Assembly (NCBI GenBank): GCA_022545895.1
Contig: JAKEIK010000307.1
Span: 1-43,901, forward strand
DNA length: 43,901 nt
Reading direction: 5' to 3'
Origin: Nitrososphaeraceae archaeon
Lineage (GTDB): Archaea; Thermoproteota; Nitrososphaeria; Nitrososphaerales; Nitrososphaeraceae
A model generated the notes under the pieces. It did no database searches. It worked only from the letters and a program-made list of their open reading frames with translations, and was not told the DNA's origin. Made by a program: the position numbers and the translations under genes. Shown here in pieces: positions 1 through 43,901 of the stretch (the first letter of the stretch is position 1; each line of letters begins with the position of its first letter).

Positions 1-348
1 ACTATAATCTGTGAAATAGATCGTGGATATCTTTGAGGTGTAGATTAGTTCTACTATTTCGGTCATCATATTAGGTTCTATGAAATAAGTAAATAAATTT
101 CTCTCCAACAGTGCAATGGAATTATTCAAGATGTTGATGAATCATTATACCTCTCCATAAATTTGTCACTTAATCCCGCCTTATTAGGTGGATTGAATTA
201 CGACATCTCATATTAGAAGTGAGTAAGAGGGTTTAAATGTTGTTAGTACTCACTAATCTAGGGGATTTTGGTATTATGATTAATGGTTGTAAGAACCATC
301 GCGCTGTAGATATTATGACTCTGAAGGAATGATTGATTAACTAAGGGG

Positions 349-2589
349 TTGCTTTTGACAAAGAAAAAGAATTCTTGGCAGGCGAGATCATTATCTGTTA
401 CTCTCAGCGTTGGATTTTTAATCATAATTAATGCAATCATGTCGCCAAATTTATTAGTCTATGCTGAGAGTGGGCTTTCCACCAAGACAGTAGAGACAAC
501 CAACACTGAAGGTATGGACGTACTTCTAGTCATGGTCAATCTTGCAAGAATACGAACCCAAATAATGTTAACTGAAAAAAGCTTGGCGGAGGGGGATAAC
601 AATATGGCTTTTGCTCATGCGTATATTCCGCATTCTGTAATTTTTCCATCAATTAAGGATATTCTTGAAAAAGTGCTGAATAATTCTAATTCTATAAATA
701 GACTTGAATCCGGGCTGGCAGACATGGCATTCATGGTAAAATCTGAAGTATCCATAGATAAAATAAAACAGAAAACAAAAGATTTCAATATCATTTTAGA
801 TGATTTTGAAATGCAGGTAATAAATCCAGTAAGTCAAACAAATAAATCTCTAATTGCTCAGACTACGATACTTTTATTAAAAGATGCTGATAAATCGTAT
901 CAATTAGCAAATGCAGCGACCCTAAATAATAGTGCTGATCAAAAAATAGAGAACGTACAAGGGTTCAGTAAAGTCGATTATCAGAATGCACTCGGTTTGG
1001 TTAACATGTCGATATCAAATTATGACAAATTAGCAAGTTCTGTTTCAAAGAACAGGAATTCTGAAATTAACCTATCATTCGCTCAGCTGCAAGATTTCAT
1101 GACTAAAAAATTAGATAAAGTAGAAATCTCACGATTAATCTCTTCGATAGAAAAGACATTAGAAGATTCAGTGTCCTCCCTCCCATCGCACACTAGTAAT
1201 ACGGAGAAACAGGACAACGCAGAAATACGTTCGTTTCAATCGTCAACGGGTAGTCAAAAAGGGACAAATGCCGTTGCTACAAGCGATATCAGTATCCAGA
1301 CAGCAAAAACTAATGAAACTAAGGGAAAAACATTTGCGGATATACAAGAATTAAGCCGCGGATTTGGGATCTATACTGGTGAAAGAAAAGGGATGGGCCA
1401 AACAGACGAATCGTCAAAGGGAGTGGTAAGAGATAACATTGATCAGATTAGGCTAAAGCTGGAAAATGTGTTACAGGAGTATAAGGAAAAAAAATACGAT
1501 GAATCATTGTCAGCTTCGCGTTCTGCCTATCTTGACAGCTATGAGAATATTGAAGTTCCGCTACGGCCAATAAACCCGGATTTTACGCTTGATATGGAGA
1601 TTAAATTTGCCCAATTGCGAAATCTTATACAATCAAAGGTACCCTATGAAAGTGTCCAAGCCAAAATAATTGAGATAAGGCAGGGACTTGATGAGTCTGA
1701 AAGACTTGTAACAGGAACTGGAATTATTGCTCCGACTATAGCATTCTCAACGTCATTTACTATAATATTCAGGGAAGGTCTAGAGTCAGCATTAATTATT
1801 GGTGCCATTCTTACCTATCTCGAAGCATCTAGAAATGATCGTTTCAAAAAACATGTTTATTATGGTATTGCGATTGCAGTTGCGGGAACTGCTCTCACGT
1901 GGTTTATTGCAGAATACATAATCAAAATATCGGGAGTCAGTAGAGAGTTAATTGAAGCTATAGCTGGCATTTCGGCAGTAGCTGTACTTTTTTGGGTCAG
2001 TTTTTGGGTACTCAATAAAGTTGAGACAAAGAAATGGATTGAATTTGTCAAAGCGAAAGTGTGGCATGCTACCACAACAGGAAGCGTAATGGTTTTTATC
2101 ATGCTTTCGTTCTTTACCGTTTATAGAGAGGGTTTTGAAACTGTTCTTTTCTACCAGGCGATGCTATCATTTGCCAAGTATATGGAATGGTATGTTATAG
2201 CAGGTTTACTATGTGGTCTGGCCGTAATAGTAGGGATTGTTTTTCTTATAAAAAGGATAGGTAAGAAATTACCTCTTAGAGTTCTATTTGGATTAACTAT
2301 GGGTGTTGGAGCATACATGTCAATAGCATTTATTGGAAATGCTGTAAGGTCTTTTCAGGAGGTTGGATATATTTCTACTACACATTTGATTGGAATTATC
2401 CCGAGGCTCGATATTAATCTAGCAAAGATGACTGGAATTCATCCAACGCTAGAGACTGTTATCGCACAATTAATACTACTATGTGTATATGTTGTAGGAT
2501 CATTATACATTCTTGTGATACAACCGAGACGAAAAAAAGCCATCGAGACTTCAAGAAAATCTATGGCAGATTTTGGAAAAAAACAATAA
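349..2589 (+). CDS. FTR1-family iron permease-like membrane protein with long N-terminal extracytoplasmic region
   Basis: 746-aa ORF (TTG start); N-terminal signal/TM segment; C-terminal multi-TM region with two REGxE-type motifs (IFREGLESALIIGAILTYLE and VYREGFETVLFYQ) diagnostic of FTR1/EfeU permeases. Confidence 0.88.
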   Translation: MLLTKKKNSWQARSLSVTLSVGFLIIINAIMSPNLLVYAESGLSTKTVETTNTEGMDVLLVMVNLARIRTQIMLTEKSLAEGDNNMAFAHAYIPHSVIFPSIKDILEKVLNNSNSINRLESGLADMAFMVKSEVSIDKIKQKTKDFNIILDDFEMQVINPVSQTNKSLIAQTTILLLKDADKSYQLANAATLNNSADQKIENVQGFSKVDYQNALGLVNMSISNYDKLASSVSKNRNSEINLSFAQLQDFMTKKLDKVEISRLISSIEKTLEDSVSSLPSHTSNTEKQDNAEIRSFQSSTGSQKGTNAVATSDISIQTAKTNETKGKTFADIQELSRGFGIYTGERKGMGQTDESSKGVVRDNIDQIRLKLENVLQEYKEKKYDESLSASRSAYLDSYENIEVPLRPINPDFTLDMEIKFAQLRNLIQSKVPYESVQAKIIEIRQGLDESERLVTGTGIIAPTIAFSTSFTIIFREGLESALIIGAILTYLEASRNDRFKKHVYYGIAIAVAGTALTWFIAEYIIKISGVSRELIEAIAGISAVAVLFWVSFWVLNKVETKKWIEFVKAKVWHATTTGSVMVFIMLSFFTVYREGFETVLFYQAMLSFAKYMEWYVIAGLLCGLAVIVGIVFLIKRIGKKLPLRVLFGLTMGVGAYMSIAFIGNAVRSFQEVGYISTTHLIGIIPRLDINLAKMTGIHPTLETVIAQLILLCVYVVGSLYILVIQPRRKKAIETSRKSMADFGKKQ

Positions 2590-2730
2590 GGCCACGACGA
2601 TGATTATAATAACTAACGTGGCGGACTTGCATTCATGATAATTCGTATCTGAATCTAACAATCAACCCTATCACCATAGATTTAATTGAGACGTTATAGC
2701 ATAGATAATCTATTACAAAGTAGATAGAAA

Positions 2731-2931
2731 ATGAGGTACAACATAATGGAGACGCATGATTTCAAATGTCGTTTATGCAGTACAAAATGGTTAAATTATG
2801 TCGAAAATAATACTCCATGTCCTAGTCCCTCTCAGGAGGATGGAAGGCATAATTTTGATTTTAGCAAACCAATTAAGGTGGATCCACTCGAAAAACAAAC
2901 TGGCACCCCAGAAGTGCAAGAGAGCAAATAA
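2731..2931 (+). CDS. small Cys-rich (zinc-binding-like) protein, DFKCxxC...PC...DGxHNFxFxKP family
   Basis: 66 aa; FKCRLC motif; clear paralogue of the ORF at 26055..26240. Confidence 0.7.
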   Translation: MRYNIMETHDFKCRLCSTKWLNYVENNTPCPSPSQEDGRHNFDFSKPIKVDPLEKQTGTPEVQESK

Positions 2932-2976
2932 CCTTTCAACCAATTACGTTTTTTTAGTCAAAAAATGACCAATTGA

Positions 2977-3129
2977 ATTGGACTTGCATATCGGCAACCG
3001 TTTTTACTTGAAACTATTATTCCTGGTATATTTGCAGCTGGAGATGTACGTCATGGTTCTATCAAAAGGATCGCTGCAGGAGTGGGCGAAGGCTCGACAG
3101 CTATTCAGCTAATACATGAATATTTATAA
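2977..3129 (+). pseudogene. C-terminal remnant of a thioredoxin-reductase-like FAD/NAD(P) oxidoreductase
   Basis: In-frame translation IGLAYRQPFLLETIIPGIFAAGDVRHGSIKRIAAGVGEGSTAIQLIHEYL* matches the TrxR C-terminal signature (ET..PGIFAAGDVR....KRIA.A.GEG..A); preceded by an in-frame stop, no N-terminal domain. Confidence 0.8.
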
Positions 3130-3320
3130 TGATTAAGAAACACTATGATTATTTATAAGAATACTGCAAAGGAAGTATAGTGTAAGTTCTGAGATCGATA
3201 ATAGAACCCATTTAATTTACAAAAGCAAAGCGACTCAAACGGAAATTGATTTATTTGACTACAAAGAGATGGACCAAGATGTACTTATAGATATTACATG
3301 ATTAGGAATAGTTGTTTTAC

Positions 3321-3584
3321 TTATTCTTGTAACAGAATATGAGTGGTTTGAATGGGTCCTTCAAGTTTGTTATTGAATTCTTTCTGTATAGACGATTTAA
3401 ATCCACAATTTGTCTTTGGGTCTACTCTCGTCCTGTTTTTCAATATTCTTTGCCAATGCGAGGCTCCCTTTATACTCGAAATTAAATAAGTTTTGGAAGT
3501 CTGACAAATAGTGATTTTACTAGGATTGTCGTTCACTTTGATGATGCTAACAGTATAAATAATGTCTACATAAAGTAGTGTCAT
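3321..3584 (-). CDS. hypothetical protein (uncertain)
   Basis: 87-aa ORF, no recognised domain. Confidence 0.25.
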   Translation of the reverse strand: MTLLYVDIIYTVSIIKVNDNPSKITICQTSKTYLISSIKGASHWQRILKNRTRVDPKTNCGFKSSIQKEFNNKLEGPIQTTHILLQE

Positions 3585-3720
3585 ACCTAAGAAGACTATT
3601 TACGGAAAATGTCCAAAATGTAGGACTAAGAGTCAACTTGAAGTATTATCTGGCAACCCAGGAAAAGAGAAATTCAAGTGCAATATGTGTTACCATACGT
3701 TCGGAATAGATGAACTATGA
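3583..3720 (+). CDS. small zinc-ribbon protein without canonical start codon
   Basis: Reading from ATA: (I/M)PKKTIYGKCPKCRTKSQLEVLSGNPGKEKFKCNMCYHTFGIDEL*; two CxxC knuckles; below the ORF-track cutoff. Confidence 0.55.
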   Translation: MPKKTIYGKCPKCRTKSQLEVLSGNPGKEKFKCNMCYHTFGIDEL

Positions 3721-4015
3721 ATTAACCTTAGCTAAATTGTTCTTGGAAATCTTATTTTGATGAAGTGAAGGAATAAACAACAAGATACAGTTCCATTGAA
3801 GGGAGGGAGACTAGTTACATCATTACCATTATATATTTTCTCACAATATGCTCAGTCACTTGTGAATAAAATGGTGACCAGTAATTCGGAATATAAGATC
3901 TAACAATCCTGTGTATTAGTACTCCTAACTGAAATTGTTTTCATACAATATTTACATTCAGCGGCAATTTTATAAATTTTCTAACTTTGATTTGCTTAAA
4001 CACAAAACTACAAAA

Positions 4016-4222
4016 TTAAAACTTCTGCCATTGTTTGTTGTGACGATTCATATGACACTGGTCTGAGCAAAAGTCGTCATCACACATGTAACAGTATACT
4101 GGGTAGTCTTGTATTTTTTTGCCACAACTACCGCATGAAACAGACATATCCATGTTTTTATCTGATAATAATACGTTTTCCTCCCTTAGAAAGTTTTCTT
4201 CATGACTGACTGGATCGTTCAA
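4016..4222 (-). CDS. small Cys/His-rich zinc-binding-like protein
   Basis: 68 aa with CGSCGKK...CYMCDDDFCSDQCHMNRH. Confidence 0.6.
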   Translation of the reverse strand: MNDPVSHEENFLREENVLLSDKNMDMSVSCGSCGKKIQDYPVYCYMCDDDFCSDQCHMNRHNKQWQKF

Positions 4223-4336
4223 AAATTGACTTGTCTAGGATCAGATAAATAACGATTTGTTAACCCGATTGGTTTCCACTCTTTGTAAAAAGTTACAGAT
4301 AACAACTAAAATATGTGAGAGCATCAATTTAAGAAC

Positions 4337-4981
4337 ATGAAGATAGGAATCATTGGGGCTGGAGATGTAGGCAGTACTTTAGGCAAAGAATGGGCTAAGA
4401 GAGGCCACGAAATTGTGTTCGGAGTTCGAAACATTCAGAGTCCTAAAGTCAAGAGTTTACTCAAAATTGCAGATTCAAATATCAAGGTTGCTACCATTAG
4501 TGAGGCGGCTTCTTTCGGTCAGGTAGTACTCCTCGCCGTACCATGGGAAGCCGTCAAAGAAACGATCGAAAATGCAGGAGATTTATCTGGAAGGATTTTG
4601 ATAGATCCCATTAATCCCCTGAGTTCTGATTTAAAAAATTTGATAGTTGGACCTTCGACATCTGCCGCCGAAGAGATTGCAAAATTGGCCCAGGGTGCTA
4701 AAGTTGTTAAGGCATTTAATGCTATAGGAGCAAAGACTTTGGGTAATTTGAAATTTGGTCAATACAAAGCAGATACTTTCATTTGCGGTGATGACTCTGG
4801 TGCAAAATCGATTGTAAGAAAATTGGCTATGGAAATGGGTTTTGATGTTCTAGATGTCGGGCCTCTTTCTAACGCGAGACTGTTAGAAAATTTGGCGTTG
4901 CTCTGGATTGAATTAGCATTTAGACAGGAAATGGGTCCGAATATTGCTTTCAAATTATTGACCAGAACAAGTGGAATGTAA
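4337..4981 (+). CDS. NADPH-dependent F420 reductase-like / NADP oxidoreductase, coenzyme F420-dependent family
   Basis: N-terminal Rossmann MKIGIIGAGDVGSTLGKEWAKRGHEIVFGVRN; DPINPL and VVKAFNAIGA motifs. Confidence 0.85.
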   Translation: MKIGIIGAGDVGSTLGKEWAKRGHEIVFGVRNIQSPKVKSLLKIADSNIKVATISEAASFGQVVLLAVPWEAVKETIENAGDLSGRILIDPINPLSSDLKNLIVGPSTSAAEEIAKLAQGAKVVKAFNAIGAKTLGNLKFGQYKADTFICGDDSGAKSIVRKLAMEMGFDVLDVGPLSNARLLENLALLWIELAFRQEMGPNIAFKLLTRTSGM

Positions 4982-5020
4982 AAATTATGCAGAGACGCTG
5001 CCTTCCTAAAAAAAAGGGCT

Positions 5021-5359
5021 TTATTCGCAGGGAGGAATCGAATCTGGAATTGAATCGGCACCTACTATTCTTACTGATTGGTTACAAGATTTGATCCTAG
5101 TAAGTATAGCGGGGAAAGGAGATTGTATCCCTGGAAGACCTCTCATTAGACTACCGCTATCTAGCAATTTAATAAGATCTTGATATTGTCGATTGCGATC
5201 AAAATCCATGTCTTTGTTTATGAGGTATTTCATGTATGATGCCATAGTACAATTCTTGATTGAATTTGATTTGTGAAGATATTTTACTCTGTCGAGAAGG
5301 TATTCGTACTCACCCCTTGGAATTTTAGTACTGACAACAATTGTTGATTTGCGAGCCAT
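5021..5359 (-). CDS. small protein, possible ribbon-helix-helix-type DNA-binding protein
   Basis: 112 aa; N-terminal KSTIVVSTKIPRGEYEYLLDRV resembles an RHH strand-helix; otherwise unknown. Confidence 0.45.
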   Translation of the reverse strand: MARKSTIVVSTKIPRGEYEYLLDRVKYLHKSNSIKNCTMASYMKYLINKDMDFDRNRQYQDLIKLLDSGSLMRGLPGIQSPFPAILTRIKSCNQSVRIVGADSIPDSIPPCE

Positions 5360-5874
5360 TTATCAGTTCAGCAAATATTTGTCATAAGGAGGTTTAAAAA
5401 GTTAGAGGTTGAGAAACCACGGTGACGCAAAGGTAGACCCTGACAAGAGATGGTTACTCCTCACAATATCAGGCTGCAAAAAAGGTAGACCTATACTATG
5501 AATACGTTGGAGCACAATACCGTTTGAGCAGTGAGTGCCAAAATTACTAAAAAGCGAAGATAAATTCAGCTGTTATATCGATAATACGATGTATGGCATC
5601 ATTCAAAAATCGCTTGAAAATCCAAGCCATCCTAATTTCATTCATAAATCAAATCTGCAGAAATACCGTCAAACATCACTTTGTTGATAAAGCATCGTCT
5701 CGAATGAAGTTGCAGCGAATATAATTGTTTGTGAATTTTTGAATAAAGTGTATAGAAAATTATTATGCTATATGTTTCCACGGTTTTTGAGCATAATCAA
5801 TCCGCCAAGTGGATGGCAGTTTATGTAAAGATAGCAGGGAAGAATTAGAACTAATATTCTGTGGTAGATTTTTG

Positions 5875-6630
5875 TTATCGTATGCGTTGTGAGAGAATAA
5901 ATAATAACATAGCTAAAGCCATCGTGGAAATCCATACAACCTTATTCCATTCGAAGATCTTTTGTCCATCTAATACCCCAAACGGTAACAAATTGAACAT
6001 TGCTATCCACCCATTAAATGAAGCTCCTGCAACGAAGAAATAACTTGACTGATTAAGGTTGTATAGAAGAAGGAATGCGAAACCCATAACAAGGTTTGTC
6101 AAAGGGCCTATTAGTGCCACTCTTCCAAATCTGTTTCTGTCCGTGAGACCAACCATCACTGCGCCGGGCGCTATGAATTTGAATGGAATAATTGGAATCG
6201 CAGATATTGCTGTAATTAATAGGCCATATAACTGCCCACGGAACTCAGCCCAGCTTCCGTAGAATTGGGCAAGAAATTTGTGAGCAAGCTCGTGCACAAG
6301 AAATGCACTAACGAATATTGTTATAAACTGCCATGATATGTATCTATAAGAATTTAGTGACAACCCCACCGCTGTCACCAAGAGTGTTGCGATGCCTAAG
6401 TGTAATAGTTCTGTTTTAGAGCTTTTTATTCTGATCCTACTGGAAAAAGAATGTAAAGAATGCTGATCTTCATCGCCAGCCTGCATTCTCCTCTGTCTGT
6501 TTTGCATATATTGCTTCAAGTTCACACAAGAATGATTCATGGGTATTCTATGCAGATCACAGAACGATTCTCCACAATAATTGCATACAAATGGTATATT
6601 CTCGTTAATTCCACACCAATGACATTTCAT
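5875..6630 (-). CDS. M50/site-2-protease-family membrane metalloprotease with N-terminal AN1-type zinc finger
   Basis: N-term CHWCG...CNYCGESFCDLHRIPMNHSC (AN1-like), multi-TM with HELAHKF (HExxH) and LDGQKI C-terminal motif. Confidence 0.85.
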   Translation of the reverse strand: MKCHWCGINENIPFVCNYCGESFCDLHRIPMNHSCVNLKQYMQNRQRRMQAGDEDQHSLHSFSSRIRIKSSKTELLHLGIATLLVTAVGLSLNSYRYISWQFITIFVSAFLVHELAHKFLAQFYGSWAEFRGQLYGLLITAISAIPIIPFKFIAPGAVMVGLTDRNRFGRVALIGPLTNLVMGFAFLLLYNLNQSSYFFVAGASFNGWIAMFNLLPFGVLDGQKIFEWNKVVWISTMALAMLLFILSQRIR

Positions 6631-7201
6631 TCTCTTTATGCCGTATCATTTAGGATCGAACCCATATTTTAAGGCATGATAAAGAAGATTCCAAAGAAAC
6701 GTCATGAAGGACAGTTAGAATTATGCTCACCGTCTGCATAGATGAATTGTCTGTCTTCAGACGGCTTAATTGATGACTCTATAGTGTTACTAAGTATTCT
6801 AGACATATCTGCTTGTCCTATACTATTTTTATATGGTTAAGTGATTACAAAAATTTACTATCCTTGTAGTACCAATTGTTGTTCCTAAAGTATAGAACAG
6901 TCTAGAACATCACAAAAGCCATTTTTATCACGGACAAGATTTTAACTTAATATTTTCCGGTGAACAGATCCAGAAATTATATGGATACCGTCAGTGTAGA
7001 AGAGTATTAGTGATTTGCTAAATTTCATGTAACTTGTATGAATAAATAATTTATTGTCAGGTGGGCAAAATAGACATGGCTTGTTCTAGATTTACGAATG
7101 ATAATAGGTTTGCACGAATCTTATAGTCATGACATTAATTATTCTTGCCAATAAGACATAAGACTTAATAACTAAAATTATGATCTAATAATTGATTAGT
7201 T

Positions 7202-7561
7202 ATGGCAAGTCTTAGGAAGAAGAATTTAGACAGTCCTGATGAAGTACGTTCTTTTGATAATGGCAAGGTAGAAATTGCAAATCTAGGAGACGTTGCTATA
7301 GGTCGTGCAACGCTTGAACCAGGATGGAGTTGGGAAAAATGCGTAAAGCCAATAGTGAAAACTGACAGTTGTCAAGCACCTCACACTCAATATGTAGTTT
7401 CTGGACGAGTGAAGGTAGTAATGGATGATGGAACAGAGGAAGAATTTGGCCCTGGCGATGCGGCTGTAATTCCACCTGGACATAATGCTTGGGTTGTTGG
7501 TAATGAACCAGTGGTTGCTATTGACTTTACAGGCCTGAAAGACTACGCGAAAAAGGGTTAG
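7202..7561 (+). CDS. cupin-domain protein
   Basis: 119 aa; APHTQYVVSGRVKVVMDDG...GPGDAAVIPPGHNAWV cupin motifs. Confidence 0.8.
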   Translation: MASLRKKNLDSPDEVRSFDNGKVEIANLGDVAIGRATLEPGWSWEKCVKPIVKTDSCQAPHTQYVVSGRVKVVMDDGTEEEFGPGDAAVIPPGHNAWVVGNEPVVAIDFTGLKDYAKKG

Positions 7562-7846
7562 ATCTCCGCAAAAAGATTAATTTTATCTAAGACAGACTGA
7601 CTTGATAAGGTCATTGTATAAGTACGGTCACTTTTTTATAGTATTACTCTAGTAGTACATAATTCCTACAAAGACAATTCCAGAGTCAAGCCCATGAGCA
7701 TGGAAAGTGGAGGTACGAATTCTGTTACCAAAACCAACTTCAACAAAGGGATTAGTGATTATCTTGACATCTGCTCATACTTCAATTCTCAGTTAGCTAC
7801 AGGACCTTTCATATATTTTTGAGGAAAGATATTCGTCTTTCGAGAA

Positions 7847-9358
7847 TCACACTAAAGGCATTGGTCTAACTAACTTCGTTAAATCCGCTCTATAGTAATC
7901 GAGTTTATCGGGATCGTATTTCTGCACTGTTTCAATCGATTCACCTTTATTCATTCTACGGGCTATTACATCTCTATGGACATAACTACTAACAAATTCA
8001 TATCGACGGCGCCTTGCTTCCTGGAGAAAACCAGACCGTAGAAGGTGTCCTCCAGTTTCTCCCAAGTACTCGGGTTTAATTCTTATCCATTCCATGTATA
8101 CAGTATTCTTTCTGCCGAAATTTTCATCATGTGTACCTCGTCGAAGCTTATATCTTTCGAGGGGACCCCCATTTACGTAGCCAACGACATGTCCACTTGG
8201 GGTATTTGTTCTGAGTGTAATCAAAATAGTCTCCTTTGCACATAAAGACTTCTTGAAATCTACTTCGTTTGGAGATATGGGAGCGTGAATTTCTTTATAC
8301 ATTTTCATGATTGAATTAATTAAATTAGTGAGCATATGATCGGTGTTTTCCACTGCAGTTACTAGGTTCAGTTCCTTTCTTCGTAACATAGCTCGTATTT
8401 GTACTTCATTTTCCCATGCCTCCCTGAAATCAGCAACGTTGTCATAAAAATTTTTCTTGAACTCTTCAGGTATTGCTTGAAGTACTGGATCGAGCATGCT
8501 TTTTTCTTCCTTCAATGCCGTAAAGTAATTTACGGAATTCTCATTTATGACTGATGGATGCCATCCCATAGCATGTGCGTTAAGTCTAGCCAATTCCTTT
8601 GAGTATTCAAAATTGCCCAAGCAATAACCGGCGATACGATCACAAATTGACAAGAACCATCCTAGTTCTTCATAATGTTGTCGGGTGTTGATATCATTTT
8701 CAGGAATGCCAGCTTCAGTAAATAGGTCGGACATTCTTTTTCGTGCGTATTCTGCAATACCATCTTTGAATGGATATGCAGTACGATGTATTAAAGCAAT
8801 AGCGATATCGAGATCTATTTTAAATGGTTGTACAAGTTTTCTGATTTTATCATCACCTCTGATGAATGACTCGACATCGTCTTCATGAGGCTTGTCAAAG
8901 CGCTTTAGTGGATCATAATCATGAAAGAGCGCGGCAACAAAGAGTGTTTCGATGTCCTTTTGATTGAATCTATTTTCGTACTTTTTCTGTAACCCTATTA
9001 TTGCAAGTAAAGTGAAATAGGTGACTTCCAATTCATGATTGATATTGTGATATCCATAATAGTCCGAACCAAGACCATTTTTTGAAAATTCGGAAACAGC
9101 ATGTCGGATAAGCCTTCGTGCTTGTGTCTTATTAAGTCCGATATTCTCACAAAGTTCAATAATTTTATCCTTTAAGATCGATTCTCTGGCTATTCCTACA
9201 TTGTATCTGATCCACCATGGAAGTAGCTTGACTCTCTTATAGAATTCATACCAACGCGGAATTGCTTCTTGTGCGAGAGGATTAAATCGTGGCTGCTTTT
9301 TCATATCATCTCCATTTCCGCTTACACGACAGGACAATCTTTCATGATTAATATACAT
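7847..9358 (-). CDS. HD-domain (metal-dependent phosphohydrolase-like) protein with GNAT-like C-terminal region
   Basis: YHNINHELEV....ALFHDYDP HD signature; C-term VYMEWIRIKPEYLGETGGHLLRSGFLQEARRRRYEFVSSYVHRDV resembles a GNAT acetyl-CoA-binding fold; true start may be the internal MKKQPRF. Confidence 0.7.
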   Translation of the reverse strand: MYINHERLSCRVSGNGDDMKKQPRFNPLAQEAIPRWYEFYKRVKLLPWWIRYNVGIARESILKDKIIELCENIGLNKTQARRLIRHAVSEFSKNGLGSDYYGYHNINHELEVTYFTLLAIIGLQKKYENRFNQKDIETLFVAALFHDYDPLKRFDKPHEDDVESFIRGDDKIRKLVQPFKIDLDIAIALIHRTAYPFKDGIAEYARKRMSDLFTEAGIPENDINTRQHYEELGWFLSICDRIAGYCLGNFEYSKELARLNAHAMGWHPSVINENSVNYFTALKEEKSMLDPVLQAIPEEFKKNFYDNVADFREAWENEVQIRAMLRRKELNLVTAVENTDHMLTNLINSIMKMYKEIHAPISPNEVDFKKSLCAKETILITLRTNTPSGHVVGYVNGGPLERYKLRRGTHDENFGRKNTVYMEWIRIKPEYLGETGGHLLRSGFLQEARRRRYEFVSSYVHRDVIARRMNKGESIETVQKYDPDKLDYYRADLTKLVRPMPLV

Positions 9359-9652
9359 ACTGAGTATAAATGGTTTATTTTGGATTTACTCACCTCAAAT
9401 AATTTAATTATCTACTTAAATCATTGAAAATCTTTTAAAAGATTTCTGGCAGGTGGATAGTTAACTGGAAGGTAATAGATAGATCCGCTAGTGCTACGCT
9501 ACATCTCTGTTCATAGCTCTAGAATCGGCAAGGCGTGTTAGCTGCAATAATTAGAAAAATTATACTTTGTCTATGTCTGGGATAAATGGCCAAGTGTGGA
9601 CAATCTGTGGAAATCGCTGAAAGAATTTCGTGTAGCATTAATCAATTTTTCA

Positions 9653-9976
9653 TCAAGACAATCTAAAATCGAATATGTGGTATTCACTTTTTTCTGGTAA
9701 TTGTTCAAGCAAAGGCTTTATTTTTTCCAGAAATTCCGAGTAATTCATGCCATTGTAATAAGAATCCATATCGTCTTTTGCGTCCCAGAATGTAATGTTA
9801 ACTATAGATGGTGGATCCTCCAAACTTTCCCTTAAAAGGTATCCCTTAAAGCCCTTCACCCTTCCTATATTGCTATTGTAAAAGTCAGCAATCATCTTTA
9901 AGGCTATTACGCGCTGTCCCTTCTTACAACGTTCGTTAAATTGCATTGCATACTTGACATCAGATATTTGTAGCAT
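9653..9976 (-). CDS. dimeric alpha-beta barrel (ABM/Dabb-like) small protein
   Basis: 107 aa with ...VNITFWDAKDDMDSYYNGMNYSEFLEKIKPLL typical of antibiotic-biosynthesis-monooxygenase-like folds. Confidence 0.55.
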   Translation of the reverse strand: MLQISDVKYAMQFNERCKKGQRVIALKMIADFYNSNIGRVKGFKGYLLRESLEDPPSIVNITFWDAKDDMDSYYNGMNYSEFLEKIKPLLEQLPEKSEYHIFDFRLS

Positions 9977-10493
9977 TTTATTTATTATTTAATATAGAGG
10001 AAATTGATAAGCATTTTCTTTCTTTTACCCTTAAAGAAAACCTGATGATACTACAATCAATTATCACAAGCGAACTACTATTTGGTAATATTGTTTATTG
10101 TTTTATCATAAAGAAAACATTCACTTTTCATCTGTATCATCTTGACATTGTGTGGCCGTAAATTCCCTGTATCTTACTTATTTAGCTTTCAAAATGTAAA
10201 ACACGAGATTTTGTTTTGTTTCGCTTTCACCGTTTACTTACAGAATAGACACTCAAGCTTAGTCATCTGACCAGATATCTTGTATGGCCGCAATCATTTG
10301 TGACCGTTGGTGTAACGATCAGTTGCCAGGGCTTTTGTGTTTTGTGATAAATACATATTCCCTTACAAGTCACACTCTTTTTTCTCCCGATAATTATTCA
10401 TGGTAAGCTTCAATAGTTTCTCACATGTAGTAATATTCAGAAACTACTTTGTGTATATATGCGGATTATCTGATTCGCTTTTTTTATCCTTAG

Positions 10494-10907
10494 TTAAAGC
10501 CAGATATTTTCAATATTAGTTTTCTTTCTTATTGCAATATGTGAAAAATCCTCACCTTTTATTGCCCCGTGCCAGTGTATTAGTCCTGCTGGAACGCGAA
10601 CTATATCTCCTTTCTTGATTTCATATTCCTTGTTTAGTACTCTTGTACTCCCACTCTGGTCACTGACGTCCATTTTCTCCACAAAGACAACCGTCCCCTT
10701 TCCCTCAGTAGGGATAAGAATCTGTTCAGACATATGAATATGGGGTCTAGTTGTACAGCCGCTTCTAAATTCTACATAATAAATTTCTTCTTCGGAAGAA
10801 GTTTCCTCAGCCATCTTGCGCATCATAAAGTCCCCAGTGAAATGCTTCTCATGTTCTATTTTTGGTATCTCGGTCATATAATTAACATTCAGTATTTTTA
10901 GGTCCAT
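10494..10907 (-). CDS. cupin-domain protein
   Basis: 137 aa; TTRPHIHMSEQILIPTEGKGTVVF...IKKGDIVRVPAGLIHWHGA. Confidence 0.82.
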   Translation of the reverse strand: MDLKILNVNYMTEIPKIEHEKHFTGDFMMRKMAEETSSEEEIYYVEFRSGCTTRPHIHMSEQILIPTEGKGTVVFVEKMDVSDQSGSTRVLNKEYEIKKGDIVRVPAGLIHWHGAIKGEDFSHIAIRKKTNIENIWL

Positions 10908-11315
10908 TATTAGTTACCACCATAATTGTCTAGTTTGCGAGAATATTAATGCTACTGGCTGTTAAAAATTATGCCACTGCAGACCAATTTTTTGTTCCTT
11001 TGCATGAGTGCGTATTTTGAGAACAGGACTTTAGAAACACAGTAGCATATTCTAAGAGACCAAGATCAGCTGAATTTTTGGTCTGGAGGTGTCTTGTTTC
11101 TTAGGTATCTTGATTCAAAAAAGCAATTGAAGTGATTGTTCTATTGAACATCCCAGGGATTTCTCCGATTTGTAAGGCTTGTACCGATAATTCCACTTTG
11201 GACTCCCGTAGCATCTTCATATGTATAAATGATTGTGAAATTAGAAAATTTTTATGTTAACTATTCTACACTCACTGTCTTTTAGGCTCTTATTTTCATT
11301 CAAATTTAGTAAGAA

Positions 11316-11525
11316 ATGAAGGAAACAAAAACAGAATTAACTCCAGCGAAGTATAAATTTGAACAACCCATTGTCCCCAAGAGAATCATGCATAGAATGG
11401 ATATTCGTATAAAGACCTCATTATTATCTTCAATTCTTAGCGACTCCCTTGACAGGGCGTTCGTCGACTATGTGAAATGCATCGGTTATAGTGTTTATGA
11501 GAAAAAGGTCAGTAGCACGAAGTAA
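11316..11525 (+). CDS. hypothetical protein
   Basis: 69-aa ORF, no recognised family. Confidence 0.35.
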   Translation: MKETKTELTPAKYKFEQPIVPKRIMHRMDIRIKTSLLSSILSDSLDRAFVDYVKCIGYSVYEKKVSSTK

Positions 11526-11610
11526 ACGACTGAAGATTTTCAATTTGCTTGCTAATTAATAAATCTCATTTTCTGACTACGCTGAGATAGACTGAACTAG
11601 GTTCTTTAAT

Positions 11611-11853
11611 TCACTGGCGGACTAAGATGCTCTCATTTTCTGCCTTTGTTATCGTATCCGCTAAGAAATAATATGGTATCTTTGCCAATTGCTCGATTTT
11701 CCAGTGACAGCTCCAACAAAATCCACATATAATGCAACTAAACTGGGTTCTTACATTGCAGGACCTACATTCGTGGTATTTATAGCCAATACTATCCCTT
11801 AGATACTCATGTTTTAAGTAATTTCTCTTTGTCCCGATTGTTCGGGATATCAT
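11611..11853 (-). CDS. small Cys-rich protein
   Basis: 80 aa with CRSCNVRTQFSCIICGFCWSCHW. Confidence 0.5.
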   Translation of the reverse strand: MISRTIGTKRNYLKHEYLRDSIGYKYHECRSCNVRTQFSCIICGFCWSCHWKIEQLAKIPYYFLADTITKAENESILVRQ

Positions 11854-11969
11854 TTCAATATGTATTATATACCTATACTATAATATATGTTCTTTGGAAA
11901 TATTATATAGTAATTACTAAGTATTGTATCGTTTCTTCGTATAGAATATCTCTTCTAGATATCAGTATG

Positions 11970-12212
11970 TTAAGTCATTTGGGATACCATATTAGATGAG
12001 GTAATTGAATGTGACTTCTTTATTGTATAGAGACAGAAGTCGCACTCTTCACACATATAGTACAAACTATCGAAATCAGAACACAAGGTCATGATGTTGT
12101 AACAACGTGGACACTCTATATCATGTTCCAGTGATGGAGATAAGGTCGTATGGTCTTCTTTTCCTTTTGAAGCCACGTATTCCAACTTGGTGACATTTTT
12201 TTCCTTTCTCAT
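11970..12212 (-). CDS. small zinc-ribbon-like protein
   Basis: 80 aa with ECPRCYNIM...YMCEECDFCLY. Confidence 0.55.
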   Translation of the reverse strand: MRKEKNVTKLEYVASKGKEDHTTLSPSLEHDIECPRCYNIMTLCSDFDSLYYMCEECDFCLYTIKKSHSITSSNMVSQMT

Positions 12213-12757
12213 TTGCTATTATCTCCTTTTACGTCACTCATTGTTATTAAAGGCTAAATCACCACACCGGGAGGGGGTATATTAGTCAAATGGATACAGT
12301 TTTGATGGCTCAAAAGGCCATATTATGTATATCATATTTACAGAAAAAAATAATGTGAAAAAATATGGATACTAATTTCATGAATAATGTTATCAAACAT
12401 TCCTTTAATCAGCCAAACTAAAATGTTTATTCAGGACGAAGAAATAATTGCACCTAACGCTAAGTTACACGAACAGATTAATGCACTAAATTGATTTATC
12501 TCTAATCAGTGTGATTGCAAGAATAGAAAGTATCCCCATTTTATTGTAGTGTCGGTACGAACTGATCAGGTGAATTATATCGATATTCATTATGGTAGCG
12601 GTAGGTTGCTGCCCGAGAGTTCTTGGATAAACCAGTTGCATCACGGGTTATGCTAATTTCTCTCCATACTCAATTGGAATGAAATATGATACTGGTAAAT
12701 GGTATAAGAACCAGAATCTGGTTCAATCCGTATCAAAAATTAGTCTTCTTCAGAAAA

Positions 12758-12889
12758 TTACCATTGCCGTTTGTCACCTTCAAGGAGACCAGAATCTGAG
12801 TGAATTCTATCTATATGTTTGGAGAGTTCGTTTTTATCTTTAAACTTCGATTCACAATAAGGACAGGAAACTTGACCATCAGTTGACAT
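12758..12889 (-). CDS. C2H2 zinc-finger microprotein (43 aa)
   Basis: MSTDGQVSCPYCESKFKDKNELSKHIDRIHSDSGLLEGDKRQW*; classical C-x2-C-x12-H-x4-H; ATG start; below ORF-track cutoff. Confidence 0.7.
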   Translation of the reverse strand: MSTDGQVSCPYCESKFKDKNELSKHIDRIHSDSGLLEGDKRQW

Positions 12890-13002
12890 TCAAGGATAGT
12901 ATGTCTGTCCTTTGCATTTAAGTTGATCGTTCTGGATTTTTATATTTTTAATATAGGGCTTGGCAGCAAAACAAAGTTAAGAAATTATAAAGTTACAGGT
13001 TA

Positions 13003-13161
13003 TTAGATGGCCATAAATTCGTCTTTCTGGTTTAGTAACCTGAGATCATCATCTGTATCTATCATCCATTCAACTAAGTGATCATCTAGCTTATGATACT
13101 TCGTTAGATGTTCCTTGCGTTTATCATTATCAATTTGTTGTTTACATACGCCACATATCAA
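13003..13161 (-). CDS. C2H2-like microprotein (52 aa)
   Basis: TTG start; MICGVCKQQIDNDKRKEHLTKYHKLDDHLVEWMIDTDDDLRLLNQKDEFMAI*; C-x2-C-x11-H-x4-H. Confidence 0.5.
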   Translation of the reverse strand: MICGVCKQQIDNDKRKEHLTKYHKLDDHLVEWMIDTDDDLRLLNQKDEFMAI

Positions 13162-13631
13162 GTGGAATTACTTTCGCTAATATAGCTAGATAGTGGAATT
13201 TTAACCTATCATATCGCTAGCGATATCAGAGTGACATACTTTTGCAAAACTTTTTTCACAAGCAAAAATCTCGGGGTGGTATATATGCTAGTTCAATTGT
13301 TCTTCAAAACCATGATTATGATTAATGAGTCTCCTGTGCCCTTCAGCCCAATAAATTGAGATTATTAAAACATACTTGTCTTGTGTTATCCGATCTATAT
13401 CAATTCCCACAAAAGGAACTATTTGGTTGATGGTGTGGCCCCATAGCATGGTCTGGGATGGCGGCCTGAGGCTACTGAGGTTTCCGATCAACCAGTTTCA
13501 AAAAGCACATATTATTAGATATCTCTGGATATATGTTGATTCGATATGATCTACTAACAACATACGATCACAATATAGTCTATTTAGATGGCGTAGGTTT
13601 TGATTAAAATAGATAAAGTAGTTTAATTTAG

Positions 13632-14675
13632 CTATGCGGGCTCAGTTATTGCATTCACACTTTGGTTCAATGCAGCCTCGGCTATATCCGCTCCATGCTC
13701 GGCAGTTCTCCTTATTTCTGCCAAGATCAATGGGATAGGTGTTGTATCGTAATCTTGAAATTTGTTCAACATTGCTAGAATATCATTTTCAGCCGAAGCA
13801 ATACTCTGTACTTGGTCTGTTATCTTATCGGCTGCATAATAATCCCCTTGCAAGAACGCTCCTACAGAATTGTCTACTAATTTGAGTGACATCTCGCTCA
13901 TCTCTTTAATTTTCAACAATATTTCGTTAGGCAACTTCATATCATTTTGCTGACATTCATAGGCAATGCGTGAGCCATGATCAGCAATTCTTTCAAGACT
14001 TTTTCCGGCTGCACGATAGGCAAAACAGTCTGTTGGTCTCTTTAGCCCAATTTCATACAAAAGTCGTTCATGCTGCGATGCGATTACGAGATTTCTAAGC
14101 AGATACAAGCTGAATCTATCAACTTCATCATCTGCTCTTATTGTATTCTTTGCTAACTCCTTATCGTTGCTGCACAATGCGGTGATAGCATCCCTATGCA
14201 TAGATACCCCTATCAGAAACATCCTTCTTAAGGCGGTGTTCATTGACAATCCTGCTGCTATGCCCATTAAAATCGTGACAGTTATGAGCTGTGATGAATC
14301 TTCAATTATCTCGGCGCCAATAAGATTTCTGTTAACTACCTCTCTCACAGCATCACGTTGTTTAGGAAGAAATCTTTCTCCCTCAGGTTTTATGTGTATA
14401 ATATTGTAACCACGCAAATACATAGATATTACTTTGCGTTTCACAGTATTGGCGCCTTCCTTGCCACTTACTTTGCATGTACATTCTTCGGTAAGAGATG
14501 TTCTCATAATATTTGGAAATACTGAAAGTGAGCTATTCATCCCTCGTACGATAGTAACCGGGTCGCCTACTCTGAGTTGCATTTCAGCCATCCATTTTTT
14601 TGGGAGTGAAATTATGAAAGTTGATCTACCCGTAAATTGAAGTTTGCGAGTTTCATTATTATCCATGGGCGGCAT
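13632..14675 (-). CDS. PhoU-family protein with N-terminal AbrB/SpoVT-like DNA-binding domain
   Basis: RKLQFTGRSTFIISLPKKWMAEMQLRVGDPVTIV followed by a PhoU-like helical repeat region; adjacent to phoU/pst. Confidence 0.88.
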   Translation of the reverse strand: MPPMDNNETRKLQFTGRSTFIISLPKKWMAEMQLRVGDPVTIVRGMNSSLSVFPNIMRTSLTEECTCKVSGKEGANTVKRKVISMYLRGYNIIHIKPEGERFLPKQRDAVREVVNRNLIGAEIIEDSSQLITVTILMGIAAGLSMNTALRRMFLIGVSMHRDAITALCSNDKELAKNTIRADDEVDRFSLYLLRNLVIASQHERLLYEIGLKRPTDCFAYRAAGKSLERIADHGSRIAYECQQNDMKLPNEILLKIKEMSEMSLKLVDNSVGAFLQGDYYAADKITDQVQSIASAENDILAMLNKFQDYDTTPIPLILAEIRRTAEHGADIAEAALNQSVNAITEPA

Positions 14676-14773
14676 ACAGGTTCAATCGATTATTTAACGC
14701 AACTCACTTATGCATTTTATCACTTGTGATCATATGCCACTATAGGATCTAAATAGAGGCTAATCTGTGATTT

Positions 14774-15424
14774 TCATCTTCGAGGGCTAGAGTCAGCAGT
14801 GACAATGTAGTGAACACAATCGCTGATATAACAGGCATGGTCGGCAATTCTTTCTAAATATCTTAGTATAAGCAGTGCAGAGATAAAACACCTCACTTCT
14901 GCATAGGCATATTCTCTGTCCCGTGGTGTCAGCACGAATCTCAAGTATGATCGATAGAGTGCGTCCACACTATCATCCATCATATAGAGCTTTTTTGAAG
15001 TGTCTTTGTCGAGTTTCTTTAGTGATTCCACGCTCAGCTTAATCATGTTTTTAGCTGTGTTTGCCATTTCGATAACGTATGACTTGTCGCAGTCTGGAAT
15101 AGCCCCAATCGCTTCCAGTACATCTGAAATATCATATGCATACCTGCCAAATCTTGAAAAGCCGTATGCGACATCCATACAAGACTGGATGAATCTAAGA
15201 TCTCTTGCTACCGGTTGGTATCTTGCTATTAATTCAGTTGCAAAATCCGCCACTTCTAGCTGAAGAATTCTGAGCTTTTCTGAATATTCAAAGATCTGCG
15301 GCCGAAGCATAACTCCCTTTTCATATGATTCTAAAGCCGCATTAACAGACTCCTCGGACAGAGTGGCCATGTCCATTATTAGATTTCTGATGCGATCTAA
15401 CCCTATGTCAAGAAGCCGAGCCAA
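14774..15424 (-). CDS. phoU: phosphate-signalling protein PhoU
   Basis: 216 aa helical PhoU; RDLRFIQSCMDVAYGFSRFGRYAYDISD and LRYLERIADHACYISD motifs; downstream of pstB. Confidence 0.9.
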   Translation of the reverse strand: MARLLDIGLDRIRNLIMDMATLSEESVNAALESYEKGVMLRPQIFEYSEKLRILQLEVADFATELIARYQPVARDLRFIQSCMDVAYGFSRFGRYAYDISDVLEAIGAIPDCDKSYVIEMANTAKNMIKLSVESLKKLDKDTSKKLYMMDDSVDALYRSYLRFVLTPRDREYAYAEVRCFISALLILRYLERIADHACYISDCVHYIVTADSSPRR

Positions 15425-15432
15425 GCTACGTA

Positions 15433-16254
15433 CTATCCAAACTTTCCAGAGATGTATCTCTCTGTCAATTCTTTTTCTGGATTCTTGAATATCTGACTTG
15501 TTGCTCCGTATTCAATCATTTCTCCAAGATACATAAAAGCTGTGAAATCTGACACTCTTGCAGCCTGCTGCATATTATGTGTCACGATTACAATGGTAAC
15601 ATGTTCCTTAAGACTTCGTACAAGCTCTTCAATTTTTGAAGATGCCAATGGATCTAAAGCTGATGTAGGCTCGTCCATGAGTAACACTTCTGGCTGCATC
15701 GCGAGTGCTCTTGCAATGCAAAGTCGCTGTTGTTGGCCTCCAGACAAACTCATGCCTGGCTTCTCTAGTTCAGTTCTTACCTCCTCCCATAATGCAGCAC
15801 CTTTTAGACTTTCCTCCACAACTTCTGCGATTAGATTCTTGTCTTTAATCCCGTTTAGTTTCAACCCAGCAGCAACATTATCGGATATACTCATTGTCGG
15901 AAATGGATTTGGTTTTTGAAACACCATTCCTACACGTCTCTTAACAACTACTGGATCAATGGATTTATCATATATATCTGCGCCATCAACCAACACTTGA
16001 CCGTCTACTCGAGCATTGGGAGTCATTTCATGCATACGATTGAGACATCGAATCAATGTAGTTTTGCCACATCCAGACGGTCCTATAAAAGCAGTTACGG
16101 ATTTATCTTTAATATTTAAATTAATATTTTTTAATGCCTGCTTTCGACCAAACCAGGCATTTATTTCCTTAATAACAACTTTGTACCTATCAGTGGTTTC
16201 TATTGGCCCAGCTACCGCTGCTTCCTCCTCTCGCATTACTTCTTCCACAGTCAA
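15433..16254 (-). CDS. pstB: phosphate ABC transporter ATP-binding protein PstB
   Basis: Walker [26 protein letters not shown] signature, [24 protein letters not shown] typical of PstB. Confidence 0.96.
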
Positions 16255-16324
16255 GGACCTAGTAAATTAGGGCATTTCAGCTACATATGGATTGTCTATA
16301 TAGTTAGTATAGATGAATATGGAA

Positions 16325-17233
16325 TCAAGCCTCTGCTCTTACGGTAAATCCCTTTTTGCGAGCTAGCAACCTCAGGCCCACATTCATTCCCAAAACCATT
16401 AAAATGAGAATTAACGCAGCTCCCCATCCAAACGCATGAGCTGATTCGTATGGTTGACTTGCCAACCTCCAGATTCTTAATGGAAGTGCATCAACAGGAC
16501 CTTCAAGCCCCGAAAAGAAAAGACTTGTCCCCAAAATAGTCATAATGAGTGGTGCTGTCTCTCCTGCAATTCTAGCAATTCCAAGACCAATCCCCGTTAG
16601 AACTCCACTTTTGGCTGTAGTCAGTACAATGTTCATTGTGATTTTGGCCTTGGATATACCCAGTGCGTAACCGGCTTCCCTGAGAGAATGAGGAACTATC
16701 CTAAGGGTCTCCTCGGTAACTATGACCACTATGGGCATCATTATTATAGACAGCGATAAAGCACCTGCCCATACCGAAAAAGATCCCAGGAACAGGACAA
16801 TAGTGACATAACCTACTATGCCTATAACTATTGAAGGAAGTCCTGTCAAGATATTATTAAGGAATCGTACCACTGTAGGAAATATTCCGTTTCCCGCAAA
16901 TTCTGAAAGATATATGCCGGCAAGTACGCCAACAGGGGTTGCAATTAATGAGGCTAATCCAACAACTATTATAGTCCCTTGGATTGCAGGGCCTATCCCA
17001 CCTTTTCCAGAGCCGATGGATCCTTGAGGAGCTGTTAGGAACTCGAAACTTAATGCACTGGCACCATTTTTGATTACTTCTAATAGTATGCTACCAAGCG
17101 GGATTATAGCCGCGACAACGCAAACTAGAGCAAATACAGTAACAAGATTATCAGTAATAATTCGTGTGCGGTATCTCTTTTTCATTTCTTCATGAAGTAT
17201 CATCCTGTAATTTTTTCTTTCTTTACTGCTCAT
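16325..17233 (-). CDS. pstA: phosphate ABC transporter permease PstA
   Basis: MetI-type permease; LREAGYALGISKAKITMNIVLTTAKSGVLTGIGLGIARIAGETAPL. Confidence 0.95.
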   Translation of the reverse strand: MSSKERKNYRMILHEEMKKRYRTRIITDNLVTVFALVCVVAAIIPLGSILLEVIKNGASALSFEFLTAPQGSIGSGKGGIGPAIQGTIIVVGLASLIATPVGVLAGIYLSEFAGNGIFPTVVRFLNNILTGLPSIVIGIVGYVTIVLFLGSFSVWAGALSLSIIMMPIVVIVTEETLRIVPHSLREAGYALGISKAKITMNIVLTTAKSGVLTGIGLGIARIAGETAPLIMTILGTSLFFSGLEGPVDALPLRIWRLASQPYESAHAFGWGAALILILMVLGMNVGLRLLARKKGFTVRAEA

Positions 17234-18111
17234 CTTCTTCCTTTTTCTCCTGTTGGCACTTTAACCATTTTCCTTACAAGTAGCCTAGCTCCAATATTGA
17301 TAATCATAGTGAGAATTAGAAGAACTGCACCAAGACCTATCAGGGCTGATAGATGCAAATCAGAAGAGGCTTCATTAAATTCATTGGCAATCAGACTTGA
17401 GAGAGTTTGACTCTGAGAAAAAAGTGTTGTTGGAATAGCAGCTATGCCTATAACGTTACCAATTACTAGTGTTACTAATATAGTTTCACCCACTGCCCTG
17501 CCAAGACCTAGAATGGCAGCCCCAAGAATTCCTGCTTTTGCGTATGGAAAGACAGCTATCCTTACTGCTTCCCATCTGGTGGCACCTAAGCTATACGCTG
17601 CTTCTCTTTGGGAGTTGGGGACTACTCTCATAACCTCGCGGCATATTGAAGATATTATAGGGATGATCATTATTGCAAGGACTATTCCTGCTGTAAAAAG
17701 ATCTAGTCCAAATGGATATTTTGCGAAGATTGGTAAGGACCCGTGAAACGCGTTATACAGTGGCATTTCAATCAAATCCCTTATCCAAAATCTAAAGACA
17801 AACAGTGCCCAGAGCCCATAGATGATACTTGGCACAGCAGCTAATAATTCGATTACGAACGATATAGGAGCAGCGAGACGTGGCGGTGACATTTCAGATA
17901 CGAATGTAGCTATTCCTAAGCTGATGGGAACGCCGATCACCATTGCTATCGCGGAACTTGCAAGAGTGCCCACAATGTAAGGCAATGCGCCAAAAGATTC
18001 CCTGCCTTCCACAGCATTCCAATCAGTTCCAGTAAGAAATCCAATTACCCCCTCATATGAAAAAATTTGAATGGATCCTCTGAATACAGAAAATGTAACA
18101 AGACATACCAT
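17230..18111 (-). CDS. pstC: phosphate ABC transporter permease PstC (true start probably upstream of the listed ATG)
   Basis: PSIIYGLWALFVF, QREAAYSLGATRWEAVRIAVFPYAKAGILGAAILGLGRAVGET; overlaps pstA by 4 nt. Confidence 0.93.
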   Translation of the reverse strand: MVCLVTFSVFRGSIQIFSYEGVIGFLTGTDWNAVEGRESFGALPYIVGTLASSAIAMVIGVPISLGIATFVSEMSPPRLAAPISFVIELLAAVPSIIYGLWALFVFRFWIRDLIEMPLYNAFHGSLPIFAKYPFGLDLFTAGIVLAIMIIPIISSICREVMRVVPNSQREAAYSLGATRWEAVRIAVFPYAKAGILGAAILGLGRAVGETILVTLVIGNVIGIAAIPTTLFSQSQTLSSLIANEFNEASSDLHLSALIGLGAVLLILTMIINIGARLLVRKMVKVPTGEKGRR

Positions 18112-18348
18112 AAGTACTGTGTATGCTGCTGCAAAAATTACAATCGCTCTGAATATTTTATCACTCCTTCTCTTTCCCCTGATGAATCGATTAGATAGAA
18201 ATTGTCTATTTTTAGAAGTGAACGCTGCTATGATCCATACACCTAATGCTAGCCTCTATAGTGTATTTAGATATATTATGATTGCATAACAGAAGCCTAT
18301 AGATACATATGTTCTATATAGAAAAAATGGGATGGAGGATTGTCCCCC

Positions 18349-19476
18349 TTAGAGTAGGGGCTTACCTTTGTATGTCAGCGATTTCAGTGTATCTTGGTCA
18401 AGTTTCACGACGGTATCAGGCAGCGGAACATAGTTAAGAGATTCTCCAGTCTTTTGTCCATCGGTTATTGCCCAAGCTATAAAATCTACTAACGCCTTGG
18501 CTTTTGGTTCATCTATATTAGGATCGGTGCTCAACTCCTTGTAGAGTAATAGATATGAGAAGCTCGCTATAGGATAGGAATCCTTGCCTCCGGCATTAAC
18601 CATCGTAACGTTTGTCCAAGGTTGGTCCCCTTTAGGCAAAGCTCCTGATTGGGCCGCAACGGCCGCTCTCGTAGATGCGATGGAAGGTTCGATGAAATTG
18701 CCTTCTTTATTTTGGATAAATGCGAATGGTGTTTTTGTTGTCAAGGCATAACTCAGTTCAATATATCCGATCGTGTTTGCCGTTCCTTTTATAGCATTGG
18801 CAACACCTTCATTTCCTGGTGCACCAATACCAGTTGGCCATGCCACGGACTTGCCTTTTCCGACTTGTTGACTCCAAGCAGAACTAACGTTAGAAAGGTA
18901 GTCTGTCCACACAAAAGTAGTTCCAGAACCATCAGATCTATGTACTACTACAATATCATCTCCAGGAAGTGTTTTATCCGGATTCAATGACTGTATTTTA
19001 GGATCATTCCATTTTGTGATCTTACCCAAAAATATGTCCCCAAGCACTTCTCCTGTCAATTTAAGCCCCTTATCTGGGATACTCGGAATATTGTAGGCTG
19101 CTACCACAGAACCTATTGTTTCAGGTATGTGAACGGCACCGGGTGCGCTTTGCATTTCTTGTGCTGTAAGAGGAGCATCGGTAGCTCCGAAATCGACTGT
19201 TTTGGCAGTGAATTGCTTGACACCGCCTCCACTTCCAATTGATTGATAGTTAATGTCGACTTCTGGTTTTATTGTTTTGTAGTCTACTCTCCACGTATCT
19301 ATTAATGGAAAAGGAAATGTCGCCCCGGCCCCATTAATTATTATTTTGTTTTGGGCATGAACACTGAATATGCTAGATGGGATGATGATCCCCAGTAGCA
19401 GACCAGCTACAATGCTCATGATTATCATGTTCTTTTGCATATTAAATTCACGTAGTAGCACTTTGTTCTTATTCAT
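18349..19476 (-). CDS. pstS: phosphate-binding protein PstS
   Basis: Signal-like N-terminus, INGAGATFPFPLIDTW, SIGSGGGVKQF, VHRSDGSGTTFVWTDYL. Confidence 0.96.
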   Translation of the reverse strand: MNKNKVLLREFNMQKNMIIMSIVAGLLLGIIIPSSIFSVHAQNKIIINGAGATFPFPLIDTWRVDYKTIKPEVDINYQSIGSGGGVKQFTAKTVDFGATDAPLTAQEMQSAPGAVHIPETIGSVVAAYNIPSIPDKGLKLTGEVLGDIFLGKITKWNDPKIQSLNPDKTLPGDDIVVVHRSDGSGTTFVWTDYLSNVSSAWSQQVGKGKSVAWPTGIGAPGNEGVANAIKGTANTIGYIELSYALTTKTPFAFIQNKEGNFIEPSIASTRAAVAAQSGALPKGDQPWTNVTMVNAGGKDSYPIASFSYLLLYKELSTDPNIDEPKAKALVDFIAWAITDGQKTGESLNYVPLPDTVVKLDQDTLKSLTYKGKPLL

Positions 19477-20167
19477 TTACCATATTTTTAACATAGTCTA
19501 TAGGTATCTATATGAATACTTTAAACACCTTATAAAAACACAAAGTCTATGAGGATTATTTTCCAACAAGGTTTCTGCCTCTCAAGTCTTTAGACACGAG
19601 GTTATGGTGAACATAATGCATACTGACTAGCCTATAGCGTCAAGACACAATACTTTTTTTGAAGATTCGAAGATATATTACCTAAGTTACCCGTTAGGAG
19701 CCTAATGATAAATTCGAAGGAGCTAAAAGCCGACATTCAACCCCGGATCTATTGTAGTTCCTAACATGCAAAAGAAGCTATTGCTAACGAGATCACGGCT
19801 GCGTAAATTTTTATAAATCATTAACCTGTTCCCAACAAGATATTTAATAGCTTTCCAGCTATTATCCATTAGTAACGCAATTATTCTTATCCTACGAGAT
19901 TATCACACACTATGTAGTCTTTCATCTCGGTGAGATTAATTTCGTTCTTAACTAGAACTATAAAGACAAATTATTATTTTACGAATTTAAGTAATGTTAA
20001 AGTTATTCTACCATCATACCGCATCAACAAAATAACTAATATTTTCTAAAGTAGAGAAAGGTGAACTTAAGGATATTGGGTGATCAGCTTTGCACAGAGG
20101 TAATGCTATTCTATTCAATGGTCAGTTTTATAATTAGTATTTCTATGTTTATAAAAACTAACTCATC

Positions 20168-20440
20168 TTATATGTTTTGGTTAACATTGCGAATCATGAA
20201 CTCTATATCCAACCCTCGATCTGGTTTTATAGTATAACAATACTCCTCGTCCATGCTTAAAGGGATCAAGGCGATCTGGTCATTACGACAGAGAGGACAT
20301 GGATGTTCCTGGTCCCCACATGTATCGAATTTTGTTGCTGTCCAGTAGCAAGATTCACAAATTGCAAACTGATACCGACTATAATCATATTTTTTTGAAC
20401 TAGATGGGCCATCTGCTTTATAAATGGTAATAGCACCAAG
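20168..20440 (-). CDS. zinc-ribbon protein with no canonical start codon (possible pseudogene or non-AUG start)
   Basis: Open frame LGAITIYKADGPSSSKKYDYSRYQFAICESCYWTATKFDTCGDQEHPCPLCRNDQIALIPLSMDEEYCYTIKPDRGLDIEFMIRNVNQNI*; no ATG/GTG/TTG upstream of the Cys motifs. Confidence 0.5.
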   Translation of the reverse strand, partial: LGAITIYKADGPSSSKKYDYSRYQFAICESCYWTATKFDTCGDQEHPCPLCRNDQIALIPLSMDEEYCYTIKPDRGLDIEFMIRNVNQNI

Positions 20441-20678
20441 TTAATTATTATCGCAGAAGTTCAGTTAGATTAAAGAACAGTATATAGTCTATTTAGGTTG
20501 GCAATTTAGCCGAAGTACATTTACTTTCAGTGTAAAGCGGCAAATGGTTAAATGTTGAGGCTCAGAATACCAATTATCTATTAGTGTTGTAGGTCTTAGC
20601 CAATATCTATACGATCTATTTGTTCTACATACAGACAATAAATATAAGCAACCAGCTTCTTCGGAAATTAGGAAAGCC

Positions 20679-22223
20679 TTGAAAATATCTGTCATAGATA
20701 TTGGCTCTAACACTATAAAGTTAGTCAATTATAATGTTAAAAGGGATCTCTCATTCACAGCTTTTCAACAAGAGAGTACGAAAGTTAAACTCGGTGAATC
20801 ATTAAATCGTGATCACAATCTAAGTGATCAATCTATCGAGAGGGCTATAGATACTCTTCTATTATACCGTGATATCATTAGAGTGGAATCTATAAAACGA
20901 TGTCTTTGTGTTGGGACAAGTGCCGTAAGGGAAGCCCAAAATAGTGCTCATTTCGTAGACCAAGTTTATAAAAAAACTGGCTTCAAAATAAGAATCTTAT
21001 CCGGAAAGGAGGAAGCTTATTATTCCTATTTAGGAGCATCAATGTTTTCCTATCTTCCAAATGCACTGTTCTTTGACCTAGGCGGAGGATCTTTAGAATT
21101 GGTGTATACAGAAGACTTCAAGATCAAGAAGGTAGATTCACTTTCCCTTGGTGCACTACGACTTACTCAAATTTATGGTAAGAAGGATAGTTCCTTTTCT
21201 AGGAAGGATTCTGACGATATGGTCCAAAAAATCAACGATTCTCTTCCCACTAGAAAAAGCTATGGAATAGGGATAGATACTGTACTTGCTGGAGTTGGTG
21301 GAACTTTAAGAACCCTTACAAAATACGATCAAGGGTCTAATGAATATCCATTAGAAAAGATTCACAATTACAGATTGAAATTATCTGTAATTGAATCCAT
21401 CTGTAAGGATTTGGATTCTATGAATGATAAAGAAATTTCCGGTCTGCATGCAATGGATGCAACTAGAGCGGAAACAATTGTTGCCGGTTCGTATGTTATT
21501 CATACTCTAATGAAGAAACTTGAATTCGATGAGGTTATCGTAAGTGCCTATGGTTTACGGGAGGGAGTTATCGCAGGATTCCTTCGAAATCGGGATTTTT
21601 TTAACTATCAAAAGTTGGAAGACTTGGAAAAACAAATTCCAAAAATAGTTTCTAATAATTATGAACCCAACATTCAAAATATAGAACTAGACAACATTCT
21701 CCGGCATATGATCTCCTACGGATTTTTAAAGGAGAGAGAAGTTGAGATCTTGTTATTCGCAATACGCACATTGACAAAACTCCGTGCCACAAACAAGCTC
21801 CTTGATCTATTCTACATGATATTAGACGAAGATTATCCGTATCTTACACACAGAGAACAGCTTGTATTGGCCTTGTCTATAGTACACTCCAAAAAGACAA
21901 AGACTTCCGATTGGTTGTATTCTAAATATAAGTCAATATTGAAACCACAAAATCAGAAATCAATTCAGAAAATAGGAATCTTGCTCAAACTGAATGGTCT
22001 GATTGTTAAGACTCGATCTAGAATTAAACTTAGAGAATCCAAGAATGATGGAATTATCATAGACATATCTTCTTCAATAAGATCTTACCCTGCTATTCTG
22101 CTTCAAAATATTATCCAAAGGGTCAGTGAGGTTTTTGGGATTGTGATAGAATGTTATTTGCCAAATAATCTCGATAGACCAATACATACCGAAAATGGGA
22201 TGATTACAGTTAGATCTAAGTAG
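20679..22223 (+). CDS. Ppx/GppA-family exopolyphosphatase-like protein
   Basis: ISVIDIGSNTIKLVNYNV, CVGTSAVREAQN, FFDLGGGSLELVY, GVGGTLRTLTKY; C-terminal HD-like helical region. Confidence 0.92.
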   Translation: MKISVIDIGSNTIKLVNYNVKRDLSFTAFQQESTKVKLGESLNRDHNLSDQSIERAIDTLLLYRDIIRVESIKRCLCVGTSAVREAQNSAHFVDQVYKKTGFKIRILSGKEEAYYSYLGASMFSYLPNALFFDLGGGSLELVYTEDFKIKKVDSLSLGALRLTQIYGKKDSSFSRKDSDDMVQKINDSLPTRKSYGIGIDTVLAGVGGTLRTLTKYDQGSNEYPLEKIHNYRLKLSVIESICKDLDSMNDKEISGLHAMDATRAETIVAGSYVIHTLMKKLEFDEVIVSAYGLREGVIAGFLRNRDFFNYQKLEDLEKQIPKIVSNNYEPNIQNIELDNILRHMISYGFLKEREVEILLFAIRTLTKLRATNKLLDLFYMILDEDYPYLTHREQLVLALSIVHSKKTKTSDWLYSKYKSILKPQNQKSIQKIGILLKLNGLIVKTRSRIKLRESKNDGIIIDISSSIRSYPAILLQNIIQRVSEVFGIVIECYLPNNLDRPIHTENGMITVRSK

Positions 22224-22232
22224 GGATTTGTC

Positions 22233-22943
22233 ATGACCTATATGAAACAACATAGGAAAGAAAGTGATAATAATAAAGGTAAACTTGTGGTGGTCGAAGG
22301 TATAGACGGATCTGGCAAATCCACACAGATTAGACTGCTCGAAAAATGGTTTCGATCAAAAAATATCCCTGTGTTTTTGACTGAATGGAATTCATCAGAG
22401 ACGGTGAAACAAATTACATCGAAAGGCAAGAGAAAAGGGAGGCTAACGCCTATTACTTTCTCTTTGCTTCATGCCACCGATTTTGCAGACAGATATGAAA
22501 GAAATATACTCCCCCTCTTGCAATCCGGGTATGTAGTTCTAGCAGACCGTTATATTTACACCGCTTTTGCAAGAGATATAGTTAGGGGCTGTAATCCTAA
22601 ATGGGTAAGAAAGGTTTACGAGTTCGCAGTGAAACCGGATATTGTGTTCTATTTTAGGGTACCTGTGGACATAGCTGTCGAACGAATACTGTCTGGCAGG
22701 CCCAAGTTGAAATATTATGAGGCAGGTATGGATTTGAATCTAAGCAACGATCCATACGAGAGTTACAGGATCTTCCAAAGTCGGATTATTGAACAATATG
22801 ATAAACTGGCAACGATAGAAAACTTCACCATAGTCGATGGAACAATGGAAATCGAGGAGTCTCAGAGATTTTTGAGATCATTAGCTACTACACTTTTCCC
22901 GACAAGTATTCCAAATCGTAAAAGGAGGTCAACTGCTGTATGA
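22233..22943 (+). CDS. thymidylate-kinase-like P-loop kinase (copy 1)
   Basis: KLVVVEGIDGSGKSTQIRLLEKWF Walker A; DRYIYTAFARD DRY motif; ATDFADR. Confidence 0.82.
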   Translation: MTYMKQHRKESDNNKGKLVVVEGIDGSGKSTQIRLLEKWFRSKNIPVFLTEWNSSETVKQITSKGKRKGRLTPITFSLLHATDFADRYERNILPLLQSGYVVLADRYIYTAFARDIVRGCNPKWVRKVYEFAVKPDIVFYFRVPVDIAVERILSGRPKLKYYEAGMDLNLSNDPYESYRIFQSRIIEQYDKLATIENFTIVDGTMEIEESQRFLRSLATTLFPTSIPNRKRRSTAV

Positions 22944-23656
22944 GTAATTTGCGAAGTAAGAACCTAAGAAAAGCCAATTTCTACGGACATGCTATTCCGT
23001 ATCTAGAGAAAATTGAACTTAAGGGAAAGTTTATCGTAATAGAGGGTCCTGACGCATCTGGAAGAAGTACCCAAATTGAATTGTTATCTTCGAAACTTGA
23101 AGCAGATGGTCACGCCGTAATGAACGCAGGCCTCAGACGGTCGGAACTAATAGCTGAGGGAATATTAGAAGCAAAGAGAAGTTTTGTTTTGGGCAAAAGG
23201 ACCATAAGCTTATTTTATGCAGCAGATTTCGCAGATCAGCTTGAAAATAAAATTATACCCGCGTTAAGAGCAGGTTACGTAGTTCTATCTGACAGGTATA
23301 TCTATACTTTATTGGCAAGAGATGCAGTTCGTGGTATTAGTAGAGCATGGTCCCATAATTTGTACGGTTTTGCTTTAAAACCTGATATCTTATTTTACTT
23401 AGATGTAGATCCCAATGAATTGATACACAGAGTATTCGAAAAGAACTCTTCCCTTGATTATTACGAGTCTGGTGCGGACCTTGGATTATCAGAAAATATG
23501 TTAGAATCATTTCTGATGTATCAAAAGCTCATTGCAAAAGAGTTCAGACGTATGCAGAGAAGATTTGGAATTATACCTATTAATGGTAATAGGGCTATAA
23601 TGGAAATAAGTGTTGATCTACAAAAAAGGATAGACGAGTATTTATTAATTCGTTAA
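22940..23656 (+). CDS. thymidylate-kinase-like P-loop protein (copy 2, divergent Walker A GPDASGRST)
   Basis: KFIVIEGPDASGRSTQIELL; SDRYIYTLLARDAVRG; co-linear similarity with the upstream copy; 4-nt ATGA overlap. Confidence 0.8.
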   Translation: MSNLRSKNLRKANFYGHAIPYLEKIELKGKFIVIEGPDASGRSTQIELLSSKLEADGHAVMNAGLRRSELIAEGILEAKRSFVLGKRTISLFYAADFADQLENKIIPALRAGYVVLSDRYIYTLLARDAVRGISRAWSHNLYGFALKPDILFYLDVDPNELIHRVFEKNSSLDYYESGADLGLSENMLESFLMYQKLIAKEFRRMQRRFGIIPINGNRAIMEISVDLQKRIDEYLLIR

Positions 23657-23951
23657 TTCGCTAGATTAAGGATAACTAACTGGTCTTCATTGATTATTGG
23701 AATATTTTATCCATAAAGAATCTATCATCCTTATGCTTGGCTTGTATTTGAAAAAATATTGTTAAAATAATGAAAATCGTATTTAATCCAATGTTCACCT
23801 GGAGCGGCGGAAAACTTTTGCAGAATTGATATTGTGAAACAGGATGTCCTCCTCAATATGTTAATCCCAACAGCACCCACTGTATGATGCAACCATCCGT
23901 AAATAGATATATTATATATTATATGTCTGCCCACCTTCCTTAGGATTAACT

Positions 23952-24452
23952 ATGGAATTGTTTATTCTGAGACATGGAGAGGCTGGTCAAAGGTTATCGT
24001 CAAATCCGAGCGATCGCCAACGCTCGTTGACAGCTACCGGTAAGGAAGAAGTCACGGAAGTCGCGAAGGCCTTAAGGAAGACTGGAACTAAATTTGATGT
24101 AATCGCTTCAAGTCCACTAAAAAGGGCTTATGAAACTGCAGGTATTGTCGCGAATGTATTTAAGATGTCCAATAAACTTCAAGCTTGGAGTGAATTAGCT
24201 CCTGAAGGCGTAAGGACAGAAGTGTACCGGAAGATATGTCGACTTAGACAGGAAAACTCTATACTTCTGGTTGGACATGAGCCTCAGCTGAGTGAGATGA
24301 TCAATGATATTATACATACAAGTAGATCAAAATCGGGCAGGATAGTACTAAAAAAAGCCGGGTTAGTAAGAATAAGGATCCTTGCATGTAATCCCGTTCT
24401 TAGTGGTGAATTACGATGGCTATTAACACCAAAGATATTGACTAGCAAATAA
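23952..24452 (+). CDS. SixA-type histidine phosphatase (phosphoglycerate mutase-like)
   Basis: MELFILRHGEAGQR catalytic RHG; SSPLKRAYETA; LLVGHEPQLSEM. Confidence 0.88.
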   Translation: MELFILRHGEAGQRLSSNPSDRQRSLTATGKEEVTEVAKALRKTGTKFDVIASSPLKRAYETAGIVANVFKMSNKLQAWSELAPEGVRTEVYRKICRLRQENSILLVGHEPQLSEMINDIIHTSRSKSGRIVLKKAGLVRIRILACNPVLSGELRWLLTPKILTSK

Positions 24453-24536
24453 TAAGTTCAAGACATAGGGGACTCGGTAGATCACAATACTTCACTTTGG
24501 CAAAGAATATGAGTATTATTCCATCGTTGGATCATT

Positions 24537-24851
24537 ATGAGTTCTCTGAATAGTAAGAGTCATAGCTTAAGAGAATTGGGGTGGAAGGATGAAAACCAGT
24601 TATTATATAATAATAGCATATTAGCTCTTCGAGAGTTATTGATGTCGAGAGAGCAGGGTGGAGAAGGGGGAAGAATAACAAAATCATCTAGCAAGATTCA
24701 CCTAACACGTGATGGATTGAAATATTATTTTGTGGAAGTTACAGATGATACTGGCTCTCTCTACCTAATTGAAGCATATGGAGAAGACGCAATTGAGCTA
24801 CACGAAGAGAGTATGAAGACTGGAGAAGGATCTAGCGACGATTCCAGCTAA
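24537..24851 (+). CDS. hypothetical protein
   Basis: 104 aa lying between two histidine phosphatase genes. Confidence 0.5.
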   Translation: MSSLNSKSHSLRELGWKDENQLLYNNSILALRELLMSREQGGEGGRITKSSSKIHLTRDGLKYYFVEVTDDTGSLYLIEAYGEDAIELHEESMKTGEGSSDDSS

Positions 24852-24949
24852 TAGTGAGGTATTTTTCACGCGTTTCTCACCTCATCTAATCTTTTATTCA
24901 TTTGAGTTCAGAAACTACTGTTCGAGGAACTTCCAGAACACGGTTGAGA

Positions 24950-25459
24950 CTAAGTAGAATACTCTAGGGGTGACAGTTCTTTTGGACGCCACATTTTGGC
25001 CAATTCACCTTTCTTGTCATCCTTTAGATCAGGCCATCTTTCAATCAATAATTTCACATATGCCAAACCGCAAGTAGGCATTGTCATTGCGTTACCAGTT
25101 AGTATTTCCACCAGATGTTCTACGTCGGGATTATGACCAACTATTAGTACTGTATCATACTGACTGGTTTGATGTCGTAACGCATTGAGGTACGCCGAAT
25201 ATCCTGCCCGGTACAACGAAGAATCAATGGAAATTTCACCACTATAACGAGACACTTTGGCAACTTTCTCAGCCGTAGACCGAGCTCTGGCCGCTGAAGA
25301 GCTTATTATTAGTTGTGGGACAAGTCGTTCTTTAAGTAACACTTTACCCATTCGTGGTGCATCACGTTTTCCACGATCATTAAGGGGCCGGTCATGATCT
25401 GGCAAGTTTGTAAATTCCCAGCTGGACTTGGCATGACGCATTATCAACAAGTTTTTCAA
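24950..25459 (-). CDS. SixA-type histidine phosphatase (second copy)
   Basis: MKNLLIMRHAKSSWEF; SSSAARARSTAEKV; VLIVGHNPDVEHLVE. Confidence 0.88.
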   Translation of the reverse strand: MKNLLIMRHAKSSWEFTNLPDHDRPLNDRGKRDAPRMGKVLLKERLVPQLIISSSAARARSTAEKVAKVSRYSGEISIDSSLYRAGYSAYLNALRHQTSQYDTVLIVGHNPDVEHLVEILTGNAMTMPTCGLAYVKLLIERWPDLKDDKKGELAKMWRPKELSPLEYST

Positions 25460-25631
25460 ATGGTATATAGTTATCTTCCTGTATGAAATTTAATTTTTGC
25501 GATGGATACAAAATCATATTGCGAATACATTGCGATACTTGAGGCTAAAATCTTGTTCACTCCTGGTTAGTTGGTTAGTTCGGACTATTCAAAGCTTCTC
25601 CGAAATAGTTCACTATACCTTATGGTAAATT

Positions 25632-25865
25632 ATGGGAATACGCTTCATAAACCAAATAGACCTAATTCGACACACTAAACATATGTTCAATAAAGATTCT
25701 TGTAGAGCATGTGGCAGTTATTTGATACCCTCATCAGTTTGCAATATTTGTAGGGAATATGTCTCATGGATATGCGCTAAGTGTAACAAAATCGAAGATG
25801 TTACTCATTCTCATAACTATTGTGGAATATCTTACGCTCTTGAAAAAGTAGTCATGGAGAAATAA
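25632..25865 (+). CDS. small Cys-rich zinc-binding-like protein
   Basis: CRACGSYLIPSSVCNICREYVSWICAKCNKIEDVTHSHNYC. Confidence 0.65.
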   Translation: MGIRFINQIDLIRHTKHMFNKDSCRACGSYLIPSSVCNICREYVSWICAKCNKIEDVTHSHNYCGISYALEKVVMEK

Positions 25866-26054
25866 AGACTATATAATCTATTATTCATTAAGTGATCACA
25901 TAGGGATACCCTGATAGAGTTGCTTATCTTCTAATAGGTATCAATATTGTGGAAATGAAATTGGGGAGTGCGCTTGTAATAGAGGCAAGGATAATTGGGC
26001 ATAAAGAAGCAAATGATACTAATCTGTCTACACACACAAAAGTTGTTAACAATC

Positions 26055-26240
26055 TTATATTTTTCGAGGGTGCAACTGCGTGCGATTCAACGGTTTTCTG
26101 AAATTAAAGTTGTGTATTCCATCCGCCAAAAATGAATTACTGCACGGGATATTACTTTTGAGGAACGTTGACCACGATACCTTGCAAAAAAGACATTTGA
26201 AATCGCTATTAACTATTGCTAACCTTTTTGGTGTTGTCAT
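26055..26240 (-). CDS. small Cys-rich protein, paralogue of 2731..2931
   Basis: SDFKCLFCKVSWSTFLKSNIPCSNSFLADGIHNFNFRKPLN aligns with HDFKCRLCSTKWLNYVENNTPCPSPSQEDGRHNFDFSKPIK. Confidence 0.65.
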   Translation of the reverse strand: MTTPKRLAIVNSDFKCLFCKVSWSTFLKSNIPCSNSFLADGIHNFNFRKPLNRTQLHPRKI

Positions 26241-26759
26241 TAGGTTTTTCTCTAATTTACTAAGGAATCCGTTTAATATAACGACTTTACTTATGATCTA
26301 TATAGAAGACTGTAGGTCTGAATATAGAGCGAAAGAGAGCCAAGCTCAAGAGATTTTTACTTTAGAAACTATAAATTTAATATTCTTCCCAATCAAACTC
26401 CAAGGCTTTTTGGGCAGGTTACAAAGAAATTAACGATAAAAAATTCGAGCTGCTGTTGCTATTGCCACTCTGCCTAGTGTACACACTCGATCTGATCCCG
26501 ATTATAGTACCAATGTCTTTTATATTAGATCGTCTAAGGGAGCATGCATTATCTATATAGTCTAAATGATTTTTGTGCCCATTTTTAAATAGTTCATCAC
26601 TGAACTGATGTCATCATTCTATAGTATCAATATAATTTTGTTGGTACTGATATGTTGGACCATCGAACTGAAAAATTAATCGTGATTAGCTGCGTGATAG
26701 TACCTTCATTAATATATCCCATAAGCCTAATAAATATAAACTCCTGTTAGAACTCGAAT

Positions 26760-27611
26760 GTGTTAGACATTTTACCTTTCTTGACACAATTGCACGAGAG
26801 CTTTCAAAGAGTCAATAATCGAATCAAAAAGTACCTCAAAGATCCAAAGGCAAAAAATATCCACGATTTAAGAACTTCGATTAGACGTCTTGATGCTGCC
26901 TATTCAACATTGCCTAAAAAATACAGAACTGGATCATCAACGTCCACATACATTCTTAGCTGTAAAGAGCTCTTTAGAATCAATAGCGAAATAAGGGATT
27001 TAGATATTATTTATGAAAAATTACAAAAATACCCCCCAAATGACAGTAGAAATAAGATTATTGACTCTTTGAAAGGAACACGAGTGACAAAATTGGAATA
27101 TGCAAAGAACATAGCTCTTGCTCTAAACAATACCGACGCAAGCAAACTTCTAGACGAGATCAAGGTAACCCAAAAAGAGCTGGAAAAGAGATATAACAAG
27201 ATAGTAGCGAATTTGATTTCAAAGATAGAAACTAACTTTCCAATAGTGATAACTGATTCGACTAAAATAGAAGAATTACATGACTTGAGAAAAGATTGCA
27301 AGAAATTGAGATATATGTTAGAATTGCTGCCAATTGAAAACAAAAAGGCATCGGAAATGAGAAAGACTCTCCAAAAAATCCAAGACAGTCTAGGCTTGAT
27401 CCATGATTATGATTTTACGATAAATCATTTAGCATTAAATGAGCAACCATCGAATGAAGTTCGCGAGATAGTCAATAATGAGATGCAGGAGAGAAAATTA
27501 AGTTATGAGGGCTTCCTAAGGTTTTGCACCAGACGGCTGCATATGTCTCCCGATTCCTTCTTAATTAGGATTAGAAGTTTCAATTCAACCCTAGAGAGTT
27601 CGAGTGTGTAA
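26760..27611 (+). CDS. CHAD-domain protein
   Basis: 283 aa; NIHDLRTSIRRLDAAY and ELHDLRKDCKKLRYMLELL conserved His/basic CHAD motifs, LGLIHDYD; GTG start. Confidence 0.85.
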   Translation: MLDILPFLTQLHESFQRVNNRIKKYLKDPKAKNIHDLRTSIRRLDAAYSTLPKKYRTGSSTSTYILSCKELFRINSEIRDLDIIYEKLQKYPPNDSRNKIIDSLKGTRVTKLEYAKNIALALNNTDASKLLDEIKVTQKELEKRYNKIVANLISKIETNFPIVITDSTKIEELHDLRKDCKKLRYMLELLPIENKKASEMRKTLQKIQDSLGLIHDYDFTINHLALNEQPSNEVREIVNNEMQERKLSYEGFLRFCTRRLHMSPDSFLIRIRSFNSTLESSSV

Positions 27612-28480
27612 CAGTTTTATCTTTTTGATGACCACAAAGATGAACATTAAAAATAAACTACCAACAAAACTAAAAATATAAAATCAATAAACATTCTGAA
27701 TATGTTCTTTGAACTAAGCACACTCAGTCCTAGAATTAAAATGTGACATGCACTCCGACCTAATTATCTTTAATCATAATTCCTTTTTTTATAATCCATT
27801 TGAAGCACCCGAACACAGTGATTGAACCGTACGCCCTTTTTCTGATAGTTTTTGGTAAATTTTTGGCCAACATTAAAATATCCTATTTTCCTACAAGACA
27901 TTTATCTCGCAAAAAAAAGTCTTTATGCAATGAGATATATTTTTACTACAGACCCGCCAAATCTAGCGCTTAAAATATTTTTTAGCTAATTCTGACAAGA
28001 AAATTTTTAGTTATTCAATTTGCAAAATAGGATTATAGGATGGGAATCAAGTGATACTCCACTAGATGTATTCACCGTAAAAACTTGTTTGTGTGTTGAT
28101 ATCTCGATTCTGGCTCATAATTATGTTTCATTGTGACGAATCAATCTTCTTGCATACTTTGAATGCATTGTTTGAGACTACATGCTTTTAGTATTGAAAA
28201 TGTTCAGTTGGATACGACTCTGCTGCAGCCGATGTACTTGAAGAATGTAAATTTCAAAATTCGAGACAGGTAATCCTATACTATGAACAGTCCGATAAGA
28301 AAAGTTTTCAACGGGGATTGCGTCGCATTGGAAGTAAAATATTAACATCTAGGAATTCCTATTACTGAACACATAAGACGTATTAAACAAAAATTGTAGG
28401 ACAAAGGTAGCATCATGTACGCAACGTCTTGGATATTATCTAACTCATGATTTAACGAATCAAATTAAACGGCTTCAAGC

Positions 28481-28618
28481 TTAAAGATTGCTTAGTAATA
28501 TGGTCAGCGGGTTTGACCTATGTTCACTATAACATATTCTGCACAGATACTTGTCAAACCAGAAATTAAGAGAGCTAGTCTTTTTCATGCATGATTCACA
28601 TCGTATATTATTACTCAT
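28481..28618 (-). CDS. Cys4 zinc-ribbon microprotein (45 aa)
   Basis: ATG start; MSNNIRCESCMKKTSSLNFWFDKYLCRICYSEHRSNPLTILLSNL*; CxxC...CxxC; below ORF-track cutoff. Confidence 0.6.
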   Translation of the reverse strand: MSNNIRCESCMKKTSSLNFWFDKYLCRICYSEHRSNPLTILLSNL

Positions 28619-29227
28619 TTTTCCGATAGAATATAGGTAATAATGTTATATAATATTTATCTAATGGATCTATATGATCTATAATGGTCATTCAAGAATT
28701 CTAGAGGCCCATTGAAATATTATAGCACATAAACAACCAGCATATGATCTAGATTTGAAGTCTACATCCAATGCCTGCAATTAGTCAAGAAGACACAGAC
28801 ATCATGAACTAAGCGCATTGACGTAGGATACTTTACTATACGGAAGATACCATAACAAAAGCAAACATAGACAGTGTGGAATCAAACCAAGAGATCTGCG
28901 CTGTTTGGTCCTCCTATACTCGTTACCTTATTGATAAACTTGATTCTCATCCTTGACCTTCGTTCTAAAGAATTCTTAAATGGTATCATATACTTACTAT
29001 CTAATGTCTAGTTTACAAAAACATCCTAGGCTCTACCATTTTGTTGCTCACTGTGCCTACTAGTTCCGTTCATCCGACTTATTGACATTCGTTTTCCCAT
29101 ATTCGGTGATCTTATTCCGTTAGATTCCCATAAATCATATAGAACACTTAAATGATCATAATGAGCAAGACAAGCTCTTACGCACAAAAGAATACTGTTC
29201 ATCGAATATGGCATAGATGATATACAA

Positions 29228-29554
29228 TTGCTAGTAGAAAATTTGACTGCAAGCGGTTACATAGTTGATAACTTTATTGACCGTTTGAAAGCGAGTTCAG
29301 TCTACGAAAAAGATCCCGATAAATATAATATAGTAATTGTTGACTTGCAATCAACTTCAAACCATGAATTAAGGGAAATTAAGAATATGAACAAGAATGT
29401 CAAGATATTGGCAATTACTGCATCTGAAATTGACTTTAATGGAATAGAAATAGACGGGGTTCTCAAAAAACCATTTCATGTTGACTTGCTTGTGCACATG
29501 GTTAGAAAGCTTGCTAAGCCAACTGTTACTCTGGCGAATACTTACTGTTTGTAG
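29228..29554 (+). pseudogene. degenerate response-regulator receiver-domain protein (start uncertain)
   Basis: Upstream in-frame RILFIEYGIDDIQLL plus VENLTASGYIVDNF...YNIVIVDLQ...ILAITASE...LKKPFHVDLLVHMVRKL; receiver order preserved (D, T/S, K) but N-terminal acidic pair altered and no start codon before beta-1. Confidence 0.55.
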
Positions 29555-29715
29555 AGTTTTATTGTTTCTATTACTGGGGGTACCTTATTTTCACTGATTT
29601 CAATCATTTTTCTAGGATAACGATAAATTGTATAATTTCATGGAAATATTAGTTCTGGACTGAACTTCATAACAAGAACAAAACAACAACTAAATGTCGG
29701 GAACTCATTATAGAC

Positions 29716-29955
29716 CTAATGTAAACTACTCTTTACTGTCTTGAAAGTACATTCTTTGTTGGTAAAATCTTTACAATTATCACTGTGCCTCCATTGACCA
29801 TTCATAAAATATTCCAGATGTTTAACGTTGTCTCTATCAGTGATGATGCGTTCATGACCATTTTTGGCAGTTGTAGACCTAGCCATCATTTCGACTCTTT
29901 TTCTCATGATTATCATTCGGTAGCATGACATAAGAACCTTTAACATCAAAGTCAC
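29716..29955 (-). CDS. hypothetical protein
   Basis: 79-aa ORF, no recognised domain. Confidence 0.35.
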   Translation of the reverse strand: MTLMLKVLMSCYRMIIMRKRVEMMARSTTAKNGHERIITDRDNVKHLEYFMNGQWRHSDNCKDFTNKECTFKTVKSSLH

Positions 29956-30181
29956 TTACCATCAAGATAATTTTCTTGAGAGTCCCGAAATTTGCAATTA
30001 TCACAACCCCCCAGATAACTTCACATGAAATAATCAACCTAGCTGTAGGTGATGTGGGAATACTTCTTTTACGTTCTTACTCACAGAATTTCAATTTACC
30101 AACACAACACTTTAAGATATTTGGTCGATTTTATTTTATCGAGTTTTAGATTCTTCAGCCTACATTAAAAAGTATAATATT

Positions 30182-30829
30182 TTGGTAATTATTAATACTA
30201 TTACAACGCCAATCAATACTTCAAACTATCTTTGGGCAAAAGAAATACAGGAAAAAATTGCAAAGAAGATTATAACAGATGATGGCATAAATAGTGAAAT
30301 GGAATCTATTTGCGGGATAGATGTGTGCTACAGAAACAATGTGGCTCATTGTTCCGCCGTAATAATGAACAATAGTTTCAAAATTATCGAAACAGCAAAT
30401 ACAAAAAGCTCCGTTAAGTATCCCTACATCCCAAGTCTGTTCATGCTAAGGGAATCGGGACCGATACTAAATACTTTAAAGACACTGCATAACTCCTTCG
30501 ATGTCTTGCTTGTTGATGGCCACGGCATATTACATCCAAGAAAATGCGGACTAGCAAGTTACATAGGTTTCTTAATTGGTAAAGCGACCATAGGTGTTGC
30601 CAAGAGTCTATTAGTAGGTTCAATAATTCGTGAAGACTTTATAGCTTATAGTGGGGAGGTCTTAGGATATAGAATTGCCAAGGATAGTAAAAAAGAGATC
30701 TTCATAAGTGTTGGTCATTATATCAGCCTTGCTACTGCAGTGGATCTAGTCAAGAGAGTAACCAAAACGAACGAATGGATACCAGAGCCGTTACGACTGG
30801 CAGACATAAATTCGAAGAACCATGCCTAA
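30182..30829 (+). CDS. nfi: endonuclease V (deoxyinosine 3'-endonuclease)
   Basis: CGIDVCYRNN, YIPSLFMLRESGPIL, LLVDGHGILHPRKCGLASYIG, ATIGVAKSLLVG. Confidence 0.92.
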   Translation: MVIINTITTPINTSNYLWAKEIQEKIAKKIITDDGINSEMESICGIDVCYRNNVAHCSAVIMNNSFKIIETANTKSSVKYPYIPSLFMLRESGPILNTLKTLHNSFDVLLVDGHGILHPRKCGLASYIGFLIGKATIGVAKSLLVGSIIREDFIAYSGEVLGYRIAKDSKKEIFISVGHYISLATAVDLVKRVTKTNEWIPEPLRLADINSKNHA

Positions 30830-30891
30830 CTATATTATCAATGAACGTCTCGTCTAGATGATATTTTAGCTAGAATTAGTAATCGAAAAGG

Positions 30892-31110
30892 TCAAGTAAT
30901 GTTTAACTTTTCAGCACAAGATTTGTGGTAATAACTTCTACCATGTCCAAGACTTATAATAGTGTCATCATACTCAAATTTCACACTACATAGCCGACAT
31001 CTACCACCCTGTTTTCTCTCAATAAGTGAAAGTACGCGACCTCTTAAACCAGGATTTGAATGATTAATTATCGAGTACCTTACCAATATTTCTACATTTG
31101 ACATATGCAT
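30892..31110 (-). CDS. small Cys/His protein
   Basis: 72 aa; GGRCRLCSVKFEYDDTIISLGHGRSYYHKSCAEKL (CxxC..H..HxxC). Confidence 0.6.
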   Translation of the reverse strand: MHMSNVEILVRYSIINHSNPGLRGRVLSLIERKQGGRCRLCSVKFEYDDTIISLGHGRSYYHKSCAEKLNIT

Positions 31111-31319
31111 TATTATTATAATAGTAATTTCGTAGAATGTTTACTAACAAGAGTAAAATCATGAATGCAGGAGATTACCCATCATATGTGAATATTCCGG
31201 ATCTGGTGAGACAGCAATTGATACAATTTTTTTGCATACTCACCTCGGCCAAATTTGAACAAAGCACTAGGCCTAGTAGAAGCCTTTCACTTGCTTTCAA
31301 TATTCTAAACTTGGCCGCA

Positions 31320-31543
31320 TTACTTCATAACACCATACTGTTTGGCAAAATTTGAGAATGAAATGGGTTCCTTTCCTCTTACTTTTTTAACTGCAGAAGA
31401 AACCCCAGATACATACCCATCTCTTGTAATTCTGAGTAATTCGACTATTACATTGGCATGCCATTCATAGAACTCGAAAGCTGCCTTATTATTTCACCAC
31501 CAATATTTCCGGTGCTACCTGTTACCAGAATTGATTCAGTCAT
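31320..31543 (-). pseudogene. internally deleted NmrA-like NAD(P)-binding (SDR-family) protein
   Basis: N-term MTESILVTGSTGNIGGEIIRQLSSSMNGMPM* followed in another frame by C-term-like VIVELLRITRDGYVSGVSSAVKKVRGKEPISFSNFAKQYGVMK*; the ~200-aa core is missing. Confidence 0.75.
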
Positions 31544-32051
31544 ATTTATGATATTCTTCTGGAATTATTTAGGCTTGCTGATAACCAGGTACATTTTCAG
31601 CGGCATCGCATACGCCTAGAACGATTGGTACTATTAAAAATATTAAGTCTGATGTAGTGATAAATACTATCCGCCAGTTGTATGGCTATTTTGGGAAGAA
31701 CAAAATAATAAGGTCAATATAGAATTTAACTATATGATGTTGATCCAATTCATTGTTGCATGGCTGTCATGATTATAGTTTCAATGAAATATCATTCTAT
31801 ACGCAAATGGCGGATCAGATACAATTTGTATTCAAATTCAGTTCCAAGTTCTATTAATTTTGATTCTGATACAACGATTTGTACCTTGGATAGTTATATC
31901 AGTATATGCATTTGACTTCAACTAATTAACTCCAAAGTCGTTTTTGTGTTGTATAAAAGTAAGGCAGATATCTAAAAAGGTAATGCAATCTTTATTTCCG
32001 AATCTTAATACTAACTATTTTTTGTTATAGTGTGAATAATTAATCAGTGGC

Positions 32052-32933
32052 TCATTTGTTCGGATTTGCATATCTGTGCTGTGGATGCTCTTTATTCTTG
32101 AGTCTTTTTGACACGGCGCTTATTACAACTCCTGCAATAAAAATAGCCGCGCCTACCATCACGACAAGGGGGCCTGCAGGAAGACTCACGTAGCTTGATA
32201 ATAAGACGCCCAATGTTGCGCTGGCGAGCCCGAAGATAGTGCTCATGAGACAATAGCGAGAGAGCGTGGAGCTGAAATTCTTGGCTGCCGCTGCAGGAAC
32301 TATCACGAGAGCTCCAACTAGTAACGTTCCAACCTCCTTTATCCCAAGTGCGACTATGGTGGCTACTAGAAAGAGATAGATTAAATTAATTCTCTCAACG
32401 TTTATCTTGCTTGCGGTCGCGAGTTCTCTAGAAATCATACTCACGGCCAGTTTTTGGTAAATTGCTTTAGTTACAATAATCACACAGATAGATACTAAAA
32501 CTGTAATTATTGTATCCGTGAGCGTTATTTTGGAGACATCACCAAACAAAGCCTCGAGTAGATCTACCTGGGGGGTGATTAGAATCCCTATCGCAAGTGC
32601 TAGGACAAAGAGTACTCCTATGATGGCCTCTACTGACAGGGTTGTTGATTTTTGGAGATACCAAGTGACAATTACCGTTGCAGCTAAGAATGCGAATGCA
32701 CCAATGAATGGATTAAAGTTGAACAGTATTCCAAGTGCAAGGCCTGGAAGAGCAACGTGGGAGAGTGCATCACCGACCAGCGCCATGTGCTTTGATACCA
32801 TGATGGAGCCAAGATAACCTGCAGTAGATCCTACAAATACGCCCACTACAAGTCCAAAAGTAAGGGCATCTGACACCAAGAATCGCCTACTCTTTATAAT
32901 GCCCCTCCTCTGACAGAGCAAACTCATTTCCAT
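32052..32933 (-). CDS. metal (Zn/Mn-type, ABC-3) ABC transporter permease
   Basis: multi-TM ZnuB/MntB-like: GDALSHVALPGLALG, LLVGALVIVPAAAAKNFS; true start likely internal to the listed ORF. Confidence 0.88.
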   Translation of the reverse strand: MEMSLLCQRRGIIKSRRFLVSDALTFGLVVGVFVGSTAGYLGSIMVSKHMALVGDALSHVALPGLALGILFNFNPFIGAFAFLAATVIVTWYLQKSTTLSVEAIIGVLFVLALAIGILITPQVDLLEALFGDVSKITLTDTIITVLVSICVIIVTKAIYQKLAVSMISRELATASKINVERINLIYLFLVATIVALGIKEVGTLLVGALVIVPAAAAKNFSSTLSRYCLMSTIFGLASATLGVLLSSYVSLPAGPLVVMVGAAIFIAGVVISAVSKRLKNKEHPQHRYANPNK

Positions 32934-33624
32934 ATATGATGCTCAAAAGTTGTGAATGAGTCAGACTCTTTCTATCACCGAAGAACAACACTCGCTTATT
33001 CAAGGCTAGTACGTAGTCGGCGTAATGCATCACAACATGCATGTTATGGGATATAAGAAAAAGTGTTATTCCAGCTTCTTTTTTTAAATTATTCACCTTG
33101 TCGTAGATGGGTTCCTCGGCACCTATGTCTACGCCAGAGGTTGGTTCATCAAAAAGGAGCACAGTTGGATTGTCTACGATAGCCCAGGCGATCAAAACAC
33201 GCTGTAGCTCTCCACCAGAAAGTGATCCAAGGGTCTGCCTGAGAATATCTTTCTCCAAACCCACTGACTTTATGCATGTATCAAAATCTGTTTTGCATTT
33301 GAACCTCAGAAATTCCTCTACCGATATGGGTAAATCCGTAGAGACAAGGCTTTGAGGAACATAGCCCATTCTTATCTTATCGTTCCACTTTATCGTTCCT
33401 GAGTATGGAATCAAATTCAATAGGGCTCTGAATAGAGTGGACTTACCACCTCCATTAGGGCCAACGATTGCTAAAGATGTCCCCTTCTTCACATTGAAAC
33501 TTACTTCTTCTAGAATTGTCTTGTTCTGTGATCTGACGCTTAGCTCAGAGACAACCAGTATATCTCTAGCTTCGGCTTGCGGCTGGTTAGAACCATCAGT
33601 CGCTGCTCTGTGGGTGTCAGACAA
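32887..33624 (-). CDS. metal ABC transporter ATP-binding protein (ZnuC-like)
   Basis: GPNGGGKSTLFRALLNLIPYSG, LSGGELQRVLIAWAI, LLFDEPTSGVD. Confidence 0.9.
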   Translation of the reverse strand: MSDTHRAATDGSNQPQAEARDILVVSELSVRSQNKTILEEVSFNVKKGTSLAIVGPNGGGKSTLFRALLNLIPYSGTIKWNDKIRMGYVPQSLVSTDLPISVEEFLRFKCKTDFDTCIKSVGLEKDILRQTLGSLSGGELQRVLIAWAIVDNPTVLLFDEPTSGVDIGAEEPIYDKVNNLKKEAGITLFLISHNMHVVMHYADYVLALNKRVLFFGDRKSLTHSQLLSIIYGNEFALSEEGHYKE

Positions 33625-33718
33625 CTTCAGTTGTTAATTAGTGTACCGTAAAAGTCTTACGATCTTTAATATCACACGAACTAAAAATCATGAGCATTAG
33701 CTTTGCACTTCACTGCGG

Positions 33719-34333
33719 TTAATTGTGGTTATCGTGCTTATACTTATGATGTACTTTTGCAGCTAATATCAGAGAAGGAATCATGATGACAGGGAAAATG
33801 ACCGCCACGTCAAAACTAAGAAATGAGAGTCCCGTAGAAATGACGTAAAGTGATGGAATAATAGCCAAATTAATGAACATTTTTTTCCTCGTACGATTTT
33901 CCAGATCTTTGGCTTGTAAATTTTTTCTATTTCCTAGAATCCACCACAGTAACATTAACATCATCGAATTGAATATTTGTAATAATGACAAAACTGCTAC
34001 TCCTTCCCAATTCCTATATCGTAATTCAGCAACGGTGGTAATTGGGGTTATAAGTATCAAAACAAAAAATGCTATCAAGATTAGCGTAATGATCTCAGTT
34101 GGGTGTTTTAGGTAGTCAAAAAAATACATAGAAAAAACCCAAAAAACCGAAATCACCGCAAAACTGCTTATGAGTCCATACAAGTTATAAAAGAAATCTT
34201 TCATTTCATCAGGATTAACCTGACCATTAACAATTGTTGGAGGGACGAGATTATATGCAAGTATTGTGATAGCGACAAGGAGCACAGAGTCACTGAAATT
34301 CTTTAATCGTTCTGTTGTTAGGAGATTGGGCAT
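33719..34333 (-). CDS. TMEM175/DUF1211-family membrane protein
   Basis: ERLKNFSDSVLLVAITILAYNL (FSD motif) and multi-TM topology. Confidence 0.8.
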   Translation of the reverse strand: MPNLLTTERLKNFSDSVLLVAITILAYNLVPPTIVNGQVNPDEMKDFFYNLYGLISSFAVISVFWVFSMYFFDYLKHPTEIITLILIAFFVLILITPITTVAELRYRNWEGVAVLSLLQIFNSMMLMLLWWILGNRKNLQAKDLENRTRKKMFINLAIIPSLYVISTGLSFLSFDVAVIFPVIMIPSLILAAKVHHKYKHDNHN

Positions 34334-34684
34334 TAAATGACTATACCATTATTTACTAGTTATATGTTCCATGAAAACTTACAAAGCTGAACTAAAAACA
34401 CAACGCAGAATCAAACAGATCACTTACCGTCAAAAAATGACTTTTGCGACTGTACTTAAATACTTCCAACAGTGCATCATCGTGTGGTAAGGGTAAGAGA
34501 AAGTAGTATGAATAATTATCATTTTTTCACCTATGCTAATTGCTTCGTCCTTTGGAATTGCGTCTGATAAATTTGCAGCCGGTCAAGCAATTCAAGCCCA
34601 AACTTCAAAGAAAGAAGTATTGGTAACACATTTGGCTATCTAGCGGGGAGTAACTGCAATTTCTGATTTATCGTAATTTCAATA

Positions 34685-34715
34685 CAATATAGGATTTGAG
34701 CTCAAATTTGGTATT
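34685..34715. repeat. 31-bp repeat copy 1 containing perfect palindrome ATTTGAGCTCAAAT (34694..34707)
   Basis: caatataggatttgagctcaaatttggtatt identical to 36038..36068; about 70 bp upstream of the 34787 CDS. Confidence 0.95.
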
Positions 34716-34786
34716 ATATCATAGTCTTAGAAACGCTAAAGAAAACTCTAATAGTAAGTTGAAATCGTGTATAAATGAATTAGCAG

Positions 34787-35815
34787 ATGCATTACACAAA
34801 AAAATCAAAGAAAGCACAACCTAACCATATTATATCTTCATTTATTTTGTTGTTTGTGTTGATTATTTCCTTTTCAATAGTAACTAATATCCACATTGTA
34901 TATGGTCAAACAAATCAAACTATAGCGGAGAATGAAGACTTACTGAATATACAAGATATCCCAGCAAAAAAAGTTCAGGTAGGAGATATTGAAATTGCAT
35001 ATAAGATGTTAGGAAAAGGTGACCCTATTTTACTTTTCAATGGCGCTTCTGATGGTATGGATGCCTGGGACCCGTCCTTTCCAAGGATTCTTTCTTCAAA
35101 TCACACAGTAATTGCGTTTGATAGTCGTGGACTTGGAAATACAACAAGTGGTTCTAAACCATACACTTATCAGCAACTAGCAAACGATAGTGCTGGTTTG
35201 CTTGATGCTCTGAAAATACCAAAAGCAGATGTTATGGGATATTCTCTTGGATCATATATAGCCCAACAGCTTGCAATTATGTATCCAGATAAGGTTAACA
35301 GTCTTGTACTTGTTGGTTCATCATGTGGCGGAAAAGATCATACACCTAAACCACTTGAGTTTCTAAAATTGCAATCCGAAATTGTAAACAAATCTCTAAA
35401 TAATGTTTCTATTTCTCAGGAGGAGATGAAAGGGCTTGTATCTGCTTCATTAGGATCGGGATGGATAAGACTGCATCCTGAATCCCTTGAGAACATTCCA
35501 ACTTTACAGCAAGCAAAGCCTGGGCTTTCCCCTGACGCAATAAATAATCAGTATAACGTAGGAAAACATTGGGAGGACAATCCAAACTGGAGTGGTGCTT
35601 GTGATGAGCTTGCGAAAACAGCCAGACCTACTTTGGTCATAACTGGAACTGATGATAATAATTACCAGCCGTATGTTAATTCTTTAAAGATTGTAGAAAA
35701 GATTCCAGGAGCCTGGCTCGTACAGATTAAAGATGCTGGACATGCAGTAATGGATCAATATCCGGAAGAGATCGGTAAGATAGTAAATACATTTCTATCA
35801 TCGATATCTAATTAG
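34787..35815 (+). CDS. secreted/anchored alpha/beta hydrolase
   Basis: N-terminal signal/TM; VIAFDSRGLGNT, VMGYSLGSYIAQQLA nucleophile elbow, AGHAVMDQYPEEI. Confidence 0.9.
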   Translation: MHYTKKSKKAQPNHIISSFILLFVLIISFSIVTNIHIVYGQTNQTIAENEDLLNIQDIPAKKVQVGDIEIAYKMLGKGDPILLFNGASDGMDAWDPSFPRILSSNHTVIAFDSRGLGNTTSGSKPYTYQQLANDSAGLLDALKIPKADVMGYSLGSYIAQQLAIMYPDKVNSLVLVGSSCGGKDHTPKPLEFLKLQSEIVNKSLNNVSISQEEMKGLVSASLGSGWIRLHPESLENIPTLQQAKPGLSPDAINNQYNVGKHWEDNPNWSGACDELAKTARPTLVITGTDDNNYQPYVNSLKIVEKIPGAWLVQIKDAGHAVMDQYPEEIGKIVNTFLSSISN

Positions 35816-35856
35816 CTGTCACGATGTAAGCAAATCGGATCACATCGCATCAATCT

Positions 35857-35908
35857 ATTCTCGAATTGGGATTCGAACCCTCTTGTTTCACTTGGGGATT
35901 CATACCTT
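35857..35908 (-). repeat. tRNA T-arm-like dispersed repeat, copy 1
   Basis: attctcgaattgggattcgaaccctcttgtttcacttggggattcatacc; minus strand contains GGGTTCGAATCCC. Confidence 0.6.
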
Positions 35909-36037
35909 CTATGGTAATATGCTTCATAATGAATAACTGCGGATGAAAATCATCATAAAAGATAGCAGATCTTAAAAATAGGAAAGAAATAACGTCGGTC
36001 CAGGTCAGAGAGATGCTATACACTAGAGTATGTAATC

Positions 36038-36068
36038 CAATATAGGATTTGAGCTCAAATTTGGTATT
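36038..36068. repeat. 31-bp repeat copy 2 with palindrome ATTTGAGCTCAAAT (36047..36060)
   Basis: identical to 34685..34715; upstream of the 36306 CDS. Confidence 0.95.
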
Positions 36069-36305
36069 TATAATATCTTAGCATCAGAAATCCTAAAGCC
36101 TACCTCAATTAATAGCGATGTCGTAACTATCATTCCTTAGAATAACTCGATCAGTGTGTGATAATACACTTTAATTTCAAAATGAATGGTGGTTGTATAG
36201 TTCCTGTAGGACCATGAACCTTATCCATGAAGGGGACTATCAAATTAATTAATAAGTCTCTAACATGTGTAATCATATAGCGTGAAGCTGCAGAAGTAAT
36301 TAATA

Positions 36306-38300
36306 ATGAACAAGAGAAAAGCAACAGAAATCAGAGTAGATTTTTCTCTTAAACGCGAGGTATTATTCGTTGTAATAGGGGCAATGTTAGGGGCAGTATC
36401 TATGCTTATTCCAACTGTTTTTGAAGTTGGAATGGGCATACCCTATTATGTTACATGGGTAGCGTTTGGTCATGTCATAGGGGTTTACTCTTCTAATGCG
36501 GCTTTTGCAGGAATAGTAATTCATGCAATAACTGCTATTTCAATAGGCATTGTTATCGGAGTTTTTCTATACAAAACTGGAATATTGAACATAAGTAAGA
36601 TTTCAAATGGTTTCCTTTATGGGTTACTCGCGGGTTCCGTAATCCTAGTTGTTTTTTTCATACCTGTTTACTTTTTAATATTGCTACCAGAGATAAATCG
36701 TACGATAGAAACCATGACGCAATCATCCTATAGTGAATATGAGACAACATCACCTAATTACAGCTTCCCTTTAGTGATCTCAAGTTATGTTATTATGCAT
36801 CTAGTTTTTGGTATCACTGTAGGACTTATTTCATCTACTTTATCAATAAAGTTTGGTAGCCGGTATAGATGTTCAAAATGTGACGTTTCCTTTTCCAGGA
36901 TCGATTCATATCAAAAACATCTAGAACTTATTCATGGAGAGAAGCCGATTCGATTAACTCGCATTTTGATTTTAGGAGGAGGATTTGCAGGAATTGAAGT
37001 TCTTCGACAGCTTCAGAAAGCATTTCAGAATGATATAGGAATAGATATAACACTCGTAAGTAGAGACAACTTTTTCCTCTTTACACCCATGTTACCTGAG
37101 ATATCATCAGGAATGATAGAGACAAGGCATATCGTAACACCCTTGAGAGTTTTTTGCAATAGAGCAAAATTTTATGAGGCTAATATAGAATCAATTGATC
37201 TGGACAAGAAGCAAGTTGTTATCAGCCATCAAATCGGAAAGCAAACAAATCCTATTGAGTGGCGTAGCCATATCCTGAAATATGATTACTTAATCATAGC
37301 ATTAGGAAATGAGACGAACTTCTTTGGGATGGATGGGGCAGCTAAACAAGCATTTACACTAAAGAGCCTAGGTGATGCGATAGTTTTACGCAATCATGTA
37401 ATAAATATGTTAGAACAGGCTGATATTGAACATGCAGATCTTGACCTCAGGAAAAGCTTGTTGACTTTTGTGGTAGTTGGAGGAGGGTTTTCTGGTGTTG
37501 AAATTGTCGGGGAATTAAATGACTTTGTACTTGATTCAATAAAACATTTTTACCACAATCTACAAAAAACTTATACGAGGATAGTTCTTGTGAATTCGGG
37601 TGGAAGGATCCTTCCTGAGGTAACTGAGGAACTAGCAGAGTTTGCATTACAAAAAATAAGAAAAAATGGAGTAGAAGTATTGTTGAATACACGTGTGATT
37701 GATGTAACATCATTTAGTGTTAGACTAGATAATGGGATCGATATTTCAACCCAGACAATTATCTGGGCTGGAGGAGGAAAGCCTCCAAGCTTACAATCGG
37801 CTCTTTCATGCGAGCACGATAAATCTGGGAGAATAGTAACCAACAATTTTCTGGAGGTTCTTGGATACACTGATTCCATTATGGCGCTCGGTGACTGTGC
37901 GTGTATTACCGATCCTAATACGGGAAAGCCCTGTCCACCAACAGCTCAACACGCAATAAGACAGGGAAAGGTTGCGGCAATTAATCTAATCTCTAGAATC
38001 AAAGATCAGGAAAATAGTAAGAAGTCATTTGATTACAAGACAAAAGGGGTTATGACATTGATAGGTAGGAGAAATGGTGTTGGTATTTTACTTGGATTTA
38101 AGGTTCATGGATTTACAGCTTGGTGGTTTTGGCGTTCATACTATCTGCTGAACCTTCCCACCGTAGAGAAAAAATTGCGGGTTATGGTTGACTGGTTTAT
38201 AGACCTATTCTTCAAACGAGATGTAACCAGGCTTAAATCAACCACCGAAGAACCGCCTCTTAGATCGAAAGCATCTGATCATTCATCTGTCAAAGTATGA
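36306..38300 (+). CDS. multidomain protein: N-terminal membrane domain + C2H2 finger + NDH-2-like FAD/NAD(P) oxidoreductase
   Basis: ~190-aa multi-TM region; YRCSKCDVSFSRIDSYQKHLELIHGEKP; RILILGGGFAGIEVLRQL, FVVVGGGFSGVEIVGEL, IMALGDCACI. Confidence 0.88.
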   Translation: MNKRKATEIRVDFSLKREVLFVVIGAMLGAVSMLIPTVFEVGMGIPYYVTWVAFGHVIGVYSSNAAFAGIVIHAITAISIGIVIGVFLYKTGILNISKISNGFLYGLLAGSVILVVFFIPVYFLILLPEINRTIETMTQSSYSEYETTSPNYSFPLVISSYVIMHLVFGITVGLISSTLSIKFGSRYRCSKCDVSFSRIDSYQKHLELIHGEKPIRLTRILILGGGFAGIEVLRQLQKAFQNDIGIDITLVSRDNFFLFTPMLPEISSGMIETRHIVTPLRVFCNRAKFYEANIESIDLDKKQVVISHQIGKQTNPIEWRSHILKYDYLIIALGNETNFFGMDGAAKQAFTLKSLGDAIVLRNHVINMLEQADIEHADLDLRKSLLTFVVVGGGFSGVEIVGELNDFVLDSIKHFYHNLQKTYTRIVLVNSGGRILPEVTEELAEFALQKIRKNGVEVLLNTRVIDVTSFSVRLDNGIDISTQTIIWAGGGKPPSLQSALSCEHDKSGRIVTNNFLEVLGYTDSIMALGDCACITDPNTGKPCPPTAQHAIRQGKVAAINLISRIKDQENSKKSFDYKTKGVMTLIGRRNGVGILLGFKVHGFTAWWFWRSYYLLNLPTVEKKLRVMVDWFIDLFFKRDVTRLKSTTEEPPLRSKASDHSSVKV

Positions 38301-38345
38301 TGAATCTGCAATCTACACAATAATATGCTCTCAATTTAACCATAC

Positions 38346-39425
38346 TTATTTTGTCGTATTTCCTGAAGGTACAACAATTAGATTAAAGTCTGAGCGTTCA
38401 ACAAAGTCTCCTAAATTTTGTCCTTGCACTCCATCTACACTTACTACGACATCAACTGGACCAGGTTTATCAAACTTAACTGTTTGGGTTCCCGTGCCAT
38501 CAAGTGCCTTTTGATCATGTAGATCTTCTAGCACGCTATTATTGAGCCCAGTAACTTTGAAACTGTAACTAACACCCGGGACAGTAGTTTGAGAGCTGTC
38601 CATAAACAGAATACCAAATTGTGTTGGAGTTCCAGATTTTATTGATGGTGGTTGCCACAGTAACTCAATGTAGTATGTGCCACGACCTGTTTGCAATGTT
38701 ATTGGTGGCTTTGGAATTTCAGGTTGACTTTTCGGTACAGGAGGCTGACCTTGTCCGGTTGATAGAAGTTCGAATTGGTACAGAACAGGAGGATTTCCTG
38801 CAGTTACATCAGCGAAGGTCTGTGCCTTAACTGGATAAGGCATGTCTTTATTTATCCAAATTTTGTTGTCGACACCTTTGTGCCATGCTATGACAGTAGT
38901 GTCAAAAGATCCAGCAGGCACGGAAATCTTTTCCTGCCCTGTTGGAGAAATTGGCGGGCCTCCTATTGATGCTATCTTTCCCCAGTAAGCAGCACTTAAC
39001 GACTGACCTGGCTTTGCAACAAAGGCTGCAAGCCACTGTAGTGAACTTTCATAGGCACTTCTATAAGGAGACATGGATGGCGGAATCTGCGAACTACCCA
39101 AAGCTGTTAGATCCAAATCACTTAGATGGAACGTTCCGTTTATTATTGCTCCTTGGTCATTGACATACACCGGAGCTACCCAATAATGACCTGTACTGTT
39201 AAATTCTTTAAAATATATAGTCATTGTAAATGGCTGCCCCTGATTTGTGTCGTGACTTTGTATTTTATATGTAACATACATGTTGGCTTTTACTCCTTGA
39301 CCAACGTACCAATTGTTATCAGCCGCGGCCAACCGACCAAAACCAGAACTCAAAATTACAAGCACGCTCATAATCACAACTAATTTAACTATCTTACTAA
39401 AGTACGGTAAGTTGTCCTTACTCAT
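38346..39425 (-). CDS. secreted hypothetical protein
   Basis: 359 aa, N-terminal signal/TM segment, beta-rich extracellular-type composition. Confidence 0.65.
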   Translation of the reverse strand: MSKDNLPYFSKIVKLVVIMSVLVILSSGFGRLAAADNNWYVGQGVKANMYVTYKIQSHDTNQGQPFTMTIYFKEFNSTGHYWVAPVYVNDQGAIINGTFHLSDLDLTALGSSQIPPSMSPYRSAYESSLQWLAAFVAKPGQSLSAAYWGKIASIGGPPISPTGQEKISVPAGSFDTTVIAWHKGVDNKIWINKDMPYPVKAQTFADVTAGNPPVLYQFELLSTGQGQPPVPKSQPEIPKPPITLQTGRGTYYIELLWQPPSIKSGTPTQFGILFMDSSQTTVPGVSYSFKVTGLNNSVLEDLHDQKALDGTGTQTVKFDKPGPVDVVVSVDGVQGQNLGDFVERSDFNLIVVPSGNTTK

Positions 39426-39540
39426 TGTATTCTATATTGGCGTTCAAAATTATATATCTTAGGTAACTATGTTATCTCTATACTGGACTGCTTAGTTTCT
39501 AATAGTTACCATTTATGAAAAAAATGAGTAAAATGCCATA

Positions 39541-39714
39541 TCACCTGAACTAGTAGCCGGAGTTATTCTAAAAGTGGTCAAAACCGATTGCCGTGACTTT
39601 AGAAATATTGGAGCTGAGGATGCGAAATTGATTTAAGACGTTAGAAGTAATAATTCTGATAAGGAATTTCAAACGCTCATGAAAAAGCAATGGCATCTAG
39701 GGCTCGTTTCATGA
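39541..39714 (+). pseudogene. C-terminal remnant of a short-chain dehydrogenase (SDR)
   Basis: In-frame SPELVAGVILKVVKTDCRDFRNIGAEDAKLI*DVRSNNSDKEFQTLMKKQWHLGLVS*; resembles SDR tail ...A..ILK.V....P.FRY..G.DA...; internal TAA and no N-terminal Rossmann region. Confidence 0.65.
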
Positions 39715-39820
39715 GATAAAATCAACACGTCTTGTGATTGTGATTATACTCTTCTGGATTAACTCTACATATGGTAAATTAGCGCTACTTGTACCAACAT
39801 CACCAATGTACCGCGGAATC

Positions 39821-39875
39821 TTATTCTCGGAGTAGGATTCGAATCCTTTTGCTTAATCTCAGTCATTCCTTGGTA
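39821..39875 (-). repeat. tRNA T-arm-like dispersed repeat, copy 2 (more diverged)
   Basis: ttattctcggagtaggattcgaatccttttgcttaatctcagtcattcc. Confidence 0.45.
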
Positions 39876-39911
39876 TAGTTATAAATATCTACTAACAACT
39901 ATAACTTAGAA

Positions 39912-41264
39912 TTGAATAATTCTATGCAGAATAGAATTCTATATTTGACAATCTCTAGCATACTTTTAATTCTCATTTCTGCAGTTTTCGCACAACGTAC
40001 TTCCGTCCTCGCTCAAGATACTACAACAACAAATAGCAACGTACCTAAACTCAAGGATGCAAGTCTGAAAGTAGAGAAAATTCTTACCGGCCTTAATTTA
40101 CCAACCAACATTGCGTTCATAGACAATAAGGACTTCATAATACTCGAGAAGAATGGTACGGTCAAAATGGCAGTTGATGGTAACGTCATTGATAAACCAT
40201 TGTTGAAGGTCAATGTATCAAACGGATTCTTTCAAGGCATGTTAGGAATTGCAATTGCGCACTCTAATAAGAATATTAATGCGACTGCTACTAGTAGTAG
40301 GGAACCACTATCTGTTTTCCTCTTTTATACTGAAGACAAGGGAAATGGGAATACTCCAATTGGAAATAGGCTTTATCGATATGAGCTAGTAAATGACAAA
40401 TTGATCAATCCAAAATTGTTACTCGATTTGCCAGCAATACCAAATTCATACGGTAATGGTGGAGCCATTACTATTGGTTCGGATAATTATATTTACCTAA
40501 CGATAGGTTCGGCTAGTACTGATAATTATCATCCTCATACTATGACACTTAATTACAGAAATAGTACGATAGTCGATGGAAGAGCAGGAATACTTAGAAT
40601 AACACAGGATGGCAAACCCGTAGGTCATGGGATCCTAGGTGATAAATATCCGTTAAATCTCTATTATGCGTACGGAATAGAGAATAGTTATGGTATCGAT
40701 TTTGATCCTGTAACGAATAACTTATGGGATGTTGAAAATGATGGCAGTCTCAATGATGAAGTAAATCTCGTCAAGCCAGGATTTAATAGCGGATATGGAA
40801 TGATTACAGGTTTGAGTGTCGAGTCTCCGGCAGTTCCTCCTGCTCTCGTTAATTTTAGCGGAAAGGGGATCTACAAGGATCCAGAATTTGTATGGGTTAA
40901 AAAACCAGTTGTAACAGGAATGAAATTCCTTACGTCAGATAAATTGGGTAACCAATATCAGGATGACCTGTTCATAGGAGGATTTCTAGATGGCAGGATA
41001 TATCACTTTCGTCTAAATGCAGATAGAACCCATCTAGAATTACCACAATCTCTCAGTTCACGATCTCTAGCCTCGTCTGACCTTCCTAAAGCCGAGCCCA
41101 TAATATTTGGTGAGGGCTTTGGAGGGATTAGCAATCTCGTTGTAAGTCCTGATGGATATTTATATGTAGTATCGGTCGGAACTGGGAATATCTATAGAAT
41201 CGATTCAGCTAATACTTCTAAGACATCTTCTACTAGCACCACATCTTCTAACTTTCACTCTTGA
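39912..41264 (+). CDS. secreted glucose/sorbosone-dehydrogenase-like (PQQ-type beta-propeller) protein
   Basis: signal peptide; LKVEKILTGLNLPTNIAFID, YAYGIENSYGIDFDPVTNNLWDVENDGS, DEVNLVKPGFNSGYG, VSPDGYLYVVSVGTGNIYRI. Confidence 0.85.
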   Translation: MNNSMQNRILYLTISSILLILISAVFAQRTSVLAQDTTTTNSNVPKLKDASLKVEKILTGLNLPTNIAFIDNKDFIILEKNGTVKMAVDGNVIDKPLLKVNVSNGFFQGMLGIAIAHSNKNINATATSSREPLSVFLFYTEDKGNGNTPIGNRLYRYELVNDKLINPKLLLDLPAIPNSYGNGGAITIGSDNYIYLTIGSASTDNYHPHTMTLNYRNSTIVDGRAGILRITQDGKPVGHGILGDKYPLNLYYAYGIENSYGIDFDPVTNNLWDVENDGSLNDEVNLVKPGFNSGYGMITGLSVESPAVPPALVNFSGKGIYKDPEFVWVKKPVVTGMKFLTSDKLGNQYQDDLFIGGFLDGRIYHFRLNADRTHLELPQSLSSRSLASSDLPKAEPIIFGEGFGGISNLVVSPDGYLYVVSVGTGNIYRIDSANTSKTSSTSTTSSNFHS

Positions 41265-41341
41265 TTATTGATATTAGCTCAAGTAGAGTTAGCTCGAAGT
41301 AGTGATGAAACCTTATTTACGTCTGATATGATTTAGGATGC

Positions 41342-42565
41342 ATGGGAAGGTTAAAGAATTCAGGATTTGCAGTTAAAAAATACCTCTTCTCAGCATTTAC
41401 TTCATTTAGTATTATTATATTACTATTACTATTGCTATTACTATTTATCTCGTCTTCTCCTTTTCATAAGACTTTTGCTGCGTCAACTGCTTTTGAACTC
41501 CAAGCCTTGAGTGATCAGGGAAATGATTGGGTTCAAACTTATGGTAATGACAGTACCCACTTAAAGTCTGATTATGCAAACATACTGGAAACAGATTATC
41601 TTAGTGATGGAAAAACTCTAAAGGCTACATTTTGGTTAGCACCAAATTTGGAAAATGCTACTACATACAATCAACCATTTAAAAGGATTAGTTATGGCAT
41701 GCTTATTAATCTTGCTAGCAAGAATATAAATACAGGATATAACGGAGCCGATTACGACTATTATATTGAAGCAGTTAATGGAAAATGGAGTGAATATCTT
41801 TACCAACTATCATCAACAGGTGCTTATGTTCTTATAGATTCTAAGATAAACTATTCACAGCCTTTTGGTGGTCCTACAATAGGACCTGGATATGTTAAAC
41901 TACAGCTAAATCTAAGTTCTATAAATTATCCTAGCGAATACGGTATATTATTCTATACAGCAGAATCGTACAAATCCAATGAAGTTAGAGATTTTACGAG
42001 CTGGGTTGCTATTCCTCCCTCTACTATGAAGATATTAACATCACCAAACGATATAGTCATAAGACAAGGAGAACAACAATTAATTCCGGCTGAGATTTTT
42101 TCGATCTTTTCTAATAATGTTACTAGTATAACTTTCAATCAAGGCAATAATAATGTCGGTTCAGATTTCAACTCTAGCGGCTTGCATGTATCTATCCAAA
42201 GAATTGAACCTCCATTATTTAACGTAGAAGTTCCTTTACAAACACCCGTAGGCATATACACTGTACCGTTCACGGCTTCAGTATTGATACAAACAACAGT
42301 TACATCGACAAAGCCTATATTTAACCACACAGTAAGTGGATTTGTAGATCCAGAGTTTCAGTCATCCAAAAAATATCCAACGATTGGGTATATAACCAAT
42401 CCATTGATGAATTTAACAATTACTGTAATACCACCACTTACTATTAATGACAAATTTAAGGACTTTTGGAGTATATACGGACAACCCATAAGTATTGTCT
42501 TGGGAGGATTTGCAGGAGGCTTTGCGTCACTAGTGTTTGGAAGAATTAGAAGTAGAACAACATAA
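41342..42565 (+). CDS. surface/secreted protein with C-terminal membrane anchor
   Basis: N-terminal hydrophobic signal and C-terminal TM segment PISIVLGGFAGGFASLVFGRIRSRTT. Confidence 0.65.
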   Translation: MGRLKNSGFAVKKYLFSAFTSFSIIILLLLLLLLFISSSPFHKTFAASTAFELQALSDQGNDWVQTYGNDSTHLKSDYANILETDYLSDGKTLKATFWLAPNLENATTYNQPFKRISYGMLINLASKNINTGYNGADYDYYIEAVNGKWSEYLYQLSSTGAYVLIDSKINYSQPFGGPTIGPGYVKLQLNLSSINYPSEYGILFYTAESYKSNEVRDFTSWVAIPPSTMKILTSPNDIVIRQGEQQLIPAEIFSIFSNNVTSITFNQGNNNVGSDFNSSGLHVSIQRIEPPLFNVEVPLQTPVGIYTVPFTASVLIQTTVTSTKPIFNHTVSGFVDPEFQSSKKYPTIGYITNPLMNLTITVIPPLTINDKFKDFWSIYGQPISIVLGGFAGGFASLVFGRIRSRTT

Positions 42566-42708
42566 TTTGAAATTTTCCTAAAGATTAAAAAATAAAGATA
42601 GCATCACAGTTTTTGTTCTATACAACTGGGATGTTAGTAATCTGAAACTTGTATTTGAGGTTTCTTTGGTTAAACTGCACTCAAGGTTAGTAATTATGAC
42701 ATTTGAAT

Positions 42709-42763
42709 TATTCTCGAGGTGGGATTCGAACCTGTTGTTTCACTGGAGGGTTCATACATGGAT
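42709..42763 (-). repeat. tRNA T-arm-like dispersed repeat, copy 3
   Basis: tattctcgaggtgggattcgaacctgttgtttcactggagggttcatac; close to copy 1 over about 49 bp. Confidence 0.6.
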
Positions 42764-42775
42764 TGAATTTGTATA

Positions 42776-43495
42776 TTATTTACCATACTCATCATGACGA
42801 TGCACCCAAAACTGAGGGAATTCATGACCAGCCTCATCTCGTCCCTTAGGAACTAGGTCGAGGTAGTGATACGCCACATTCAACATATCGATACCCCGTG
42901 CATAAGCTGAGTAGGTATGAAACACGTGATCTGCAGAATCTTTGTAAAATACACTGACTCCCTCCCGCTCTGAACTGAGCGTATCTTGCAAATTATAGTT
43001 GTAAAAGCCTTCTTTCCTGTGCAACTCTTCCGGTGTGAATGACACATCATAATCGAAATTGAAATCTGAATCATAAGAAGATACCCACTTGAAATCCCAG
43101 TCCATCCGCTTTTTGTAAGCAGCCAACTTACGATACGGTGCCCGAGAAACAGTGATCATGGTAACGTCTCGTTGATTCAAGTGCACAATTATTTCATTGA
43201 AATTGTCAGCCCAAAAGGAGCAGTGTAAACATCCTGCATCCCAGCTTGGATCAAACATAAAATGATAAACTATCAATTGGCTTCTTCCGTCAAAAAGTTC
43301 TGCCAGAGTTTCTTTACCATTCGGCCCCTCAAAGAAATACTCTTTATTAACAGCCTTCCAAGGCAATTCGCGTCGCTGTTGGTTAAGTTGATCGCGCATT
43401 ACTGTAAACTCTTTTTCCTTCTTTAACAGCGATTTGCGAGCCTTGATCCATTCCTTCTCTGAAACAATCTTGTGATCTACTAACGATTCAGCCAT
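42776..43495 (-). CDS. DUF899-family thioredoxin-like protein
   Basis: LIVYHFMFDPSWDAGCLHCSFWADNFN, VTMITVSRAPYRKLAAYKKRMDWDFKWVSSYDSDFNFDY. Confidence 0.88.
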   Translation of the reverse strand: MAESLVDHKIVSEKEWIKARKSLLKKEKEFTVMRDQLNQQRRELPWKAVNKEYFFEGPNGKETLAELFDGRSQLIVYHFMFDPSWDAGCLHCSFWADNFNEIIVHLNQRDVTMITVSRAPYRKLAAYKKRMDWDFKWVSSYDSDFNFDYDVSFTPEELHRKEGFYNYNLQDTLSSEREGVSVFYKDSADHVFHTYSAYARGIDMLNVAYHYLDLVPKGRDEAGHEFPQFWVHRHDEYGK

Positions 43496-43806
43496 TATTT
43501 TCTTTTCCTTTCCTTGTTTTCAATATATTCCTTCAACGATTTCAACTTATAATCATACATGTCGTCAAAGAATCGTGCAAGCTCTGCGGTGGTCGTTCGG
43601 TTCAATGAGTACAATTTGTTTTTCCCTTCCCTTTTTTCTGTTATCAAATTAGCCTCTTTCAAAATGCGAAGATTAATTGATACTCCTGACATTGTAAAAT
43701 TAAAGTGGTGTGCTATTTCAGTAGGTGTGACGATTTCCTTCTTCTTAAGCAGTAACAATATACGTCTTCTATTATCATCTGAAAGTGCTTTCCAAGGCGA
43801 ACCCAT
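43495..43806 (-). CDS. ArsR-family HTH transcriptional regulator
   Basis: 103 aa winged-HTH: WKALSDDNRRRILLLLKKKEIVTPTEIAHHFNFTMSGVSINLRILKEANLI. Confidence 0.88.
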   Translation of the reverse strand: MGSPWKALSDDNRRRILLLLKKKEIVTPTEIAHHFNFTMSGVSINLRILKEANLITEKREGKNKLYSLNRTTTAELARFFDDMYDYKLKSLKEYIENKERKRK

Positions 43807-43901
43807 ATACGTATTCTATATCTTGATAGTTATAGAACTATATAAATGTTTAAATATATCGACCAATCAGAATAATTGATGTCAGGAGAAGACGAAGTAG
43901 A

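Follow-up and report, generated by a model that had tools for sequence, protein, structure and literature searches.

The window, by which we mean the whole stretch of 43,901 nt of Nitrososphaeraceae DNA that was analysed, carries two adjacent genes for proteins of the dTMP kinase (TMPK) fold, K1 and K2. We propose that they form a heteromeric polyphosphate (polyP):nucleotide phosphotransferase of the PPK3 type, with K1 as the catalytic and K2 as the accessory subunit, a reading based on sequence comparison to which we assign a probability of about 0.78. Since the two proteins are kept beside polyP genes and have lost the residues that recognise thymine, they are very probably the halves of a polyP-handling kinase. 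An earlier note on this DNA had suggested that the pair may work on polyP and nucleotides and not in dTMP synthesis. This idea stands, because the genome possesses a separate canonical TMPK and the gene neighbourhood is conserved in relatives, and the lost thymine-site residues lend it further support.

The genes that the note had listed (Ppx, two kinases, SixA, an unknown protein, SixA and CHAD) were all found where it had placed them, and their features are given in Table 1.

Table 1. Genes of the kinase pair and its surroundings in the window.
Feature	Position	Strand	Evidence
PhoU-PstB-PstA-PstC-PstS phosphate uptake locus	14774..19476	-	ORFs and sequences
Ppx/GppA-family exopolyphosphatase, 514 aa	20679..22223	+	PF02541 6e-51, 174 bits
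K1, TMPK-fold kinase, proposed catalytic subunit	22233..22943	+	PF02223 3e-25
K2, TMPK-fold paralogue, proposed accessory subunit	22940..23656	+	PF02223 7e-20
SixA-type histidine phosphatase	23952..24452	+	TIGR00249 100.9 bits, cut-off 74.5
104-aa orphan ORF	24537..24851	+	without Pfam/NCBIfam/PHROG family
Second SixA-like histidine phosphatase, RHA motif	24950..25459	-	PF00300 4.2e-9, above cut-off
CHAD protein, polyP-binding module	26760..27611	+	PF05235 8e-22, 78.8 bits

The tight run of ppx and the two kinase genes is present, with the 4-nt overlap of K1 and K2 as described, but the gap between ppx and K1 measures 9 nt instead of 10. Ppx reaches 253 bits with TIGR03706, which is under the cut-off of 307. 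Both histidine phosphatases had been described as RHG proteins. The first is identified as SixA by TIGR00249; the second carries RHA and scores 55.6 bits with the same model, below the cut-off. As the second gene lies on the minus strand it is outside the K1/K2 transcript; it is retained at same-genus loci. The CHAD gene follows about 3.1 kb downstream of K2, and the adjoining pst-phoU locus is complete, as had been noted. Beside pst, at 13632-14675, lies a gene for a protein with an AbrB (MazE-like) and a PhoU domain, possibly a phosphate-response regulator. With tblastn, the 104-aa ORF matched nothing significantly at related loci. We rejected it as a conserved part of the module after tblastn and the Pfam, NCBIfam and PHROG families yielded no homologue; it is probably lineage-specific, and its membership of the module is doubtful.

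Judging by its sequences, the pair is probably not the dTMP kinase of the cell. The canonical TMPK of the genome lies on a different contig (C303:3073-3608), where it is split by a frameshift. The gene has an uninterrupted match in same-genus relatives, so that the frameshift is probably an assembly error. A canonical TMPK is also present in all 12 tested pair-bearing genomes from elsewhere, in which it scores 130-190 bits with PF02223, compared to 45-96 bits for the pair. When 23 canonical TMPKs were aligned with 37 K1 and 37 K2 sequences, an arginine that we take to be the thymine contact, from the human and M. tuberculosis TMPK structures, was present in 23/23 TMPKs, replaced with phenylalanine in 37/37 K1 (Phe84 in the window) and with phenylalanine or leucine in K2. 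A proline and a tyrosine that are invariant in TMPKs are replaced in K1 with asparagine (in a TEWNSS motif) and arginine, respectively, and the replacements at all three positions are themselves invariant in K1. K1 and K2 furthermore share extra conserved lid residues, which align with gaps in most TMPKs.

The two proteins differ in their P-loops. The motif is intact in the window K1 (GIDGSGKS), while in K2 (GPDASGRS) the lysine is exchanged for Arg42. K1 reads G[IV]DGSGK[ST] in 99/100 cases, all those in which the pattern could be located, and its P-loop and DR-motif residues are invariant. About 87 of 98 K2 proteins have arginine in place of the lysine, with lysine at 10 loci and one ambiguous case; the lysine-bearing K2 genes come mostly from Melainabacteria-type bins (e.g. 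L069, L072 and L109). In 98 of the 100 loci compared, K1 and K2 are direct neighbours with the same orientation; these loci cover Nitrososphaerales, Sulfolobus and no fewer than 15 bacterial phyla. One exception is genome G109, where about 200 kb of the same contig separate K1 from K2, the latter being accompanied by Ppx and CHAD. In a quick-search tree of K1, K2 and TMPK sequences, the canonical TMPKs are set apart from the pair (support 99) and K2 forms one clade (SH-aLRT 98). In both K1 and K2, the Nitrososphaerales proteins cluster with one and the same set of Acidobacteria, Gemmatimonadota and Verrucomicrobiota sequences (89 and 80), which is what a joint move of the two genes would predict. 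The Sulfolobaceae K1 fall outside the remaining K1. The AF2 models have high pLDDT values (91.2 for K1, 92.0 for K2), and for both the best match was ST1543 of S. tokodaii, which is also the best PDB match of K1 (PDB code 2plr, 2.7e-67).

The clustering of the genes is far beyond chance. Genes for Ppx, CHAD, SixA, PhoU or PPK2 lie near 77/108 pair loci (18/20 in Nitrososphaerales, 51/80 in the wider set, 8/8 in Sulfolobaceae) but near 0/20 canonical-TMPK loci of similar length. These counts are rough, because bacterial loci are often short and the sets overlap slightly in the contigs they draw on. The linkage to polyP genes has no counterpart at the canonical TMPKs of the same genomes. Nitrososphaerales, Sulfolobaceae and many bacteria share this neighbourhood, and SixA is found beside the pair in all three. 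All eight Sulfolobaceae loci have the order SixA-Ppx-K1-K2, followed by CHAD at several of them (three at a stricter threshold), whereas the same genes occur in several orders in Nitrososphaerales and bacteria, often with Pst/PhoU; PstB and PstS each lie beside the cluster at 13 of the 20 Nitrososphaerales loci. On an Acidobacteria contig (L081:5503-6318) a PPK2 gene adjoins K1, and on a Chloroflexi contig (L120:8130-9721) two PPK2 domains stand in a row after CHAD. A search for PPK1 in the bacterial clusters returned nothing beyond one short match (L128).

Neither PPK1 nor PPK2 had been seen by the earlier note, and the window indeed contains none. Elsewhere in the genome, however, a different contig codes for a PPK2 (C259:485-1147, locus L036; 228 bits) that has the class III motif NRSHYE; PPK1 (PF02503) has no match in the genome. 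Contamination is an unlikely source of the PPK2 contig, as PPK2 occurs in 47 of 70 genomes from this family and the G+C content is 0.368, compared to 0.371 for the window. K1 was rejected as a PPK2 at the level of sequence, with no PF03976 match at E-values up to 1 and an hhalign probability of 21%.

In a sample of 150 Nitrososphaeria genomes, the pair is present in 41. Ppx likewise occurs in 41, 40 of which have the pair (Fisher p = 4e-34, with kinship ignored), and all 37 genomes with CHAD fall inside the K1/pair set. In each of seven genera in which both states occur, Ppx and CHAD track the pair; an eighth genus (g12) is mixed. PPK1 was found in 0/150 genomes, and the 22 genomes with PPK2 all belong to the pair set. 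This leaves 19 of the 41 pair genomes with neither PPK1 nor PPK2, and hence with no other polyP kinase of a known type. Across the phylum (397 genomes), strong matches to K1 were confined to Nitrososphaerales and one further family (f29), identified as Sulfolobaceae through a named Sulfolobus locus. A scan of GTDB contigs returned at least 523 relatives, and the best 80 of these include at least 15 bacterial phyla, according to their record labels.

The activity that we infer for K1–K2, together with its substrate, direction and subunit roles, would be as follows. K1, with its full P-loop, would perform the chemistry, transferring phosphate between polyP and a nucleoside di- or monophosphate. 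The likeliest direction would be the formation of ATP from polyP at low energy, although the reaction might be reversible. K2, which has the same fold and mostly an arginine P-loop, would be non-catalytic and could contribute structure, regulation or the docking of polyP. Ppx would take phosphate off polyP, CHAD would bind polyP, Pst/PhoU would provide phosphate supply and sensing, and SixA is a conserved companion.

Two other explanations have to be weighed against a polyP phosphotransferase. The proteins might phosphorylate (deoxy)nucleoside monophosphates with ATP, as ordinary or broad-specificity kinases that supply or salvage nucleotides and merely travel with phosphate genes. Both exceed the cut-off of the NCBIfam dTMP kinase model TIGR00041 (95.0 and 84.4 bits, cut-off 83.25), and would therefore be labelled dTMP kinases by automated annotation, and ST1543 (52-53% identical) has been published as a dTMP kinase, for which reason K1 enzymes may accept dTMP. 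However, the genome has its own canonical TMPK, the thymine-site arginine, proline and tyrosine have all given way to other invariant residues in K1, and the lid contains an additional conserved stretch. Moreover, the linkage to polyP genes is missing at the canonical TMPKs of the same genomes, and the pair is lost along with Ppx and CHAD. We therefore consider such a nucleotide kinase unlikely. Slightly less probable still is a polyP-sensing regulatory pair, in which K1 and K2 would bind nucleotide or polyP and regulate Ppx, SixA or Pst while transferring no phosphate in bulk. The lost P-loop lysine of K2 and the adjoining PhoU/Pst and SixA genes would suit such a role, but it accounts poorly for the invariant P-loop and DR-motif residues of K1 and for the 19 pair genomes that have no other known polyP kinase.

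If K1–K2 is indeed a polyP:nucleotide phosphotransferase, it would be the probable polyP enzyme of Nitrososphaeria, the class of ammonia-oxidising archaea, which is without PPK1 and often without PPK2. We lean somewhat towards a broader view, in which heteromers of an active K1 and an arginine-P-loop K2 are among life's main polyP kinases besides PPK1 and PPK2. Databases would list them as pairs of dTMP kinases and so conceal a distribution over at least 15 bacterial phyla and two groups of archaea; in many ammonia-oxidising archaea they would be the only polyP kinase candidate of a known type. NCBI-style annotation is predicted to mislabel this widespread pair as dTMP kinase. The family, so far cited from Crenarchaeota, would extend to soil archaea, Nitrospira, Acidobacteria, Chloroflexi and other bacteria; this spread into bacteria and the arginine P-loop of K2 may be newer. 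With one P-loop subunit active and the other apparently inactive, the model lends itself to a sharp test.

The closest known system is the archaeal family 3 polyphosphate kinase (PPK3) of S. acidocaldarius, reportedly described by Hofmann et al. and said to be encoded by TMPK-annotated genes beside ppx, with two kinds of subunit. Eight Sulfolobaceae genomes carry the orthologous tandem next to ppx, the Sulfolobus-type proteins being about 46-54% (K1) and about 30% (K2) identical to those of the window. As would be expected of a PPK3, the window pair lies among polyP genes and is separate from the cell's own TMPK; its host, however, is a Nitrososphaeria archaeon with an additional PPK2. From its position and homology, the window pair is probably this archaeal PPK3. 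The ppx gene of S. acidocaldarius is Saci_2018 (PMC7831078), and a new polyP-synthesising enzyme or family of polyP kinases from Sulfolobus/Crenarchaeota is cited from Hofmann et al. (bioRxiv 2024, 10.1101/2024.08.28.610084; J Biol Chem 2026, 302:111283) in passages of PMC11677633 and PMC13318637.

The dTMP kinases, including ST1543 (PDB codes 2plr and 5h70), share the fold (TM of 0.95 with 5h70 in Foldseek when scaled to target length), the P-loop and the DR motif with the pair. Canonical TMPKs differ from it by their thymine-site arginine, tyrosine and proline, by the missing lid residues and by the P-loop lysine that is absent from K2. ST1543 itself has the features of K1. Its crystal structure was published under the name of a dTMP kinase, according to a reference entry in PMC10248530, and in a Dali search with the F. 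tularensis PPK2 it was the first-named structure other than a PPK2, after the PPK2s themselves (PMC4748334). PPK2 classes I-III have a TMPK-like P-loop fold, as does the pair, although their sequence similarity to K1 is negligible. In class II PPK2 an active domain is joined to an inactive one (PMC8776046), an arrangement that resembles K1 and K2 in outline but is divided between separate genes in the pair. Finally, a Sulfolobales cluster of SixA, PPX, dTMP kinase and CHAD is drawn in PMC10892726; its gene content is the same as in the cluster described here, and the dTMP kinase annotation is kept in that drawing.
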